Assembly (NCBI RefSeq): GCF_008705135.1
Contig: NZ_CP023694.1
Coordinates: forward strand, 1,860,001 to 1,924,000
Reading direction: 5' to 3'
Source: Streptomyces coeruleorubidus
GTDB lineage: Bacteria; Actinomycetota; Actinomycetes; Streptomycetales; Streptomycetaceae
Length of the DNA: 64,000 nt
How positions within the stretch are numbered: position 1 is the first letter of the stretch; each line of letters begins with the position of its first letter. Below, piece after piece: positions 1 to 64,000 of this stretch. The notes beneath the pieces were generated by a model. It was not told the origin of the DNA, did no database searches, and saw nothing but the letters and a program-made list of their open reading frames with translations. A program made the translations under genes and the position numbers.

Positions 1-138
1 CGTCATGACCAGGCCGATCGGCACGAGCGAGTACGCCGCGATACGGGTCGCCGCGAGGAAACGCTTGCGGTACGCCGTGATGGCCGCAATACCCAGGCCT
101 GCCGCGGACACGGCGGAGCAGACGGTCTCGGCAATCAT
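1..138 (-). CDS. Membrane protein, N-terminal part only
   Basis: The gene begins at an ATG read leftwards from 138 and runs off the left edge, so about 46 residues are visible (MIAETVCSAVSAAGLGIAAI...). GGAGG lies a few bases upstream, which fixes the start. The visible part is hydrophobic (AVSAAGLGIAAI, then IAAYSLVPIGLVM after a short basic stretch with YRKRF), as expected for the first one or two membrane segments of a small membrane protein. No catalytic motif is visible and I do not recognise the family. It is divergent from the DsbA-like gene that starts at 301. Confidence 0.6.
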   Translation of the reverse strand, partial: MIAETVCSAVSAAGLGIAAITAYRKRFLAATRIAAYSLVPIGLVMT

Positions 139-300
139 CCGGTCCTCCAGGCGTGGCGCGGTCGGGCAGGGCACTTCGTCCCTTCCATCCTGCACCCGCC
201 GTACCCCGGGGGGCCATGCCCCGGCCCGACATCAGGGACATCTCCGGGTCGCCTCCTCCGCAGGTGCCGGTGCGGGTGTAGGGCCTGGGAGAATGTCGGT

Positions 301-843
301 ATGAGCGACTCCTCCCCCGCCCCTGCCGCCGCCCCCGTCCTCGAGGTCTGGTGCGACCTCCAGTGCCCGGACTGCCGTACCGCGCTGGACGACCTCCGTT
401 CCCTGCGCGCCCGCTACGGCCACCGCGTGGAGCTGCGGCTGCGGCACTTCCCCCTGGAGAAGAACAAGCACGCCTTCGCCGCTGCCCAGGCCGCGGAGGA
501 GGCGTGGGAGCAGGGCCGGGGCTGGGAGTACGCCGAGGCGCTCCTGGCGCGGGTCGAGGAGCTGGGCCGTAAGGGAGAACCCTTCCTGGTCGAGCTGGCC
601 AGCGAACTGGACATGGACGCCGAGGAGTTCGACACGGCCCTGATCGACGGCCGGCACATCCTGATCGTGGACGCCGACCAGGCCGAGGGCAAGGCGATCG
701 GCGTGACCGGCACCCCGACGTACGTCATCGGCGGTGAGCGGCTCGACGGGGGCAAGAGCCAGGCGGGGCTGCGCGAGCGGATCGAGCAGATCGCGGACCG
801 GCTGCTGGCCGGGCAGGAGCAGAAGCAGGAGCAGCAGGGCTGA
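301..843 (+). CDS. DsbA-family thioredoxin-fold oxidoreductase
   Basis: A 180-residue protein with a thioredoxin-like beginning: the strand VLEVWCDLQCPDC carries a Cys pair (CPDC) typical of DsbA/FrnE-like oxidoreductases. A helical insertion follows (about residues 60-120, rich in Glu and Ala), then GVTGTPTYVIGG near residue 140 with the cis-Pro (TP) that closes the active site of this fold. No signal peptide is seen, so it probably acts in the cytoplasm, like FrnE-type relatives that handle disulfides or small-molecule isomerisation. The C-terminal tail is Gln/Glu-rich. The substrate is unknown. The gene stands alone between divergent and convergent neighbours. Confidence 0.8.
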   Translation: MSDSSPAPAAAPVLEVWCDLQCPDCRTALDDLRSLRARYGHRVELRLRHFPLEKNKHAFAAAQAAEEAWEQGRGWEYAEALLARVEELGRKGEPFLVELASELDMDAEEFDTALIDGRHILIVDADQAEGKAIGVTGTPTYVIGGERLDGGKSQAGLRERIEQIADRLLAGQEQKQEQQG

Positions 844-884
844 CCCGAAGGCCCCCGCCCCTGGCCGCCGTCCCCGCCCGGCCG

Positions 885-1709
885 CTACACCAGCGGCTTG
901 TACATCGCGTACGACTTCGTCTCGTAGCCGAGCGACGCGTAGAGCCGTTCGGCCGGGGTGTTGCCGGCGAAGACGTTGAGGCCGACGGCGCGCCTGCCCT
1001 CGACGATCGTCTGGGCCTCGGCCAGCAGCATGAGGGTGCGGCCGTGTCCCTTGCCGCGGTGGGCGGCGTGCGCCTCGACGTCGAAGACGAAGGCGCTGTC
1101 CGCGCGCAGCGCGAGCCACAGCACGCCCACCGCCGTCTCCTCGTGTTCCAGGACGCTGATGAGCATGCCGGGGGTGGCGAGGCCGTCGGGCAGCAGGGTG
1201 GCGTGGTCCCGCTCCGACTTGGCGCGGGCCTCGGCCTCCGGAACGCCCCGCTCGATCCAGCTCCGGGCGTAGCCCTCCTTGCCCGCCTCCAGCCAGGGGC
1301 CGAACTCCGCCTCCGTCATGGGCCGGGCACGGCTGCCCTCCGGCAGCTCCGGTGGGGTGTCGCCGAGTGGCTTCTCCATGCCGCGGTTGCGCACGACGTA
1401 GCCGAGCGCGGTGGCGAGCCGGAACGCCGCGGCGGCGTCGGCGGGCACGGTCGCCTCGATACGGCGGCACCCCCAGCCGCGCGCCACCTCCTCGGCGGCG
1501 AGCGCGGCCACGGTGCCCCGGCCGCGTCCGCGGTCCGGTTCGTCGATGCGCAGCTTCGTGATCCGGGCCACGGCGTCGCCGAACACGGGATGCGTGCCGA
1601 GGTGTATCGCCCCTACGGGACGGCTGTTCACGCACACCTGGTAGCGGCGCGAGCGCGTCCCGTCGGCGTTCTGCTGAAGCGGCTCGGTCGGCCGCAGGGT
1701 CGTGGTCAT
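885..1709 (-). CDS. GNAT acetyltransferase with two GNAT-like halves
   Basis: Read leftwards, the protein has 274 residues from the ATG at 1709 (MTTTLRPTEPLQQ). An upstream ATG at 1733 is possible but adds an unlikely tail. The N-terminal half (to about residue 115) contains ITKLRIDEPDRGRGRGTVAAL, a degenerate acetyl-CoA loop. The C-terminal half contains FVFDVEAHAAHRGKGHGRTLM followed by LNVFAGNTPAERLYASLGYE, the classic GNAT motif A and motif B with the Asn-aromatic pair. The second half therefore looks catalytic and the first perhaps structural. The acceptor is unknown. It is convergent with the DsbA-like gene and about 53 bp downstream of the pabB/pabC pair. Confidence 0.8.
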   Translation of the reverse strand: MTTTLRPTEPLQQNADGTRSRRYQVCVNSRPVGAIHLGTHPVFGDAVARITKLRIDEPDRGRGRGTVAALAAEEVARGWGCRRIEATVPADAAAAFRLATALGYVVRNRGMEKPLGDTPPELPEGSRARPMTEAEFGPWLEAGKEGYARSWIERGVPEAEARAKSERDHATLLPDGLATPGMLISVLEHEETAVGVLWLALRADSAFVFDVEAHAAHRGKGHGRTLMLLAEAQTIVEGRRAVGLNVFAGNTPAERLYASLGYETKSYAMYKPLV

Positions 1710-1762
1710 CAGGGGTGTTCTACCCGCAACCACGCCCCTGTTCAGCCGAATATGCGGGGCGG

Positions 1763-2584
1763 TCAGGGGTCGAGGTCGTCCCCGGACCGCTCCTCGAAGA
1801 TCCGCATGGCCTTGGCGGTCACCGGGCCGGGCGCGCCGGGCAGCTCACGGTCGTCGACCCGGTGCACGGCCTGGACGTCCCGCAGCGTGGACGTCAGGAA
1901 GATCTCATCGGCCCGATACAGCACGTCCAGCGGCAGGTCGGTCTCCCTGGCGCCGGTCCATGCGATCGCCAGCGCGCGCGTGATGCCCGCGAGGCAGCCC
2001 GAGGCGAGCGGCGGCGTGTGGATCTCGCCGTCGAGGACGACGAAGACGTTGGACCCGGTGCCCTCGCAGAGCTGTCCCACCGTGTTGCCGAACAGGGCCT
2101 CGGAAGCGCCCTGTTCGCGGGCGCGGGCGAGGGCGACGACGTTCTCGGCGTACGAGGTGGTCTTCAGGCCGGTGAGCGCGCCGCGCTCGTTGCGCGTCCA
2201 GGGGACCGTGATCACGGCGGTGGAGTCGGGGCGGCGGGTGGTCTCGCCGAGGGCGACGACGAGGGTCGGGCCGTGCTCGCCGCGGTCGGAGCCGAGCGGG
2301 CCGTGGCCGCCGGTGTAGGTGATGCGCAGGCGGCCGAGCGGCATGGGGTTGGCCTCGAGGACGGCGGCACAGGCGCGGCGCACCTCGTCGTGGTCCGGGT
2401 CGGGCAGGCCGAGGCCGCGCGCCGACCGGGTCAGCCGGTCGAGGTGCCGCGTGAGCGCGAACGGCCGGCCGTCCACGGCCTTCACGGTCTCGAAGATGCC
2501 GTCGCCCACGGTGAGCCCGTGGTCGAAGACGGAGACGCGGGCGGACTCCGTGTCCTGCAAGTCACCGTCGAGCCAGATCTTCAC
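1763..2584 (-). CDS. Aminotransferase class IV, probable aminodeoxychorismate lyase
   Basis: A 273-residue fold-type IV PLP enzyme starting at GTG 2584 (MKIWLDGDLQDTESARVSVFDHGLTVGDGIFET). The FDHG..GDGIFET stretch is the family signature, and KTTSYAENVVALARAREQGASEAL carries the PLP lysine region. Its GTGA start overlaps the stop of the upstream chorismate-binding gene by 4 bp, so translation is coupled. This pairing is the usual arrangement of PabB (makes 4-amino-4-deoxychorismate) and PabC (releases p-aminobenzoate for folate). A branched-chain or D-amino-acid aminotransferase would look alike by motif, so the lyase role rests mainly on the neighbour. Confidence 0.82.
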   Translation of the reverse strand: MKIWLDGDLQDTESARVSVFDHGLTVGDGIFETVKAVDGRPFALTRHLDRLTRSARGLGLPDPDHDEVRRACAAVLEANPMPLGRLRITYTGGHGPLGSDRGEHGPTLVVALGETTRRPDSTAVITVPWTRNERGALTGLKTTSYAENVVALARAREQGASEALFGNTVGQLCEGTGSNVFVVLDGEIHTPPLASGCLAGITRALAIAWTGARETDLPLDVLYRADEIFLTSTLRDVQAVHRVDDRELPGAPGPVTAKAMRIFEERSGDDLDP

Positions 2585-3627
2585 GTCAGGTCCTCTCCAC
2601 TCACCTCATACGCTCCCGACGCTATCGCGAGCAGCCGGGCCGCCTTCAGCTCGGTCTCCCGCCACTCCCCCTCGGGGTCGGAGCCCCATGTGATGCCGGC
2701 GCCGGTGCCGAAGCGCAGCACACCGCCGCCGGCCCGGTCGATCCAGAAGGTACGGATGCCGACGGCCAGCTCACCGACCCGCCGGTCGGCGTCGACCCAG
2801 CCGATCCCCCCGCAGTACGGCCCGCGGGGCGCCGTCTCCAGCGCGTCGATGATCCGCAGCGCGCTCGACTTGGGCGCGCCGGTGACGGAGCCGGGCGGGA
2901 AGGCGGCGGCGAGCAGCTCGGCCCAGCCGGCCCCCTCCCCCAGCTCACCGCGGACCGTCGACACGAGGTGGACCAGCCCCGGATGCTTCTCGACGGCACA
3001 CAGGTCGGGCACCGTCACACTGCCGGTGGCGCAGACCCGCCCGATGTCGTTGCGGACCAGGTCCACGATCATCACGTTCTCGGCGTAGTCCTTCTCCAGC
3101 AGGTCCGTCTCGGTGCGGCCGGTGCCCTTGATCGGCCCGGACTCGACGACGCGTCCGTCGCGCCGCAGGAACAGCTCGGGGGACGCGGTGGCGATCTCCA
3201 CGCCGTGACCGGGCAGGCGGATCGTTCCTGCATAGGGCGCCGGGTTGCCGCGGGCCAGCAGCGCGGTGAGGGCGTCCACGTCGGCGCCGGGTGCGACGGG
3301 CGCGGACAGCACCCGGCACAGGTTCGCCTGGTAGACCTCGCCGGCCGCGATGTGCTCGCGGATCCGTCGTACCGCCGCCGTGTACGCGGCGCGGTCGAGC
3401 GACGACGTCCAGTCACTCGCCGCCGGTCCCCGCCACGCGCCGGGCACGGGGGCGGGCACGGCCGCCTTCCGCACGTCCCGGAAGCGTGCGCAGGTCAGAC
3501 GGCCCTCGAAGTCGGCGCAGACCGCCCAGAAACCGCTGGACTCCAGGGCTTCGGGATCGTCGGTGACGTCGAGGAGCCCGGTGGCGACACGGTCGCCGAA
3601 GCGGGCGAGGGGAGGGAGGTCGAGCAC
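2581..3627 (-). CDS. pabB: Chorismate-binding enzyme, aminodeoxychorismate synthase component I
   Basis: The C-terminal chorismate-binding domain is complete: RIREHIAAGEVYQANLCR, ASPELFLRRDGRVVESGPIKGT, NVMIVDLVRNDIGRV and AAFPPGSVTGAPKSSALRII are the hallmarks of the TrpE/PabB/MenF family. The PIKGT motif, whose Lys forms an adduct in PabB-type enzymes, favours PabB over anthranilate synthase. I choose GTG 3627 (VLDLPPLARFGD), giving 348 residues. The open frame extends upstream, but the extra residues are unlike the family and run towards the tRNA array. A TAGACT hexamer lies 7 bp before this GTG, so the gene may be leaderless. It is coupled to the aminotransferase at 2584. Confidence 0.85.
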   Translation of the reverse strand: MLDLPPLARFGDRVATGLLDVTDDPEALESSGFWAVCADFEGRLTCARFRDVRKAAVPAPVPGAWRGPAASDWTSSLDRAAYTAAVRRIREHIAAGEVYQANLCRVLSAPVAPGADVDALTALLARGNPAPYAGTIRLPGHGVEIATASPELFLRRDGRVVESGPIKGTGRTETDLLEKDYAENVMIVDLVRNDIGRVCATGSVTVPDLCAVEKHPGLVHLVSTVRGELGEGAGWAELLAAAFPPGSVTGAPKSSALRIIDALETAPRGPYCGGIGWVDADRRVGELAVGIRTFWIDRAGGGVLRFGTGAGITWGSDPEGEWRETELKAARLLAIASGAYEVSGEDLT

Positions 3628-3736
3628 GCAGTCGAGTCTATGGCGGGTGTCCCGCGGGTGACCGGGGGATGTCCCTTCGTGAGGCACTGTGACCGGCCTG
3701 AGCAGGGGAAGCGCAGCACGCTGCACAAACGCGTTT

Positions 3737-3764
3737 TTGTGCTGGCCCGGGAATCCGCTAGAGT
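3737..3764 (+). promoter_or_regulatory. Candidate promoter of the tRNA array
   Basis: TTGTGC (3737-3742) and TAGAGT (3759-3764) are spaced 16 bp apart, about 40 bp before the first tRNA. TAGAGT fits the TANNNT form of housekeeping actinobacterial -10 elements and the -35 is a partial match. No other promoter-like pair is obvious ahead of the tRNA genes. This is inferred from sequence only. Confidence 0.4.
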
Positions 3765-3805
3765 TCAACTCGTCGCCGGGCCGCGAGAGCGGACGGAAAC
3801 GACAA

Positions 3806-3878
3806 GCGGACGTAGCTCAGTTGGTAGAGCGCAACCTTGCCAAGGTTGAGGTCGCGAGTTCGAACCTCGTCGTCCGCT
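3806..3878 (+). tRNA. tRNA-Gly (GCC)
   Basis: A 73-nt cloverleaf. The acceptor arms GCGGACG and CGTCCGC pair fully, the D-arm is AGCTCAGTTGGTAGAGC, the anticodon loop CTTGCCAAG gives GCC, and GTTCGAACC forms the T-loop. The discriminator is T3878 and no CCA is encoded. It is the first gene of the array. Confidence 0.97.
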
Positions 3879-3916
3879 CGAAGGAAGTGGGGATCTTCCC
3901 GGTTCCCTACACTCCT

Positions 3917-3987
3917 GGTGGAGTGGCCGAGAGGCGAGGCAACGGCCTGCAAAGCCGTCTACACGGGTTCAAATCCCGTCTCCACCT
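3917..3987 (+). tRNA. tRNA-Cys (GCA)
   Basis: A 71-nt tRNA with acceptor arms GGTGGAG and CTCCACC, a short D-loop, anticodon loop CTGCAAA (anticodon GCA) and T-loop GGTTCAAATCC. CCA follows directly at 3988-3990, so the 3' end is encoded. This differs from the Gly and Val genes beside it. Confidence 0.97.
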
Positions 3988-3991
3988 CCAA

Positions 3992-4063
3992 GGACGATTA
4001 GCTCAGCGGGAGAGCGCTTCCCTGACACGGAAGAGGTCACTGGTTCAATCCCAGTATCGTCCA
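3992..4063 (+). tRNA. tRNA-Val (GAC), copy 1
   Basis: A 72-nt tRNA with acceptor arms GGACGAT/ATCGTCC, anticodon loop CTGACAC (GAC) and T-loop GGTTCAATCCC. It begins two bases after the encoded CCA of tRNA-Cys, so the two must be cut from one transcript. The body matches the next two Val copies. Confidence 0.97.
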
Positions 4064-4088
4064 CTGGATCTGCTCGAAGATCCGACCC

Positions 4089-4160
4089 GCGCGATTAGCT
4101 CAGCGGGAGAGCGCTTCCCTGACACGGAAGAGGTCACTGGTTCAATCCCAGTATCGCGCA
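4089..4160 (+). tRNA. tRNA-Val (GAC), copy 2, variant acceptor stem
   Basis: The body from the D-arm to the T-arm reads the same as copies 1 and 3, but the acceptor is GCGCGAT/ATCGCGC in place of GGACGAT/ATCGTCC. Base pairs 2-71 and 3-70 have both changed with pairing kept, so the gene should be functional. Confidence 0.97.
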
Positions 4161-4203
4161 CGCAGTGCCCATGATCCGCTGCATCCAGTGGTCATGGTCC
4201 CGA

Positions 4204-4275
4204 GGACGATTAGCTCAGCGGGAGAGCGCTTCCCTGACACGGAAGAGGTCACTGGTTCAATCCCAGTATCGTCCA
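4204..4275 (+). tRNA. tRNA-Val (GAC), copy 3
   Basis: A 72-nt tRNA that matches copy 1 over its whole length, including acceptor arms GGACGAT/ATCGTCC. It is the last gene of the array and a strong hairpin follows at 4284. Confidence 0.97.
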
Positions 4276-4283
4276 CACCACAC

Positions 4284-4320
4284 CGGAGCCCCCGGCCGTA
4301 CGCATCGGCCGGGGGCTCCG
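4284..4320 (+). terminator. Terminator of the tRNA array
   Basis: A perfect 15-bp inverted repeat: CGGAGCCCCCGGCCG at 4284-4298 and its complement at 4306-4320, with a 7-nt loop. There is no long T-run, which is normal for Streptomyces terminators. It lies between the last tRNA and the end of the convergent zinc-ribbon gene, so it may serve both directions. Confidence 0.8.
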
Positions 4321-4339
4321 TCGTGTCACGGTCCTGGTG

Positions 4340-4630
4340 TCAGGACGAGAACAGCATGCGCCCGAAGCCCTTCTGCCGGTGGTGACCCTGGTGGCCATGG
4401 TGTCCGTGGCCACCGTGCGGGGCTCCCCAGGCGGGGGCCGGAGGGGCGGGGTAGGCCTGCGGGGCGGGCGGGGGCGGCGGGGCCGACTGGGACCACTGGG
4501 CTTCCAGGCGGGTCAGCGACTCCAGCTCGCCGTAGTCGAGAAAGATCCCGCGGCAGCCGCTGCACTGCTCGATCTGGACACCGTTGCGGTTGTACGTGTG
4601 CATCGGCGCACGGCACTTCGGACACTGCAT
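4340..4630 (-). CDS. TFIIB-type zinc-ribbon protein
   Basis: A 96-residue protein. The N-terminus holds two Cys pairs, MQCPKC at residues 3-6 and QCSGCRGIF near residue 23, separated by a short hairpin. This is the TFIIB-type zinc-ribbon arrangement found in small bacterial proteins. After residue 45 the chain is Pro/Ala-rich and ends in a His/Gly-rich segment (HGGHGHHGHQGHHRQ) that could bind metal. The function is unknown. No catalytic motif is seen. It sits between the tRNA terminator and an APH-like gene on the same strand, 79 bp away. Confidence 0.8.
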   Translation of the reverse strand: MQCPKCRAPMHTYNRNGVQIEQCSGCRGIFLDYGELESLTRLEAQWSQSAPPPPPAPQAYPAPPAPAWGAPHGGHGHHGHQGHHRQKGFGRMLFSS

Positions 4631-4709
4631 GGTGGTTCAACTCCTCGCCGGTCGGTCCTGCTTCATGTGTCGCCAGGACAGACTCTGTCCGGCTGTGGTC
4701 GGTTGCACC

Positions 4710-5693
4710 CTACTTCGGGTGCTCCTGCGCCAACTGCGGCGGGACGGTAGCCATTCGGTCACAGGCGTCCACGACCGACTGCTCCACCTCGTCGAGGGGG
4801 CGGCCGGCCGCGACCGCCTTGGCGACGGCCCGGGCCGCGGTCTGCACGGTGAGGGCGCGGGCGGGGACGTCCAGGGCGGGCCACGGATCGCCGTCGGCCG
4901 GGACGGCGGGGCCGCCCTCGGCGCGGTAGGCGGCGAGGAACCGGACCCATTCGCCGGGCGCGAGCAGTCCGCAGGCGTACCAGGCGGCGGGGCGGGCGAG
5001 GTCCCAGGCGGGGACGCCGACACCGAGGTCGTCCACGTCGATCAGCAGCCAGGGGCCTTCGGGGGCGGGGTGGCGTATGAGCTGGCCGAGGTGGAGGTCG
5101 CCGTGGCACAAGGTGCCGGTGTGCGGCATGGGGGCCTCGCCCCGGGCCCAGGCGGGGAGGGTGTCCCAGGCGCGCAGGACGGGGGTGGCGGCGGGGTGCG
5201 GGCCGGCGGCCCGGAGCCGGGCGACGGCCCGGGCCGCCTTGGCGGGGCCTCGCATGGTGGGCAAGCCGGGCGGGACCGGGGTGCGGTGCAGTCGCGCGAG
5301 GAGGGTGGCGGCGGCTTCCCAGGGAGCGGCGTCGGGGGTGTCCGGGTCGACGGGGATGCCGTACGGCCAGAACGTCACGAGGCGGCCGTGCAGGTCGGCG
5401 GGGGTCGGGACGAGTGGGGGCAGGAGGATGCCGGGGTGGTGGGTGGCGATGGTGAGACGGGTGGTCAGTCCGCTCGGGTCGGTGTCTTCCGGGTGGGCCT
5501 TCGCGACCGTGTCCGCGTGCCGTACGACGATGCCGTCGGGGCGGTCGGCGAGTGTGGCCGCTCCGCAGGGGCAGGTCGAGGAGCGTGCGTGGGCTGTGGC
5601 TCGGGCCTTGGCGGTGAGTTGCTGTACGAGCAGGGCGGGGGCGGGCTTCACCGGGGCGAGAGTACGCGCAGGTGGGGCCGGGAGGTAAGGCAC
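4710..5693 (-). CDS. Aminoglycoside phosphotransferase (APH)-fold kinase
   Basis: An APH/choline-kinase-like protein of about 327 residues. The catalytic loop CHGDLHLGQLI (HGD) is clear, followed by LLIDVDDLGVGVPAWDLARP, which supplies the metal-binding Asp in place of DFG. The N-terminal lobe is short, with VVRHADTVAKAH holding the probable ATP lysine. The start is uncertain. I take GTG 5693, because upstream the frame crosses a repeat and a large hairpin and reads as Arg/Pro-rich noise. GTG 5651 is an alternative. The substrate is unknown: members include antibiotic kinases and small-metabolite kinases. Confidence 0.78.
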   Translation of the reverse strand: MPYLPAPPARTLAPVKPAPALLVQQLTAKARATAHARSSTCPCGAATLADRPDGIVVRHADTVAKAHPEDTDPSGLTTRLTIATHHPGILLPPLVPTPADLHGRLVTFWPYGIPVDPDTPDAAPWEAAATLLARLHRTPVPPGLPTMRGPAKAARAVARLRAAGPHPAATPVLRAWDTLPAWARGEAPMPHTGTLCHGDLHLGQLIRHPAPEGPWLLIDVDDLGVGVPAWDLARPAAWYACGLLAPGEWVRFLAAYRAEGGPAVPADGDPWPALDVPARALTVQTAARAVAKAVAAGRPLDEVEQSVVDACDRMATVPPQLAQEHPK

Positions 5694-5750
5694 TCTTGGG
5701 ATCAGGTGCTCGGCGTCGGTGCCGGATCCGCTTGCCAGGTCCTCGGCGTT

Positions 5751-5846
5751 GCTGCCGGGGCCGGGTGGGGCCGCAACCCGGCGGTGCGGGGTGCCGCCAG
5801 CGGCTGCCGGGGCCAGGTGGGTCCGCGACCCGGCGGTGCGGCGTGC
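5751..5846. repeat. Two-copy 44-bp direct repeat
   Basis: The segments 5751-5794 and 5803-5846 are direct copies with 40 of 44 bases matching and a 52-bp period. Both begin GCTGCCGGGGCC and contain CCCGGCGGTGCGG. They lie just upstream of the likely start of the APH-like gene. The second copy runs into the large palindrome at 5835-5907. Function unknown. Confidence 0.8.
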
Positions 5847-5907
5847 GCACACAGCAATGCCGGCGCAGCTCCCCAGCTGCGCCGGCATTTGTGCCGTCCG
5901 CCGCACC
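5835..5907 (-). terminator. Large nested palindrome, probable terminator
   Basis: Three nested stems share one centre: GGTGCGGCG (5835-5843) with CGCCGCACC (5899-5907), GCACA (5847-5851) with TGTGC (5890-5894), and a perfect 15-bp inner stem (5856-5870 with 5875-5889) closing a CCCC loop. It lies 70 bp beyond the stop of the small membrane gene at 5978-6184, so it most likely ends that transcript. It is much larger than a minimal terminator. Confidence 0.7.
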
Positions 5908-5977
5908 CCCGTCCCCACGGGGTTTCATGGGTGGGATGTCCCCGCCCGGACCGCTCTTCCGGGCCTGGGGTCGCCGC

Positions 5978-6184
5978 TCAGCGCCCCAGCATCTCTCCCA
6001 CGGACGACGCCTGTGTGGCCACTGTCTCCCACCCGTCGAAGACGAGGAGGAGCAGGACCGCCAGAGGAAGGGCCATCAGCGTCGCCACCACGGGGTGGCG
6101 ACGACCCTGGCGGCGGCGGAACGCGGCGGCGTACACCTTGCGTCCCTCTTCGCGGATCAGCGTCCGCGGTGCCGTGTGGGCCAT
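5978..6184 (-). CDS. Small single-span membrane protein
   Basis: A 68-residue protein from ATG 6184 (MAHTAPRTLIREEGRKVYAA), preceded by AGGAGAGGGACC, a good ribosome-binding site. The N-terminal half is basic (FRRRQGRRH) and is followed by one membrane segment (VVATLMALPLAVLLLLVF) and a short polar tail. This suggests a membrane protein with its N-terminus in the cytoplasm. Upstream in-frame codons lack this composition and were excluded. I do not recognise a family with a known function. Confidence 0.7.
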   Translation of the reverse strand: MAHTAPRTLIREEGRKVYAAAFRRRQGRRHPVVATLMALPLAVLLLLVFDGWETVATQASSVGEMLGR

Positions 6185-6418
6185 GGTCCCTCTCCTGACC
6201 GTTCTCAGTTGTAGTCGGCAGCGGCGGGTGTCTGACCTCGGGGGACGAGTGCTGCACCCGCCGCTTGACCTCAAATCTAGGCGTGCGGCCCTCCCCGGGC
6301 GTCATGCCCTCGTACCGATTGCCGGGCCTCCCGGAGGATGAGCCGTCACCTGCGGTGTACTCCCCTGGGTGGAGACGACGGCCCAGGTCTCAGGGTCTTC
6401 CCCGAAGGGACGCCCGGC

Positions 6419-6658
6419 TCATCCCGCTTTGTCCGAGCTTTCCTCCCTCGGAATCGGCTGTTCGACCAGTGCCAGCACCCGGTTCGCCATGAAACGGGCC
6501 GTACGCACGACGGTTCCGCTCCTGGTGACTTCGCTCACTTCCACGACACCTCGACGTACCGCCGTCTCCACCCTGCGGCCCGCCCTGCTCGCCACCACCT
6601 CATACGTGCGCGTCTTGTCGCCGGCGTCCACGACTATCTCCACACGGTCACCCTTCAC
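6419..6658 (-). CDS. Conserved small protein of unknown function
   Basis: I take the start at GTG 6658 (VKGDRVEIVVDAGDKTRTYEVV), giving 79 residues, because GGAAGGGGG lies upstream and the product then begins with a compact beta-rich stretch. Alternating hydrophobic and charged residues (VEIVV, YEVV, VVEVSEV, TVVRTARFMANRVLAL) suggest a small beta-barrel. There is no signal peptide, membrane segment or Cys. It is divergent from the Ser/Thr kinase gene at 6854. Function unknown. Confidence 0.6.
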   Translation of the reverse strand: MKGDRVEIVVDAGDKTRTYEVVASRAGRRVETAVRRGVVEVSEVTRSGTVVRTARFMANRVLALVEQPIPREESSDKAG

Positions 6659-6853
6659 GGGTCCAATCCCCCTTCCGTGGCAGGCGGTTGGGGTCGTCCC
6701 TCGCGCGAACACGGCCTGTCGGCGCGCCCCCTGACCACCCTTCAAGTCTCCCACCCACCACTGACAATCCATCGCTCCGAGAGGGCGCGGCCTCTGCGCG
6801 CGGGCGGCTGTGGAAACGTAAGCTGTGGCTCGTCACAGGACCGGGCAGCGGGG

Positions 6854-8308
6854 ATGAACATGGCGATGATGCGCCTGAGGCGCGAGGACCCGCGCGTCGT
6901 CGGCTCGTTCAGGCTTCACAGACGGCTCGGCGCGGGCGGGATGGGCGTGGTCTACCTGGGCTCCGACAAGAAGGGGCAGCGGGTCGCGCTCAAGGTCATC
7001 CGGCCTGACCTGGCGGAGGATCAGGAGTTCCGCTCGCGGTTCGCCCGTGAGGTCTCGGCGGCCAGACGGATTCGCGGCGGGTGCACGGCACGGCTCGTGG
7101 CCGCCGACCTCGACGCGGACCGGCCCTGGTTCGCCACGCAGTACGTGCCCGGCCCCTCCCTGCACGACAAGGTCGCCGCCGAGGGACCGCTCGGCGCGGC
7201 CGACCTCGCGGCCGTCGGCGCCGCCCTGTCGGAGGGCCTGGTCGCGGTGCACGAGGCCGGGGTCGTGCACCGGGACCTGAAGCCGTCCAACATCCTGCTG
7301 TCCCCGAAGGGGCCGCGGATCATCGACTTCGGCATCGCCTGGGCCACCGGCGCCTCGACGCTCACCCACGTCGGTACGGCGGTCGGCTCGCCGGGCTTCC
7401 TCGCACCGGAGCAGGTGCGCGGGGCCACCGTCACACCGGCCACGGACGTGTTCTCGCTCGGCGCCACGCTAGCGTACGCCTCGATGGGCGACTCGCCCTT
7501 CGGGCACGGCAGTTCCGAGGTGATGCTGTACCGCGTCGTGCACGAGGAACCGCAGTTGCACGGCGTACCCGACGCGTTGGCTCCGCTCGTCCGGGCGTGC
7601 CTGGCGAAGGACCCGGAGGAACGGCCCAGCACGCTCCAACTGTCCATGCGGCTCAAGGAGATCGCGGCCCGGGAGTCGCAGGACCTGACCGGCGTACGGC
7701 CGCCCGCGCCGCGCGGTGCGGAGACGGACCGGCCCGCCGACACCTACCCCGAGCGCGGCCGGCGTCCGCAGGGACAGCAGGGTGCGGGTGCTTCCGGGGC
7801 GCAGCGCGGCCGGGGGGCTCCCTCGCCGCGGCGCTCCTCCGGGCCCGGGGACGGCATTCCGTCGCCGGACGGTCCCGCGTCCCAGGGAGGCTCCGGCGTG
7901 CGGGGCGGGTCCCGTGCGACGGGAGGCGGGAACCGGTCGACAGGCGGCGGGAACCGCGGCAGGACTCCGGTGCGCGGCTCCGGGGCCTCACGCGGCGGCA
8001 CTCCGTCGCGGTCCGGATCACGGCCGACGCCCACCGGACGCAACGGGACGCGGTCGGGCAGCGGCAACCGCACCGCCCCGCACAGCGGTACCGGGCGGCC
8101 GGCGTCCAGGAACACGGGGACCGGGCTGCGGCCCGCCAACCCCCGGCTGCTGCGGCAGCGGCTGTTCGTGTTCGTCGTGGTCACGCTGCTGGTGGCCGTC
8201 GGCATCGCCCTGGTGCAGGGCTGTCAGGGCGCGGCGCGGGGACTCGGCGGCGACGGCGGCAGCGGCGGTGCGCGGCAGGAGAGCGTCCGGCAGGAATTCG
8301 GACCGTAA
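6854..8308 (+). CDS. Serine/threonine protein kinase (PknB type), membrane-anchored
   Basis: A 484-residue kinase. The glycine loop LGAGGMGVVYLG (about 25-36), ATP lysine K47 (VALKVI), catalytic HRDLKPSN (139-146), DFG (158-160) and APEQV are intact, so it should be active. The kinase domain ends near residue 275. A Gly/Ser/Arg-rich disordered linker of about 160 residues follows, then one membrane segment (LFVFVVVTLLVAVGIALVQG) and a short extracellular tail without PASTA repeats. The start is ambiguous among ATGs at 6854, 6860, 6866 and 6869, and GGGG at 6850-6853 suits 6860 best. Targets are unknown. Confidence 0.88.
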   Translation: MNMAMMRLRREDPRVVGSFRLHRRLGAGGMGVVYLGSDKKGQRVALKVIRPDLAEDQEFRSRFAREVSAARRIRGGCTARLVAADLDADRPWFATQYVPGPSLHDKVAAEGPLGAADLAAVGAALSEGLVAVHEAGVVHRDLKPSNILLSPKGPRIIDFGIAWATGASTLTHVGTAVGSPGFLAPEQVRGATVTPATDVFSLGATLAYASMGDSPFGHGSSEVMLYRVVHEEPQLHGVPDALAPLVRACLAKDPEERPSTLQLSMRLKEIAARESQDLTGVRPPAPRGAETDRPADTYPERGRRPQGQQGAGASGAQRGRGAPSPRRSSGPGDGIPSPDGPASQGGSGVRGGSRATGGGNRSTGGGNRGRTPVRGSGASRGGTPSRSGSRPTPTGRNGTRSGSGNRTAPHSGTGRPASRNTGTGLRPANPRLLRQRLFVFVVVTLLVAVGIALVQGCQGAARGLGGDGGSGGARQESVRQEFGP

Positions 8309-8326
8309 GGCTTCGAAGCTTTACGG
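8303..8326. terminator. Bidirectional terminator between convergent genes
   Basis: A 24-bp near-perfect palindrome (CCGTAAGGCTTCG... mirrored to ...TTTACGG) with one symmetric G-T wobble. It overlaps the TAA stop of the kinase (8306-8308) and lies just past the end of the convergent NUDIX gene. Confidence 0.65.
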
Positions 8327-8358
8327 CCCGCAGGCCTTTACCGCCTTGGGCCTTGCGG

Positions 8359-8751
8359 TCACAGCCCCGGCAGGATCCGCTCGAAGAACTCGCGGTCGCC
8401 GTCGAAGACCGGGTCCAGGGTGAGGAACTCCTCCGGCGTGACCCAGCGGGTCTCGGCGACCTCGGCGGGGTCGGGGACGACCTCCCCCGTGTCCGCGCGG
8501 GCGGTCCACCAGTGGAGGCGGAAGAGGTGGTCGTCGGTCTCCGACTCCCACACCTTCGCCAGCGGCACGACGGTGAGGCCGACCTCCTCGCGGACCTCCC
8601 GGACGACCGCCTGCTCCTGGGTCTCGCGCGGTTCGAGCTTGCCGCTCAGCGGCTGCCAGTAGCCGGGACGGGCGACCGCCGGGCCCCGCCGGATCGCGAG
8701 GACCAGGTCCCCGCGCAGCAGTACGGCGACGATCGCCTGGCGCTGTTCCAC
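8359..8751 (-). CDS. NUDIX hydrolase
   Basis: A 130-residue protein with a complete Nudix box, GKLEPRETQEQAVVREVREE followed by VGL, fitting GX5EX7REUXEEXGU. NUDIX enzymes hydrolyse nucleoside diphosphate derivatives. The MutT-like length and the upstream GYWQPLSG suggest a nucleotide-pool or capped-nucleotide substrate, which cannot be settled here. It starts at GTG 8751, only 9 bp after the stop of the upstream RNA methyltransferase gene, so the two are probably co-transcribed. Confidence 0.88.
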   Translation of the reverse strand: MEQRQAIVAVLLRGDLVLAIRRGPAVARPGYWQPLSGKLEPRETQEQAVVREVREEVGLTVVPLAKVWESETDDHLFRLHWWTARADTGEVVPDPAEVAETRWVTPEEFLTLDPVFDGDREFFERILPGL

Positions 8752-8760
8752 GTACGGCCC

Positions 8761-9579
8761 CTAGGAGTGAGGGCGGCCGGTGGCCACGGCGTAGAAGGCC
8801 ACGGCGGCCGCCGCGCCCACGTTGAGGGAGTCGACGCCGTGGGACATGGGGATGCGCACCCATTCGTCGGCGGCGACCAGGGCCTGGGTGGACAGGCCGT
8901 CGCCCTCGGCGCCGAGCATGAGGGCCACGCGGTCCATGGTGTGCGGGGCGGCCTCGTCGAGGGTCCGGGCCTTCTCGTCGGGCGTGAGGGCGAGCAGCGT
9001 GAAGCCGGCCTCGCGGACCGACTCCAGGCCCTTGGGCCAGGTGTCCAGCCGGGCGTACGGCACGGAGAAGACGGCACCCATGGAGACCTTCACGCTGCGG
9101 CGGTAGAGGGGGTCGGCGCAGTCCGGGGAGAGCAGGACCGCGTCCATGCCGAGGGCGGCGGCGGAGCGGAAGATCGCGCCGATGTTGGTGTGGTCGTTGA
9201 CCGACTCCATGATCACGACGCGGCGGGCGGTCTGGAGGAGGTCGGCCGCCGTGGGCAGGGGCTTGCGCTGCATGGAGGCGAGCGCGCCGCGGTGCACGTG
9301 GTAGCCGGTGACCTGCTCGGCGAGCTCCGGGCTGACGGCGTAGACCGGGGCGGGGAGTTCGTCGATGACGTCGCGCATGACGTCGACCCACTTGGCCGAG
9401 AGCAGCATGGACCGCATCTCGTAGCCCGTTTCCTTGGCCCTTCTGATGACCTTCTCGCCCTCGGCGATGAACAGGCCCTCGGCGGGTTCGCGCTTGCGGC
9501 GCAGGTCCACGTCGGTCAGGCCGGTGTAGTCGTGCAGGCGCGGGTCGTCGGGATCCTCGACGGTGATGAGATCGGCCAC
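8761..9579 (-). CDS. TrmH/SpoU-family RNA 2'-O-methyltransferase
   Basis: A SPOUT methyltransferase of 272 residues from GTG 9579 (VADLITVEDPDDPRLHDYT). An N-terminal substrate-binding region is followed by the knotted catalytic domain: VVIMESVNDHTNIGAIFRSA (motif 1, Asn and Arg), VALMLGAEGDGLS (motif 2) and IPMSHGVDSLNVGAAAAVAFY (motif 3). It should methylate a ribose 2'-OH in rRNA or tRNA using S-adenosylmethionine. The start is fixed by a promoter ending 7 bp before the GTG, which makes the mRNA leaderless. It is the first gene of a pair with the NUDIX hydrolase. Confidence 0.88.
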   Translation of the reverse strand: MADLITVEDPDDPRLHDYTGLTDVDLRRKREPAEGLFIAEGEKVIRRAKETGYEMRSMLLSAKWVDVMRDVIDELPAPVYAVSPELAEQVTGYHVHRGALASMQRKPLPTAADLLQTARRVVIMESVNDHTNIGAIFRSAAALGMDAVLLSPDCADPLYRRSVKVSMGAVFSVPYARLDTWPKGLESVREAGFTLLALTPDEKARTLDEAAPHTMDRVALMLGAEGDGLSTQALVAADEWVRIPMSHGVDSLNVGAAAAVAFYAVATGRPHS

Positions 9580-9586
9580 AGGGTTG

Positions 9587-9615
9587 ATACTGCCTTGTCC
9601 TGGGTGCGGTGCCAA
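9587..9615 (-). promoter_or_regulatory. Promoter giving a leaderless mRNA for the SpoU-type gene
   Basis: Reading leftwards, TTGGCA (9615-9610), a 17-bp spacer and CAGTAT (9592-9587) stand 7 bp before GTG 9579. This spacing puts the transcription start at or next to the start codon. No Shine-Dalgarno sequence fits. The match to a housekeeping-type promoter is good. Confidence 0.65.
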
Positions 9616-9643
9616 CGGCTTGGGACGGTTGTGTTACCCGGGG

Positions 9644-10885
9644 TTACTTGCGGGGTGCGCCGACGGTGGGGCCGACCTTCACGACCTCGCCGATGACGAT
9701 GACCGCCGGGGGCTTCACGTCCTCGGTACGGACGGTCTCCGCGACCGTCGCGAGGGTCGCGTCGACCCGGCGCTGAGCCGCCGTCGTGCCCTCCTGGACG
9801 AGGGCGACGGGGGTGTCGGCCGGCTTTCCGTGCGCGACGAGCGTCTCCGCGATCTTTCCGATCTTGTCGACGCCCATGAGGATCACCAGCGTGCCGGTCA
9901 GCCTGGCCAGGGACGGCCAGTCGACCAGGGAGCGCTCGTCGTCCGGCGCGACATGGCCGCTGACCACGGTGAACTCGTGGGCGACACCGCGGTGGGTGAC
10001 CGGGATACCGGCCGCGCTCGGGACCGAGATCGAGCTGGAGATCCCGGGGACGACCGTGCAGGGGATGCCGACCTCGGCGAGGGCCTGGAGTTCCTCCATG
10101 CCGCGGCCGAAGACGTACGGGTCGCCGCCCTTCAGACGGACCACCGACTTGCCCTGCTTCGCGTGCTCGATCAGCGCGTTGTTGATGGCCTCCTGGGCCA
10201 TGTAGCGACCGTAAGGGATCTTCGCCGCGTCGATCACCTCGACGTGGGGCGGGAGCTCGGCGAGGAGATCGCGCGGGCCGAGGCGGTCCGCGATGACGAC
10301 GTCCGCCTCGGCGAGCAGGCGGCGGCCGCGCACGGTGATCAGGTCCGGGTCGCCGGGGCCGCCGCCGACCAGGGCGACGCCGGGTGTGCGGGTGCGGTGG
10401 TGTGGGGCGACGAGCGTGCCGTCGCGCAGTCCCTCGACGACGGCGTCGCGGATGGCGGCGGTGTGGCGCGGGTCGCGGCCGCGGGCGTCCGTGGTCAGTA
10501 CGGCGACCGTGACGCCCTCGCTGTGGCCGGTGGCCGGGGTCCAGGCCGTCGCCTCGTCGGCGTCGTCGGAGCGGACGCACCAGACGCGGTTGCGTTCCGC
10601 CTCGGCGGAGGCCCTGGTGTTCGCTTCCGTGTCGCCGGTGGCGATGAGGGCGTACCAGGCGTCGGCGAGGTCGCCTTCCTCGTAGGGGCGCTGGTGCCAG
10701 GTGATCTCGCCGGCGTCCGCCATGGCCTCTACGGACGGGGTGACCTCGGGGGACACGAGGAAGATGTCCGCGCCCGCCGCGATGAGGGCCGGGAGGCGGC
10801 GCTGGGCGACCTGGCCGCCGCCGAGGACGACCACGCGGCGGCCGGTGAGGCGGAGGCCTACGGGGTAGGCGGGGTGTTCGGCCAT
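9644..10885 (-). CDS. cysG: Siroheme synthase / uroporphyrinogen-III C-methyltransferase fusion
   Basis: A 413-residue protein from ATG 10885 (MAEHPAYPVGLRLTGRRVVV) with AGGAG 8 bp upstream. The N-terminal domain has VVVLGGGQVAQRRLPALIAAGA, the NAD site of precorrin-2 dehydrogenase. The C-terminal SUMT domain shows GVALVGGGPGDPDLITVRG, VVIADRL and VRLKGGDPYVFGRG, all diagnostic. It makes precorrin-2, shared by siroheme and cobalamin, and may oxidise it to sirohydrochlorin. The ferrochelatase third function of enterobacterial CysG is not obvious. Its place beside bluB-cobT and cobL suggests a role in B12 supply. Confidence 0.9.
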   Translation of the reverse strand: MAEHPAYPVGLRLTGRRVVVLGGGQVAQRRLPALIAAGADIFLVSPEVTPSVEAMADAGEITWHQRPYEEGDLADAWYALIATGDTEANTRASAEAERNRVWCVRSDDADEATAWTPATGHSEGVTVAVLTTDARGRDPRHTAAIRDAVVEGLRDGTLVAPHHRTRTPGVALVGGGPGDPDLITVRGRRLLAEADVVIADRLGPRDLLAELPPHVEVIDAAKIPYGRYMAQEAINNALIEHAKQGKSVVRLKGGDPYVFGRGMEELQALAEVGIPCTVVPGISSSISVPSAAGIPVTHRGVAHEFTVVSGHVAPDDERSLVDWPSLARLTGTLVILMGVDKIGKIAETLVAHGKPADTPVALVQEGTTAAQRRVDATLATVAETVRTEDVKPPAVIVIGEVVKVGPTVGAPRK

Positions 10886-11002
10886 GAGGGTGCGGCTCCT
10901 GTTGCGGCGGTGGTTCGGTAGCCCTGACGTGCGGATTTTACGGCGCGGGTGTTCGGGGTGGCACAGGTGTCCGGTGGCTGGGCGTCGCCACCGGGTGCGG
11001 GT

Positions 11003-11030
11003 GCGTGGGTCCGTGCCCACGGACCCACGC
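11003..11030 (-). terminator. Terminator after bluB-cobT
   Basis: A perfect 13-bp inverted repeat (GCGTGGGTCCGTG, 11003-11015, with 11018-11030), 15 bp past the stop of the large cobT gene and about 118 bp before the start of cysG. It probably separates the two transcripts. Confidence 0.75.
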
Positions 11031-11044
11031 GCACCTCAGGAGCC

Positions 11045-14000
11045 TTACTTCTCGGTCACTCCCGCCGAATCGAACGTCGCCACCTCGTGCATCGCCCGGG
11101 CCGTGCTCTGGACCAGGGGGAGGGCCAGGAGGGCGCCTGTGCCCTCGCCCAGGCGGAGGTCCAGGTCGACCAGGGGGCGCAGGCCGAGCTTGTTCAGGGC
11201 GGCCACGTGGCCCGGCTCGGCGCTGCGGTGGCCCGCGATGCACGCGGCCAGGACCTCCGGGGCGATCGCGCGGGCCACCAGGGCGGCGGCGCCGGCGCTG
11301 ACGCCGTCCAGGATCACCGGCGTGCGCAGGGACGCGCCGCCGAGGAGGAGGCCGACGATGGCGGCGTGCTCGAAGCCGCCGATCGCGGCGAGCACGCCGA
11401 CCGGGTCGGCCGGGTCGGGCTGGTGGAGTTCGAGGGCGCGGCGGACGACCTCGGTCTTGCGGGCGAGGGTCTCGTCGTTGATGCCGGTGCCCCGGCCCGT
11501 GACCTCGGCCGGGTCGGCACCCGTGAACACGGAGATCAGGGCGGCGGACGCGGTCGTGTTCGCGATGCCCATCTCGCCGGTGAGGAGTGCCTTGTTGCCG
11601 GCGGCGACCAGGTCCCGGGCCGTGTCGATGCCCACCTCGATGGCCTGCTTGGCCTCCTCGCGGGTCATCGCGGGCCCGGTGGTCATGTCCGACGTGCCGG
11701 CCCGGACCTTGCGCGGCAGCAGGCCGGGCGTGGCCGGCAGGTCGGCGGCGACGCCCACGTCGACGATGCACACCTCTGCGCCCACCTGGGTGGCGAAGGC
11801 GTTGCAGACGGCGCCGCCGCCGAGGAAGTTGGCCACCATCTGGGCCGTGACCTCCTGCGGCCAGGGGGTGACCCCCTGCGCGTGCACGCCGTGGTCGCCG
11901 GCGAAGATCGCGACGGCCGCGGGTTCCGGGATGGGCGGCGGGCACTGGCGGGACAGGCCCGACAGCTGTGCGGAGATGATCTCCAGCATGCCCAGCGCAC
12001 CGGCCGGCTTGGTCATACGCTTCTGGCGCTCCCACGCCTCGCCGAGCGCCTTGGCGTCGAGCGGGCGGATCTGCGCGACGGTCTCGGCCAGCAGGTCGTG
12101 CGGTTCCTCTCCGGGCAGGGCGCGGCGGCCGTACGTCTCCTCGTGCACGACCCACGACAGCGGGCGGCGCTTGGACCAGCCCGCCTGAAGCAGCTCGGGC
12201 TCGTCCGGGAACTCGTCGACGTAACCGACGCACAGGTAGGCGATGACTTCGAGGTGCTCGGGCAGGCCGAGGGCGCGGACCATCTCGCGCTCGTCGAAGA
12301 AGCTGACCCAGCCGACGCCGAGGCCTTCGGCGCGGGCGGCGAGCCAGAGGTTCTCCACGGCCAGGGCGGCCGAGTACGGCGCCATCTGGGGCTGGGTGTG
12401 GCGGCCGAGGGTGTGGCGGCCGCCGCGGGTCGGGTCGGCGGTGACGACGATGTTCACCGGGGTGTCGAGGATGGCCTCGATCTTCAGTTCCTTGAACTGC
12501 TTGGCCCGGCCCTTGGGGAGGGACTTCGCGTACGCGTCGCGCTGGCGCATGGCCAGTTCGTGCATCGCGCGCCGGGTGTCGGCGGAGCGGATGACGACGA
12601 AGTCCCAGGGCTGCGAGTGACCGACGGAGGGCGCGTGGTGGGCGGCCTCCAGGACACGGAGCAGCACCTCGTGCGGGATGGGATCGCTGCGGAAGCCGTT
12701 GCGGATGTCGCGGCGTTCGCGCATGACCTTCAGCACGGCCTCGCGCTCGGCGGGGTCGTAGCCGGGGGCGGCGGGGCCGGTGGACTGTCGTGCTTCTGCC
12801 ACTGCTGCCGCGCTCTCTGCTTCGTGTCGTTCCTGGTCCGCCAGGTCTTCTTGTTCGGCGCCCCGGGTGTCCAGGTCGTCGGCGTTCTGTGCGAGTTCGG
12901 CTTCGCCTTCGCGGGGTGCGGGGACGATGACCACGGGTTCCGCCTCGGGCTGGGCCGGCTGGGGGACGGCGGCCTGGGACTGCTGCGGGCCTTGGACGTG
13001 CTGTCCGGCCTGCTCGTCCGGGGCCAGTCCGGGGAGTACGACCGTGACGTCCTCGGCGGAGGGCGGAGTGCTCTCCGGGGGCTGCGGGGCCTGGGGGGCT
13101 TCCGGTGCCACGGGGGTGGGGGTGACCTCAGCCGGGTCGGGTGTGGCGGCTACCGGCTCGGGTGCGGGTGCCGCCGCCTCGGCTGTGGGGTCGGGCGCGG
13201 GCGTCTCGGGGGTCTGGGCCGGTGCCGCTGCCTCGGCGGCGGTCGTGTCAGGGGCTGCCTGGGCAGGTGCGGGGACCTCGGCTCCGGAGTCGGGTGTGGC
13301 CGGCTCGGTGGGCTGAGGAGGCACCGGGGCAGCAGAGGGCTGCTGGGGCGGTGCGGTCGCCTCCGGTGCGTCGACGGGCGCCTCGGAGGCGGGTGCTTCG
13401 GAGGCGGGTGCTTCGGCGGCGAGTGCTTCGGCGGGCTCGGCAGCCGGAGCGTCGGCTGCCGCGGCGACCGTCTCGGCGGCCGGGGTCGGCGTGGCAGCGG
13501 CGGGCGCTTCGGGGGCGGCAGCGGCGGTCTGCGGTGCCGTCATCTCGGGTTCCCGCGCGGCTGCCTCGGCGTCAGTTCCCTCGGGAGCCTGGGCGATCGG
13601 CTCGGTGGCCTGGGCTTGCGCGGCGGCCTCGTCGCCACCGGCCTCCGGCTCCTGCGCGGCGGACTCGGCCGCGGGCGCGCCCGCTGCGGCAGCCTCGGGG
13701 CCGACTTCCGCTGCCGGGGCCTGTGCAGCGGCGTCGGGGGCCACCGGGTCCGGTGCTTGGCCAGCGGCTTCGGGGCCCACCTCGTCCGGCGACGGGGCAC
13801 CGTCAGCTGCCGCTGCGTCAGCCTCGGGCGGCGCCACGACGGCATGCTCGGGCGCGGTGGCAGCCTCCGGGAACGGGACCGCCTCCGGCGCCGGTGCGGC
13901 CTCCGGGACAGGAGCGTGCGCCACGTCCTGCTCCGCGGCAGCCGCCGGGGTCTGCTCACCACCGTCGGCGGATCCGTCGGCGGCACCTTGCCCGGGTACC

Positions 14001-15199
14001 TCGGGAGATTCCTCGGCGAGTGCCGGCTCACCGTCCTGACCAGAGCCGTCGACGACCGGCTCCGGCGTCTCCCCCGGAACCGCTCCCGCAGCGGACACGG
14101 CCGCGGCCTCGGCGGGGGTCACCTGACCGGCGTCCGGATCGACGGTCACGTCGACGGGGGCACCCGCGACGCCCGGATCCTGCACGGAAGCGCCCTGCTC
14201 CGGCTCGGCGGCCGCCACCGGCTCACCCTCCGGGCCAGCGCCCGCACCCGTCGGCTCGACCGCGACCGCCGCGCCCTGCACGGACTCCGCCGCGGCCACC
14301 GGCTCACCCTCCGGGCCCACGCCCGCACCAGCCGGCTCGACCGCGACCGCCGCGCCCTGCACGGACTCGACCGCGGCCACCTGCTCCCCGGCAGGGCCGA
14401 CGCCCACCCCAGCGGGGTCGCCCGCAGCCACCGCCCCCTGCACGGGGACGGCCTGCTCCGGCTCGCCGACGGCCACCTGGTTACCTGCGGGCTCGCCCGG
14501 CGCGGGCGCACTCTGCGCGGGCTGTTCGGCGTGGGCGGCCTGCGCGGACCCGGCAGGGGCCGGGGCCGGAACCGCCGCTGCCGCGGGGGCCGGCTCCGGG
14601 GTGACGGGGGGTGCGACGGCCTGGGCCGTGCCCGTCGGCTCTGTTGACGGAACAACCGTTTCCGCAGGCGCCGCCCCGGCGCTCACCTGGGCCTGGGGCG
14701 GGACCTGCGCGCCCCAGGGCGCGGCGGCCGGCGCGGGCGCCTCCGGGGCGCGCGGGGCGTCGAGGTACTCGGGGCCGGGCGCGGGCGCTGCGGCCTGCCG
14801 GGCCGGCGCTCCCGCGGGGCCGCGGTCGGCGAGCGAGCGGACCGGGCTGGCGGAGCTGTCGGGCAGGGGCGGGCCGAGGTGCAGCGGCCGGCGCGGGGTG
14901 ATGGGCGGGATCGGCGGCGGGTCGGGCAGGCGGACGCCGCCGAGGTCGACCGAGCCGCTGTCGCGGCCGGAGAGCTCGTGCGGGCCCGGCTGGTGCACGG
15001 CCTCGACGACCGGCTCCGGCGCGGGCGGGACGACCTCGTTGCCCCAGGCGCCGTGGGAGCCCGGCAACAGCAGGTCCTCGTCCTCGACGGTGTCCTCGGA
15101 GAGGTAGGCGTACGCACCGTGCGCGGGGGCGCCCGGCTGTTCCACCATGCCTGCGCTCTCCGGCAGTCCCTCGCCCGGGACCTGGCCGGTGTCGGTCAT
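11045..15199 (-). CDS. cobT: BluB-CobT fusion: DMB synthase-like plus DMB phosphoribosyltransferase, with a long acidic head
   Basis: A 1384-residue protein from ATG 15199 (MTDTGQVPGEGLPES) with GAGGGG upstream. Residues 1 to about 810 are Pro/Ala/Glu/Val-rich and probably disordered. Residues about 815-1030 form a BluB-like nitroreductase (RRDIRNGF for FMN, APSVGHSQPWDFV), expected to make 5,6-dimethylbenzimidazole from reduced FMN. Residues about 1040-1384 are CobT (FAGDHGVHAQGVT, TGEMGIANTTASAAL, RLGEGTGALLAL), which adds DMB to nicotinate mononucleotide. The fusion would couple making the lower ligand of B12 to its activation. No signal peptide is seen. The catalytic domains look complete. 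The role of the head is unknown. Confidence 0.88.
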   Translation of the reverse strand: MTDTGQVPGEGLPESAGMVEQPGAPAHGAYAYLSEDTVEDEDLLLPGSHGAWGNEVVPPAPEPVVEAVHQPGPHELSGRDSGSVDLGGVRLPDPPPIPPITPRRPLHLGPPLPDSSASPVRSLADRGPAGAPARQAAAPAPGPEYLDAPRAPEAPAPAAAPWGAQVPPQAQVSAGAAPAETVVPSTEPTGTAQAVAPPVTPEPAPAAAAVPAPAPAGSAQAAHAEQPAQSAPAPGEPAGNQVAVGEPEQAVPVQGAVAAGDPAGVGVGPAGEQVAAVESVQGAAVAVEPAGAGVGPEGEPVAAAESVQGAAVAVEPTGAGAGPEGEPVAAAEPEQGASVQDPGVAGAPVDVTVDPDAGQVTPAEAAAVSAAGAVPGETPEPVVDGSGQDGEPALAEESPEVPGQGAADGSADGGEQTPAAAAEQDVAHAPVPEAAPAPEAVPFPEAATAPEHAVVAPPEADAAAADGAPSPDEVGPEAAGQAPDPVAPDAAAQAPAAEVGPEAAAAGAPAAESAAQEPEAGGDEAAAQAQATEPIAQAPEGTDAEAAAREPEMTAPQTAAAAPEAPAAATPTPAAETVAAAADAPAAEPAEALAAEAPASEAPASEAPVDAPEATAPPQQPSAAPVPPQPTEPATPDSGAEVPAPAQAAPDTTAAEAAAPAQTPETPAPDPTAEAAAPAPEPVAATPDPAEVTPTPVAPEAPQAPQPPESTPPSAEDVTVVLPGLAPDEQAGQHVQGPQQSQAAVPQPAQPEAEPVVIVPAPREGEAELAQNADDLDTRGAEQEDLADQERHEAESAAAVAEARQSTGPAAPGYDPAEREAVLKVMRERRDIRNGFRSDPIPHEVLLRVLEAAHHAPSVGHSQPWDFVVIRSADTRRAMHELAMRQRDAYAKSLPKGRAKQFKELKIEAILDTPVNIVVTADPTRGGRHTLGRHTQPQMAPYSAALAVENLWLAARAEGLGVGWVSFFDEREMVRALGLPEHLEVIAYLCVGYVDEFPDEPELLQAGWSKRRPLSWVVHEETYGRRALPGEEPHDLLAETVAQIRPLDAKALGEAWERQKRMTKPAGALGMLEIISAQLSGLSRQCPPPIPEPAAVAIFAGDHGVHAQGVTPWPQEVTAQMVANFLGGGAVCNAFATQVGAEVCIVDVGVAADLPATPGLLPRKVRAGTSDMTTGPAMTREEAKQAIEVGIDTARDLVAAGNKALLTGEMGIANTTASAALISVFTGADPAEVTGRGTGINDETLARKTEVVRRALELHQPDPADPVGVLAAIGGFEHAAIVGLLLGGASLRTPVILDGVSAGAAALVARAIAPEVLAACIAGHRSAEPGHVAALNKLGLRPLVDLDLRLGEGTGALLALPLVQSTARAMHEVATFDSAGVTEK
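14181..14480 (-). repeat. 81-bp in-frame tandem repeats inside cobT
   Basis: Within the low-complexity head, a 27-codon unit (protein core GEPVAAAESVQGAAVAVEP) recurs with an 81-bp period, for example GGCTCACCCTCCGGGCC at 14220 and 14301. Two central copies are almost identical and the flanking copies are more diverged. This points to growth by slippage or unequal exchange. Confidence 0.75.
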
Positions 15200-15566
15200 G
15201 CGTACCCCTCGCCCATCGGTTAGTGCTCCTACGACCAGCTCACCCGGAACGGCGCACCGACCGCCCCACAGTGAAGAACGAGCGTGCGTCCCCAGCGGCA
15301 CGAACGGCCCGCCTGTAAAAGGCGACAAAGCCACTCACTGGCATTGTTGCGGCCGAACCACCGTCACTGCACGTTGATCCGCGACGGTTCCGCTGTGGAC
15401 TGCGCCACGTTGCGCGTCCTCCGGTTCTGCCGTACCACACTCACCCCAAAACGGGCGGGCTTTCCGGACATTGACCGACGATCTGCCGGACGTCCGCGTG
15501 CGGTGCAGCGATCGGCCAGCCTACCGCGCGCAGTACGACAACCCGATCACGGGGACGGCGGCGGGA
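15200..15566. other. 367-bp gap between cobL and cobT
   Basis: No protein gene with convincing codon use fills this gap. I looked for a cobalamin riboswitch B12 box and did not see one. It holds a tiny frame with a good ribosome-binding site (15364-15408), and the frame of cobT stays open into it without a better start. A promoter for cobT probably lies here, but no clear -35/-10 pair stands out. Confidence 0.5.
15364..15408 (-). CDS. Possible 14-residue leader peptide upstream of cobT
   Basis: GGAGG stands 9 bp before GTG 15408, and the frame reads MAQSTAEPSRINVQ and stops. The ribosome-binding site is better than chance, and the position about 165 bp before cobT would suit a regulatory upstream frame. 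The peptide has no codon run pointing to an amino-acid signal. It may be fortuitous. Confidence 0.25.
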   Translation of the reverse strand: MAQSTAEPSRINVQ

Positions 15567-16781
15567 TCAGGCGCTGCGCCGGGGAAGCACCCCGCTGAGC
15601 AGGAACGCGACGCTCCGTTCCTTCTCCGTCCAGGTCCGGGTGTCGAGTTCGACGGACTGGAGCAGGGCGCACTCGACGCCGTATCCGTGCTCCGTCAGGT
15701 CCCGGCCGACGAGTTCGGCCGCGTCCCGGGTGGCGGCGTGCGTGACGATGCGCTGCGGGCGGCGGTCCGCGACGGCCGAGACGACGGCCGCTCCCCCGCC
15801 GGCGACGCGGACGACGTCGGGTTCGGGGAAGTTCTCCAGGACGTGCGGGGCGGCGCCGTGCACGATCTGGAGCTGGACGCCCAGGCGGCGGGCGGCCGCG
15901 TCGGTGCGGGCGCAGGCCGCCCGGTCGCTGTCGACGGCGATGACGGCGGCGCCGGCGCGTGCGGCCTCGACGGCGAAGGCACCGCTGCCGCAGCCGATGT
16001 CCCACACGAGGTCGCCGATACGGGGTCCGAGGCGGGCGAGTTGGGAGGCGCGCAGCAGTTGGGTCTCGCCCTCGCCGAGGTCACCGCCGTACGCCTCGGC
16101 GGGCAGGGACCAGCCGCGTGGTCCGGCGGACGGGTCGCGGCCGGCGATCCAGCCGCCGGTCTCCCCCGCGGTGCCGACCGGGCCGCCGAGGACGATGACG
16201 ACGTTGGGGTCGCGCCAGGTGTGGTCGGCGGCCTTCTCGGAGGTGACGACGCTGACCCGCTCGTGTGCGGTGCCGAGTTCCTCGCAGATGACGAAGGTGC
16301 GGTGGACTCCTTCGAGGAGCAGGCCGAGTTCGGCGGGGCCGGCGCCGGGTGAGGTGAGGACTGCCACCTTGGTGTGGGCGCGGCATACATTCACCGCGCG
16401 GCGCAGGGTGCGGCGGTGTGCGACGACCACCTGTGCGTCGTCCCAGGGCATGCCGGCGCGGGCGAAGGCGGCGGCGACGGAGGAGACGGCGGGGACGACC
16501 TCTACTTCGAGGCCGAACTCGGGAGCGCGCAGGGTGCGGACGACGCCGAAGAAGCCGGGGTCGCCGTCGGCGAGCACGACGGCCGTGCCGCGGTGGGCGG
16601 CGATGCGGCGGGCGGCGAGGGCGACGCTGCCGAGGCGGATGCGCTCGGCGCCGGCGGGTACCTCCGGGAGCGCCAGATGGTGGGCTGCGCCCGCCACGAG
16701 CGTGGCGGCACCCAGGGCGGCGCGTGCCGCGGCGGTCAGCGGCGAACCGTCCCAGCCGATCACCGTGACCCGGTCGGCCAT
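15567..16781 (-). CDS. cobL: Precorrin-6Y C5,15-methyltransferase, decarboxylating (CbiE-CbiT fusion)
   Basis: A 404-residue protein with two methyltransferase units. The CbiE-type N-terminal half (about 1-200) has VTVIGWDGSPLTAAARAAL, VVLADGDPGFFGVVRTL and AFARAGMPWDDAQVVVAHRR. The CbiT-type C-terminal half has DLVWDIGCGSGAFAVEAAR (SAM motif I) and VIAVDSDRAACARTDAAARRL. The fusion methylates C5 and C15 of the corrin ring and removes an acetate carboxyl in aerobic-type cobalamin synthesis. Full length and intact motifs suggest activity. It lies upstream of bluB-cobT on the same strand. Other corrin-ring genes must lie elsewhere. Confidence 0.92.
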   Translation of the reverse strand: MADRVTVIGWDGSPLTAAARAALGAATLVAGAAHHLALPEVPAGAERIRLGSVALAARRIAAHRGTAVVLADGDPGFFGVVRTLRAPEFGLEVEVVPAVSSVAAAFARAGMPWDDAQVVVAHRRTLRRAVNVCRAHTKVAVLTSPGAGPAELGLLLEGVHRTFVICEELGTAHERVSVVTSEKAADHTWRDPNVVIVLGGPVGTAGETGGWIAGRDPSAGPRGWSLPAEAYGGDLGEGETQLLRASQLARLGPRIGDLVWDIGCGSGAFAVEAARAGAAVIAVDSDRAACARTDAAARRLGVQLQIVHGAAPHVLENFPEPDVVRVAGGGAAVVSAVADRRPQRIVTHAATRDAAELVGRDLTEHGYGVECALLQSVELDTRTWTEKERSVAFLLSGVLPRRSA

Positions 16782-16934
16782 CGTCGTCAGTCTCCAGGGT
16801 TTTCGCAGGTCGTCTGTGTGCCGTGTGATGAGGGGCCCGCGGGCGGGCTCCGTGAGACTACCCGGTGAAGCCGGCGAAGGGGGCGGCGGTGCCGTCGCGC
16901 AGGTGTCCGTTCCGGTCGGTTCCGGTCGCCGGAA

Positions 16935-17567
16935 TCAGTTCCAGTCGCCGAAGGACGTGAAGCCGCCGGGCAGCTGGTCGCCCACGCCTTCGAGGTCCTC
17001 GGGGAGCAGGCTCCAGACGATCAGGTCGGTGCGGACCTCGGTCCACTCGCCGTCGTCCGTCCGTGCCCGGGCTATCCAGGCGCCGCGCAGCACTCCCTCG
17101 CTGATGCAGCCGATCTTCTGGGCCACCTGCTGGGAGGCGGTGTTGTCGGCCGGGGTGCGCAGTTCCAGGCGCTCGAACTTCTGGTCGTTGAAGAGCCACT
17201 GCGCGGTGATGAGCGCCGCCTCGGAGGCGTAGCCCTCGCCGCGGGCCCAGGGGGCGATGACGTAGGAGATCTCGCTGGAGCGGATCCGCCAGTCGGTGTT
17301 GCGGAGGTGGACGACGCCGACGAGGCGCTGGGTGAGGAACTCGGTGACCGCGAAGACGATGCCGCGGCCCTCGGCCCGTTCGGCGGGGGCCAGTTCGGTG
17401 ATCCAGGAGCGGGCGTGGGCCTCGGTGTAGGGCCGCGGGACGGAGGTCCAGGCGGTGACGAGCTCGTCGTTCATCATGTCGGCGAACGATTGGATGTCCG
17501 GCTCCTCGAAGGGACGCAGGACCAACCGCTCCGTGCTGATGGAGACGTTGGGAAAGGTGCTCGTCAT
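16935..17567 (-). CDS. GNAT acetyltransferase, RimJ/RimL type
   Basis: A 210-residue protein from ATG 17567 (MTSTFPNVSISTERLVLRPF), with GGAG 7 bp upstream. The opening TERLVLRPFEEPDI is the usual start of the RimJ/RimL branch. SEISYVIAPWARGEGYASEAA is the acetyl-CoA loop, and RLELRTPADNTASQQVAQKIG carries motif B with Asn. RimJ/RimL enzymes acetylate ribosomal-protein N-termini, but most relatives act on other amines, so the substrate is open. It lies between cobL and metQ, with a terminator separating it from metQ. Confidence 0.85.
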   Translation of the reverse strand: MTSTFPNVSISTERLVLRPFEEPDIQSFADMMNDELVTAWTSVPRPYTEAHARSWITELAPAERAEGRGIVFAVTEFLTQRLVGVVHLRNTDWRIRSSEISYVIAPWARGEGYASEAALITAQWLFNDQKFERLELRTPADNTASQQVAQKIGCISEGVLRGAWIARARTDDGEWTEVRTDLIVWSLLPEDLEGVGDQLPGGFTSFGDWN

Positions 17568-17646
17568 GCGCCGCTCCGTTACCTTCGGTGAACCTTCAGG
17601 GCCTGCTGAACTGCCCAGCATGCAGCATGAAAGCACTGATCCGCAC

Positions 17647-17684
17647 CACGGGGTCCTCCCCACCGGGTGGGGGCGGACCCCGTG
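17647..17684 (-). terminator. Terminator of the metNIQ operon
   Basis: An outer 10-bp stem (CACGGGGTCC, 17647-17656, with 17675-17684) encloses an inner CCCCAC/GTGGGG stem. It starts 24 bp beyond the stop of metQ. Confidence 0.75.
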
Positions 17685-17707
17685 CGTGACGGGTGCCGGG
17701 CGTGGGC

Positions 17708-18529
17708 TCAGAAGGAGGCGAGCACGGAGCCGTCGGCGTACTTGTCCTGGATGAACTTCTTCACCTCGGGCGAGGTGAGGAGCTTCGCGAGCTTCTTCAC
17801 CCGCGGGTCGTTCTCCTGGCCCTTCTTGACGGCGAGGAAGTTGCCGTAAGGGTTGTTCTTCGGGGACTCCAGGACGAGGGCGTCCTTCGACGGCTTGAGG
17901 TCGGACTCGATGGCGTAGTTGCCGTTGACGACGGCGGCGTCCACGTCGTCGAGGGAGCGCGGCGTCTGGGCCGCCTCCAGCTCCTTGAACTTGAGCTTCT
18001 TCGGGTTCTTGGTGATGTCGGAGGGGGTCGCCTCGTTGCCGACGCCGTCCTTGAGGGTGATGAGCCCGTGGGCGGCGAGGAGCTTGAGCGCGCGGGCCTC
18101 GTTGACCGTGTCGTTGGGGACGGCGACGGTCGCACCGCTCTTCAGGTCGCCGGCCTTCTCGGCCTTGCGGGAGTAGAGGCCGAGCGGCTCCAGGTGGACC
18201 GTGACGACGGGCACGATGTCCGTGCCGTTCTTCTTGTTGTAGTCGTCGAGGTACGGCTTGTTCTGGAAGTAGTTGGCGCCGACGGAGCCGTCCTGCGTCG
18301 CGGGGTTCTGCGACGTGTAGTCGGTGAACTCCTTGACCTCCAGGTCGAGGCCCTCCTTCTTCGCCAGGTTGTCCTTGACGTAGTTGAGGATCTCGGCGTG
18401 CGGGACGGGGCTCGCGGCGACGATCAGGGGTCCGTCGGAGCCGGAGTTGCCCGCGCCGCAAGCGCTGAGCCCGAGGGTGAGGGCTCCGGCGGCGAGGACG
18501 GCGGTGGTGATCTTGGCGGTGTTACGCAC
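17708..18529 (-). CDS. metQ: D/L-methionine-binding lipoprotein of an ABC importer
   Basis: A 273-residue lipoprotein. The signal peptide (MRNTAKITTAVLAAGALTLG) ends in the lipobox LSAC with Cys24, where lipid is attached. The mature part has the NlpA/MetQ features IVAASPVPHAEILNYVK, VGANYFQNKPYLDDYN, GLYSRKAEKAGDL and TVAVPNDTVNEARALKLL. It binds methionine outside the membrane and passes it to MetI. It is the last gene of the operon, 61 bp after metI. The alternative is a lipoprotein for another sulfur compound, but the whole operon is of the methionine uptake type. Confidence 0.92.
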   Translation of the reverse strand: MRNTAKITTAVLAAGALTLGLSACGAGNSGSDGPLIVAASPVPHAEILNYVKDNLAKKEGLDLEVKEFTDYTSQNPATQDGSVGANYFQNKPYLDDYNKKNGTDIVPVVTVHLEPLGLYSRKAEKAGDLKSGATVAVPNDTVNEARALKLLAAHGLITLKDGVGNEATPSDITKNPKKLKFKELEAAQTPRSLDDVDAAVVNGNYAIESDLKPSKDALVLESPKNNPYGNFLAVKKGQENDPRVKKLAKLLTSPEVKKFIQDKYADGSVLASF

Positions 18530-18591
18530 GAAAAGTGCCTTTCCTTATGGCCTTGCGGGTGGTGCGGCCCCGTTGTGGGTGAACGGGGAGT

Positions 18592-19299
18592 TCAGGAGGC
18601 GGCTTTGAGCAGCCGCAGTTTCGGGGCGGGGCCCGAGTGGGCGCCGCGGCGGTGCAGGGAGCGGGCCGCGTAGTCGCCGGCGAACTGGATGACCGAGATG
18701 ACGACGGCGAGGATCGCGACGGTGATCCACATCATCTGGGTCTCGAAGCGCTGGTAGCCGTAGCGGATGGCGATGTCGCCGAGGCCGCCGGCGCCGACGG
18801 TGCCCGCCATCGCGGAGTAGCCGATGAGGGCGACGACCGTGGTCGTGGTGCTGGAGATCAGCGACGGCAGGGACTCGGGGACGAGGACCTTGCGGACGAC
18901 GGTCCAGGTGTTGCCGCCCATGGCCTGCACGGCCTCGACGAGTCCGTGGTCCACTTCGCGGACTGCCGTCTCGACCAGACGCGCGAAGAAGGGGATGGCG
19001 CCGACGGCGAGCGGCACGATGGCGGCCTCGCGGCCGATGGTCGTGCCGGTGATCCAGCGGGTGAAGGTCATCAGCGCGACCATCAGGATGATGAACGGCA
19101 GCGAGCGGGCGATGTTCACGATCTGCCCGATGACCTTGTTGGCGACGACGTTCTGGAGCAGCCCGCCGCGGTCGGTCAGGACCAGCAGGATCCCGAGCGG
19201 CAGTCCGCCGACGACGGCGATGAGCGTGGACCAGCCGACCATGTAGAGCGTGTCCCAACACGCCTGCTCCAGCAGGGGCTGCATTTCGGACCAGGTCAC
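18592..19299 (-). CDS. metI: Methionine ABC importer permease
   Basis: A 235-residue permease from GTG 19299 (VTWSEMQPLLEQACWDTLYM). The start overlaps the metN stop by 4 bp (GTGA) and has GGAAGG upstream. Five membrane segments are visible, beginning YMVGWSTLIAVVGGLPLGIL. The ABC-coupling (EAA) loop reads VEAVQAMGGNTWTVVRKVLVPE. AMAGTVGAGGLGDIAIRYGY is typical of MetI. Length and motifs are those of a complete protein. It pairs with MetN on the inside and MetQ on the outside. Confidence 0.93.
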   Translation of the reverse strand: MTWSEMQPLLEQACWDTLYMVGWSTLIAVVGGLPLGILLVLTDRGGLLQNVVANKVIGQIVNIARSLPFIILMVALMTFTRWITGTTIGREAAIVPLAVGAIPFFARLVETAVREVDHGLVEAVQAMGGNTWTVVRKVLVPESLPSLISSTTTTVVALIGYSAMAGTVGAGGLGDIAIRYGYQRFETQMMWITVAILAVVISVIQFAGDYAARSLHRRGAHSGPAPKLRLLKAAS

Positions 19300-20330
19300 T
19301 GGGCACCTTCCTTCACCAGTACGGACTCGTGGCCCGGGACGTCGATCTGGAGGCCCTTCTCGCGCAGGAAGCCGATCGGCACGACGTTGTCCTCGTAGCG
19401 GCCGGGCAGTTCGATGCGCATCCGGCCGACCTGGAGGCCGCCGACGGTGTCGATGGCCGCACCGAGGATCGATATGTCGATGTTGTAGGTGCGGGCGAGC
19501 TGCGAGATGACGGGCTGGGTCGCGCTCTCGCCCTGGAAGGTGACGTCGACGACGGTGCGGTCCTCGCCGGAGGCCTCGCCGTCGAGCGGGAACAGCGCGG
19601 CGGCCAGCTCGGAGCCGGGGGTGGCGAGCAGTTCGCTGACGGTGCCCGACTCGACGATGCGCCCGTTCTCCATGAGCGCGGCCGAGTCGCAGACCGACTT
19701 CACGACGTCCATCTCGTGCGTGATGAGCAGGACGGTCAGGCCGAGCTGCCGGTTCAGGTCGCGCAGCAGCGCCAGGATCGATCGGGTGGTCTCCGGGTCG
19801 AGGGCGCTGGTGGCCTCGTCGGACAGCAGCACCTTCGGGTCGCCGGCCAGGGCGCGGGCGATGCCGACGCGCTGCTTCTGGCCACCGGAGAGCTGCGCCG
19901 GGTAGGCGCCCGCCTTGTCGGCGAGGCCGACCAGGTCGAGCAACTCCAGTGCCTTGCGGGAGCGTTCCCCGCCGGACTTGCCGAGGATCTCCAGCGGCAG
20001 TTCGACGTTGTCCTGGACCGTCCGGGAGGACAGCAGGTTGAAGTGCTGGAAGACCATGCCGATCCGGCTGCGCGCCTGCCGCAGTTCCCTTCCGGCGCGT
20101 GAGCCGCGGCCGGCCAGGGCGGTGAGGTCCTGTCCGGCGACCGTCACGGTGCCGGAGGTGGGGCGCTCCAGGAGGTTGACGCAGCGGATCAGCGAGGACT
20201 TGCCGGCACCGGACTGGCCGATGACGCCGTACACCTCGCCTTCGCGGACGTGCAGGTCGACGCCGTCCAGGGCGGTGACCTCGCGGCCGCGCGAACGGTA
20301 GACCTTGGTCAGGTCCGTTGTGGTGATCAC
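19296..20330 (-). CDS. metN: Methionine ABC importer ATP-binding protein
   Basis: A 344-residue protein from GTG 20330 (VITTTDLTKVYRSRGREVTA) with GGAAA upstream. Walker A is GQSGAGKSSLIR, the signature is LSGGQKQRVGIARAL, Walker B is PKVLLSDEATSALD and the switch His lies in LLITHEMDV. After about residue 265 comes a NIL domain (VVDVTFQGESATQPVISQLA), the C-terminal methionine-sensing domain that lets methionine trans-inhibit transport. It heads the metN-metI-metQ operon, about 200 bp downstream of a short leader peptide. Confidence 0.93.
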   Translation of the reverse strand: MITTTDLTKVYRSRGREVTALDGVDLHVREGEVYGVIGQSGAGKSSLIRCVNLLERPTSGTVTVAGQDLTALAGRGSRAGRELRQARSRIGMVFQHFNLLSSRTVQDNVELPLEILGKSGGERSRKALELLDLVGLADKAGAYPAQLSGGQKQRVGIARALAGDPKVLLSDEATSALDPETTRSILALLRDLNRQLGLTVLLITHEMDVVKSVCDSAALMENGRIVESGTVSELLATPGSELAAALFPLDGEASGEDRTVVDVTFQGESATQPVISQLARTYNIDISILGAAIDTVGGLQVGRMRIELPGRYEDNVVPIGFLREKGLQIDVPGHESVLVKEGAQ

Positions 20331-20537
20331 GTGGGTTTCCGTCACTGTCGAGTGCGCGGGCGTGGGTGTGCCCGGGCACAGGTGCATTCGTTCAGGGACG
20401 CGACACGGTTCTCGCTGGGGCGGGGAACCGGAGAGAACATGTGCGCGGTCGGCTTGGTGTCACGCACGGCTCAGGGCGTGCGGACATGCCGCGGTCTCGC
20501 TTCGGGGCGCGAGCTCAGGGGGTGGTGCGGGGGCCCT
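20331..20537 (-). promoter_or_regulatory. Untranslated leader between the Cys/Met peptide and metN
   Basis: About 207 bp with no gene. It holds several GC-rich hairpins, such as the self-complementary GTGCCCGGGCAC, that could form alternative structures depending on where a ribosome stalls on the upstream peptide. I did not resolve a definite terminator/antiterminator pair. The regulatory role is inferred from position. Confidence 0.4.
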
Positions 20538-20624
20538 CTAGAAGGCGCACATTCGACACATACAACGAGCACCGGGCGTCATGGTCGCCTCGGTCGCGGG
20601 AATGCGGTCGCTCGTCGTGGTCAT
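20538..20624 (-). CDS. Cys/Met-tailed leader peptide upstream of metNIQ
   Basis: A 28-residue frame from ATG 20624 (MTTTSDRIPATEATMTPGAR) ends CMCRMCAF followed by TAG. Three Cys and two Met codons fall within six codons at the end of the frame, just before the untranslated leader of a methionine importer operon. This is the layout of a ribosome-mediated attenuator: low charged tRNA-Cys or tRNA-Met would stall ribosomes near the stop and change mRNA folding. No clear Shine-Dalgarno is present. TTTACT 7-12 bp before the ATG suggests a leaderless start. The amino-acid pattern is seen directly and regulation is inferred. Confidence 0.65.
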   Translation of the reverse strand: MTTTSDRIPATEATMTPGARCMCRMCAF

Positions 20625-20663
20625 GCCGTCAGTAAAACACGCGTACGGTCCTGACCGGCCGCT

Positions 20664-20684
20664 GCTGTCCGGATGCTGGACAGC
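20664..20684. promoter_or_regulatory. Inverted repeat, candidate operator or terminator
   Basis: GCTGTCC (20664-20670) and GGACAGC (20678-20684) are perfect arms 7 bp apart, and a further GGACAG follows nearby. It lies downstream of the HAD gene stop (20717) and about 40 bp upstream of the leader peptide. It could end the HAD transcript or bind a regulator of the methionine operon. Confidence 0.4.
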
Positions 20685-20716
20685 GGTGGACAGGGTCCGG
20701 ACACGACCGGCTCCCG

Positions 20717-21367
20717 TCAGCCTCGCAGGGAGATCTCCACACCCCGCTCGGTGACCAGTGCGGACAAGGCCGACAGGTTCTCGACCACCAGATCGGCCTG
20801 GAGCTCGTCGGCCCGGTGGGTTGTGGCCAACGCCACGGTGGTCATGCCGGCGGCCCGGCCGGCCGTCAGACCCGCGGGAGCGTCCTCGAAGACGACGCAC
20901 CGGGCGGGGTCGACGCCGAGGGTGCGGGCGGCGAGCAGGTAGGGCTCGGGGTCCGGCTTGCCGCGGGTGATGTCGTCGGCGGCGACGAGCGTCTTGGGCA
21001 GGATGCCGACGGCGTCGAGCCGGGCCTCGGCCAGCCGTCGGGTGGCGGAGGTGACGACGGCCCAGCGCTCGGCGGGCAGGGCGTCGAGGAAGGCGCGGGT
21101 CCCCGGCAGCAGGTGCACACCGCCGTTGGGCACGTCCTCCACCTCGAGGTCCTCGATCCGCGCGACGGCCTCCGGCACGACGTCGGCGGGCAGCAGGTCG
21201 GCGGCTATCTCGGCGGCCGGCCGGCCGTGCAGCTCGACCCGGGCGAACTCCTCGGCCGTGATCCCGTACTCCGTGGCCCACCGCGTCCAGCAGCGGTCCA
21301 CCGAGGCGAGGGAGGAGACCAGGGTTCCGTCGTTGTCGAACAGCAGGGCGTGCGCGTGGATCTTCAT
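20717..21367 (-). CDS. HAD-family sugar-phosphate phosphatase-like protein
   Basis: A 216-residue haloacid-dehalogenase hydrolase from ATG 21367 (MKIHAHALLFDNDGTLVSS). Motif I is FDNDGTL with the Asp nucleophile and general acid, motif II is VVTSATRR, the motif III Lys lies in RGKPDPEPYL, and motif IV is VVFEDAPAGLTAG. The helical cap between residues 15 and 80 and the EDAPAG motif place it with beta-phosphoglucomutase or 2-deoxyglucose/glycerol-phosphate phosphatases. GAGG lies just upstream of the start. It is probably monocistronic. Confidence 0.87.
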   Translation of the reverse strand: MKIHAHALLFDNDGTLVSSLASVDRCWTRWATEYGITAEEFARVELHGRPAAEIAADLLPADVVPEAVARIEDLEVEDVPNGGVHLLPGTRAFLDALPAERWAVVTSATRRLAEARLDAVGILPKTLVAADDITRGKPDPEPYLLAARTLGVDPARCVVFEDAPAGLTAGRAAGMTTVALATTHRADELQADLVVENLSALSALVTERGVEISLRG

Positions 21368-21436
21368 GACCTCGACCCTACGGTGCGGGCCAGGGCCGCA
21401 GGCATCGGGCCTTTTCGGCCGTAATAAGGTCGCAGC

Positions 21437-21796
21437 ATGCTTGATGCCCTGACGCTGGTGACCGGCGTCGCCGCGCTGCTGCTCGCCGCCTGGTGCGGCT
21501 GGGCCGCCTACCGTGACCAGCCGACGAAGGACTGGCACTTCATCGGGATGGCCGTGGTCACGCTGCTGACGCTGATCCAGCTGGCGGCCGGGATCGTGCT
21601 GCTGGCGCGGGGCGAGAAGCCGGAGCAGGGCACGACGATCTTCGTGGCGTATCTGCTGGGGGCGTTCGCGTGCGTCCCGGCGGCGGGGTTCATGTCACTG
21701 GCGGAGCGCACCCGGTGGGGTTCGGTGACGGTCGCCGCCGGCGGTGTGGTGCTGGCTGTGCTGGAGGTGCGGCTCTATGACATCTGGGGAGGCTGA
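21437..21796 (+). CDS. Four-span membrane protein of unknown function
   Basis: A 119-residue, very hydrophobic protein with four likely membrane segments: TLVTGVAALLLAAWCGWAAY, GMAVVTLLTLIQLAAGIVLL, FVAYLLGAFACVPAAGFMSL and SVTVAAGGVVLAVLEVRLY. The loops are short and charged, and no transport or enzyme motif is visible. The next gene begins at a GTG two bases after this stop, so the two form a pair and may make a membrane complex. Divergent from the HAD gene. Function unknown. Confidence 0.8.
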   Translation: MLDALTLVTGVAALLLAAWCGWAAYRDQPTKDWHFIGMAVVTLLTLIQLAAGIVLLARGEKPEQGTTIFVAYLLGAFACVPAAGFMSLAERTRWGSVTVAAGGVVLAVLEVRLYDIWGG

Positions 21797-21797
21797 G

Positions 21798-22208
21798 GTG
21801 AGCCGGCGGCGGCTGATCAGCGGGCCGGGCACGCTGCTGGTGTGGCTGTACGGCGTGATGGTCGTCGGGGCGGTGTCGCGGTCCGCGTATCAGATCGCGA
21901 CGGAGTTCGACCGGGCGCCGCTGGCGTACTCACTGTCCGCCGTGGCGGGTGTCGTGTACGGGTTCATCACGTACTCGCTGGTGCGGGGCGGGGAGACGGC
22001 GCGGCGGGTTGCGCTGGTGTGTTGTGTCGCGGAGTTGGTGGGTGTGCTGACGGTGGGGACGTGGACCTTGGTCGAGCCGTCGGCATTTCCTGACGCGACC
22101 GTGTGGTCGGACTTCGGGATGGGCTACCTGTTCATTCCGGTCTTGTTGCCGTTGTCGGCGATCTACTGGCTGCGGACGTCGCGTGCGCGGCAGGGGGATA
22201 CGGGCTGA
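21798..22208 (+). CDS. Membrane protein, partner of the preceding gene
   Basis: A 136-residue protein from GTG 21798 (VSRRRLISGPGTLLVWLYGV), with GGGAGG 6 bp upstream inside the end of the previous gene. Four membrane segments can be drawn (LLVWLYGVMVVGAVS, LAYSLSAVAGVVYGFITYSL, VALVCCVAELVGVLTVGTW, MGYLFIPVLLPLSAIYWL). Residues after the third segment (VEPSAFPDATVWSDFG) make a short outer loop. No known family motif. Co-translated with the upstream membrane protein. Confidence 0.8.
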   Translation: MSRRRLISGPGTLLVWLYGVMVVGAVSRSAYQIATEFDRAPLAYSLSAVAGVVYGFITYSLVRGGETARRVALVCCVAELVGVLTVGTWTLVEPSAFPDATVWSDFGMGYLFIPVLLPLSAIYWLRTSRARQGDTG

Positions 22209-22230
22209 GGGGCGCCGGCGACTGCAGGTG

Positions 22231-22265
22231 CGTCGTGGCTGTTCGCGCAGTTCCCCGCGCCCCTA
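22231..22265. repeat. REP-like intergenic repeat, short form
   Basis: Read on the minus strand it is GGGGCGCGGGGAACTGCGCG followed by AACAGCCAC. This core recurs at 62841-62875 and, in longer form, at 35229-35310 and 44098-44185. It lies between two convergent genes, where it could form a hairpin and help end both transcripts. Confidence 0.65.
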
Positions 22266-22269
22266 GGAA

Positions 22270-22767
22270 TCAAGCCGTCGCTGCGTACGTACTGGCCGGC
22301 TTCTCCAGGACGATCATCGGGATGCCGTCCGCGCCCTGGGACGTGCCCACCGTTTCGTAGCCCACCTTGCGGTAGAGGCGGAGGTGACCCTCGCTGCGGT
22401 GGCCGGTGTGGAGACGGAAGCGCTTGGCGCCGTGCTGGTCCGCGAGGGCCGATTCGGCCGCGCGGAGGAGGCGGGCGCCGATGCCGTGGCCCTGGAGGCG
22501 GGGGTGGACGCACAGCTTGCCGATGGCGGCGGCGCCGTCCTCGGTCACCGAGCCGCGGACCGAGCCGACGACCTCCTCGCCGAGCCGGGCCACGAAGACA
22601 CAGTCGCGGGCGACCTCCTCGCGGACCGAGTCGAGGGTTTGGACGAGCGGGTCGATGCGGTAGTTGCCGTACAGCGCCGCCTCCGGCTGGAAGCACAGGT
22701 ACTGCAGCCTGAAAATCTGCTCCGCGTCCTGCGCGGTCGCCGCAGAGATGGTCACGCTCATGCCCAT
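22270..22767 (-). CDS. GNAT acetyltransferase
   Basis: A 165-residue single-domain GNAT protein. I take ATG 22767 (MGMSVTISAATAQDAEQIF) because GGGAGG lies 10 bp before it. An ATG at 22788 lacks a site. IGKLCVHPRLQGHGIGARLLRAA is the acetyl-CoA-binding motif A, and HLRLYRKVGYE is motif B with the conserved Tyr. EEVVGSVRGSV is the preceding strand. This looks like a free-living small-molecule or peptide acetyltransferase with an unknown target. It is convergent with the membrane gene pair and follows the sigma-factor gene on the same strand. Confidence 0.85.
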   Translation of the reverse strand: MGMSVTISAATAQDAEQIFRLQYLCFQPEAALYGNYRIDPLVQTLDSVREEVARDCVFVARLGEEVVGSVRGSVTEDGAAAIGKLCVHPRLQGHGIGARLLRAAESALADQHGAKRFRLHTGHRSEGHLRLYRKVGYETVGTSQGADGIPMIVLEKPASTYAATA

Positions 22768-22824
22768 GTGCGCACGCCTCCCGCTCATCTGATCACCTGT
22801 CGTTCCTCACTCCTATCCCCCTCC

Positions 22825-23319
22825 TCAGCGGGCCGCAACCTCCGGTGTGAGCAATCTGCGCAGACATCCCAGGCATCTCGAACGTTCCGGGCCAAGACTC
22901 CCCTGTGAGATACCCAACTCCCCTGCGATTTCCCGGTATGTCAGGTCCTCGGGAGAGAGCAGGGCCTCCATCAGCCGGGGACAGCGGCCGGGGAGGCGGC
23001 GTACGGCCGCGCGCAGGGCACGGCCGCGGGCGGCGGCGAGGGCGAGCTGTTCGGGGCCGCGGTCGCCGTCCTCGGCGGGTTCGACGCCGTACGGCCGTTC
23101 GAGGCGGCTCGTACGGCGGGTGCGGCGCGCTTCCGAGCGGACGGCCCGGCGGAGCCATCGCTGCGGGTCGAGCGGCGGACCCTCGGCGTCGAGGCGCTCC
23201 AGCAGGCGCAGCCAGACCGCCTGCTCCAGATCACCCGGCTCGGCTCCGGTGGCATATGCCTCCGCGGAGGCCTCGGCGGTGAGCAGCGGGCGGAGCGCGG
23301 TGACCAGGTCGTGGGTCAT
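22825..23319 (-). CDS. ECF-like RNA polymerase sigma factor
   Basis: A 164-residue protein with the two-domain plan of an extracytoplasmic-function sigma factor. A short region 2 (about 20-70, DLEQAVWLRLLERLDAEGPP then WLRRAVRSEARRTRR) is followed by a linker and region 4 (about 100-160) with the helix-turn-helix LTYREIAGELGISQGSLGPE and RSRCLGCLRRLL. Region 2 is short compared with typical ECF factors (about 180-200 residues in all), so its activity is less sure. No anti-sigma gene lies next to it. The start ATG 23319 has no Shine-Dalgarno and may be leaderless. Confidence 0.75.
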   Translation of the reverse strand: MTHDLVTALRPLLTAEASAEAYATGAEPGDLEQAVWLRLLERLDAEGPPLDPQRWLRRAVRSEARRTRRTSRLERPYGVEPAEDGDRGPEQLALAAARGRALRAAVRRLPGRCPRLMEALLSPEDLTYREIAGELGISQGSLGPERSRCLGCLRRLLTPEVAAR

Positions 23320-23407
23320 ATGCGGAGCGACGCGGCCGCCCGGGCCACGGGTTGCCCCGGCGGCCGAAGCTCACTCGACCGGGGGGTGTGGGCTCACATG
23401 TTGACGC

Positions 23408-24586
23408 TCAGCCGCTGACGAAGTCCTCGCGGGCCAGCACGCCCGTGTCGGGCTGGTCCGTGAAGACGCCGTCGATACCGGTCGCGAAGTAGGCCTTGTA
23501 CGCGCCGAACACGTCACCGTAGGCGTCCGCGTCCGTGCCCTTGCGGAAGTTCGCGGGCAGGAAGGGGTTCTCGTTGCGCAGCGTCCACGGGTGCAGGACG
23601 AGGCCCACCTTGTGCGCGTCCGCGACGAGTGTCGTGGGCTGCGTGAGGTTGCCCTTGGCGTCGCGCGGGATGATCAGGTCGAGGGTCGGGCCGATGCCCT
23701 GCGCGTAGGAGGCGATCTCCCGCAGGCCGGCCGGCTTGACCAGGTCGGCGACCGTGCGGGGGTCACCCGTCTCGACGAAGTCCCAGGGCCGGGTGTCCGC
23801 CGAGGACAGCAGGACGACCAAGGGGTTGTCGACGAGCTTGTTGAGGCGCTCGATGCTGGTCGGCTCGAAGGACTGGAGGACGACCGGGGAGGTGCGCCGG
23901 TCCTTGCGGTACTTGCGCAGCAGCTTGGCGACCCGCTCCTCCAGGGGGAGGCCCTGCTTGCGGAAGTAGGTGGGGTGCTTGAGCTCGGGGTAGATCCACA
24001 CCTGCTTGCCGCGCTTGCGGGTCTGCTCGTCCTGCCACTTCAGGACCTCTTCGAAGGTGGGGATCTCCCAGCGGCCGTTGTAGAGGGTGTTGTGCGGGCG
24101 GTTGGCCGGGATGCGCTCGCTCGCCCGCAGGGTCTTCAGCTCGGCGAGCGTGAAGTCCTCGGCGAACCAGCCGGTGGTGGAGACGCCGTCGAGGAGCTTG
24201 GTCTTCTTGCGGTCGGCGAACTCGGGGTGGTCGGCGACGTCCGTGGTGCCGCCGATCTCCGGCTCGTGGCGGCAGACGAGGTGACCGTCCTTCGTCGGCA
24301 CCAGGTCGCCCGCCTCGACGATGTCGGCCCCCATGTCGAGGGCCAGCTGGTACGAGCCGAAGGTGTGCTCCGGGCGGTAGCCGCTGGCCCCGCGGTGGCC
24401 GACGATCGTCGGCTTGGGCAGGCTCTTCAGCCCGCCGTGTCCGCCCTGTCCGCCGCGCCGGGCGCTGTCGGCTCTCGCCGTGCCGGTCATGCCGAGGACC
24501 GCTCCCCCGGCGCCGAGGACCGCCGCGCCGAGCAGGGCCCGCCGTCCCGTTCCGCTCGTCTCCTCGTTCGGCCTCTGCGTTCCCAT
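23408..24586 (-). CDS. glpQ: Glycerophosphodiester phosphodiesterase, Tat-exported
   Basis: A 392-residue secreted enzyme from ATG 24586 (MGTQRPNEETSGTGRRALLG), with GGGAGG upstream. The twin Arg and the following hydrophobic run (LLGAAVLGAGGAVLGMTG) form a Tat signal cleaved near ARADSA. The mature part has the GDPD core: IVGHRGASGYRPEHTFGSY (catalytic His), EAGDLVPTKDGHLVCRHEPE (metal Asp and the second His) and VWIYPELKHPTYF. It should hydrolyse deacylated phospholipid headgroups to sn-glycerol 3-phosphate, for phosphate or carbon scavenging. I saw no clear PHO-box repeats upstream. Confidence 0.9.
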   Translation of the reverse strand: MGTQRPNEETSGTGRRALLGAAVLGAGGAVLGMTGTARADSARRGGQGGHGGLKSLPKPTIVGHRGASGYRPEHTFGSYQLALDMGADIVEAGDLVPTKDGHLVCRHEPEIGGTTDVADHPEFADRKKTKLLDGVSTTGWFAEDFTLAELKTLRASERIPANRPHNTLYNGRWEIPTFEEVLKWQDEQTRKRGKQVWIYPELKHPTYFRKQGLPLEERVAKLLRKYRKDRRTSPVVLQSFEPTSIERLNKLVDNPLVVLLSSADTRPWDFVETGDPRTVADLVKPAGLREIASYAQGIGPTLDLIIPRDAKGNLTQPTTLVADAHKVGLVLHPWTLRNENPFLPANFRKGTDADAYGDVFGAYKAYFATGIDGVFTDQPDTGVLAREDFVSG

Positions 24587-24988
24587 GAGCGCCCTCCCTG
24601 CCGTCGGCTCGTCAGTGCGGGCCGATCGTACGGGCGCGTACATGACGGGTGGGAGACGCCGGGCGGAACACGTGGGTGACGACGGATGTCGTAGTGGCTG
24701 GTGGGGGCGAGGAACTGACGGCTCGTCGGCGACTCGCCGGGTTCGTCGCGTCCCGGCGATTCGGTGCGGTGGTTCTGGGAACGCGTCCGATACGTCCGGG
24801 GAGCGACGTCCGTCACATGTGGCGGCCGGGTTACGGAACGCCCACAGCGGGTCACCGCAGGTAAACACGCGTCAACGACGCGTAAGACCTCGGTTAAGTC
24901 CCGTGCCCGATGTGCGCGACCCCCGGAACCCCGAGTATCGTCCTCACCTGCACAGACTCATACCGCATCCCTTGACACGGAGGGCCCG

Positions 24989-25663
24989 TTGTCCCGCTTC
25001 GCGCTCATCAAGGCAGTGCTCGGCCCGATCATGCGCCTGATGTTCCGCCCTCAGGTGGAAGGTGCGGAGCACATTCCCGGCGACGGTCCGGTCATCCTGG
25101 CCGGCAACCACCTGACGTTCATCGACTCGATGATCCTGCCGCTGGTCTGCGACCGTCAGGTCTTCTTCATCGGCAAGGACGAGTACGTGACCGGGAAGGG
25201 CGTCAAGGGCCGGCTGATGGCCTGGTTCTTCACCGGTGTCGGCATGATCCCCGTCGACCGTGACGGTGGCCGGGGCGGGGTCGCCGCGCTGATGACCGGG
25301 CGCCGGGTCCTGGAAGAGGGGCGCGTGTTCGGGATCTACCCGGAGGGGACGCGGTCGCCCGACGGGCGTCTCTACCGGGGCCGGACCGGCATTGCACGGC
25401 TCACGCTGATGACGGGGGCGCCGGTGGTGCCGTTCGCGATGATCGGTACGGACAGGCTTCAGCCGGGCGGGGCGGGTCTCCCCCGGCCGGGGAAGGTCAC
25501 CGTCCGGTTCGGTGAGGCCATGGAGTTCTCCCGGTACGAGGGCATGGACCGGGACCGGTACGTGCTGCGGGCGGTGACCGACTCGGTGATGAGTGAGGTC
25601 ATGCGGTTGTCCGGACAGGAGTATGTGGACATGTACGCGAGCAAGGCGAAGGAAGCGGCGTAG
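24989..25663 (+). CDS. 1-acyl-sn-glycerol-3-phosphate acyltransferase (PlsC family)
   Basis: A 224-residue acyltransferase from TTG 24989 (LSRFALIKAVLGPIMRLMF), chosen because GGAGG lies 5 bp before it and longer in-frame extensions do not fit the family. Motif I is NHLTFID (His-X4-Asp), motif II is MIPVDRDGGRG, motif III is YPEGTRSPDG and motif IV is PVVPFAMIG. It transfers an acyl chain to lysophosphatidate in phospholipid synthesis at the inner face of the membrane. TTG starts are uncommon even in Streptomyces. It is followed by the palindromic repeat at 25701. Confidence 0.87.
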   Translation: MSRFALIKAVLGPIMRLMFRPQVEGAEHIPGDGPVILAGNHLTFIDSMILPLVCDRQVFFIGKDEYVTGKGVKGRLMAWFFTGVGMIPVDRDGGRGGVAALMTGRRVLEEGRVFGIYPEGTRSPDGRLYRGRTGIARLTLMTGAPVVPFAMIGTDRLQPGGAGLPRPGKVTVRFGEAMEFSRYEGMDRDRYVLRAVTDSVMSEVMRLSGQEYVDMYASKAKEAA

Positions 25664-25700
25664 TTCTCTGGCCGTGGGGGCTGGTCGGGCAGTCCCGCCC

Positions 25701-25939
25701 CTAGGGCGTGTCCGCAAAGTCCCGCCTGCCCCGCGACGCCCGGCACGCTCCCCCACTGCCTTAAGGGCGTGGGAGGTGCCCCCACTCGCCGCACCGGGCG
25801 AACACCCACGTACAACCAGTACGCGGGCGTCCGCCCGGCACTCACCCAGCCTTCGGCCGGGGGGACCCCCAGAGCACGCACCGAACGCCGCAGGGCCCGC
25901 CCTCCGGGCGGACGACGGGACTTTGCGGAGACGCCCTAG
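25701..25939. mobile_element. MITE-like element, 239 bp with 24-bp terminal inverted repeats
   Basis: The ends 25701-25724 and 25916-25939 are inverted copies with 23 of 24 bases matching. Both terminate in CTAG and read CTAGGGCG inwards. The interior is GC-rich, has smaller hairpins and no gene. The right end supplies the TAG stop (25936-25938) of the histidine-kinase gene. This is the build of a non-autonomous element (MITE). A large bidirectional terminator is the other reading. See the related copies at 40612 and 60405. Confidence 0.65.
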
Positions 25940-27165
25940 AGGGGCGCGTTCTCCGGCGGGCCGCCATTCGTCTGGCCGTCCCCCGGAGCCGGGAACCACA
26001 GCACGAACGTAGAGCCCTCCCCCACCCGTGAGAACAGGCGGACCTGGCCGCCGTGCGACTCCACGATCTGTCTGACGATCGCCAGGCCCAGGCCGGCGTG
26101 GCGGTCCCGGCCGCCGCCGTTGCCCTTGGCCCGCCAGAAGCGGTCGAAGACCCTCGCCCGGTCGTCGTCGCCTATGCCCGGGCCCTCGTCCCGTACCGCC
26201 GTCCACAGCCAGGAGCCGTCCCGGCCGGCCGCGACGGTGATGCGGGAACCCGGCGGGGCCAGCCGTACCGCGTTCGACAGCAGGTTGCCCACCGCCCGGC
26301 GCAGGGCGTCGTGGTCGCCGATGACCGTGAGGCCGGGGGCGAGACGGCGGTGCAGGAGCTGGCCGCGTTCGGCGGCGAGCGGGGCGAACTCCTCGCATGC
26401 CTCGCCGGCCGCTGCCGCGAGGTCGACGTCGGCGTCGGCGAGGGCGGGGGCGCTGCGGCGGGCGGTGGCGAGCAGGTCCTCGACCAGGCGGGTCATGCGG
26501 GTGGTGGCCCGGTCGACGCTGCGAGCGGCGATACGACGGTCCTCCTCGTCCGAGTCCTCCGCCGTGAGTACGGCGTCGACGTTGGCTCGGATGATGGCCA
26601 GCGGGCTGCGCAGTTCGTGGGAGGCGTCGTCGATGAGCTGGCGCTGGGCGCGGAAGGCCTCGTCGAGGCGGTCGAGCATGGAGTCGACGGTGTCGGCGAG
26701 GTCGCGCAGCTCGTCCTTGGGGCCGGTGAGGCGGATGCGCTGGGAGAGGTCGGTGGCCTGGATCTCGGCCGCCGTGCGGGAGATCGCGCGGACCGGGCGC
26801 AGGGCGCGGCCGGCGAGGATCCAGCCGATGACGGGGCTGGCCACGGCGAGCGCGCCGAGCACGATGAAGGAGAAGTTGCGCAGGTTGCCGAGGGTCTCGT
26901 AGTTGACGGCCGCCTCGACCTCCTGGAGCTTCACGGCGTCGAACTGACCCATGTAGACGCCGTTGACGTACTTCTCGGCGCGGAACTGCTTGCTGACCGG
27001 GTGGGCCTCGCCGCTGCGCTCGACCGCGAAGTAGGTGGCGCCGAGGACGAGGGCGGTGAGGAGGAAGAGGAGGCCGGAGTAGAGAACCGTGAGGCGGAAG
27101 CGGATGGTGTGCGTGAAGGCGGGCAGCCGGATCCGGGTCCTGAGCGGCCGGAGCATGGTCGTCAC
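25936..27165 (-). CDS. Sensor histidine kinase
   Basis: A 409-residue membrane kinase from GTG 27165, which overlaps the response-regulator stop by 4 bp and has AAGGAG upstream. Two membrane segments (LTVLYSGLLFLLTALVLGAT and FSFIVLGALAVASPVIGWIL) flank an extracytoplasmic sensor of about 65 residues. HAMP follows (about 140-190), then the H-box DDASHELRSPLAII, N-box RRAVGNLLSNAVRL, G1 VRDEGPGIG and G2 HAGLGLAIV. It should phosphorylate the adjacent OmpR-type regulator. Its stop codon lies inside the terminal repeat of the element at 25701-25939. The signal is unknown. The operon suggests envelope stress. Confidence 0.92.
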   Translation of the reverse strand: MTTMLRPLRTRIRLPAFTHTIRFRLTVLYSGLLFLLTALVLGATYFAVERSGEAHPVSKQFRAEKYVNGVYMGQFDAVKLQEVEAAVNYETLGNLRNFSFIVLGALAVASPVIGWILAGRALRPVRAISRTAAEIQATDLSQRIRLTGPKDELRDLADTVDSMLDRLDEAFRAQRQLIDDASHELRSPLAIIRANVDAVLTAEDSDEEDRRIAARSVDRATTRMTRLVEDLLATARRSAPALADADVDLAAAAGEACEEFAPLAAERGQLLHRRLAPGLTVIGDHDALRRAVGNLLSNAVRLAPPGSRITVAAGRDGSWLWTAVRDEGPGIGDDDRARVFDRFWRAKGNGGGRDRHAGLGLAIVRQIVESHGGQVRLFSRVGEGSTFVLWFPAPGDGQTNGGPPENAPL

Positions 27166-27830
27166 GGCGTCTCCTTCAGGCGGTAGCCCTGCCGTATCAC
27201 CGTCTCGATGAGCGGCTCGTCCTCCCCGGTGACCTTGCGGCGCAGCGAGCCGACGGTGACGCGGACGGTGTTGGTGAACGGGTCGGCGTGTTCGTCCCAG
27301 ACGTGTTCTAGCAGTTCCTCGGCCGGGACGACCCGCCCGGGGCGGGTCATCAGGTAGTGCAGGACGCCGAACTCCTTGGGGGTGAGCGGGAGCCTGCGGT
27401 CCCCTCGGTACGCCTCGAAGCGGGCGGTGTCCAGGCGGAGCTCGCCGACCTCGACGACGGAGGTGCCGCCGTCCTCGCGGCGCAGCAGGGCGCGGATGCG
27501 GGCGAGGAGTTCGGGCAGCGCGAAGGGTTTCACGAGGTAGTCGTCGGCACCCTCGTCGAGGCCGCGTACCCGGTCGGCGAGGCGGTCGCGGGCGGTGAGC
27601 ATCAGGATGCGGGGGCCGCCGGGGGTGGCGCGGATGGCGCGGCAGACGGAGAAGCCGTCGCCGTCGGGCAGGTTGAGGTCCAGCAGGACCAGGTCGTAGT
27701 CGTTCACGGTGAGCTTCTCGGTCGCGGTGTCGACGTCCGGGGCGGCGTCGACCGCGTAGCCGGCCCTGATCAGGCCCACCTTGAGGGCGACGACGAGGTC
27801 TTCCTCGTCCTCGACGACCAGCAGTCGCAT
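27162..27830 (-). CDS. OmpR-family response regulator
   Basis: A 222-residue regulator. The receiver domain has acidic residues at VVEDEEDLV, the phospho-acceptor Asp in LVLLDLNLPDGD, Thr in ILMLTARD and Lys in LVKPFALPEL. The C-terminal winged helix includes PLTPKEFGVLHYLMTRPGRV and FTNTVRVTVGSLRRKV. It should bind DNA as a dimer when phosphorylated by the coupled kinase. It follows the HtrA-like protease with a 14-bp gap, so protease, regulator and kinase are made together. Confidence 0.93.
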   Translation of the reverse strand: MRLLVVEDEEDLVVALKVGLIRAGYAVDAAPDVDTATEKLTVNDYDLVLLDLNLPDGDGFSVCRAIRATPGGPRILMLTARDRLADRVRGLDEGADDYLVKPFALPELLARIRALLRREDGGTSVVEVGELRLDTARFEAYRGDRRLPLTPKEFGVLHYLMTRPGRVVPAEELLEHVWDEHADPFTNTVRVTVGSLRRKVTGEDEPLIETVIRQGYRLKETP

Positions 27831-27844
27831 GGGCGCGGCCCCCT

Positions 27845-28726
27845 TCAGCCACCGTCGATGATGGTCCGGGCGGCCTCCACCGCGTCGCCCACGGGGATCG
27901 CGAAACCGATGCCGATGGAGCCGCCTCTGTTCTGGTCCAACGTCGCGATGGCCGTGTTGATGCCGATGACGCGCCCTTCGTCGTCGACGAGCGGTCCGCC
28001 GGAGTTGCCCGGGTTGATCGACGCGTCGGTCTGGAGCGCCCGCCGCGGTCCTCCCCCGCCGTCCTCGCCGAGCCGGACGGAGCGGTCCAGGGCGCTGACG
28101 ATGCCGGAGGTGACGGTGCCGCTCAGGCCGAGCGGGGAGCCGATGGCCAGGACGGTGTCGCCGACGGCCGGGCGGGTGCCGGTGGCGAGGTCGGCGGCGC
28201 GCAGGCCGCGGGACGTCTCCGGCTCCAGTACGGCGACGTCGTGGGCGGGGTCGTCGCCGATCACCTCGGCAGTGAGCCGGCGGCCGTCCTGAAGCTCGAC
28301 GGACACGCGTGAACTGCCCTCCACCACATGCGCGTTGGTGAGGATGCGGCCCCGCTCGTCGAAGACGAAGCCGGAGCCCTGGCCGCGGTCCGCCCGGACG
28401 GAGACCACGCTGGGCAGCACCCGGGCGGCCACGGCCTGGAGGTCGCCCGGGGCGCGGGCGGCCGGTGCGGAGGCGGGTACGGGGTCGTCGTCGCCGAGTG
28501 CCCCGGCGGCGTACCCGGCCAGACCGCCCGCGAGGACGGCGGCCAGAACGGCGGCGGCCAGGGGGCGGTGGGTGCGGGGCGGGCGAGTGGGCGGAGGTCG
28601 GTGTGTGGTGTGGGAGGGCGGTGGGGCCGGTGGTGTGAGGGGTTCGGTGTGCTCGCGCGGGCGGCCCGGGAGGAAGGACGGGCCGCGGGGCTCGCCCAGG
28701 CCGGAGCGGGGATGCGGGTCGGGCAC
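27845..28726 (-). CDS. HtrA/DegP-like serine protease, membrane-anchored, without PDZ domain
   Basis: A 293-residue protein from GTG 28726, with AAGGAGG 7 bp upstream. A Pro-rich cytoplasmic head (1-54) precedes one membrane segment (about 55-78). The trypsin-like S1C domain follows, with the triad His133 (TNAHVV), Asp163 (AHDVAVLE) and Ser242 (INPGNSGGPLVDD). The chain ends soon after the protease fold, so there is no PDZ domain for substrate binding or regulation. It probably acts outside the membrane on damaged or specific envelope proteins. Its place directly before a two-component pair suggests it belongs to, or modulates, that signal path. Confidence 0.9.
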   Translation of the reverse strand: MPDPHPRSGLGEPRGPSFLPGRPREHTEPLTPPAPPPSHTTHRPPPTRPPRTHRPLAAAVLAAVLAGGLAGYAAGALGDDDPVPASAPAARAPGDLQAVAARVLPSVVSVRADRGQGSGFVFDERGRILTNAHVVEGSSRVSVELQDGRRLTAEVIGDDPAHDVAVLEPETSRGLRAADLATGTRPAVGDTVLAIGSPLGLSGTVTSGIVSALDRSVRLGEDGGGGPRRALQTDASINPGNSGGPLVDDEGRVIGINTAIATLDQNRGGSIGIGFAIPVGDAVEAARTIIDGG

Positions 28727-28742
28727 GGTCGTACCTCCTTCG

Positions 28743-29693
28743 TCACGGGAGCCGCGAGAACCACAGCAGGGACAGCGCTGCCGTCACGAGTGCCGTGACC
28801 AGGCCGGCGGCCACGAACCACTGCCAGATCTCGCGCTCCTCGGTGCGGTAGCCGACGGAGCTGCCGATGTCCTCGTAGACCGCCTGGAGTTCCTCTCCGG
28901 TGGCGGCCTCGTGGTAGTCGCCGCCGGTGCGGGAGGCGAGGTTCTCCAGGGCGGGGCCGTCGACGGGGACCTGGAGGATGCGGCCGCCGCCGAGATCGAC
29001 GACGCCGTCCTCGGTGCCGTAGGCGATCGTCGAGACCGGGATGCGGTCGCCGGCCGCCTCCTCGGCCGCCGACTCGACCGGGCGGCCGGCGGTGTTGGCG
29101 CCGTCGGACAGCAGGACGATGTGCGCGGGCGGTGGCTCGGACTCGGCCCGCCGGTCCAGCGCGCGGATGGCGTCGCGGGCGGCGATGACGGCGTCGCCGA
29201 TCGCCGTGGCCTGGCCGAGGGTGAGCTGCTCGATGGCCGAGCGCAGCACCACACGGTCGGTGGTCGGCGGCACCGCGACCGTGGCGGAGCCGCTGAAGGA
29301 GACCAGTCCGGTGTTGAACCGCTCGGGCAGCCGGTCGACGAACGCGAGGGCGGCGCGTTGGGCGGCCACGAAGCGAGTGGGGTCGACGTCGGTGGCCTCC
29401 ATGGAGCCGGACGTGTCGAAGGCGATCATGATCGTGGCCCGCTCCCGGGGGACCTGCACGTCGGCCGTCGGCCGGGCGAAGCCCAGCACCAGCAGCGCGA
29501 GCGTGGCGCAGAAGACGGCGGCGGGGAGGTGCCGGCGCCAGCCGGGCCGGCTGGGCGCGACCTTGTCGAGCAGGTCGAGGTTGGTGAAGCGGACGGCGTA
29601 GCGGCTGCGCCGGCGCTGGACCAGTACGTACGCGGCGATCAGGCCGGTGAGCGGCACGAGCAGCAGGAGCCACCCGGGTGAGCGCAGACTCAT
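28743..29693 (-). CDS. VWA-domain membrane protein (BatA-like)
   Basis: A 316-residue protein. Two N-terminal membrane segments (WLLLLVPLTGLIAAYVLV and LPAAVFCATLALLVLGF) precede a von Willebrand A domain from about residue 85, with the metal site DTSGSM and the later residues TGLVSFSG and LSDGANTAG. A third segment (WFVAAGLVTALVTAALSLLWF) lies at the C-terminus. This is the BatA layout of MoxR-associated systems, in which the VWA faces outwards and binds partner proteins through metal. It lies between DUF58 and the HtrA-like protease with short gaps. Confidence 0.88.
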   Translation of the reverse strand: MSLRSPGWLLLLVPLTGLIAAYVLVQRRRSRYAVRFTNLDLLDKVAPSRPGWRRHLPAAVFCATLALLVLGFARPTADVQVPRERATIMIAFDTSGSMEATDVDPTRFVAAQRAALAFVDRLPERFNTGLVSFSGSATVAVPPTTDRVVLRSAIEQLTLGQATAIGDAVIAARDAIRALDRRAESEPPPAHIVLLSDGANTAGRPVESAAEEAAGDRIPVSTIAYGTEDGVVDLGGGRILQVPVDGPALENLASRTGGDYHEAATGEELQAVYEDIGSSVGYRTEEREIWQWFVAAGLVTALVTAALSLLWFSRLP

Positions 29694-29703
29694 CGTGCCT
29701 CCC

Positions 29704-30645
29704 TCATGCCGCCCCGCCGCCGGCCCGGCGCCGCTGCGTCTCGACGTACCGGACGACGTCGCGGACCCAGTCCCGGTCGGTGCGCAGCCGCAGATGGGCG
29801 GCGCCCGAGCGGCGGATGGACTGCCGGATCAGTGCCCGTTGCTCCAGCGCGGCCCGTGCGTAGCGCTCCCGCAGTCCCCGGGTGTGCGTGGAGACCTCGC
29901 GGCTGCGTCCGGTCTCCGGGTCGACGACCGTGAGCAGCCCGACGGGCGGCAGGTCCAGTTCGCGCGGGTCGACGATCTCCACGGCGAGGACCTGGTGCCG
30001 GCGCGCGAGGGTCTTCAGGGGCTGTTCCCAGCCGGTCTCCAGGAAGTCGGAGACCACGGCGACCAGGCCGCGGGCGGGCAGCACGCGCAGGCTGTGCAGG
30101 GCGTCGGCGAGGTGGTGTGCCGGGGGCCCGGGGGTGACGCGCGGGCGTTCGAGAGCGGTCCGCAGGATCGCGAGCAGGTGGCGGCGGCCGGTGCGGGGCG
30201 GGATGCGCCGTCCGCCGTACGGTCCGCCTCCCGGGGGATGGTCCCCGGGGCCCTGTCCGGCGAAGACGGCTCCGAGGCGGTTGCCGGCCCGTTCGGTGAG
30301 GAAGGCGACGGCGGCCGCCGCGCCCACCGCGAGGTCCCGTTTCTCCATCCGGGCGGTGCCGAAGTCCATGCTGGCGGAGGTGTCGAGGACGAGCCAGGTG
30401 GTGAGTTCGCGGTCGGCGAGGGTGAGGCGGACGTGCGGGACGGTGGTGCGGGCGGTGGCGTTCCAGTCCATCCGGCGGACGTCGTCACCGATGACGTACG
30501 GCCGGGTCTCCGCGACCTCGTCGCCGGGCCCGGGCACGAGGGACGGGTGGTCGCCCTGGAGCAGGCCGTCGGGGTGCCGGGTGAAGAGCAGCTCCAGGTG
30601 CCGCAGCGCCTGCTCGGGGGTCAGTTCGCCCAGGGCCGGGGTCAT
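29704..30645 (-). CDS. DUF58 protein of the MoxR operon
   Basis: A 313-residue protein. YVIGDDVRRMDWNATART is the DUF58 hallmark, and a degenerate VWA-like fold follows with LVLDTSASMDFG, which keeps the DxSxS metal motif. No membrane segment is evident, so it is probably cytoplasmic or membrane-associated. DUF58 proteins are steady partners of MoxR ATPases and VWA proteins in chaperone-like maturation modules. Its start overlaps the moxR stop by 4 bp (ATGA), so the two are translationally coupled. Confidence 0.88.
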   Translation of the reverse strand: MTPALGELTPEQALRHLELLFTRHPDGLLQGDHPSLVPGPGDEVAETRPYVIGDDVRRMDWNATARTTVPHVRLTLADRELTTWLVLDTSASMDFGTARMEKRDLAVGAAAAVAFLTERAGNRLGAVFAGQGPGDHPPGGGPYGGRRIPPRTGRRHLLAILRTALERPRVTPGPPAHHLADALHSLRVLPARGLVAVVSDFLETGWEQPLKTLARRHQVLAVEIVDPRELDLPPVGLLTVVDPETGRSREVSTHTRGLRERYARAALEQRALIRQSIRRSGAAHLRLRTDRDWVRDVVRYVETQRRRAGGGAA

Positions 30646-31640
30646 GCCGCCGCCTCCTCGGCCGCCTGACGGGGGCTGATCCGCGGCTGTTCCACGGAGG
30701 CGAGCACCTCGTCGACGATCTGCGGCCCGGTCACTCCGTCGGCGAGCGCGTCGAAGGAGAGGACCAGGCGGTGCCCGACGACCTCGTGCGCCAGGTCGCT
30801 CACGTCCTCGGGCAGGACGTAGCCGCGGCCCCGCAGCAGGGCCAGCGCACGGGCGGCGGCGACCAGGCCGAGGGTGGCCCGGGGACCGGCTCCGTGGGCC
30901 AGCCGCCGCTCCGGACCGGCCAGTTCACGCGTCGCGCAGACGAGCCGTACGGCGTACTCGGCGACGGCGTGGTGCACGAACACCTCGTCGGTGGTCCGCT
31001 GGAGCGCGACCAGTCGCTCGGGGGTGAGGACCCGGCGCGCGTGGGGCGGGTCGACGCTCATCCGGTAGAGGATGGCGAGTTCCTCGGACTCGCTGGGCGC
31101 GGCGACCTCCACCTTGAGCAGGAAACGGTCGCGCTGGGCCTCGGGGAGGTGGTAGACGCCCTCGGACTCGATCGGGTTCTGGGTGGCGAGGACGAGGAAG
31201 GGTTCGGGGACGGGGAGCGTGGTGCCGCCGATGGAGACCTGGTGCTCGCCCATGACCTCCAGCAGGGCGGACTGGACCTTGGCGGGGGCGCGGTTGATCT
31301 CGTCGGCCAGGACGATGTTGGCGATGACCGGGCCGGGTTCGATGTCGAAGGCTTCCTGCGAGGGCCGGTAGAGGCGGGTGCCGGTGATGTCGGAGGGGAC
31401 GAGGTCGGGCGTGAACTGGAGCCGGGCGAACCGTCCGCCCACGACGTGCGCCAGGGTCTTCGCGGCGAGCGTCTTGGCGACGCCCGGCACGCCCTCCAGC
31501 AGGCAGTGGCCGCGGGCCAGCACGGCGGTGAACATCCGCTCCACCATGCGGTCCTGGCCGACGATCACCCGCTTGACCTCGAAGAGGGCCTCTTCCAGGA
31601 GCTTGCCGTCGGGGGTCATGGCGGCCGGGGCGGTGGACAC
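30642..31640 (-). CDS. MoxR-family AAA+ ATPase
   Basis: A 332-residue AAA+ ATPase from GTG 31640 (VSTAPAAMTPDGKLLEEAL), supported by GGAG 8 bp upstream. A GTG at 31646 overlapping the previous stop is the alternative. Walker A is LLEGVPGVAKTLAAKTL, Walker B is IVLADEINRAPAKVQSALLE and sensor 1 is VLATQNPIESEG. The C-terminal lid (ATRELAG...GPRATLGLVAAARALAL) holds the sensor-2 Arg. MoxR proteins act with VWA partners to insert metals or remodel complexes. Here it is coupled to DUF58 and VWA genes and preceded by a small exported protein. Confidence 0.92.
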   Translation of the reverse strand: MSTAPAAMTPDGKLLEEALFEVKRVIVGQDRMVERMFTAVLARGHCLLEGVPGVAKTLAAKTLAHVVGGRFARLQFTPDLVPSDITGTRLYRPSQEAFDIEPGPVIANIVLADEINRAPAKVQSALLEVMGEHQVSIGGTTLPVPEPFLVLATQNPIESEGVYHLPEAQRDRFLLKVEVAAPSESEELAILYRMSVDPPHARRVLTPERLVALQRTTDEVFVHHAVAEYAVRLVCATRELAGPERRLAHGAGPRATLGLVAAARALALLRGRGYVLPEDVSDLAHEVVGHRLVLSFDALADGVTGPQIVDEVLASVEQPRISPRQAAEEAAA

Positions 31641-31642
31641 GG

Positions 31643-31876
31643 TCACAGCTCCGAGGCGGGGTCGCCGCCGCTCGGGGCGGTGCCGCCGTCCTTCCACGGG
31701 CAGTCCTGGTCGCCCGCCGCGCCCCCGCCGGAGGAGGTGCCCTCCTCGACGACGAACCTGACCTGCTCGCGCGGCGTCTCGTCACCGTCGGCGGCGAGCG
31801 CGACACCGCCGCCCGCGAGCCCGGCGGCGGCCAGGACGGAGACGGTGACGATCGCCTTCTTCGTACGACGTGTCAT
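31643..31876 (-). CDS. Small exported protein heading the MoxR operon
   Basis: A 77-residue protein. The N-terminus MTRRTKKAIVTVSVLAAAGL is a basic-plus-hydrophobic signal peptide with a likely cut after ALAADG. The mature part is short, acidic, Gly-rich and has one Cys (DQDCPWKDGG). Its stop TGA overlaps the upstream candidate GTG of moxR, so translation is coupled. It may be a substrate or signal for the membrane complex encoded downstream. I do not recognise the family. Confidence 0.75.
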   Translation of the reverse strand: MTRRTKKAIVTVSVLAAAGLAGGGVALAADGDETPREQVRFVVEEGTSSGGGAAGDQDCPWKDGGTAPSGGDPASEL

Positions 31877-31958
31877 GATCGGTGGCTCCTTCGGCCGTGG
31901 GGAACGACGTCGGGTACGGAGCCAAGACCATCAGGCGAGGGCGAAAACGGGCTTAAAG

Positions 31959-31995
31959 GCGGTGCGGTGAGGGGTCCGGCCTCTCACCGCACCGC
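31959..31995 (-). terminator. Terminator of the TetR-MFS operon
   Basis: A perfect 13-bp stem, GCGGTGCGGTGAG (31959-31971) with 31983-31995, and an 11-nt loop, starting 7 bp past the MFS stop. It lies upstream of the small exported gene at 31876. Confidence 0.75.
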
Positions 31996-32002
31996 TGCGG
32001 GA

Positions 32003-33538
32003 CTACGCGTGTTCCGCCGCCCCGCCCTCCAGCCGCTGCCCCCGCAGCAGGAACCACGCCGCCACCGCCGCGGCCAGCAGGACCGCCGCGCCGACACCGG
32101 CCGCGAGGGCCAAGCCGTCGACGAAGGACGTGCGGGCCGCGTCCAGCATCACCGCGGACGTGTGCGCGGGCATGCCCGCGGCCGCCTCGACCGCGCCGCC
32201 CAGCGACTCGTGCGCCGCGGCCGGTGTGCCCGCCGGGCCGGTGAAGTCGCGGTAGACGCCGGTCACGATGGAGCCGAGCACGGCGATGCCGAGGGCCGCG
32301 CCGAGTTCGTAAGCCGTCTCGGACACGGCGGACGCCGAACCCGCCTGCTCCTTGGGCACGCCGGAGAGGATCACGTCGGCGGTCACGGTGAACGAGAAAC
32401 CGGCTCCGACGCCGACCACCAGCAGCGCGGCCCCGAGCAGCGGGTAGCCGGTGGACTGGTCGATCACCGTGAGCGCGGCCAGGGCGAGGCCGATCGCCGC
32501 GAGCCCTGCGGAGACGACGGCCCGCACCGAGAAGCGCCGGGCCGCGCGCCCCGCGACCAGACCGGCCACCACCGCGCCGATCGCGGCGGGCAGTTCTGCC
32601 AGGCCCGCCTCGAACGGGCGCCTGCCCTGGACGAGTTGCAGGTACTGGGAGAGGAAGAACACCAGCCCGGACAGACCGAGGATGGTCAGCAGGTCGGCCA
32701 GCACCGCGCCGCTGAAGCCGCGGTTGCGGAACAGCCGCATGTCCAGCAGGGGGGCCGGAAGCGTGAGCTGGCGGCGTACGAACCCGTAGAGGGCGGCCGC
32801 GCCCAGCAAGCCCGCGGCCAGGGTGCTCCACGCGAAGCCGTGCGTGGCGGCCTCCTTGATCGCGTACACGACACCGACCATGCCGACCAGCGACAGCACG
32901 ACGCCGGCCAGGTCCCACGGACCGGGGTTCGCGGTGCGCGACTCGGGCAGCAGCTTGACGCCGACGAGCACCAGGACGGCCATCACGGGCAGATTGATCA
33001 GAAAGACCGAGCCCCACCAGAAGTGCTCCAGCAGGAACCCGCCGACGATCGGGCCGACGGCCGTGCCCGCGGAGGCGGTGGCGCCCCAGATGCCGACGGC
33101 GAAACTGCGTTCGCGCGGGTCGTGGAAGAGGTTGCGGATCAGGGCGAGCGTGGCCGGCATCAGGGTCGCGCCGGCGACGCCGAGCAGCGCCCGGGCCACG
33201 ATCAGCATCTCCGGTGTCGTGGCGTAGGCGTTGAACACGGATATCGCGCCGAACGCCGTGGCACCGACCAGCAGGATCCGCTTGCGGCCGATACGGTCGC
33301 CCAGGCTGCCCATGGAGACGAGCAGGCCGGCGATGACGAACGAGTAGACGTCGCCGATCCACAGCAGCTGCGTGCCGGAGGGCTTCAGGTCCTCGCTGAT
33401 GTAGGGGGTCGCGAGACCGAGGACGGTCGCGTCGACGGCCACCAGCAGCACGGCGAGGACGAGGACGCCGAGCGCGAGCCAGCGGCCCGGGCGCTTCACC
33501 GCCTCGGCCGTCTCAGCCGGCTGCAAGGTGCTGGTCAT
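32003..33538 (-). CDS. MFS multidrug exporter, DHA2 (14-TM) type
   Basis: A 511-residue transporter from ATG 33538, overlapping the tetR stop by 4 bp, with GAGG upstream. Fourteen membrane segments can be drawn. VAVDATVLGLATPYISEDL is the motif D/C-like start of the DHA2 family, MGSLGDRIGRKRILL is MFS motif A, and ALLGVAGATLMPATLALIRN is motif B. GSVFLINLPVMAVLVLVG is the usual central marker of EmrB/QacA proteins. It probably exports a hydrophobic drug or a host metabolite by proton antiport. It should be repressed by the TetR protein encoded just upstream. Confidence 0.92.
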   Translation of the reverse strand: MTSTLQPAETAEAVKRPGRWLALGVLVLAVLLVAVDATVLGLATPYISEDLKPSGTQLLWIGDVYSFVIAGLLVSMGSLGDRIGRKRILLVGATAFGAISVFNAYATTPEMLIVARALLGVAGATLMPATLALIRNLFHDPRERSFAVGIWGATASAGTAVGPIVGGFLLEHFWWGSVFLINLPVMAVLVLVGVKLLPESRTANPGPWDLAGVVLSLVGMVGVVYAIKEAATHGFAWSTLAAGLLGAAALYGFVRRQLTLPAPLLDMRLFRNRGFSGAVLADLLTILGLSGLVFFLSQYLQLVQGRRPFEAGLAELPAAIGAVVAGLVAGRAARRFSVRAVVSAGLAAIGLALAALTVIDQSTGYPLLGAALLVVGVGAGFSFTVTADVILSGVPKEQAGSASAVSETAYELGAALGIAVLGSIVTGVYRDFTGPAGTPAAAHESLGGAVEAAAGMPAHTSAVMLDAARTSFVDGLALAAGVGAAVLLAAAVAAWFLLRGQRLEGGAAEHA

Positions 33539-34086
33539 GATTCCTCTCTCCGTAGTGCGCCGCCGAGCAGCAGCTCGACGATCATGTAGTGGAAGTCCTT
33601 GGGAGCGCCCTTGCCGCTCTGCACCATCCAGGCGGCGGAGGCGAGCAGGCCGTAGAGCGCCTCGGTGAGCCAGGCCGGCGTGAGGTCGATGCGGAACTCG
33701 CCGCTGAGCTGGCCGCGCCGGAACAGGGCGGAGATCCGGTCGTCGATCAGCGTCCAGCCCGCGTTCTGCTCCTCGCCCTCGAACAGCTGGTTCTCGGTGT
33801 AGAGGAACCCGAGCAGTCCGACGGCGGGCTCGATGGCCCCGACCAGCCGGCGTACGGCCTCGCTCGCCGTGCCCTCGTCGAGCCGGGCGGCGTCCAGCGC
33901 GGCCTCGCACTCCGCGATGCCCAGTGACTCCAGCGCGCGGACGAGCGCGTCACGCCCGGCGAAGTGGCGGTGCAGCGTGGCGCGGCTGATCCCGGCGGCC
34001 TTGGCGACCTCGTCCATGGTCGCGGTGGCTTTGTGGGTCAGCAGGGCCGCGGCGCTGCGCAGCACGTGGTCAGGATCGACAGCCAT
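33535..34086 (-). CDS. TetR-family repressor of the MFS exporter
   Basis: A 183-residue regulator from ATG 34086 (MAVDPDHVLRSAAALLTHKA). The helix-turn-helix reads ATMDEVAKAAGISRATLHRH then FAGRDALVRAL. The ligand domain is all-helical and ends in YMIVELLLGGALRREES. Earlier ATGs at 34104 and 34113 lie next to or inside the operator palindrome, so they are less likely. TATGGT lies 6 bp before the chosen ATG, which suggests a leaderless mRNA. The gene is coupled to the MFS exporter by an ATGA overlap. It is expected to repress its own operon until a ligand binds. Confidence 0.88.
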   Translation of the reverse strand: MAVDPDHVLRSAAALLTHKATATMDEVAKAAGISRATLHRHFAGRDALVRALESLGIAECEAALDAARLDEGTASEAVRRLVGAIEPAVGLLGFLYTENQLFEGEEQNAGWTLIDDRISALFRRGQLSGEFRIDLTPAWLTEALYGLLASAAWMVQSGKGAPKDFHYMIVELLLGGALRREES

Positions 34087-34104
34087 GAGACGACCATACT
34101 CCAT

Positions 34105-34124
34105 ATGAGACATGAATGTCTCAT
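34105..34124. promoter_or_regulatory. TetR operator palindrome
   Basis: Perfect 9-bp arms ATGAGACAT and ATGTCTCAT flank a 2-bp centre. It overlaps the inferred -35 of the tetR-MFS promoter (GAGACA, 18 bp, TATGGT on the minus strand), which is where a repressor would act. No other match was noticed in the window. Confidence 0.75.
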
Positions 34125-34171
34125 CCTGGGCATGCGTGACTCACGGCTGTCGGTTCACGGAGCGATGGCGA

Positions 34172-35143
34172 TCAGTGCCAGGGCAGCTGCCGGCGCCGCT
34201 CCCAGTACGCCCGCGGTTCCTCGGCCAGCGCGGCGAGGCGGGTCAGCTGGTCGTCGTCGAGGTCGACGACCGCCGCGTGCAGGTTGGAGGCGAGCTGACC
34301 GGTGGTGGCCGCGCCGGAGAGGACGACGCCGGCCCAGGGCTGCCGGAGGATCACCGCCAGGGCGACGGCGTCGCAGCCGAGCCCGGACTCCTCGGCGATC
34401 CCCTTCAGGACGTCCGGCGCGTGCGGCCCCGCGAGCCGGCCGTTGGCCATGCCCTCCTTGACGATCACGGTGAGCCCGGCGTCGTGGGCCTCGGCGAGGG
34501 CGGGTGCGGCGGAGGTCTCCAGCGCGTTGTACGTCGACTGGACGGTACGGAAGAGGGGTTCGCCGTCGACCGTCACGGCGAGGGCGGCGCGGATCGCGTC
34601 CGCCTGGGCGGGACCGCTGGTGGAGAAGCCGACGGTGAGTCCCTGGGCGGCGGCTTCCGCGAGCTTGGCGTGCAGTTCCTTGTCGGTGAGGGCCGGGCTG
34701 TCCGGGGTCACCGAGTGGATCTGGTAGAGGTCGAGCCGGTCGCCGAGCAGGGCGTCGGTCTCGGCGCGCTGCCGTTCGTAGGTGGCGAGGGTGTGGTCCT
34801 TGACCTCGTGGGTCTCGGCGTCGGTGGACCAGTCGGCGGTGTAGGTGTAGCCCCACTTGCTGCCGACGACGATGTCATCGAGGCCGGGCCTTGTGTTCAG
34901 CCAGTCGGCGAGGAACTCCTCCGAGCGGCCGTAGGAGCGGGCGGCGTCGAAGTAGCGGACGCCTTGGGCGTAGGCGGCGTCTAGGAGTTCGTGTGTGCGG
35001 TTGCGCAGCGTCTCGACGCTGCGGTCTTCTCCGAGGTCTTCGTCTCGGCCCAGGTTGATGTAGCCGGGGCGTCCGACGGCGGCGAGGCCGAGGCCGATGT
35101 GGCAGGTGGGGGTTGTTGCTGTGGCCAGGCGGGCGAAGGGCAT
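34172..35143 (-). CDS. Aldo/keto reductase
   Basis: A 323-residue (beta/alpha)8 oxidoreductase from ATG 35143 (MPFARLATATTPTCHIGLGL) with GGAG 8 bp upstream. The catalytic Asp and Tyr lie in GVRYFDAARSYGRSEEFLA, the Lys in VGSKWGYTY and the His in LYQIHSVTPDS. ILRQPWAGVVLSGAATTGQL is the NADP-binding end. All four catalytic residues are present. It reduces carbonyl compounds with NADPH, but the substrate is unknown. It lies downstream of argH on the same strand, separated by a REP-like repeat, so it is probably a separate unit. Confidence 0.88.
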   Translation of the reverse strand: MPFARLATATTPTCHIGLGLAAVGRPGYINLGRDEDLGEDRSVETLRNRTHELLDAAYAQGVRYFDAARSYGRSEEFLADWLNTRPGLDDIVVGSKWGYTYTADWSTDAETHEVKDHTLATYERQRAETDALLGDRLDLYQIHSVTPDSPALTDKELHAKLAEAAAQGLTVGFSTSGPAQADAIRAALAVTVDGEPLFRTVQSTYNALETSAAPALAEAHDAGLTVIVKEGMANGRLAGPHAPDVLKGIAEESGLGCDAVALAVILRQPWAGVVLSGAATTGQLASNLHAAVVDLDDDQLTRLAALAEEPRAYWERRRQLPWH

Positions 35144-35228
35144 CCGGGGGCTCCGTTCGGTCGGCTGCGGCTTTCGACCAACGTAACCCCCGGGATGACC
35201 TTCGCCTCTGAGCTCGGGGCTTGCTGTG

Positions 35229-35310
35229 TGTTCGCGGGTGCGGGTAGTGCTTGGTTGCTCGCGCCCACGCGGCGTAGCCGCACATCGATACAGCCCCGCG
35301 CCCCTGAGGT
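35229..35310. repeat. REP-like intergenic repeat, long form
   Basis: On the minus strand it reads GGGGCGCGGGGCTGTATC, then TGTGCGGCTACGCCGCGTGG, then GCGCGA. It closely matches 44098-44185 on the plus strand, and its core matches the short copies at 22231 and 62841. It lies just past the end of argH and can fold into a GC-rich hairpin. Confidence 0.65.
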
Positions 35311-35319
35311 GCGTTTCCC

Positions 35320-36822
<1,503 letters not shown>

Positions 36823-38019
36823 CTACGCCCGCAGGTGCCGCTGTGCCGCGATCTTCGACGACAGGCTGTAGATGTCGATGAAGCCCTTGGCGGCGGACTG
36901 GTCGAAGGTGTCGCCCGTGTCGTAGGTCGCGAGGTTGAAGTCGTACAGCGACTGCTCGGAGCGCCGGCCGGTGACGACCGCGCGGCCGCCGTGGAGGGTC
37001 ATCCGGATGTCGCCGGTGACGTGCTGGTTCGCCTCGTTGACGAAGCCGTCGAGGGCGCGCTTGAGCGGGGAGAACCACAGGCCGTCGTAGACGAGCTCGC
37101 TCCAGCGCTGCTCGACGCCCCGCTTGTAGCGGGCGAGCTCTCGCTCGACGGTGACGTTCTCCAGCTCCTGGTGGGCGGTGATCAGGGCGATCGCGCCCGG
37201 AGCCTCGTACACCTCACGCGACTTGATGCCGACGAGCCGGTCCTCGACCATGTCGATCCGGCCGATGCCCTGGGCTCCGGCGCGCTCGTTGAGCTGCTGG
37301 ACGGCCTGGAGCACGGTGACGGGCCTGCCGTCGACGGCGACCGGGGCGCCCTCCTTGAAGGAGATGACCACCTCGTCGGGCTCGCGGGCGACGGCCGGGT
37401 TCTGCGTGTACTCGTAGATGTCCTCGATCGGCGCGTTCCAGATGTCCTCGAGGAAGCCGGTCTCGATGGCGCGGCCGAAGACGTTCTGGTCGATGGAGTA
37501 CGGCGACTTCTTGGTGGTCGCGATCGGCAGGCCCTTGGCCTCGCAGAAGGCGATGGCCTTGTCGCGAGTCATGGCGTAGTCGCGGACCGGGGCGATGCAC
37601 GTGAGGCCGGGGGCGAGGGCGGCGATGCCGGCCTCGAAGCGGACCTGGTCGTTGCCCTTGCCGGTGCAGCCGTGGGCGACGGTCGTGGCGCCGTGCTTGC
37701 GGGCGGCGGCGACGAGGTGCTTGACGATCGCCGGCCGGGACAGGGCGGAGACCAGCGGATAGCGGTCCATGTAGAGGGCGTTGGCCTTGATCGCCGGGAG
37801 GCAGTACTCCTCGGCGAACTCGTCCCTGGCGTCGGCCACTTCGGCCTCCACCGCGCCGCACGCGAGGGCGCGCTTGCGGATGACGTCCAGATCCTCGCCG
37901 CCCTGGCCGACGTCCACCGCGACCGCGATGACCTCGGCGCCCGTCTCCTCGGCGATCCAGCCGATGGCGACGGAGGTGTCAAGACCGCCGGAGTAGGCGA
38001 GTACGACGCGCTCGGTCAC
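36823..38019 (-). CDS. argG: Argininosuccinate synthase
   Basis: A 398-residue enzyme from GTG 38019. The N-terminal ATP site is [34 protein letters not shown] is the second signature, followed by [15 protein letters not shown]. It joins citrulline and aspartate using ATP. All motifs are intact. Two ARG-box-like palindromes lie about 30-70 bp upstream, so ArgR should repress it. argG-argH lies about 6 kb from argC-J-B-D-R on the same strand, with a plus-strand block between. Confidence 0.96.
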
Positions 38020-38050
38020 GGGTTCTTCCCCTCATACTGCGATCACTGAC

Positions 38051-38089
38051 CTGCATGATTATGCAGACCTCCGCATGATTCGTCAATGC
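38051..38089. promoter_or_regulatory. Two ARG boxes upstream of argG
   Basis: Box 1 is the perfect palindrome CTGCATGATTATGCAG (38051-38066). Box 2, GCATGATTCGTCAATGC (38073-38089), is looser with arms GCAT and ATGC. Their centres are about 22 bp apart, two helical turns, as expected for an ArgR hexamer. argR itself is encoded at 44206-44751. Confidence 0.8.
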
Positions 38090-38237
38090 ACCCCGGATCG
38101 AGGGGTTGATTCCGGCCATGCCGAGATGACTTTGAAGATCCTTTGAACGCGCGAAACCGCTTACTCGTACCTCTCGCCGAACGCAGGCGCCGCGTTTTGA
38201 CACCGACGACACCCCCGACCCCTAGTGAGGCATCCGC

Positions 38238-39182
<945 letters not shown>

Positions 39183-39195
39183 GGTGACAGGCGCT

Positions 39196-39232
39196 GTGGC
39201 CGCCCCGCGTGAGCGCCGGCCGGGGCGGCCAC
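39196..39232 (+). terminator. Terminator after the duplicated-domain protein
   Basis: A perfect 12-bp stem, GTGGCCGCCCCG (39196-39207) with CGGGGCGGCCAC (39221-39232), and a 13-nt loop, starting 14 bp past the stop. Confidence 0.78.
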
Positions 39233-39286
39233 GGGCAGGCGCCCGGGGGCGGGGTCCGGCAGAGGTGACCGGATCCCGCAATTTTC

Positions 39287-39316
39287 TTAGGCACCCGAAA
39301 GGTCATCGCCCATAAT
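39287..39316 (+). promoter_or_regulatory. Promoter giving a leaderless mRNA for the PPOX-family gene
   Basis: TTAGGC (39287-39292), an 18-bp spacer and CATAAT (39311-39316) lie 8 bp before ATG 39325. No Shine-Dalgarno fits the ATG. The AT-rich patch stands out in this GC-rich DNA. Confidence 0.55.
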
Positions 39317-39324
39317 CTTTAGAC

Positions 39325-39912
39325 ATGGGAAAGACTTATGAAGGCATAGAAGGCCGGCTCCGCTCGTTCATCGAGGCGCAGCCGGTCTTCTTCACCGCCA
39401 CCGCTCCCCTGTCCGCCGACGGCACGGTCAACCTCTCCCCCAAGGGCCTCAAGGGCTCCTTCGTGGTCCTCGACGACCACACCGTCGCCTACCTCGACTT
39501 CGCCGGCTCCAACGCCGAGACCATCGCCCATCTGCGGGAGAACGGGCGGATCACCCTGATGTGGTGCGCCTTCCAGGGCCCGCCGAACATCGTCCGGGTG
39601 CACGGCCGCGGGGAGCCGGTCTTCCGTGACGACCCCCGTTTCGGGGAGCTGCTCGGCCACTTCCCGGACATCGACCCGGCACAGCACGGGCTGCGCGCGA
39701 TCATCGTCGTCACGGCCGAACTCGTCCGCGACACCTGCGGCTACGCCGTGCCCTTCATGGCGTACGAGGCGGACCGCGACCTGCACGGCAAGCGTTTCGC
39801 CCGCGAGGACGACGCGTCGCTCAGTGCCTACTTCACCAAGAAGGAGCACATCGCGACGAGCCTGGACGGACTACCCGGGCTGCCGTTGCCGCTGCCGCCC
39901 TCTACGGTCTGA
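39325..39912 (+). CDS. Pyridoxamine-5'-phosphate-oxidase-like (PPOX) flavoprotein
   Basis: A 195-residue split-beta-barrel protein. FFTATAPLSADGTVNLSPKG, then VAYLDFAGSNAETIAHLREN and GRITLMWCAFQGPPNIVRVHG, follow the PPOX fold that binds FMN, F420 or heme at a dimer interface. There is no signal peptide. The cofactor cannot be chosen from sequence alone. Streptomyces has many F420-dependent relatives. The start is supported by a promoter that ends at the ATG. It is 3 bp upstream of the L,D-transpeptidase-like gene and probably co-transcribed with it. Confidence 0.83.
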   Translation: MGKTYEGIEGRLRSFIEAQPVFFTATAPLSADGTVNLSPKGLKGSFVVLDDHTVAYLDFAGSNAETIAHLRENGRITLMWCAFQGPPNIVRVHGRGEPVFRDDPRFGELLGHFPDIDPAQHGLRAIIVVTAELVRDTCGYAVPFMAYEADRDLHGKRFAREDDASLSAYFTKKEHIATSLDGLPGLPLPLPPSTV

Positions 39913-39915
39913 GGC

Positions 39916-40614
39916 ATGCGCCCCGGTGCCGTCGCCCTCGCCGCCTCCTGTCTCGTCGTGCTCGGCGCCGGGCCGCCCGCCCCCTCTTCCGCGCTGCCGT
40001 CCCGGATGACAGACACCGGCGGCGGCACCCAGCTGATCACCGCGGTGGCCCCGGGGACGGCCTCGACGACGGGCACGGTCACCTGGTGGGACCGCAGGAA
40101 CGGGCGGTGGGTGAAGGCGGGTTCCGCGCCCGCGCGCTTCGGGGTGAACGGGCTGGTCGAGGGCGCGTCGCGCAAGCAGGGCACGAACACGACACCCACG
40201 GGTCTGTACGGCCTGCCGTACGCCTTCGGCATCAAGGCGGCGCCGCGCGGGACGGCGTACGAGTACCGCCGGGTGCACCGGGACTCCTGGTGGTGCCAGG
40301 ACAACGACTCCCGCTCCTACAACCGCTGGACCGAGCCCCGCGCGGCCGACTGCCGGGCCGCCGAGTCCGAGCACCTGATCACCTACGGCGAGCGGTACGC
40401 ACACGCGCTCGTCATCGGCTTCAACTACGAGCGTCCCGTACGGGGACGCGGCGCGGGCATCTTTCTCCATGTCAACGGGCGCGGGGCGACGGCCGGTTGC
40501 GTATCGGTGCCGAAGCGCGCCATGCGGACGATCCTCCGCTGGGCCGACCCGGCACAGCGCCCGCACATCGCCGTCGGGACGGCCAGCGGGACCACCGCCG
40601 TCACCCGCTACTAG
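39916..40614 (+). CDS. Secreted L,D-transpeptidase-like protein
   Basis: A 232-residue protein with a short signal peptide (AVALAASCLVVLGAGPP). The C-terminal part carries IFLHVNGRGATAGCVSVPKR, which fits the YkuD-type catalytic pattern of His, then Gly-Cys, with Cys as nucleophile. The region TTPTGLYGLPYAFG is the usual substrate-side loop. Such enzymes make or trim 3-3 peptidoglycan cross-links or anchor proteins. The fit is to the distant L,D-TPase family, so the activity is less sure. It ends at TAG 40612-40614, inside the small palindrome at 40612-40638. Confidence 0.78.
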   Translation: MRPGAVALAASCLVVLGAGPPAPSSALPSRMTDTGGGTQLITAVAPGTASTTGTVTWWDRRNGRWVKAGSAPARFGVNGLVEGASRKQGTNTTPTGLYGLPYAFGIKAAPRGTAYEYRRVHRDSWWCQDNDSRSYNRWTEPRAADCRAAESEHLITYGERYAHALVIGFNYERPVRGRGAGIFLHVNGRGATAGCVSVPKRAMRTILRWADPAQRPHIAVGTASGTTAVTRY

Positions 40615-40638
40615 GGCCTGTCTGTCAGACAGGCCCTT
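40612..40638. repeat. Short palindrome with CTAGGGCCTGTC end, acting as terminator
   Basis: AGGGCCTGTCTG (40613-40624) and CAGACAGGCCCT (40626-40637) are perfect 12-bp arms around one T. The end CTAGGGCCTGTC equals that of the element at 60405. It overlaps the TAG stop of the preceding gene. It is probably a minimal or collapsed copy of that family. Confidence 0.65.
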
Positions 40639-40775
40639 GGCCCGGGAGGCCGCTGGGGAACCCGTTCGGGTTACCGCCGGTCACTCCCGTAAGCACACGA
40701 CTCGGTGCACGGCTGAACACTCCCGTGTCCCGGCACGTATCTGTGGGCCAAGGGTCAAGTCCCCACGGAGGAACC

Positions 40776-42158
40776 GTGACCACCACGCTCGCAGGCGGCC
40801 GTGCCGCCCGCCGCCAGACGATGCGCCGCATCCGCCCGCGCCGCTCCCCGGCCGTACCGCTGCTGATCGCCCTGTGGGCGGGTGCGGCGGCCGTGCTGTG
40901 GCTGTGGTGGGACAACACAGCGTCCCTCGCGGACACCTCGGCCAAGATCCTGGCCGCGGGCCGGATCACCGGCCTGCTCGCCGGCTACCTCATGGCGCTC
41001 GTGGTGCTCCAGATGGCACGGGTGCCCGCGCTGGAGCGGCGGGTGGGCACCGACCGGGTCGCCCGCTGGCACGCCATGACCGGCCGGTACACGCTCTGCC
41101 TGGTCCTCGCCCACGTCTTCCTCACCATGTGGGGCTATGCCCTCCAGGCGGGCAAGGGGCTCGGCGCCGTCGTCCAGCAGACGATCGACTCCGTCAACCA
41201 GTTGCCCGACATGGGCAAGGCCGCCATCGGCACGGGCCTGCTGTTCGTCATCGGGATCCTCTCGATCGGCGGTGTCCGCCGTCTGATCGGGTACGACACC
41301 TGGTACCACGTGCACCTGCTCACCTACGCGGCGGTGTACCTGACGTTCTGGCACCAGATCACGACCGGCAACGAGTTCGCCGTCGAGCCCGCCGCCAAGA
41401 CCTTCTGGTACGGGCTGTACGGCGTGGTGACCGCGCTCGTCCTCTGGTACCGGATCCTCACCCCGATCCGCCTGAACCTGCGGCACCGGATGCGGGTCGA
41501 GGCGGTCATCGAGGAGACCCCGGGCATCGTGTCCGTGCTGATCGGCGGGCGCAAGCTGCACCGGATGGGCGCGGAGGCGGGCCAGTTCTTCCGCTGGCGG
41601 TTCAAGGCGCCCGGCATGCGCTTCAGTTCGCACCCGTACTCCCTGTCGGCGGCGCCCCGCCCGGACATGCTGCGGATCACCGTCAAGGCGATCGGTGACC
41701 ACACCTCCCGGCTGCGTGAGCTCACGCCCGGCACCAAGGTGTGGGCGGAGGGCCCGTACGGCGCGATGACCGCGCAGCGCCGCAGCCGCGGCAAGGTACT
41801 GCTGGTCGCGGGCGGTGTCGGCATCACCCCGATGCGGGCCCTGTTCGAGACCCTGCCGGGCGCCTCCGGCGACATCACACTGCTCTACCGGGCCAACAGC
41901 ACCCAGGACCTGGCCCTGTGGAGCGAACTCGCCAAGATCGCCGACGAGCGCGGGGCCCGGCTGATGTACGCGGTCAACAGCCCCGACGGGGAACGCCCCG
42001 ACATCTCCGCGGAGTCACTCCAGCGGAAGATCCCGGACATCGGCGACCACGACGTCTTCATGTGCGGGCCGCCCGGCTTCGCGCAGTCGGTGTACGAGGC
42101 ACTGCGCGGCGCGGGAGTCCCCGCCCGCCGTATCCATCACGAGTCGTTCGAGATGTGA
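40776..42158 (+). CDS. Ferric-reductase-like membrane flavocytochrome with FAD/NAD domain
   Basis: A 460-residue protein from GTG 40776 with GGAGG upstream. The N-terminal half has about six membrane segments with His residues placed for heme (RWHAMTGRY, LVLAHVFLTMWG, YHVHLLTYAAVYLTFWHQ). The C-terminal half is a ferredoxin-reductase-type module: FSSHPYSLSAAP binds FAD, LLVAGGVGITPMRAL binds NAD(P), and DVFMCGPPGFAQSVYEAL is the end motif. It should move electrons from NAD(P)H through FAD and heme across the membrane. The FMN-binding and ApbE genes directly downstream suggest its acceptor is a flavinylated exported protein rather than iron. Confidence 0.9.
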   Translation: MTTTLAGGRAARRQTMRRIRPRRSPAVPLLIALWAGAAAVLWLWWDNTASLADTSAKILAAGRITGLLAGYLMALVVLQMARVPALERRVGTDRVARWHAMTGRYTLCLVLAHVFLTMWGYALQAGKGLGAVVQQTIDSVNQLPDMGKAAIGTGLLFVIGILSIGGVRRLIGYDTWYHVHLLTYAAVYLTFWHQITTGNEFAVEPAAKTFWYGLYGVVTALVLWYRILTPIRLNLRHRMRVEAVIEETPGIVSVLIGGRKLHRMGAEAGQFFRWRFKAPGMRFSSHPYSLSAAPRPDMLRITVKAIGDHTSRLRELTPGTKVWAEGPYGAMTAQRRSRGKVLLVAGGVGITPMRALFETLPGASGDITLLYRANSTQDLALWSELAKIADERGARLMYAVNSPDGERPDISAESLQRKIPDIGDHDVFMCGPPGFAQSVYEALRGAGVPARRIHHESFEM

Positions 42159-42198
42159 GCGACGGGACATCAACGGCCCTTCAGGAGCTTGAGAAACG

Positions 42199-43287
42199 AT
42201 GAGGAAGTCTCACCCCGTCCGGCGTGCCGTGCTCGCCGGCGCAGCCACCGTCTCCGGGATCGTGCTGCTGCTGTCACTGAAGCCGGCCTCCGACCCGGGC
42301 TCCGCCCAGGCCGCGGGCGGTCAGCTCCCGCCCGCGGCGGCCGGGCAGGCCCCGCAGGGCGGCGTGAACGGCGCGGTCACCGGTGACGCGGCGCAGACGC
42401 AGTACGGCGCGGTGCAGGTCCGCCTGACCATGAGCGGCGGCAAGATCACTCAGGCCGAGGCGGTCCAGGCCCCCAAGGGCGGCCGCAGCGACCAGATCAC
42501 CGCCAGCTCCGTGCCCCGCCTCAACCAGGCGGCGGTCGCCGCCCAGAGCGCGGACATCGACGCCGTGTCCGGGGCGACGTACACCAGCGCCGGCTACAAG
42601 AAGTCCCTCCAGTCCGCCCTGGACAAGGCCAAGGCCTCGTCCGGCGGCGCGCAGGGCTCGGGCAACGCCCAGACCCTGACCGGCGATGTCGCGCAGACGG
42701 AGTACGGCCCGGTCCAGGTCCGCATCACCGTCGCCGGCGGAAAGATCACCAAGGCCGAAGCCGTCCAGGCCCCCAAGGGCGGCCGCAGCGACCAGATCAC
42801 CTCCTCCTCCGTCCCCCGCCTCAACCAGGCGGCCGTCGCGGCGGGGAGCGCGGAGATCGACGCGGTCTCGGGCGCCACCTACACCAGCGCGGGCTACAAG
42901 AAGTCCCTCCAGTCGGCACTGGACAAGGCTCCGGCAGGGGGCGGCTCCTCTCAGGCCGCCGGCTCCGGAGGCGGTTCGTCCCAGGGCGCCGGCTCCGGGG
43001 CCGGTCAGGCCCAGACGCAGACCCTCACCGGCAGCGTGGCGCAGACCCAGTACGGCCCGGTCCAGGTCCGCATCACCGTCGCCGGCGGCAAAATCACCAA
43101 GGCCGAAGCCGTCCAGGCCCCCAAGGGCGGCCGCAGCGACCAGATCACCTCCTCCTCCGTCCCCCGCCTCAACCAGGCGGCCGTCGCGGCCGGGAACGCG
43201 CAGATCGACGCGGTCTCCGGAGCCACCTACACCAGCGCCGGCTACAAGCAGTCCCTCCAGTCGGCACTGGACCAGGCCGGTGGCTGA
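42199..43287 (+). CDS. Exported triple FMN-binding domain protein
   Basis: A 362-residue protein with an N-terminal membrane anchor or signal (RRAVLAGAATVSGIVLLLSL) and three FMN-binding domains of about 85 residues. Each ends in DAVSGATYTSAGYK, the flavinylation motif, with SGAT at about 124-127, 224-227 and 340-343. ApbE attaches FMN through phosphate to the Thr of this motif. The linkers are Gly/Ser/Gln-rich. The copies are very similar at DNA level, mostly copies 2 and 3, which suggests recent tandem duplication. Three flavins in one chain outside the cell would make an electron wire fed by the upstream flavocytochrome. Confidence 0.92.
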   Translation: MRKSHPVRRAVLAGAATVSGIVLLLSLKPASDPGSAQAAGGQLPPAAAGQAPQGGVNGAVTGDAAQTQYGAVQVRLTMSGGKITQAEAVQAPKGGRSDQITASSVPRLNQAAVAAQSADIDAVSGATYTSAGYKKSLQSALDKAKASSGGAQGSGNAQTLTGDVAQTEYGPVQVRITVAGGKITKAEAVQAPKGGRSDQITSSSVPRLNQAAVAAGSAEIDAVSGATYTSAGYKKSLQSALDKAPAGGGSSQAAGSGGGSSQGAGSGAGQAQTQTLTGSVAQTQYGPVQVRITVAGGKITKAEAVQAPKGGRSDQITSSSVPRLNQAAVAAGNAQIDAVSGATYTSAGYKQSLQSALDQAGG

Positions 43288-44083
43288 CACGGTGGCCGAC
43301 TCCGCACAGGCTCCCGCCGCGGTACGTCACGCGGAGGAGACGATGGGGACCGTCTTCTCCTTCGACGTCCGCGGCGGGGAACCCGGCGCGGTGCGCGCGG
43401 CGGTGGACGAGGCCGTCGCCGGGCTGCACCGGGTCGACGAGGTGTTCAGCACCTACCGCGATGACAGCCAGATCTCCCGGCTGCAACGCGGTCGGCTGAC
43501 GGTCGGGGAGTGCGATCCCGAGGTCGCCGAGGTCCTGGAGCTGGCCGCCGAGGCGGAGCGGCTGAGCGACGGCTGGTTCAGCACCTCGTACGGGGGCCGC
43601 CTCGATCCCACCGGCATCGTGAAGGGCTGGTCGGTCGAGCGGGCCGCGCGGCAGCTGGCGGCGGTGCCCGGGGTGAGCGGGGTGAGCGTCAACGGAGGCG
43701 GCGATGTGCAGTTGCTCGGGGTTCCGGGCGCGCAGCGGCCGTGGCGGGTCGGGATCTCGGATCCTCTGCGGCCGGGGGGTCTCGCCGCGGTGATCTCCGC
43801 CGCCGGGGTGGACGAGCTGGCCGTGGCCACGTCCGGGACCGCGGAGCGGGGGGCGCACATCGTCGACCCGCGGACCGGGCGCTCGGCCGTGACCGACCTG
43901 GTCGCCGTGACGGTGGTGGGGCCCCGGCTGACGTGGGCGGACTGCTGGGCCACGGCGGCGTTCGCGATGGGGTCGCGGGAGGGGCTGGCTTGGCTGGAGT
44001 CGCTGCCCGGGGTCGAGGCGCTGTTGATCACGGCCGGCGATGAGGTGCGCTGTACTGGCGGGTTGGCTGCGCGGCTGGGGTGA
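43280..44083 (+). CDS. apbE: FAD:protein FMN transferase (flavinyltransferase)
   Basis: A 267-residue ApbE-family protein from GTG 43280, overlapping the previous stop by 8 bp. A GTG at 43292 is the alternative. ETMGTVFSFDV is the N-terminal mark, VDEVFSTYRDDSQISRL and LDPTGIVKGWSVERAARQL bind FAD and metal, and VSVNGGGDVQLLG and VATSGTAERGAHIVDPRTGR complete the active site. It moves FMN from FAD to Thr of the SGAT motif. No lipobox or signal peptide is clear, which is odd as many ApbE proteins act outside the cytoplasm. Its substrate is almost certainly the neighbouring triple-domain protein. Confidence 0.92.
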   Translation: MADTVADSAQAPAAVRHAEETMGTVFSFDVRGGEPGAVRAAVDEAVAGLHRVDEVFSTYRDDSQISRLQRGRLTVGECDPEVAEVLELAAEAERLSDGWFSTSYGGRLDPTGIVKGWSVERAARQLAAVPGVSGVSVNGGGDVQLLGVPGAQRPWRVGISDPLRPGGLAAVISAAGVDELAVATSGTAERGAHIVDPRTGRSAVTDLVAVTVVGPRLTWADCWATAAFAMGSREGLAWLESLPGVEALLITAGDEVRCTGGLAARLG

Positions 44084-44097
44084 GTGGGGGCTGGGGC

Positions 44098-44185
44098 GGA
44101 TGCCCCAGGGGCGCGGGGCTGTATCCATGTGCGGCTCCGCCGCGTGGGCGCGACCAGCCACAGCGCACCCGCACCCAATCACCAC
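44098..44185. repeat. REP-like intergenic repeat, long form
   Basis: It reads AGGGGCGCGGGGCTGTATCC, then GCGGCTCCGCCGCGTGGGCG, then CGACCAGCCAC, and matches the minus strand of 35229-35310. It lies between the convergent ends of apbE and argR, where it can act as a two-way terminator. Confidence 0.65.
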
Positions 44186-44205
44186 CGGCAACCCCCACGG
44201 CGCGC

Positions 44206-44751
44206 TCAGTGCCCGTTCTGCGCCAGCCTCAGCAAATGGTCGGCCAGCGCCTGCCCCCCGTCAGGGTTCCGGCTGATCAACAGCAACGTGTCGTCACCGG
44301 CGATCGTCCCCAGAATGTCGTGCAGCTCGGCCTGGTCGATCGCCGAGGCCAGGAACTGCGCGGCCCCCGGCGGAGTCCGCAGGACCACGAGGTTCGCCGA
44401 GGCCTCCGCGGAGATCAGCAGCTCCTGCGAGAGCCGCCGCATCCGCTCCTCCTTCGCCGACCCGCCCAGCGGAGCGCGCGGCGTGCGGAAACCGCCCTCG
44501 CTCGGCACCGCGTAGATCAGGTCGCCGTCGGAGTTGCGGATCTTCACCGCGTTCAGCTCGTCCAGGTCCCGGGAGAGCGTCGCCTGCGTGACGCTCAGCC
44601 CGTCGTCGGCGAGCAGCTTCGCCAGCTGGCTCTGTGACCGCACGGGCTGCCGGTTGAGGATGTCCACGATCCGGCGGTGGCGTGCGGTGCGGGTCTGCGG
44701 CACGGCGGGCCCGTTCGCCCCCGGCTGCTCGTGGTCCTGCGCCTGGCTCAT
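44206..44751 (-). CDS. argR: Arginine repressor
   Basis: A 181-residue regulator from ATG 44751. The N-terminal winged helix (about 20-85) shows [20 protein letters not shown] then [13 protein letters not shown]. The C-terminal oligomer and arginine-binding domain has [12 protein letters not shown] and [17 protein letters not shown], the GTIAGDD motif contacting arginine. It should form hexamers that bind ARG boxes before argC and argG when arginine is plentiful. It is the last gene of argC-J-B-D-R, 7 bp after argD, so it also controls its own level. Confidence 0.95.
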
Positions 44752-44758
44752 CGTCGTC

Positions 44759-45961
44759 TCATTCCCCGGATCGTCCGTCCCCGTCGGCTGCGCTTGCGTC
44801 GAGGACGCCGGGCAGCGCCCGGAGGAAGGCGTCCACCTCGTCGTCACCGATGTTCAGCGGCGGCATGAGCCGTACGACGTCGGGAGCGGGCGCGTTCACC
44901 AGGAGGCCGGCGTCCTGAGCCGCCTGCTGCACCTGGGGCGCGAGCGGCTCGGTGAGCACGATACCCAGGAGGAGACCCGCGCCCCGGACGAAATCGATCA
45001 ACTCGTGACCGAGGCCCTCGATCCCGTCCCGCAACTTCTCGCTCTGCCGCTTGACGTTCTCCAGCAACCCCTCGTTCTCGATGGTGTCGAGGACGGCGAG
45101 CCCGGCGGCGCAGGCGACGGGGTTGCCACCGAAGGTCGTGCCGTGGTGGCCGGGCTGGAGCAGCTCGGCAGCGCGCCCGAAGGCGACGGTCGCGCCGAGC
45201 GGCAGTCCGCCGCCGAGGCCCTTGGCGAGGGTGACGACGTCGGGCAGCACGCCCTCATGGGCCTGGTACTCGAACCAGTTACCGGTCCGGCCGACGCCGG
45301 TTTGCACCTCGTCGAGGACGAGCAGCGCGCCGGTGGCGGCGGTGATGGCCCGGGCGGCCTTGAGGTAGCCGGCGGGCGGGACCACGGCCCCGTTCTCCCC
45401 CTGGACCGGCTCGATGACGACGAGGGCCGTCTCCTCCGTCACCGCGGCGGCCAGCGCCTGCGCGTCGCCGTACGGGACGTGCGTGACGTCGCCGGGCAGC
45501 GGCAGGAAGGGTTCCTGCTTGCCGGGCTGGCCGGTGAGCGCGAGGGCGCCCATGGTGCGGCCGTGGAAGCCGCCCTGGGTCGCGACCATATGGGTGCGCC
45601 CGGTGAGCCGGCCGATCTTGAAGGCGGCCTCGTTCGCCTCGGCGCCGGAGTTGCAGAAGTAGACCTTGCCGTCGCGGCCGAAGAGCTGGAGCAGCCGTTC
45701 GGCGAGCGCGACCGGCGGCTCGGCGACGAACAGGTTGGAGACATGGCCGAGGGAGGCGATCTGCCGGCTCACGGCCTCGACGACGGCCGGGTGGGCGTGA
45801 CCGAGCGCGTTGACCGCGATGCCGCCGACGAAGTCGAGGTACTGCGTGCCGTCGGCGTCCCACAGCCTGGTGCCCTCGCCGCGGACGAGCGGGAGCCTCG
45901 GGGTGCCGTAGTTGTTCATGAGCGCGCCCTGCCACCGCGCGGTCAGTTCCTGGTTGCTCAC
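44759..45961 (-). CDS. argD: Acetylornithine aminotransferase
   Basis: A 400-residue class III aminotransferase from GTG 45961, whose GTGA overlaps the argB stop. [17 protein letters not shown] binds PLP phosphate, [15 protein letters not shown] has the PLP Asp, and [15 protein letters not shown] carries the Schiff-base Lys. It makes N-acetylornithine from the semialdehyde and glutamate. All key residues are present and length is normal. It is the fourth gene of the operon. Confidence 0.95.
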
Positions 45962-46883
45962 GACTCCCCCTGTCCGCCCGGTCCCTCGGGCTTCTCGTCG
46001 GCCACGACCATCGTGCCGATCCCCTCGTCGGTGAAGATCTCCAGCAGGATCGAGTGCTGGACCCGGCCGTCGATGACCCGGGCGGTGGTGACGCCGCCCC
46101 GTACGGCGTGCAGGCAGCCCTCCATCTTCGGCACCATGCCGGACGACAGGTCCGGCAGCAGCCGCTCCAGCTCGGAGGCGGTGAGGCGGCTGATCACCTC
46201 GTCGCTGTTCGGCCAGTCCTCGTAGAGTCCCTCGACGTCCGTGAGGACCATGAGGGTTTCGGCGCCCAGTGCAGCAGCGAGTGCCGCAGCCGCCGTATCA
46301 GCATTGACGTTGTAGACATGTCCGTCGTCCTGGGAGCGGGCGATCGACGAGACGACCGGGATGCGGCCGTCGGCGAGCAGGGCCTCGATCGCGCCCGTGT
46401 CGATCGCGGTGATCTCGCCCACCCGCCCGATGTCGACGAGCTCGCCGTCGATCTCGGGCTGGTGCTTGGTGGCGGTGATGGTGTGCGCGTCCTCGCCCGT
46501 CAGGCCGACGGCGAGCGGGCCGTGCTGGTTGAGCAGCCCGACCAGCTCGCGCTGCACCTGGCCGGCCAGCACCATCCGTACGACGTCCATGGCGTCCTCG
46601 GTGGTCACCCTGAGGCCCGCCTTGAACTCGCTGACGATGCCGTGCTGGTCGAGGGCGGCGCTGATCTGCGGGCCGCCTCCGTGCACGACGACGGGCTTGA
46701 GGCCGGCGTGGTGCAGGAACACCACGTCCTGGGCGAAGGCGGCCTTGAGGTCCTCGTCGACCATGGCGTTGCCACCGAACTTGATGACGACCGTCTTGCC
46801 GTTGTGCCGGACCAGCCAGGGCAGGGCCTCGATGAGGATCTGGGCCTTGGGCAGGGCGGTGTGCTTACGCGTCGATCCACTGC

Positions 46884-46887
<4 letters not shown>
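45958..46887 (-). CDS. argB: Acetylglutamate kinase
   Basis: A 309-residue amino-acid kinase from ATG 46887, whose ATGA overlaps the argJ stop. [20 protein letters not shown] is the phosphate and Lys site, [15 protein letters not shown] the acetylglutamate Gly loop, and [20 protein letters not shown] the nucleotide region. It phosphorylates N-acetylglutamate, the usual feedback-controlled step. The N-terminal helix ([20 protein letters not shown]) is of the type linked with arginine sensitivity and hexamer formation. Confidence 0.95.
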
Positions 46888-49072
<2,185 letters not shown>

Positions 49073-49080
49073 TTAGAGGG

Positions 49081-49113
49081 CATGACTATACGTTTCGCTG
49101 CACGTTTATGCAA
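49081..49113. promoter_or_regulatory. ARG box upstream of argC
   Basis: CTGCACGTTTATGCAA (49098-49113) is a near-palindromic ARG box with arms TGCA and TGCA. A weaker half-site, CATGACTATACGTTTCG, follows at 49081-49097, so two ArgR sites probably stand about one and a half turns apart. They lie 20-50 bp before the argC start. Confidence 0.78.
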
Positions 49114-49136
49114 TCCCGGAGTCGTCCTGTCCATGG

Positions 49137-49943
49137 TCAGCCGCTGTCGATGCGGTCGAGCAGTGCCCGGGCCTCGGAGGCGGACAGGCAGGCGTCGAGG
49201 GCGGCCACGGCGCGGGGGCGGGCCTCGGTGCCGCGGCTCAGCCCCTGAAGGGCGGTGGCCAGGGCGAGCTCGACGGCGCCGGCCTCCGGGCGGCGCTGCT
49301 CCTCGGGCAGGCCGCGGCGCAGTTCGCCGGCGCGCTCCGCCTCGGCGAGAGCCTCCTCGTGGCGGGCCTGGCCCTGGAGACCGCGGGCCAGGCCGAGCCG
49401 CAGGACCAGACCGAACCGGTCCGGTGCGCGATGGGCGGCGAGGGCCTCACGGGCGAGCGTCTCGGCCTCCTGATGGCGGCCCTGTGCGTTGAGGGCATAG
49501 ATCAGCCCGTTGCGGGCGGCCGTCACTATCCGCGGCATCTCCGGCCCTGTGCCGCGGGTCGCTGCCTCGGCGACGGCCGCGCACTCCGCCTCACATTCGG
49601 CGTACCGGGCGAGCGCGGTCAGCGCCTGGGCGCGGTCCGAGCGCAGTTTCAGGGTCTGCGGGTGTTCGGCGCCGAATACCCTGCCGAAGACCGGCATCAG
49701 TGCGTCGTACGCCGTGACGGCCTCGGCGTGGCGGCCCTGGGCGCCCGTTGCCAGCGCCGCGATGCCCAGCGCCAGTGGTGCGTGCACGTCGTCGCGCCGC
49801 CGGGGCCGGGCCGCGGCCACGGCGCGGGCCTCGGCCTCCGCCTCGGAATAGCGCCCGGCCTCGTAGAGGGCGATGGCCTGGGCCACGGGGGATCGCATCG
49901 ACGGCCCACCGCTGATCCGGCCGCGCGGCCGAAAGAGTCTCAT
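49137..49943 (-). CDS. Tetratricopeptide-repeat protein
   Basis: A 268-residue helical protein from ATG 49943 (MRLFRPRGRISGGPSMRSPV). Repeating helix pairs such as IALYEAGRYSEAEAEARAVA, ALGIAALATGAQGRHAEAVT, YALNAQGRHQEAETLAREAL and LARGLQGQARHEEALAEAER fit TPR units, giving about five. There is no signal peptide or catalytic domain, so it probably binds partners. Before the ATG there is no Shine-Dalgarno, but TATGCT 6 bp upstream suggests leaderless transcription. It is divergent from the frameshifted gene at 50001. Confidence 0.75.
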   Translation of the reverse strand: MRLFRPRGRISGGPSMRSPVAQAIALYEAGRYSEAEAEARAVAAARPRRRDDVHAPLALGIAALATGAQGRHAEAVTAYDALMPVFGRVFGAEHPQTLKLRSDRAQALTALARYAECEAECAAVAEAATRGTGPEMPRIVTAARNGLIYALNAQGRHQEAETLAREALAAHRAPDRFGLVLRLGLARGLQGQARHEEALAEAERAGELRRGLPEEQRRPEAGAVELALATALQGLSRGTEARPRAVAALDACLSASEARALLDRIDSG

Positions 49944-50000
49944 GCCCGGAGCATACGGATGCGGCGCACGCCCGTTCGAGGAAGTGGGGAGGCTTCCGCG

Positions 50001-50283
50001 GTGAAGGTGCCGCTGCCGCGTGCCCTCGGGCAGGCGTGTGCCGAGGGCGCGTCGGCTCGCAAGGACAAGGACGCGGCGGCGGCCCAGGAGTGGGTACGCG
50101 CACACGACGACGGCCGCCGACCCGCTGCCGCGACATGGCCGGGCGGTGTTCGCCGCGTTGCCCGCCGAGGCGCGCGGCGCGCTGCGGGTCGAGCACATCG
50201 GCCGGTGGCGGTCCGCCCGTCCCGGCCTGACGCCCGCCCAGGCCAAGGGGGCCGGGTCCCGCGACGGGCTCTGTTACGGATGA
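50001..50283 (+). pseudogene. Frameshifted small gene
   Basis: GTG 50001 has GGAGG 9 bp upstream and reads VKVPLPRALGQACAEGASAR and on to QEWVRAHDDG. Around 50105-50145 the sensible frame switches by one base to DPLPRHGRAVFAALPAEARG, then LRVEHIGRWRSARPGL, and ends GLCYG at 50283. Without the shift, the first frame runs on as Arg-rich noise into the antisense of the next gene. It looks like a protein of about 93 residues with a single-base indel, which may be real decay or an assembly error. Function unknown. Confidence 0.45.
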
Positions 50284-50335
50284 CGCGCCACGTCGTGGGC
50301 CGCCGCGCCGGGGACGGCGGCCCACGCGGGTCCCG

Positions 50336-52819
50336 CTACCTCTGCTTGATCCGCAGGAAGGTGACGGAGTTCGCCGGGAAGGTGTAGGTGAACTTCTTCG
50401 CCACTCCACGGAAGGTGGACGTCACCGGCGTCACCGGCGTGTCCGTCTCCGTGTTGACGGCGTCCTCCTCGGCGGCCAGCGTGGTCACGCGGGCCGTGGA
50501 GGCGACCTTCGCGCCACCCAGGTCGACGGCCGTGCGGGCCTCGGCGGACTGGGCGTTGACGACCTTGACGATCAGGTCACCGGTCTTGGCGTCCTTGGTC
50601 ACGACCTGGCGGAACGGCTCGGCCGGCTTGTCGTCCTTGAAGCTGCCCCACTCCTTGCCGTCCAGGAACAGGGTGACCTGGCGGCCGCGGACCTTGATGT
50701 CGATGTCGTAGGCGCGGCCCGTCTCGATCGACCCGGCCTTCGTCATCAGCGTGCCCTTGCCGCCGTCCACGGCCTGCTCGATCGCGGACTGGGTGTTGTT
50801 CCAGCCGCCCAGGTTCCACCAGTAGTAGTTGCCGGTGTCCTTGACGCCGAAGGCGACGAGGAAGCCCTCCTTGCCGGACTTCTTGGTGGCCTTCACATGC
50901 AGGTCGTAGTCCTTCCAGGCCGGGTCGCCCGCCGTGACCATGGTGTTCTCGGCGGCGGTGTCGGTCTGGACGTACTGCCCGTCCTGGACGCTCCAGCTTC
51001 CCCGGCCGCTGGTGGTCCACTTCGAGGCGTCACCGGAGAAGTCGTCGCTCAGCAGGGTCGAGCCGTCCGCCGAGGTGACCTTCACGTCGTCGTACGCGGC
51101 GCTGGTCGCCCACGTGGACAGGCCGACGGCACCGGTGATCGGTCCGCTGACGTCCGGCGTGGTGGTGGCCTTCGACGGGACGACGCGGTCGCCGACGTTG
51201 GTCATGAACAGCTTCTGGACCTCGTAGTTGGCCGAGTTCCAGGAGGCCCGGTTGTTGAACCAGATCATGTCCGGCCGCCACTGGACGTAGTCCTCGTTGG
51301 CGAGCAGCGGGGCGTAGGAGGCCAGCTTGACGATGTCCGCGTTGCGCTCCAGGCCGGTCATGAAGGCGGCCTCGGACAGGCCGTTCTTCCAGGCGTTGCC
51401 CTGCGAGGCGTACTCGCCGAGGAAGACCTTGGGGCCCTTGCGGTCGTAGGAGTCGTAGCGGTCGTTGTTCTGGAGGAACCAGTTCGGGCTGTTGTAGTAG
51501 TGCTCGTCGACCATGTCGACGTTGCCCTCGCGGTTGAGCTGCCAGGCGGTGTCGAAGGTCGTGCCGGCGTCGTCCGGGCCCGAGTTCGAGATGACGGTGA
51601 TGTCCGGGTACTCGGCCTCGATGGCGGCCCGGAACTGCTGGAAGCGGGCGAAGAACTCCTTGGGGAGGTTCTCCTCGTTGCCGACCCCGAGGTGGGTCAG
51701 GTGGAACGGCTTGGGGTGGCCCATCTGCGCGCGGACCTTGCCCCACTTGGAGGTCGCCGGGCCGTTGGCGAACTCGATGAGGTCGAGGGTGTCCTGGATG
51801 TGGCGCTTGAGCAGGGCGTCGTCGTCGGTGGCCTTGTTCTGGCCGCAGCCGGTCACCAGGGCGGGGACGACGGGCAGCGGCATGGCGCCGATGTCCTCGG
51901 AGAAGCGGAAGTACTCGTAGTAGCCGAGGCCGTAGCTCTGGTTGTAGCCCCAGAAGTTGGCGTTGGTGGCGCGCTGCTCGACCGGACCGATGGTGTCCTT
52001 CCACTGGTAGCTGCGCTTGCGCTCCCAGTTCGAGGCATCGCTGTAGTCCTCCATGGAGCCGGTGTTGACCAGGCAGCCGCCGGGGAAGCGCACGAAGCCG
52101 GGCTTCAGGGCGGCGATCTTCTCGGCGAGGTCCTTGCGCAGGCCGTTCGGCTGGTTCTTGTAGGTGTCGCGCGGGAAGAGCGATATCTCGTCGAGCGCGG
52201 CGGCGTTCGCAGAGGCGACGGCGAGGCGGCCGCGGTTGCTGGTGCGGGTCGCGGTGAAGGTGGCCTTGTACTTGGCCCAGCCGCCCTTGACGGCCACCTG
52301 CCGGGCGTTCGCCAGCGTGCCCGCCGTGTCCTTGAGGGAGACGGTGAGCGTGCTGCCGCTCTCCGCTCGGGCCCACACGGAGAAGTCGTACTTCTTGCCC
52401 TGCTCGACCCGGATGCCGGTGTTGTAGCCGGCGTTCGTCACGGAGGAACCGGCGCCCAGGGAGAGGTAGTTGCGGTTGCGCTCGTTGAGGCGGCCCGAGT
52501 CGTTCACGACCTCGGCCGTGCCGCCGACCGCCCACGAGGTCAGGGGCGTGTAGGAGCCGTTGTCGGCGGTGGAGTACTCGAAGGAGCGGTTCTGCACGAG
52601 CTCGGCGTACAGACCGCCGTCGGCGGCCCGGTTGATGTCCTCGAAGAAGACGCCGTACATCGTGTCGTCGATCGCCGCGCCCTTGGCGGACGGGTCGACG
52701 GTGATCGCGTAGTCGGTGACGTCCTCGGCGTGCGCGGGGGCCGGTACGAGGGCTGCTGCCGTCAGGAGGGCCGTGGCCGTGAGACCGACTCTCCATCGGG
52801 TGCGGGCGGTGCGTGGCAT
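50336..52819 (-). CDS. Secreted alpha-L-arabinofuranosidase, GH51
   Basis: An 827-residue enzyme from ATG 52819 (MPRTARTRWRVGLTATALLT), with GGAG 6 bp upstream. A signal peptide ends near APAHAED. A carbohydrate-binding-like beta domain (about 70-210) precedes the (beta/alpha)8 GH51 domain, with LKPGFVRFPGGCLVNTG, the acid/base Glu in LGVGNEENLPKEF and the nucleophile Glu in KVFLGEYASQG. A laminin-G-like insert (LLSDDFSGDASKW onwards) and the C-terminal GH51 beta-sandwich follow. It should release arabinose from arabinoxylan or arabinan outside the cell. A palindromic site lies before the gene. Confidence 0.92.
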   Translation of the reverse strand: MPRTARTRWRVGLTATALLTAAALVPAPAHAEDVTDYAITVDPSAKGAAIDDTMYGVFFEDINRAADGGLYAELVQNRSFEYSTADNGSYTPLTSWAVGGTAEVVNDSGRLNERNRNYLSLGAGSSVTNAGYNTGIRVEQGKKYDFSVWARAESGSTLTVSLKDTAGTLANARQVAVKGGWAKYKATFTATRTSNRGRLAVASANAAALDEISLFPRDTYKNQPNGLRKDLAEKIAALKPGFVRFPGGCLVNTGSMEDYSDASNWERKRSYQWKDTIGPVEQRATNANFWGYNQSYGLGYYEYFRFSEDIGAMPLPVVPALVTGCGQNKATDDDALLKRHIQDTLDLIEFANGPATSKWGKVRAQMGHPKPFHLTHLGVGNEENLPKEFFARFQQFRAAIEAEYPDITVISNSGPDDAGTTFDTAWQLNREGNVDMVDEHYYNSPNWFLQNNDRYDSYDRKGPKVFLGEYASQGNAWKNGLSEAAFMTGLERNADIVKLASYAPLLANEDYVQWRPDMIWFNNRASWNSANYEVQKLFMTNVGDRVVPSKATTTPDVSGPITGAVGLSTWATSAAYDDVKVTSADGSTLLSDDFSGDASKWTTSGRGSWSVQDGQYVQTDTAAENTMVTAGDPAWKDYDLHVKATKKSGKEGFLVAFGVKDTGNYYWWNLGGWNNTQSAIEQAVDGGKGTLMTKAGSIETGRAYDIDIKVRGRQVTLFLDGKEWGSFKDDKPAEPFRQVVTKDAKTGDLIVKVVNAQSAEARTAVDLGGAKVASTARVTTLAAEEDAVNTETDTPVTPVTSTFRGVAKKFTYTFPANSVTFLRIKQR

Positions 52820-52849
52820 GGATACTCCGCGGCTCTCTGGTAGAGGAGT

Positions 52850-52884
52850 GTTCGAAATATCAGACATTGATCAGCACTTCGAAC
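52850..52884. promoter_or_regulatory. Nested palindrome between arabinofuranosidase and DUF6314 genes
   Basis: Outer arms GTTCGAA (52850-52856) and TTCGAAC (52878-52884) are perfect. Inside them ATCA (52859-52862) and TGAT (52868-52871) also pair. The AT-rich centre fits a repressor site for a sugar-responsive regulator serving one or both divergent genes. The regulator is not in the window. Confidence 0.5.
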
Positions 52885-52905
52885 GGCAAGATAGGGAGGG
52901 GGCGG

Positions 52906-53397
52906 ATGCGCGTCAATGGGTCGCGCAGCAACGGCTGGGACGGAGAGCGGTACGGGATGGGCGAGTTCTGGCCACTGCCGGACGTACTCGCGTACCTGGC
53001 CGGGCGCTGGCGCGTGGCCCGGTCGGTGCGGGATCTCGCGGGCGGCGAGCAGGGGGAGTTCTCCGGAACCACCGTGTTCGCTCCGGAGGAGGACGGCGGG
53101 CTGCTGCACCACGAGTCCGGCACCTTCGTCTGGCAGGGCGTCGCCCGGCCCGCCGAGCGGACGCTGCGGTTCCTGCCGGGCCCGGGCGGCACGGCGGACG
53201 TGCGGTTCGCGGACGGGCGGCCGTTCCACGACCTGGACCTGACGTCCGGACGGCACGTCGCCGACCACCCCTGCGCGGCGGACCTCTACCGGGGCGAGTT
53301 CACCGTCCGCGACGCGGACCACTGGCGGACGGTGTGGCACGTACGCGGCCCTGCCAAGGACCTCGTCCTGCGGACCGACTACGCCCGCGAGGTCTGA
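52906..53397 (+). CDS. DUF6314-family protein
   Basis: A 163-residue protein. ATG 52906 has AGGGAGG 6 bp upstream. ATG 52957 (MGEFWPLPDVLAYL) is the other possible start. LAYLAGRWRVARSVRDLAGG, then FSGTTVFAPEEDGGLLHHES and HVADHPCAADLYRGEF, follow the DUF6314 pattern, a lipocalin-like small beta barrel. Trp and His residues are common, as in barrels that bind a small ligand. No enzyme motif is visible. It is divergent from the arabinofuranosidase and is followed by 34-bp tandem repeats. Confidence 0.78.
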   Translation: MRVNGSRSNGWDGERYGMGEFWPLPDVLAYLAGRWRVARSVRDLAGGEQGEFSGTTVFAPEEDGGLLHHESGTFVWQGVARPAERTLRFLPGPGGTADVRFADGRPFHDLDLTSGRHVADHPCAADLYRGEFTVRDADHWRTVWHVRGPAKDLVLRTDYAREV

Positions 53398-53435
53398 CAC
53401 CGGCTACGCACGCGAAGTGCGGACCGGCTACGCAC

Positions 53436-53537
53436 GCCACGCCCGAGCCGGTCCGAGCCGGCCAGGCACGCCACGCCCGAGCCGGTCCGAGCCGGCCAGG
53501 CACGCCACGCCCGAGCCGGTCCGAGCCGGCCAGGCAC
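53436..53537. repeat. 34-bp tandem repeat, three copies
   Basis: The unit GCCACGCCCGAGCCGGTCCG plus AGCCGGCCAGGCAC starts at 53436, 53470 and 53504, with exact copies and a degenerate fourth copy and flanks on both sides (53401-53575). It fills the gap between the convergent ends of the DUF6314 and phosphatase-like genes. Function unknown. Copy number probably varies between strains. Confidence 0.85.
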
Positions 53538-53576
53538 GCGACGCCTGATCCGGCTGCGCACGCGAAGCCGAGCCGT

Positions 53577-54170
53577 CTACGCCCGGGACGCCTGAGCCGA
53601 CACCCCGTCGAAGCGCAGGTTCCAGCGCCCCGCACGGCCCGTCACGGAGGTCGTCGACAGCGGGCGGACGTCGATGTTCCAGTACGTCGAGGGCGGCGCC
53701 TTCAGGGCGTACACCAGGGCGGCACGGATGACGGACGGCTCGGCGACCGCCACGACCCGGCAGCCGTCCTCGACGGGCCGGGTGTCCAGCCAGCCGCCGA
53801 CGCGGGTGATGAAGTCCACCAGCGACTCACCGCCGTGCGGTGTGGCGCGCGGGTCGGCGAGCCAGGCGTCCACCGCCTCCGGCTCCCGGGCCATCGCCTC
53901 GCCCAGGGTCAGCCCCCGCCACCGGCCCATGCCGCAGTCCCGCAGGCCGAGTTGCACGAGCGGCGCGTACCCGAGCCCCTCCCCCGTCGCACGGCTGCGC
54001 GGGGTCGGCGAGCAGTAGCGCAATTCGGCCGCGGCGAGCGGCAGCAGTTCGTGGGCGACGCGCTCCACCTCACCCCAGCCGGCCTGGTCCAGCGGCCGGT
54101 CGTCCTCGAAGCGCTCGGCGAGCAGCGGGGAGCTGCGCGCGGCGGCGACGAACGTGACCCGAAGTGGCAT
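53577..54170 (-). CDS. Histidine-phosphatase-fold protein lacking both catalytic His
   Basis: A 197-residue protein from ATG 54170 (MPLRVTFVAAARSSPLLAER). The layout is that of the phosphoglycerate-mutase-like fold: the strand at the start, DDRPLDQAGWGEVERVAH, CSPTPRSRATGEGLGY, PHGGESLVDFITRVGGWL and VVAVAEPSVIRAALVYAL. The RHG motif is replaced by AARSS and the second His (normally SHGGVIR) by AEPSVIR, so phosphatase activity is doubtful. Similar proteins accompany cobalt-transporter genes in actinobacteria, but none lies here. It may be a binding or regulatory protein. Confidence 0.8.
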   Translation of the reverse strand: MPLRVTFVAAARSSPLLAERFEDDRPLDQAGWGEVERVAHELLPLAAAELRYCSPTPRSRATGEGLGYAPLVQLGLRDCGMGRWRGLTLGEAMAREPEAVDAWLADPRATPHGGESLVDFITRVGGWLDTRPVEDGCRVVAVAEPSVIRAALVYALKAPPSTYWNIDVRPLSTTSVTGRAGRWNLRFDGVSAQASRA

Positions 54171-54243
54171 GCGGCGATGGTGAGTGCCGCAAGTGCGCAG
54201 GTCAAGAGGTGTTACCCAGGAGTTACCCAGGGTGCACCGACCC

Positions 54244-54684
54244 TCACGGGCCGAAGATGAGAGCCATCCAGTGCTCGGGCCGCTCCAGCGCCGCGAACCC
54301 GACCTTCTCGTAGACCCCGTGCGCGTCGTGCGTGGCGAGCAGGACCCGCCGCACCCCGTACTCCCGCAGCTCGTCCCGTACGGCCGCGACGAGCGCGCTG
54401 CCGACACCCTTGCCGCGCACCGACGGGTCCACGTACACGTCACACAGCCACGCGAAGGTCGCCCGGTCCGTGATGACCCGGGCGTACGCCACCTGCTCAC
54501 CCGACGCCGTCTCGTACACGCCGAAGTTGAGCGAGCCCTCGATCGCCCGGTCCTGCTTCTCGCGCGGGCGGCCCAGCGCCCAGTACGCGTCGGTGGACAG
54601 CCAGTCGTGGACCCGCTCGGCGTCGACGCGGGCGGGGTCGGTGGATATCTCGTAGCCCTCGGGCAGGCTCGGCGTGTCGGTCAT
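54244..54684 (-). CDS. GNAT acetyltransferase
   Basis: A 146-residue GNAT protein (MTDTPSLPEGYEISTDPARV). TFAWLCDVYVDPSVRGKGVG is motif A with the R-G-K-G-V-G acetyl-CoA loop, and VLLATHDAHGVYEKVGFAAL is motif B with Tyr. The C-terminal HWMALIF is typical of a branch of small bacterial N-acetyltransferases. The substrate is unknown. It is 73 bp upstream of the phosphatase-like gene on the same strand and about 40 bp downstream of the MocR regulator gene. Confidence 0.87.
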   Translation of the reverse strand: MTDTPSLPEGYEISTDPARVDAERVHDWLSTDAYWALGRPREKQDRAIEGSLNFGVYETASGEQVAYARVITDRATFAWLCDVYVDPSVRGKGVGSALVAAVRDELREYGVRRVLLATHDAHGVYEKVGFAALERPEHWMALIFGP

Positions 54685-54724
54685 GACGGGATGCTGGCAG
54701 GTCGGGCGGCCAGGCGTCGAACGC

Positions 54725-56161
54725 TTATCCCAGCACCTCGTCGCAGGCAGTGCGCAGCCGCCGTACCCCCTCCGTGATCTCCCCGGTCCCCGCGACCGCC
54801 GCGAAGCTCAGCCGGATGTGCGCGGCCGGCGGTTCGGCGCTGAAGTAGGGGCGGCCGGGGGTGATCGCGACGCCCGCGCGTAGGGCAGCCGCCACGAGGG
54901 CCGGCTCGTCCGTCCCGTCCGGCAGGCGCGGCCACAGGTGGTAGCCGCCGGACGGCACGTGCGGCAGGGCGAGTTCCGGCAGGTGCAGCGCGAGGGCGGC
55001 GGTCATCGCGTCCCGGCGCGTTCTCAACTCGGCGGACACCGCTCGCAGATGGCGCGGCCAGGCGGGCGAGCCGACGAGTTCCAGTGCCGCCTCCTGAAGG
55101 GGCCGGGGCACGAAGAAGGTGTCGACGACCTGGATGGCGCGCAGCCGCTCCAGGACCGGTCCCCGCGCGGCCAGGGCGCTCACGCGGAAGCTCGGCGAGG
55201 TCGCCTTGGTCAGCGAGCAGACGTGGACGACGACACCGTCGAGGTCGTCGGCGGCCAGCGGGCGCGGCAGCGGGCCCGCGTCCTCGTGCACGAGCCGCCG
55301 CACGAAGTCGTCCTCGACGACGAACGCGCCCGCCGCGCGGGCGATGCGCAGCACCTCGCGGCGCCGCTCGGGCGCGAGCACGGCACCGGTGGGGTTCTGG
55401 AAGAGCGGCTGGCAGACGAAGGCCGGGGCGCCGGTGGCCCGGAACGCGTCGGCGAGCAGCGCCGGTTTCACGCCGTCCGGGTCCACCGGGACGGGCACCG
55501 GGCGCAGGCCCGCGGCTCGGGCGATGGCGAGCATGCCGGGGTAGGTCGGCGACTCGACGAGGACGGGGGCGCCGGGCGGGGCGAGGGCGCGCAGGGCGGT
55601 GGTGAGCGCGGACTGCCCGCCCGCGGTGACCAGCACCTCGGCGGCCGTGAAGGACCCGCCGATGCCCCGCGCGAACCACTCCCGCAGCTCCGGCAGCCCC
55701 TCCACGGGCGGGCGTCCCCAGGCGCCGGGACGGCGTCCGGCGCGTGACAGGGCGGCGGCCATCGCGCGCTCCGGCTGCAACGACGGGTGCAGATAGCCGC
55801 CGTTGAACTCGATCACGCCGGGCGGCGGGGCGGCCAGCGAGACCAGCACCCCGGAGGCGTCCACCGAGCGCGGTACGAGATCGGCGGCACCGTCGGCGCT
55901 GAGCGCGACCTCCTGCCAGGAGGTGTCCCCGGCCGGAGCCGGTGCCGTACGGGCCTGCGCGCGGAACGCGCCCGCGCCGGGCCGGGTGACCACCAGCCCC
56001 TCGGCGGCGAGCTGCGCCAGCGCCCGCGACACGGTCACGGGGCTCACCCGGAACCGCTCGACCAGGGCCCGGCTCGACGGCAGCTTTCCACCCGGCGAGT
56101 AGCGGTCGAGCTCTCGCCGAAGCTGTTCCGCCAGTTCACCCACGCTGCTACGCTCTTGCAT
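54725..56161 (-). CDS. MocR-type regulator: GntR helix-turn-helix fused to an aminotransferase-like domain
   Basis: A 478-residue protein from ATG 56161 (MQERSSVGELAEQLRRELDR). A GntR winged helix (about 1-75) with LPSSRALVERFRVSPVTVSR, then RALAQLAAEGLVVTRPGAGA, joins a fold-type I PLP domain with VTAGGQSALTTALRAL, VESPTYPGMLAIARAAG, PLFQNPTGAVLAPERR and SLTKATSPSFRVS (PLP Lys). MocR proteins sense PLP or amino compounds and control nearby genes. The divergent EamA exporter is the likely target. Its start codon overlaps that of the exporter, and TACTCT 8 bp before the ATG suggests a leaderless mRNA. Confidence 0.9.
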   Translation of the reverse strand: MQERSSVGELAEQLRRELDRYSPGGKLPSSRALVERFRVSPVTVSRALAQLAAEGLVVTRPGAGAFRAQARTAPAPAGDTSWQEVALSADGAADLVPRSVDASGVLVSLAAPPPGVIEFNGGYLHPSLQPERAMAAALSRAGRRPGAWGRPPVEGLPELREWFARGIGGSFTAAEVLVTAGGQSALTTALRALAPPGAPVLVESPTYPGMLAIARAAGLRPVPVPVDPDGVKPALLADAFRATGAPAFVCQPLFQNPTGAVLAPERRREVLRIARAAGAFVVEDDFVRRLVHEDAGPLPRPLAADDLDGVVVHVCSLTKATSPSFRVSALAARGPVLERLRAIQVVDTFFVPRPLQEAALELVGSPAWPRHLRAVSAELRTRRDAMTAALALHLPELALPHVPSGGYHLWPRLPDGTDEPALVAAALRAGVAITPGRPYFSAEPPAAHIRLSFAAVAGTGEITEGVRRLRTACDEVLG

Positions 56162-56183
56162 GAGAGTACAGAGTAGCGCTACT
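56149..56183. promoter_or_regulatory. Overlapping divergent starts with two palindromes (MocR operator candidate)
   Basis: TACGCTCTTGCATGAGAGTA (56149-56168) is palindromic at most positions and contains both start codons, which share CATG. AGTAGCGCTACT (56172-56183) is a perfect 12-bp palindrome next to it. TANNNT hexamers occur on both strands at leaderless spacing. A regulator bound here would block transcription both ways. Confidence 0.55.
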
Positions 56184-57077
56184 ACCGCATCCCGGATAGC
56201 AGTCGCCACGGAGCGGGACCGGCCCGGCCTCGGCACCCTCCAGGCCGCCCTGGGCGTCATCGCCTTCTCCCTCACCTTCCCCGCCACCGCCTGGGGTCTG
56301 GAGGGCTTCGGGCCCTGGTCGCTCGTCGCCGTCCGCAGTGTCCTCGCCGCGGTGATCGCGGGCGGTGCTCTGCTGGCGCTGCGGGTGCCGCTGCCCGCCC
56401 GCCGCCACTGGTTCGGCCTCGCCGTCGTCGCGGCCGGTGTCGTGCTCGGTTTCCCGCTGCTCACCACGCTCGCGCTGGAGACCTCGACCACCGCGCACGC
56501 CGCCGTCGTGGTCGGACTGCTTCCCCTGACCACGGCTCTCTTCTCCGCCCTGCGCATCGGCACCCGCCCCTCGCGCACCTTCTGGGCGGCGGCCCTCGCC
56601 GGCGCGGCGGCGGTGCTGGCCTTCACCGTGCAGCAGAGCGGCGGCGCGCTGAGCACGGCCGACGTGTACCTCTTCGCCGCGCTGCTGGTGTGCGCGGCCG
56701 GCTACACCGAGGGCGGCCGGCTGGCCCGGGTCATGCCGGGCTGGCACGTCATCGGCTGGGCGCTGGTGCTGTGCCTGCCGCTGACCGTGCCCGTCGCCGC
56801 GTTCGCGCTGGCGCAGGAGCCCGTGCGGCTCACCGCGCACAGCGTCACCGGGCTGCTCTGGGTCGCGGCGGGTTCGCAGTTCCTCGGACTGGTCGTCTGG
56901 TACCGGGGCATGGCGGCCGTCGGCATCCCGAAGGCCAGCCAGTTGCAGCTCGCTCAGCCCCTGCTCACACTGGTGTGGTCGGTGCTGCTGCTGGGCGAGC
57001 ACCTCCCGGTGGCCGCCCCGCTGACAGCCGCGGCGGTGCTGGTCTGCATCGCCGTCACACAACGGGCGCGCGGCTGA
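56160..57077 (+). CDS. EamA/DMT-family exporter
   Basis: A 305-residue transporter of the drug/metabolite superfamily from ATG 56160 (MRVQSSATTASRIAVATERD). No other start lies between this codon and the first helix. Ten membrane segments in two EamA halves can be drawn. GFGPWSLVAVRSVLAAVIAG begins the first half, and LLWVAAGSQFLGLVVWYRGM followed by SQLQLAQPLLTLVWSVLLLG ends the second with the usual repeat marker. It is likely to export an amino acid or small metabolite, perhaps the ligand of the divergent MocR regulator. Confidence 0.9.
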   Translation: MRVQSSATTASRIAVATERDRPGLGTLQAALGVIAFSLTFPATAWGLEGFGPWSLVAVRSVLAAVIAGGALLALRVPLPARRHWFGLAVVAAGVVLGFPLLTTLALETSTTAHAAVVVGLLPLTTALFSALRIGTRPSRTFWAAALAGAAAVLAFTVQQSGGALSTADVYLFAALLVCAAGYTEGGRLARVMPGWHVIGWALVLCLPLTVPVAAFALAQEPVRLTAHSVTGLLWVAAGSQFLGLVVWYRGMAAVGIPKASQLQLAQPLLTLVWSVLLLGEHLPVAAPLTAAAVLVCIAVTQRARG

Positions 57078-57169
57078 GCGGGGCACGCACGGCCCCTGCC
57101 GAGTGGCGCCCCCGGCCGTAGACTCAAAGGCCACGGACCGCTGCTCCACACCTCGCGAGGAGGCCCCAG

Positions 57170-57370
57170 ATGCGCGCAACCGTGGGCGACCAGCTTGTCC
57201 AGCACGGCAGGGTGGTCGGTCAGCACGACAAGGTCGGCGAGATCGTCGAAGTGCTGGGCCGGGAGGGCAACCCGCCGTACCGCGTCCGGTTCGAGGACGG
57301 GCACGAGGGCGTGTGCTCGCCGGGACCCGACACCGAGATCCGGCACCGGGAGACCACGACCGGGCCATGA
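57170..57370 (+). CDS. DUF1918 protein
   Basis: A 66-residue protein, MRATVGDQLVQHGRVVGQHD, then KVGEIVEVLGREGNPPYRVR and GHEGVCSPGPDTEI. It is a small SH3-like beta barrel found widely in actinobacteria. No catalytic residue or signal peptide is visible. AGGAGG lies upstream of ATG 57170. It is convergent with the GHL10 hydrolase gene, with only 1 bp between their ends. The role is unknown. Confidence 0.88.
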   Translation: MRATVGDQLVQHGRVVGQHDKVGEIVEVLGREGNPPYRVRFEDGHEGVCSPGPDTEIRHRETTTGP

Positions 57371-57371
57371 T

Positions 57372-58622
57372 TCAGCGCGGCGGCGCCGCCGGCTGCCCGT
57401 AGTGGTCGGCGACCACCCTCGCCATCGCCCCGATCCGATCGGCCGCCACGTCCTTGGCGGCGAAGAAGACGTGCCCGCGCACCTGCGCGTGCTCCCTGGC
57501 CAGCGTCAGGTGCCGGGACAGCTCGGCCGGGTCCTGCCAGGCCGCGGGCTGCGCCGGGTCACCGGCCTTGTACAGCGCCTCCCCCACGTAGAGCCGCGTC
57601 GAGGTGCCGCGCGCGACCTCCGCCCACCAGGGCAGCAGCTTCGCGTAGTCGGCGGCGGAGAAGCCGATGTTCCAGTACAGCTGCGGGACGATGTAGTCGA
57701 TCCAGCTCTTGCGCACCCACTTGCGCGTGTCCGCGTGCAGGTCGTCGTAGGTCTGCACGCCCGCCCGGGTGTCCGAGCCGCGCGAGTCGGTGGCGGCGTT
57801 GCGCCACACGCCGAAGGGGCTGATGCCGAAGGGGGTGCCGGGCCGGACCCGCTTGATGCGGTCCGCCGTCTCCCGGACCAGCTTGTCGATGTTGTCCCGC
57901 CGCCAGGCGGCCCGGTCGGGGAAGCCGGCACCGTACTCGTCGTAGGCCGTGTCGTCGTCGAAGGTCTGGCCCGCGACCGGGTACGGGTAGAAGTAGTCGT
58001 CGAAGTGGACGCCGTCCACGGGGTACTTCGCCACCGCGTCGAGCATCGCCTCCTGCACGAAGCCCCGGACCTCGGGCAGCCCGGGGTTGTAGTAGAGCTT
58101 CCCGCCGTAGGTCACCACCCAGTCCGGGTTCGTGCGGGCGGGGTGGTCGGCGGCGAGCCGGGTCGGGTCGGCGTGGGCGGCGACCCGGTACGGGTTGAAC
58201 CAGGCGTGCAGCTTCAGGCCGCGGGCGTGGGCCTCCTCCACGGCCGTGCCCAGCGGGTCCCAGCCGGGATCCTTGCCCTGGGTGCCGGTGAGGTACTGCG
58301 ACCACGGCTCGAACGGCGAGGGCCACAGGGCGTCCGCCGTGGGCCGGACCTGGAAGACCACGGTGTTGAGCCGGTTGCGGACCGCCCTGTCGAGGTGGGT
58401 GATCAGCTCGGCCCGCTGCCGCGTGGCGGTCAGCCCCGGCTTCGACGGCCAGTCGCGGTTGGCCACGGTGGCCAGCCACACGCCCCGCATCTCGGAGGCC
58501 GCCCTGCCGTCGCCCTTGCCGTCACCACCGCCGTCCCGCTTGGGCGCGGCCGACGCCGGAGGCATCATCGTGAAAGCCGACAGCGCCGCCACCGCGAACG
58601 CCCTGCGTGACACTCGTCCCAT
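57372..58622 (-). CDS. Tat-exported glycoside-hydrolase-like protein, GHL10 family
   Basis: A 416-residue protein from ATG 58622 (MGRVSRRAFAVAALSAFTMM), with GGGG 7 bp upstream. SRRAFAVAALS is a twin-arginine signal cut near ASAAPK. The mature part is a (beta/alpha)8 barrel: MRGVWLATVANRDWPSKPGL, NTVVFQVRPTADALWPSPFE, LHAWFNPYRVAA, VDGVHFDDYFYPYP and GISPFGVWRNAATDSRGSDT, all GHL10 (PF02638) marks with Asp pairs for catalysis. It probably cleaves a cell-wall or capsule glycan. The substrate is unknown. Confidence 0.9.
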   Translation of the reverse strand: MGRVSRRAFAVAALSAFTMMPPASAAPKRDGGGDGKGDGRAASEMRGVWLATVANRDWPSKPGLTATRQRAELITHLDRAVRNRLNTVVFQVRPTADALWPSPFEPWSQYLTGTQGKDPGWDPLGTAVEEAHARGLKLHAWFNPYRVAAHADPTRLAADHPARTNPDWVVTYGGKLYYNPGLPEVRGFVQEAMLDAVAKYPVDGVHFDDYFYPYPVAGQTFDDDTAYDEYGAGFPDRAAWRRDNIDKLVRETADRIKRVRPGTPFGISPFGVWRNAATDSRGSDTRAGVQTYDDLHADTRKWVRKSWIDYIVPQLYWNIGFSAADYAKLLPWWAEVARGTSTRLYVGEALYKAGDPAQPAAWQDPAELSRHLTLAREHAQVRGHVFFAAKDVAADRIGAMARVVADHYGQPAAPPR

Positions 58623-58802
58623 CCGCATGCCCCAAAAAGCCGCGGATCCGCCCGGTCGCGGATCGCTCCGCGCCCAGCATGCCCGAAGCGGACCCGACCC
58701 CCGCGATCGATCATCGATACTTGGGAGTAACGTGCACGAACGGAGCAGGCACCGGAATCCGGAGCACCTGCCCGGAAGTGGATCAGCAGCGAAAGGGACG
58801 AT

Positions 58803-59678
58803 GTGACGGACACCCCAGCGGGAGACATTGCACGCGTCGGAGTCGTGGGCTGCGGTCAGATGGGCGCGGGGATCGCCGAGGTGTGCGCCCGGTCCGGTCT
58901 GGACGTCATGGTCGCCGAGACGACCGGCGAGGCCCTGGAGATCGGCCGGACCCGGCTGTTCAACTCCCTGGCCAAGGCGGCCGAGCGCGGCAAGATCACC
59001 GAGGAGGAGCTGGAGGCCACGCAGGCCCGCCTGAGCTTCACCACGGACCTCGGCGAGTTCGCCGACCGCGACCTGGTGATCGAGGCCGTCGTCGAGAACG
59101 AGCAGGTCAAGACCGAGATCTTCCAGGTCCTCGACCAGGTCGTGACCCGGCCCGACGCCATCCTGGCCTCCAACACCTCCTCCATCCCGCTGGTCAAGCT
59201 GGCGGTGGCGACCTCGCGGCCCGACCAGGTCATCGGCATCCACTTCTTCAACCCGGCCCCGGTGCAGAAGCTCGTCGAGCTGATCCCGGCCCTCACCACG
59301 TCCGAGGGCACGCTGAGCCGGGCCCAGTTGTTCACCGAGAAGATGCTGGGCAAGCACGCGATCCGCGCCCAGGACCGCTCCGGGTTCGTGGTGAACGCCC
59401 TGCTGATCCCGTACCTGCTCTCCGCGATCCGGATGTTCGAGACGGGCATCGCCAGCCGCGAGGACATCGACAACGGCATGGAGATGGGCTGCGCCCACCC
59501 GATGGGCCCGCTGAAGCTGTCCGACCTCATCGGCCTGGACACGGTCGCCTCGGTGGCCCAGTCCATGTACGAGGAGTACAAGGAGCCCCTGTACGCCGCT
59601 CCCCCGCTCCTCCAGCGCATGGTCGACGCGGGCCGGCTGGGCCGCAAGACCGGGTCGGGCTTCTACACCTACGACTGA
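58803..59678 (+). CDS. 3-hydroxybutyryl-CoA dehydrogenase
   Basis: A 291-residue enzyme from GTG 58803 with AAAGGGA upstream. VGVVGCGQMGAGIAEVCARS is the NAD-binding loop, VIGIHFFNPAPVQKLVELIP holds the catalytic His with Glu nearby, and MEMGCAHPMGPLKLSDLIGL is the C-terminal dimer domain. It interconverts 3-hydroxybutyryl-CoA and acetoacetyl-CoA, feeding butyryl-CoA or ethylmalonyl-CoA units for polyketides. Complete and probably monocistronic, divergent from the GHL10 gene. Confidence 0.93.
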   Translation: MTDTPAGDIARVGVVGCGQMGAGIAEVCARSGLDVMVAETTGEALEIGRTRLFNSLAKAAERGKITEEELEATQARLSFTTDLGEFADRDLVIEAVVENEQVKTEIFQVLDQVVTRPDAILASNTSSIPLVKLAVATSRPDQVIGIHFFNPAPVQKLVELIPALTTSEGTLSRAQLFTEKMLGKHAIRAQDRSGFVVNALLIPYLLSAIRMFETGIASREDIDNGMEMGCAHPMGPLKLSDLIGLDTVASVAQSMYEEYKEPLYAAPPLLQRMVDAGRLGRKTGSGFYTYD

Positions 59679-59700
59679 CCGCCCGGCTGACGCCGGCATC

Positions 59701-59931
59701 TCAGCGCCGCCGCTCCTCCGGCCACGGCCGGAACCGGCGGCGTCCCCATTCGGCCGCCTGCTCGTTGAGGCGGCTGTGCAGCCAGCCCATCCAGAGGGCG
59801 AGCGGAGTGGTCACGAGAGCGAGCAGCAGTGCCGTGCCCCACTCCTGCCCGCCGGAGGAGAACCGGAGCACCACGACCGACAGCGCGTAGAGCGCCAGCG
59901 CGTACGCCGCGTTCTTCTGCCACTTCGTCAT
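59701..59931 (-). CDS. Small two-span membrane protein
   Basis: A 76-residue protein from ATG 59931 (MTKWQKNAAYALALYALSVV). Two membrane segments (AAYALALYALSVVVLRF and TALLLALVTTPLALWMGWLH) are followed by a basic tail (GRRRFRPWPEERRR). No family with a known role is recognised. It is convergent with the 3-hydroxybutyryl-CoA dehydrogenase gene, ending 22 bp beyond it. Confidence 0.75.
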   Translation of the reverse strand: MTKWQKNAAYALALYALSVVVLRFSSGGQEWGTALLLALVTTPLALWMGWLHSRLNEQAAEWGRRRFRPWPEERRR

Positions 59932-59986
59932 GCGCCCCGGGTACCCCCGAGGCTGATTACTGACGGTCAGAATCCGGCCAACCTAC

Positions 59987-60016
59987 GGGCCCGGCACCGG
60001 AATGGGTGCCGGGCCC
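59987..60016. terminator. Strong hairpin in a divergent intergenic region
   Basis: GGGCCCGGCACC (59987-59998) and GGTGCCGGGCCC (60005-60016) are perfect 12-bp arms with a 6-nt loop. No gene on either side ends here: the left gene starts at 59931 and the right at 60150. It looks like a terminator but would end a transcript with no visible gene. Confidence 0.55.
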
Positions 60017-60149
60017 GCGGCATTCACACACCGTGTGCGCGCCGGGCTCGCATATGCCCGTCGCACACTCTCCCCAGGCGTCCACCAGGCGAGTTGACTC
60101 CCAGTGCGCATGCAAGGGATGCGCAACAACTACGGAAAGGAGCGGACTC

Positions 60150-60407
60150 GTGACCGTCGATCCCGAGCATCCGGTCGTTCATGGAGAACTCGCAGAGTTA
60201 CGACGCCGCCTCGACGTGGCGTACGCCCGTGTCGAGGGCGGGCTGGCTCTGCTCAGCCACCGCACCGAGGAGACCGCCAAGGAACTCGACGAGCTCAACA
60301 CCCGGATCAACTCACTGGAACACGCGCGCTGGCCGCTGCCCGCGGTCGCCGCCCTCACCGCCGTGGGTGCCCTCGTCGTGGCGATCTGGCAGGCACTGGG
60401 ACGCTAG
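60150..60407 (+). CDS. Small coiled-coil protein with C-terminal membrane anchor
   Basis: An 85-residue protein from GTG 60150 with AAAGGAG 8 bp upstream. Residues 10-60 (ELAELRRRLDVAYARVEGGL, then RTEETAKELDELNTRINSLE) are heptad-like and should form a coiled coil. One membrane segment ends the chain (LPAVAALTAVGALVVAIWQAL). It looks like a tail-anchored or single-span scaffold. It stops at TAG 60405-60407, inside the end of the palindromic element. Function unknown. Confidence 0.75.
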   Translation: MTVDPEHPVVHGELAELRRRLDVAYARVEGGLALLSHRTEETAKELDELNTRINSLEHARWPLPAVAALTAVGALVVAIWQALGR

Positions 60408-60592
60408 GGCCTGTCGTTTGGATCACACCGCAGACGCGGGGTCTGGCACGCGCATCTGCCGCGTTGTCGTCGGTTGCCGACGCTCCGCGTCGACGCCCTC
60501 CTCCGCCTTGCAGCTGCACGCACCAGACCCCGCTCACCGGCGCTGAACAGCACCGTCGTTTTCCTGCGGCCTGATCCAAACGACAGACCCTA
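60405..60592. mobile_element. MITE-like element, 188 bp with 21-bp terminal inverted repeats
   Basis: The ends 60405-60425 and 60572-60592 are inverted copies with one mismatch in 21. The outer sequence is CTAG on both sides and the ends read CTAGGGCCTGTCGTTTGGAT and CTAGGGTCTGTCGTTTGGAT. The interior has no gene. Its left end provides the TAG stop of the coiled-coil gene, and the right end lies 2 bp from the NUDIX gene stop. The opening CTAGGGCCTGTC is shared with 40612. Confidence 0.68.
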
Positions 60593-60594
60593 GC

Positions 60595-61140
60595 TCAGGG
60601 CAACGTGTCCTGTCCGAGCCTGAGATGGTGCAGCAGCAGTAACGCGGCCGCCATGTTGGCGGCCGGGACCTCCCCGCGGGCGACCATGTCGGGGACGAGC
60701 TTGAGGGGGACCCATTCCCGGCGGTCCGACTCGAAGTCGTCCACGGGGTGCCCGACGTACTCGCCCTCGTCGGCCCAGTACACGTGGTGCCGGGCGTCGG
60801 TGAGCCCGTTGGACGGCTCCACGCTCATGAGGTGGTGCAGGGGTCCCGGCCGCCAGCCGGTCTCCTCCTCCAGTTCCCTGGCGGCCGCGCGGGCGATGTC
60901 CTCGCCGTCCTCGACGACGCCCGCCGCGAGTTCCCACCCCCAGCTGTCGGTGATGAAGCGGTGCCGCCAGAGCAGCAGCACCTCGTTGGCCTCGTTCACG
61001 ACCGTGGCCACGGCAACGGGCCGCAGCCGTATGAGGAAGTGGTCGAGGTGCCGGCCGTCCGGCAGTTCGACATCCGCGAGATTGACGCTGAACCAGCGGT
61101 TTGAGTACACAGTTTGTTCGTTGTGTTTCGTCCACTGCAC
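60595..61140 (-). CDS. NUDIX hydrolase, ADP-ribose-pyrophosphatase-like
   Basis: A 181-residue protein from GTG 61140 (VQWTKHNEQTVYSNRWFSVN), with AAGGTGG 8 bp upstream. A longer frame to 61206 lacks a site. The Nudix box is AGVVEDGEDIARAAARELEEETGW, with all Glu and Arg positions kept. The N-terminal beta-sheet and the box followed by a Pro-containing loop (HHLMSVEPSNGLTDARHHVY) resemble the ADP-ribose and sugar-nucleotide branch. The actual substrate is not settled. It lies just beyond the palindromic element and downstream of the NsdA-like regulator gene. Confidence 0.87.
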   Translation of the reverse strand: MQWTKHNEQTVYSNRWFSVNLADVELPDGRHLDHFLIRLRPVAVATVVNEANEVLLLWRHRFITDSWGWELAAGVVEDGEDIARAAARELEEETGWRPGPLHHLMSVEPSNGLTDARHHVYWADEGEYVGHPVDDFESDRREWVPLKLVPDMVARGEVPAANMAAALLLLHHLRLGQDTLP

Positions 61141-61247
61141 GGTTCTGCCACCTTCCGTCGAGTAAGTGGCAATATCGCAGCAGGGATGGAATGACAGCAG
61201 GCGCACGGGAAGTCGCTCGGGATGACGTGGGCGCCCGTCGCCCGGGT

Positions 61248-62588
61248 CTACAACGGTACGCGCAGTGCCCCGTCGATGAGTTCCGCGGCCTCGGCCGTGC
61301 CCGAGCAGCCGCTGCGCACCAGGTGCTCCCGCACCGCGCGCAAACGGTCGCGCAGCCGCTGGGACTCCATGCCGCGGGCCTGCTCGGCCATCTGCACGGC
61401 GATGGCCACGGCCTTGTCCGCGTTGCCCTGCCGCAGCTCGATCGTGCTGAGCATGGCCAGCCGGTGCACCCGGCCGCGGTCGTGCGCCGGGTTGTCGACC
61501 GCGGCCGCGGCATGCTCCCCGGCGGCCGCGATCTCGCCGAGACTCAGCAGCGCCTCCGCCACCTGGACGTTGACCAGCCCCGGCTGGACATAGCCGGTCT
61601 CGTCGGGCTCGTAGCCACGCCGGATGCGGGCGGCGGCCTGCTCGGCCCGCCGGATGCAGGACAGGGCGCTCGTGCCGTCACCGAGATGCGCGTACGCCTT
61701 GGCCTGCATCGCGTACAGGTCGGAGGCGAGCGCCGGGGTGATGTGCCTGCCGGCGGCCCGCAGCGCGGCCTCCGCGAAGGCGACGGCCTGCCGGTGCTCC
61801 CGCATGAACAGCGACTGGTTGACCAGCAGCGCGATGATGTAGGCGCCGAGCCCCCGGTCGCCGCTGGCCTTGGCGAGCCGCAGGGCCTGGTGGAAGTAGC
61901 GCTGCGCGAGGCCGTGCGCGTCGGAGTCGTAGGCGCAGATCCCGGCGACGGCCACCAACCCGCCCGTGGCCCGGTGCAGTTGACGCCCGGTCTCGTCGGT
62001 GTAGCTGCCCCGCAGCAGCGGCGCGGCCTCGGCGTTGAGGAAGCCGACGATGCGCGCCCGTGTCGCGATGCCCCCGGCCTTGCGGTACATCTGCTCGTAG
62101 TGCGTACGGGCGGCCCGCAGCATCTCCAGGTCGCCCGGGGTGACCCGGTGTCTGCCGCCGCGGGAGACGTCCACGTCCTCCGGCGGGTTCTCCCACTCCC
62201 ACACCGGCATGACGGCGGGCGTGCCGGTGAGCGCGGGCGCGCCCAGGATGTGCGGGCGCTGCTGCTGGTCGGAGCGCCACAGGGCGGTGGCCCGCTCGAC
62301 GAAGCCGGACAGCGAGCCGGTGTGCGGAGCGGACGGCTCACCGGGCACGCCCAGGCCGATGTCGTCCAGGGTGACCTGCCGCCGCAACCGGGCGGCGAGC
62401 ACCTCGCAGATCAGGTCGGGCACCTGGCCCCGGGGACGCTGCCCCTTCAACCACCGGGCGACGGCGGTGTGTTCGTACCTCAGGGACAGGCCGCGCGCCC
62501 GTCCCGCCTGGTTGACATGTGCGGCCAGCCCCGCGTGCGAGATCCCGGCCTCGTCCAGGATCGCGTCGAGCAGAGTGTTGGGCTGCAT
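61248..62588 (-). CDS. NsdA-like regulator: helix-turn-helix plus TPR domain
   Basis: A 446-residue protein from ATG 62588 (MQPNTLLDAILDEAGISHAG), with GGGGGG 7 bp upstream. The N-terminus (1-75) is an XRE/NsdA-type DNA-binding segment (LAAHVNQAGRARGLSLRYEH then TAVARWLKGQRPRGQVPDLI). From about residue 180 come helical TPR-like repeats (HYEQMYRKAGGIATRARIVG, LLVNQSLFMREHRQAVAFAE, VAIAVQMAEQARGMESQRLR). NsdA relatives in Streptomyces restrain sporulation and antibiotic production. This one looks complete. Whether it binds DNA and what it controls is unknown. Confidence 0.82.
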   Translation of the reverse strand: MQPNTLLDAILDEAGISHAGLAAHVNQAGRARGLSLRYEHTAVARWLKGQRPRGQVPDLICEVLAARLRRQVTLDDIGLGVPGEPSAPHTGSLSGFVERATALWRSDQQQRPHILGAPALTGTPAVMPVWEWENPPEDVDVSRGGRHRVTPGDLEMLRAARTHYEQMYRKAGGIATRARIVGFLNAEAAPLLRGSYTDETGRQLHRATGGLVAVAGICAYDSDAHGLAQRYFHQALRLAKASGDRGLGAYIIALLVNQSLFMREHRQAVAFAEAALRAAGRHITPALASDLYAMQAKAYAHLGDGTSALSCIRRAEQAAARIRRGYEPDETGYVQPGLVNVQVAEALLSLGEIAAAGEHAAAAVDNPAHDRGRVHRLAMLSTIELRQGNADKAVAIAVQMAEQARGMESQRLRDRLRAVREHLVRSGCSGTAEAAELIDGALRVPL

Positions 62589-62916
62589 GTGGGCCCCCCG
62601 GTGGCTCGGTGCCGCCAGATTAGTGGCTCCGCCTTCACACGGGGTGTGAACGGAGTGCTCGAATCCGCACTGTGTGCGCACTGTCGCTCACAGTCGCCGG
62701 CCGGTTGACTGAGATGCCTCGAAAGAGGCCGGCCGGGCCGCCGGCTCCCCCTCGTACAGTGCGGCGGCCCGCTTCCGCCGTCCGCCCAGCCGCCTGCCCG
62801 ACACTCCGTGGCGGGGCGGACGGCATCGCCGGCCCCGCCCCGCAGCGGCGCGGGGAACTGCGCGACCAGCCACCGTCAAACCCGCGGCCGGCAAAGCAGC
62901 ACAGCTCCCCACGACG
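62589..62916. other. 328-bp gap between the NsdA-like gene and pheT
   Basis: No convincing gene. It must hold the promoter of the NsdA-like gene and the end of the pheT transcript. At 62841-62875 it carries the short REP-like core GGCGCGGGGAACTGCGCGAC then CAGCCAC, which matches the minus strand of 22231-22265. Around 62717-62745 lies a GC-rich patch of the form GGCCGGCCGGGCCGCCGGC with weak self-complementarity. Confidence 0.6.
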
Positions 62917-64000
62917 CTAACTCCGCAGCTCAGCCCCTACGCGTTCACCCGCGAGGGCCACCGCCGCATCCCGGGCCGCCGACGCCTCATCCACCGTCAG
63001 CGTCCGGTCAGCGGCCCGGAACCGCAACGCGTACGCGAGCGACTTCCGCCCCTCACCCAACTGCTCGGCGTTCTCGTACACATCGAACAACCGGATCGAC
63101 TCCAGCAGCTCCCCGGCACCAGCGCGCAGGGCCTCCTCGACCTCCGCCGTCGGAACGACCGCGTCGACGACCAGGGCGACATCCTGCGTGGCGACCGGGA
63201 ACGTGGAGATCCGCGGCGCCTTCACCGTGGCCTCACCGGCCGACTCCACCGCGTCCAGGTCGATCTCCATCGCACAGGTACGCGCCGGCAGCCCCAGTGC
63301 CTTCACCACGCGCGGGTGCAGCTCACCCGCGTGGCCCACGACCCGCTCGGCACCGTCCACGGTGATCGCCAGCTCGGCGCACCGCCCGGGGTGCCACGGC
63401 CCGTACTGCCCCTTGCGGATGATCAGCTCGGCGCCCGCCTCCTGGGCGACGGAACGCGCCGCCTCGACCGCGTCGGCCCAGTCCGCCGGACGGCCCTTGC
63501 CCCACCAGCCGGCCTGCTCGCGGGCACCGGCGAGGACGACGGCCGCGTGCCGCGGCTGCTCGGGCAGCGCGGCGTTCAGCTCGGCGAGCTCCTCGTCGGT
63601 CGGGCGGCGGTCGACGGGCAGCACCGCGGCGATCCGCTGCTCCTCGCGCGGCTTGAAGACCAGACCGGTCTCGAACAGCGCGAGGTCGTGCGAGCCCCGG
63701 CCGTCGTTGCGCCGCAGGGCGGCCAGCAGGCCCGGCAGCAGCGTCGTGCGCAGCGCGGGCTCCTCGTCGCTCAGCGGGTTGCTGAGCTTGACGACGCGGC
63801 GGGCCGGGTCGCCCTCTTCGAGGCCCAGCTGGTCGAAGACCTGCTCGCCGATGAACGGGTAGTTCAGCGCCTCGACGTACCCGGCACCGGCCAGGGCCCG
63901 GCCGACGCGGCGATGCAGCCGCTGCCGGTGCGTCAGGCCACGGCCGGCCGGCGGCTTGGGCAGCGTGGAGGGCAGGTTCTCGTAGCCCTCCAGGCGGATG
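62917..64000 (-). CDS. pheT: Phenylalanyl-tRNA synthetase beta subunit, C-terminal part
   Basis: The frame is open from the right edge of the window to a stop at 62917, so the 5' part is missing and about 360 residues are visible. [20 protein letters not shown] and [20 protein letters not shown] fall in the B-domain and catalytic-like part. [20 protein letters not shown] and [12 protein letters not shown] are the beta-subunit marks. The C-terminal FDX-ACB domain ([20 protein letters not shown] then [20 protein letters not shown]) binds the tRNA anticodon. It pairs with PheS to charge tRNA-Phe. Confidence 0.95.

Follow-up and report, generated by a model that had tools for sequence, protein, structure and literature searches.

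A conserved Met/Cys-tailed leader ORF with an internal RNA hairpin upstream of metNIQ in Streptomyces and related genera

Introduction

Does a short reading frame rich in sulfur amino acids control the methionine importer operon metNIQ of Streptomyces, and if so, through which step? We addressed this in a 64,000-nucleotide stretch of the Streptomyces coeruleorubidus genome (contig NZ_CP023694.1, positions 1,860,001 to 1,924,000), hereafter the window, whose own numbering is used throughout. A sequence-only reading of this DNA had proposed that a 28-residue frame with a Cys/Met tail is a peptide attenuator of metNIQ. Both the peptide and the attenuator idea are already known: metL of Streptomyces lividans TK24 (SLIV_29928), described in 2021 (PMC8079986), is a leaderless ORF before metNIQ that encodes MSTTSDRTPATEATTTPGARCMCRRMCAF and was proposed as an attenuator, with termination called 'unclear'. 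The passages on metL in that paper name its methionines and threonines, report hairpins in the region without a typical Rho-independent terminator, and do not compare metL with other species. According to the section of PMC1262725 on methionine operons of Actinobacteria, these operons are not preceded by a conserved RNA structure, and a search of the open-licence PMC literature by title and abstract start found no further papers on a metNIQ leader. New here are an RNA hairpin, a CGA-AUG core, its spacing to the stop codon, the spread of the leader, and relatives in Microbacterium and in family f17.

The leader ORF and its operon

The minus-strand frame running from 20624 to 20538 translates as MTTTSDRIPATEATMTPGARCMCRMCAF followed by a stop codon, and five of the six codons of its C-M-C-R-M-C tail specify sulfur amino acids before A-F-TAG, exactly as the sequence-only reading had described. 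This ending is unique in the window: of 1278 frames (stop-ended, at least 10 codons), metL alone has at least five Cys/Met among its last eight residues, and one other frame has four. The leader RNA, estimated earlier at about 200 bp, measures 207 nt from the metL stop to the metN GTG, and the operon follows in the order metN, metI, metQ, with the domains given below.

20631 to 20636, minus strand: TTTACT, -10-like box (leaderless promoter), spanning -12 to -7 relative to the ATG
20538 to 20624, minus strand: leader ORF of 28 codons, ortholog of S. lividans metL
20338 to 20343, minus strand: GACGGA, conserved Shine-Dalgarno-like stretch of metN
19296 to 20330, minus strand: metN, with ABC_tran and NIL domains and a GTG start at 20330-20328
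18592 to 19299 (frame as scanned), minus strand: metI, with a BPD_transp_1 domain
17708 to 18529, minus strand: metQ, with a Lipoprotein_9 domain

The metN product scores 386 bits against TIGR02314, under the cut-off of 499.7. The metL frame stays open for about 250 codons further upstream, and alternative starts are possible. We take the ATG at 20624 as the start on two grounds: a conserved TTTACT box lies 7-12 nt before it, and the metL passages of PMC8079986 describe the S. lividans transcript as leaderless. Each position of TTTACT is at least 97.5% conserved in 90 Streptomyces leaders and invariant in 38 diverse leaders; a generic TTGACA/TATAAT promoter scan gave no match. The window leader resembles S. 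lividans metL, as that paper presents it (PMC8079986), in its operon, its position and a near-identical peptide, and two of our loci (L049 and L050) encode MSTTSDRTPATEATTTPGARCMCRRMCAF letter for letter. Just ahead of metL, and likewise on the minus strand, lies a HAD-family phosphatase gene (20720-21367), and five tRNA genes are clustered at 3806-4275 of the window.

Distribution and link to metN

The 331-nt leader DNA matches 192 of 199 Streptomyces genomes (E <= 0.001). We read 90 of the 192, a non-random set of the 30 best matches and 60 picked down the list, and the Cys/Met tail is present in every one, including a leader (L071) that escaped our Cys filter. A covariance model built from 38 diverse leaders finds a single match in its own genome (E 6e-45; next best E 0.37) and has matches in 243 of the 297 family genomes, spread over 14 of 17 genera; a second model, derived from alignment A2, contained no base pairs and was left unused. 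Sixty genomes chosen for divergence returned 56 loci for reading, 53 of which carry metN downstream, the exceptions being two weak partial matches (L127 and L154) and a locus that is cut short (L138). Extended to the class, the covariance model has hits (E <= 0.01) in 32 of 296 genomes, of which 28 are Streptomyces; the four others comprise leaders in L169 and L171 and no leader in G696 and G610.

The complementary set consists of 16 leader-negative genomes, nine drawn from the 54 family genomes negative by the model and seven negative by DNA search only. Thirteen of them also lack MetN (E <= 1e-60). In two leader-negative genomes a contig end truncates metN (L331, L332), and G202, missed by the covariance model, carries MFTTAHISGTAATATGCRCMCRSCQMCRMCGC followed by a stop codon before metN, which was found by inspecting the region upstream of metN and not by leader sequence.

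Translation of the ORF and constraint on its RNA

Translation was assessed with a frame-blind test, which takes the first ATG that follows a -10-like box, measures its distance to a CG[AC]ATG core near GAGG and makes no use of stops or frame. It located 139 of 143 leaders (the four not located are L068, L126, L128 and L147), and the ATG-to-core distance, which takes ten values from 66 to 99 nt, is divisible by three in all 139. The distances from the core to P3, a hairpin beyond the stop codon, fall into the three frame classes as 70, 33 and 30 of 133. Because the first distance keeps frame and the second does not, we conclude that the leader ORF is translated. Gap runs inside the aligned ORFs are multiples of three in 297 of 297 cases, a count that is partly built in since the ORFs were cut at an in-frame stop. 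Together with the parallel absence of leader and MetN, the frame-blind result bears out the claim of a Cys/Met-tailed leader upstream of metNIQ, and we are confident that a translated leader is tied to this operon.

The sequence-only reading expected the tail to be conserved while the rest of the peptide drifts, which fails for the N-terminal part: its nucleotides are as frozen as those of the tail. At fourfold sites across 90 genomes, mean entropy is 0.09 at 14 leader sites versus 0.69 at 64 metN sites (p = 4e-7), with residue conservation required at 90% for the leader and 95% for metN. RNAalifold and covariation support a hairpin within the ORF, made of P1 and P2, with the separate P3 following the stop codon.

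20610 to 20618, minus strand: 5' strand of P1, ACGACGAGC, codons 3-5
20562 to 20570, minus strand: 3' strand of P1, GCUCGUUGU, codons 19-21
20586 to 20594, minus strand: 5' strand of P2, ACCGaGGCG, codons 11-13
20571 to 20578, minus strand: 3' strand of P2, CGCCCGGU, within codons 16-18
20496 to 20513, minus strand: P3 hairpin, CUCGC-GCCCCGAA-GCGAG, after the stop codon

In a 58-sequence alignment, 86% of P1/P2 cells pair, and 40 cells show a double change against 12.2 (sd 2.7) after shuffling, a level reached by 0 of 500 shuffles; slid controls give 6 to 16, counted over 642 to 926 cells versus 983 in register. Counted by pair, seven P1/P2 pairs carry a double change versus 3.9 shuffled (attained in 10 of 500 shuffles), and seven is the count in one slid version too. 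A typical P1 covariation, between genera, is GAGC/GCUC versus GAAC/GUUC. The loop of P2 holds the variable codons 14-15. This in-ORF hairpin is the likely reason why synonymous sites are nearly frozen and explains why the N-terminal part is fixed at the nucleotide level; the conserved N-terminal residues are thus likely, for the most part, a reflection of P1/P2 pairing.

P3 begins 25 nt after the metL stop, and its stem and 8-nt loop are nearly invariant over several genera. It is seen in most leaders shown, was not found in L106, L107, L112, L125 and L126, carries one compensated stem change (L019), and occurs also in L334/L335 of another family. A 4-bp GGGC::GCCC contact of P3 with the GAGGGCC stretch after the stop codon is possible.

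The Arg-Met core and its CGA codon

The core of the tail is the following triplet of codons.

20547 to 20555, minus strand: core CGA-ATG-TGC (Arg-Met-Cys), with three residues after Arg-Met and then the stop

The tail as a whole is conserved in the 90 Streptomyces leaders, as predicted, and single Cys and Met positions within it vary: the last 11 residues hold one to five Cys codons and one to four Met codons. Cys and Met do not stand on the same footing: in the tail, only the Arg and Met of the final Arg-Met pair persist in every leader, and the residue next to them is Cys in 121 of 139 leaders and Arg in 18. Between the last Arg-Met and the stop lie three residues in 132 of 139 leaders and two in the other seven. 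All 58 leaders of a diverse set share the hexamer CGAATG, and CGA encodes the Arg of the last Arg-Met in 139 of 139. Four further leaders (L147, L117, L122 and L128) fell outside this count because the script required a standard -10 box; read by hand, all four have three residues after Arg-Met, two have CGA and two (L117 and L122, two genomes of one genus) have CGC, which brings CGA to 141 of 143. CGA makes up only 44 of 1276 Arg codons (3%) in the long GC3-rich frames of the window. This codon is decoded slowly via inosine wobble.

The same core recurs in Microbacterium, where a leader ORF of leaderless appearance, like MTTNARPLSAQEANGTAGMMMPGRVGMCCRMC closed by one of R, H, S or C and a stop (end MCCRMC plus that residue), precedes a winged-helix (Trans_reg_C) regulator. 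Loci of this type were found by a protein profile (L323-L329) and by a DNA pattern (L204, L224, L240, L271 and L285). The A3 peptide profile selects no codon; the DNA pattern contains CGA, so its five loci do not test that codon. Each of the seven profile-found loci reads CGA ATG TGY and ends two residues beyond Arg-Met, and the PRGFALYVG motif of the regulator is found at each of them as well. The uncharacterised Trans_reg_C regulator, with an N-terminal part of no recognised kind, is present in the ten Microbacterium-type loci checked (all but L271 and L285); a truncated form gave no Pfam match, and the full protein matched Trans_reg_C. Across 394 class genomes the A3 profile matched 212 at E <= 0.5, and the eight non-Streptomyces places read comprise seven Microbacterium-type leaders and L330, which is not a leader; weaker matches were treated as noise. 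The DNA pattern, TGYCGAATGTGYTGYTRA, occurs in at least 120 stretches of the genome contigs. Among the matches listed, five are leader-like, all of the Microbacterium type (L224 and L171 being one locus), and the remaining stretches look like chance.

The output step

No intrinsic terminator with a U-run was found in 20250-20760, which is why classical attenuation is not the natural reading, and no competing conserved fold (a mutually exclusive antiterminator) was established in foldings of the leader. A candidate partner for the tail lies next to the metN ribosome-binding site.

20346 to 20357, minus strand: GCGCACUCGACA, RBS-side block of a candidate sequestering helix, 12 Watson-Crick pairs with the tail UGUCGA(AU)GUGCGC at 20558-20545

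Twelve pairs are reached in 5 of 20000 shuffles, for blocks that were chosen after the fact. Pairing in register compared with slid registers is 93.2% versus 18-56% in Streptomyces and 73.5% versus 25-48% in divergent loci, in a test that used 135 of 139 loci and left out four without a CGAN anchor. Double changes are absent in Streptomyces; in divergent loci they number 10 versus 7.6 (49 of 300 shuffles reach this), and the pooled count is 13 versus 6.6 (1 of 300 shuffles), yet slid registers range from 3 to 19. Duplex energies show a modest excess over shuffles in Streptomyces (mean z -1.3) and none in the rest (mean z -0.13), and the duplex beats all decoy windows in 54 of 90 Streptomyces and 12 of 49 other loci. 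The pairing is not supported in Kitasatospora-like genera. For these, RNAalifold suggested a helix between the tail and the start codon, which we rejected on duplex energies no better than those of shuffles.

Pairing of the tail with GCGCACUCGACA is, in sum, a candidate restricted to Streptomyces and close genera, and it cannot explain the core, because the same CGA-ATG-TGY tail stands before an unrelated regulator in Microbacterium. A translational output through tail pairing may exist, although we lean slightly against it.

Proposed mechanism and alternatives

By analogy, the best reading of metL is that of a leaderless translational attenuator resembling the polycysteine ORFs of mycobacteria, and we give this reading an even chance. 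The same balance applies to its central proposition, that the leaderless translated ORF couples ribosome progress over the Met/Cys tail to metNIQ expression. Transcription would start at the ATG, as the metL passages of PMC8079986 report for S. lividans and as the conserved -10 box suggests here. A ribosome would load at the 5' end and open the P1/P2 hairpin, whose existence covariation supports. With Met- (and Cys-) tRNA plentiful, it would pass the CGA-AUG-UGY core, reach the stop and leave, and in Streptomyces the freed tail RNA would pair with GCGCACUCGACA beside the metN Shine-Dalgarno stretch and keep metN initiation low. With methionine scarce, the ribosome would wait at the core, perhaps with its P site on CGA and its A site on AUG; it would then cover the tail, leaving the metN site open and allowing MetNIQ to be made.

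Sensing of Met/Cys-tRNA by metL is, in our estimate, somewhat more likely than not. We judge methionine to be the main signal, because Arg and Met are never lost from the tail and Met is what the importer handles; the Cys codons are probably a second input. Control is judged to act at translation and not at transcription termination. P3 and the GAGGGCC stretch after the stop are conserved and have no place in the translational-attenuator model. If the model is true, the ribosome gauges methionine in a genome where the Streptomyces-metK and -metH RNA motifs occur too, and regulation is what preserves one particular codon, CGA, across genera.

Transcription attenuation without a U-tract is an unlikely but serious alternative. 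Here, stalling or release at the tail would decide whether polymerase stops, in a Rho-dependent manner or at P3, within the 207-nt leader. The conservation of P3 and its start 25 nt past the stop codon fit this scheme, as do the S. lividans hairpins lacking a typical Rho-independent terminator (metL passages of PMC8079986) and a role for Rho proposed, in the part of PMC1262725 on mycobacterial cys leaders, for those genes. No terminator-like site was found, however; P3 is absent from some genera and has no U-run, and its nearly invariant loop would be odd for a mere terminator.

We consider it improbable that the nascent chain itself acts, with Arg-Met-Cys-x-x in the exit tunnel stalling the ribosome at or near the stop, perhaps in response to a metabolite, SAM for example. 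An invariant Arg-Met with near-constant spacing to the stop, and recurrence of the module before an unrelated gene in Microbacterium, would suit such an arrest peptide, but the Arg is fixed as a codon (CGA), a constraint that a peptide effect would not require, the residues right before the stop vary, and a supply sensor accounts better for the repeated Cys/Met codons.

A metabolite-binding, riboswitch-like RNA that overlaps an ORF by chance would account for the strong nucleotide constraint, the P1/P2 covariation and the nearly invariant P3 loop; it is very improbable given that ATG and core stay in frame in all 139 located leaders, that the stop is nearly fixed in place, and that Rfam gave nothing at gathering score for the leader, only three sub-threshold hits with E from 1 to 4.4 in a search to E 5. 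That metL encodes a small functional protein translated with the operon, such as a thiol or metal binder, agrees with the conserved Cys-rich end and is scarcely credible in view of the Cys-to-Arg changes, the N-terminal residues that track RNA pairing, the insertions that alter length, and the lack of any NCBIfam family matching the peptide.

Relation to known leader elements

The translational-attenuator reading of metL draws on short leaderless polycysteine ORFs of mycobacteria (Canestrari et al. 2020, as cited in passages of PMC9031893 and PMC13236596), which exert translational control of the genes that follow. Both are leaderless short ORFs with sulfur-amino-acid codons; the mycobacterial ORFs have contiguous Cys codons and precede cysteine genes, whereas metL has mixed Met/Cys codons, an invariant Arg-Met, a hairpin inside the ORF and a methionine importer downstream. 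We do not assign metL to the polycysteine attenuators, because contiguous Cys codons are not its conserved feature.

Trp-type attenuators of Streptomyces and Corynebacterium, as outlined in the corresponding part of PMC1262725, have in common with metL a leader peptide with regulatory codons and hairpins, and differ from it in that no intrinsic terminator was found in the metL leader. The metL leader does contain codons of the regulated amino acid, if methionine is taken as that amino acid from the nature of the operon. In the LEU element of actinobacterial leuA, the regulatory codons may base-pair around the Shine-Dalgarno stretch of the gene under control (LEU passage of PMC1262725). The metL tail would be similar if its candidate pairing with the metN initiation region holds, and it is unlike the LEU element as presented there, which has Leu codons and a pseudoknot. 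Kinship with the Streptomyces-metK and -metH RNAs (RF03063 and RF03076) was considered and rejected, as both lie elsewhere in the genome without a similar leader ORF. The cited papers describe few cases in high-GC Actinobacteria of codon-based sensing that dispenses with a terminator layout of the classical type.

Relatives outside the family

MetN (E <= 1e-80) is present in 26 of 50 genomes picked from other families, 23 of the 26 in f17. A leader-like ORF precedes metN in 12 of these 26 loci, the other 14 showing none that could be counted. Two loci of one genus in another family (L334 and L335) have the same tail, GAGGGCCC, together with P3, upstream of metN. Six f17 metN loci from three genera carry a Met-rich ORF, such as VNVAHGIDMTPQGRVMCRGTRMCGTARMCAMGGMPSMR or RMCAMGGMPSMR, each ending at a stop codon, with mostly CGC as the Arg codon; L342, L344, L350 and L352 hold looser versions of the leader.

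We tentatively suggest, as a speculative extension, that CGA-AUG-UGY near the stop of a leaderless ORF with its own hairpin could be a portable actinobacterial stall module. Slow CGA in the P site might render Met-tRNA selection rate-limiting and so turn a single Met codon into a methionine gauge, an idea we hold just as loosely. Equally conjectural is the range of such a module, which would sit before metNIQ in Streptomycetaceae and one f17 genus and before the unrelated winged-helix regulator in Microbacterium.

In f17, another conserved small ORF was observed between the Met/Cys leader and metN. It ends in (V/I)LRR(L/I)(S/T)HLPF(P/H)PGTR and a stop, and is found in L336-L343, L345, L350 and L352, of which L343 and L345 have no visible Met/Cys leader. 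A variant, MIFVLHLLSHAPYPPG followed by S or T, then C and a stop, is present in L334 (identical to L169) and L335. The pattern occurs in 14 of 359 loci, 0 of them from Streptomyces, and its Pro-Gly-rich end looks like that of an arrest peptide.
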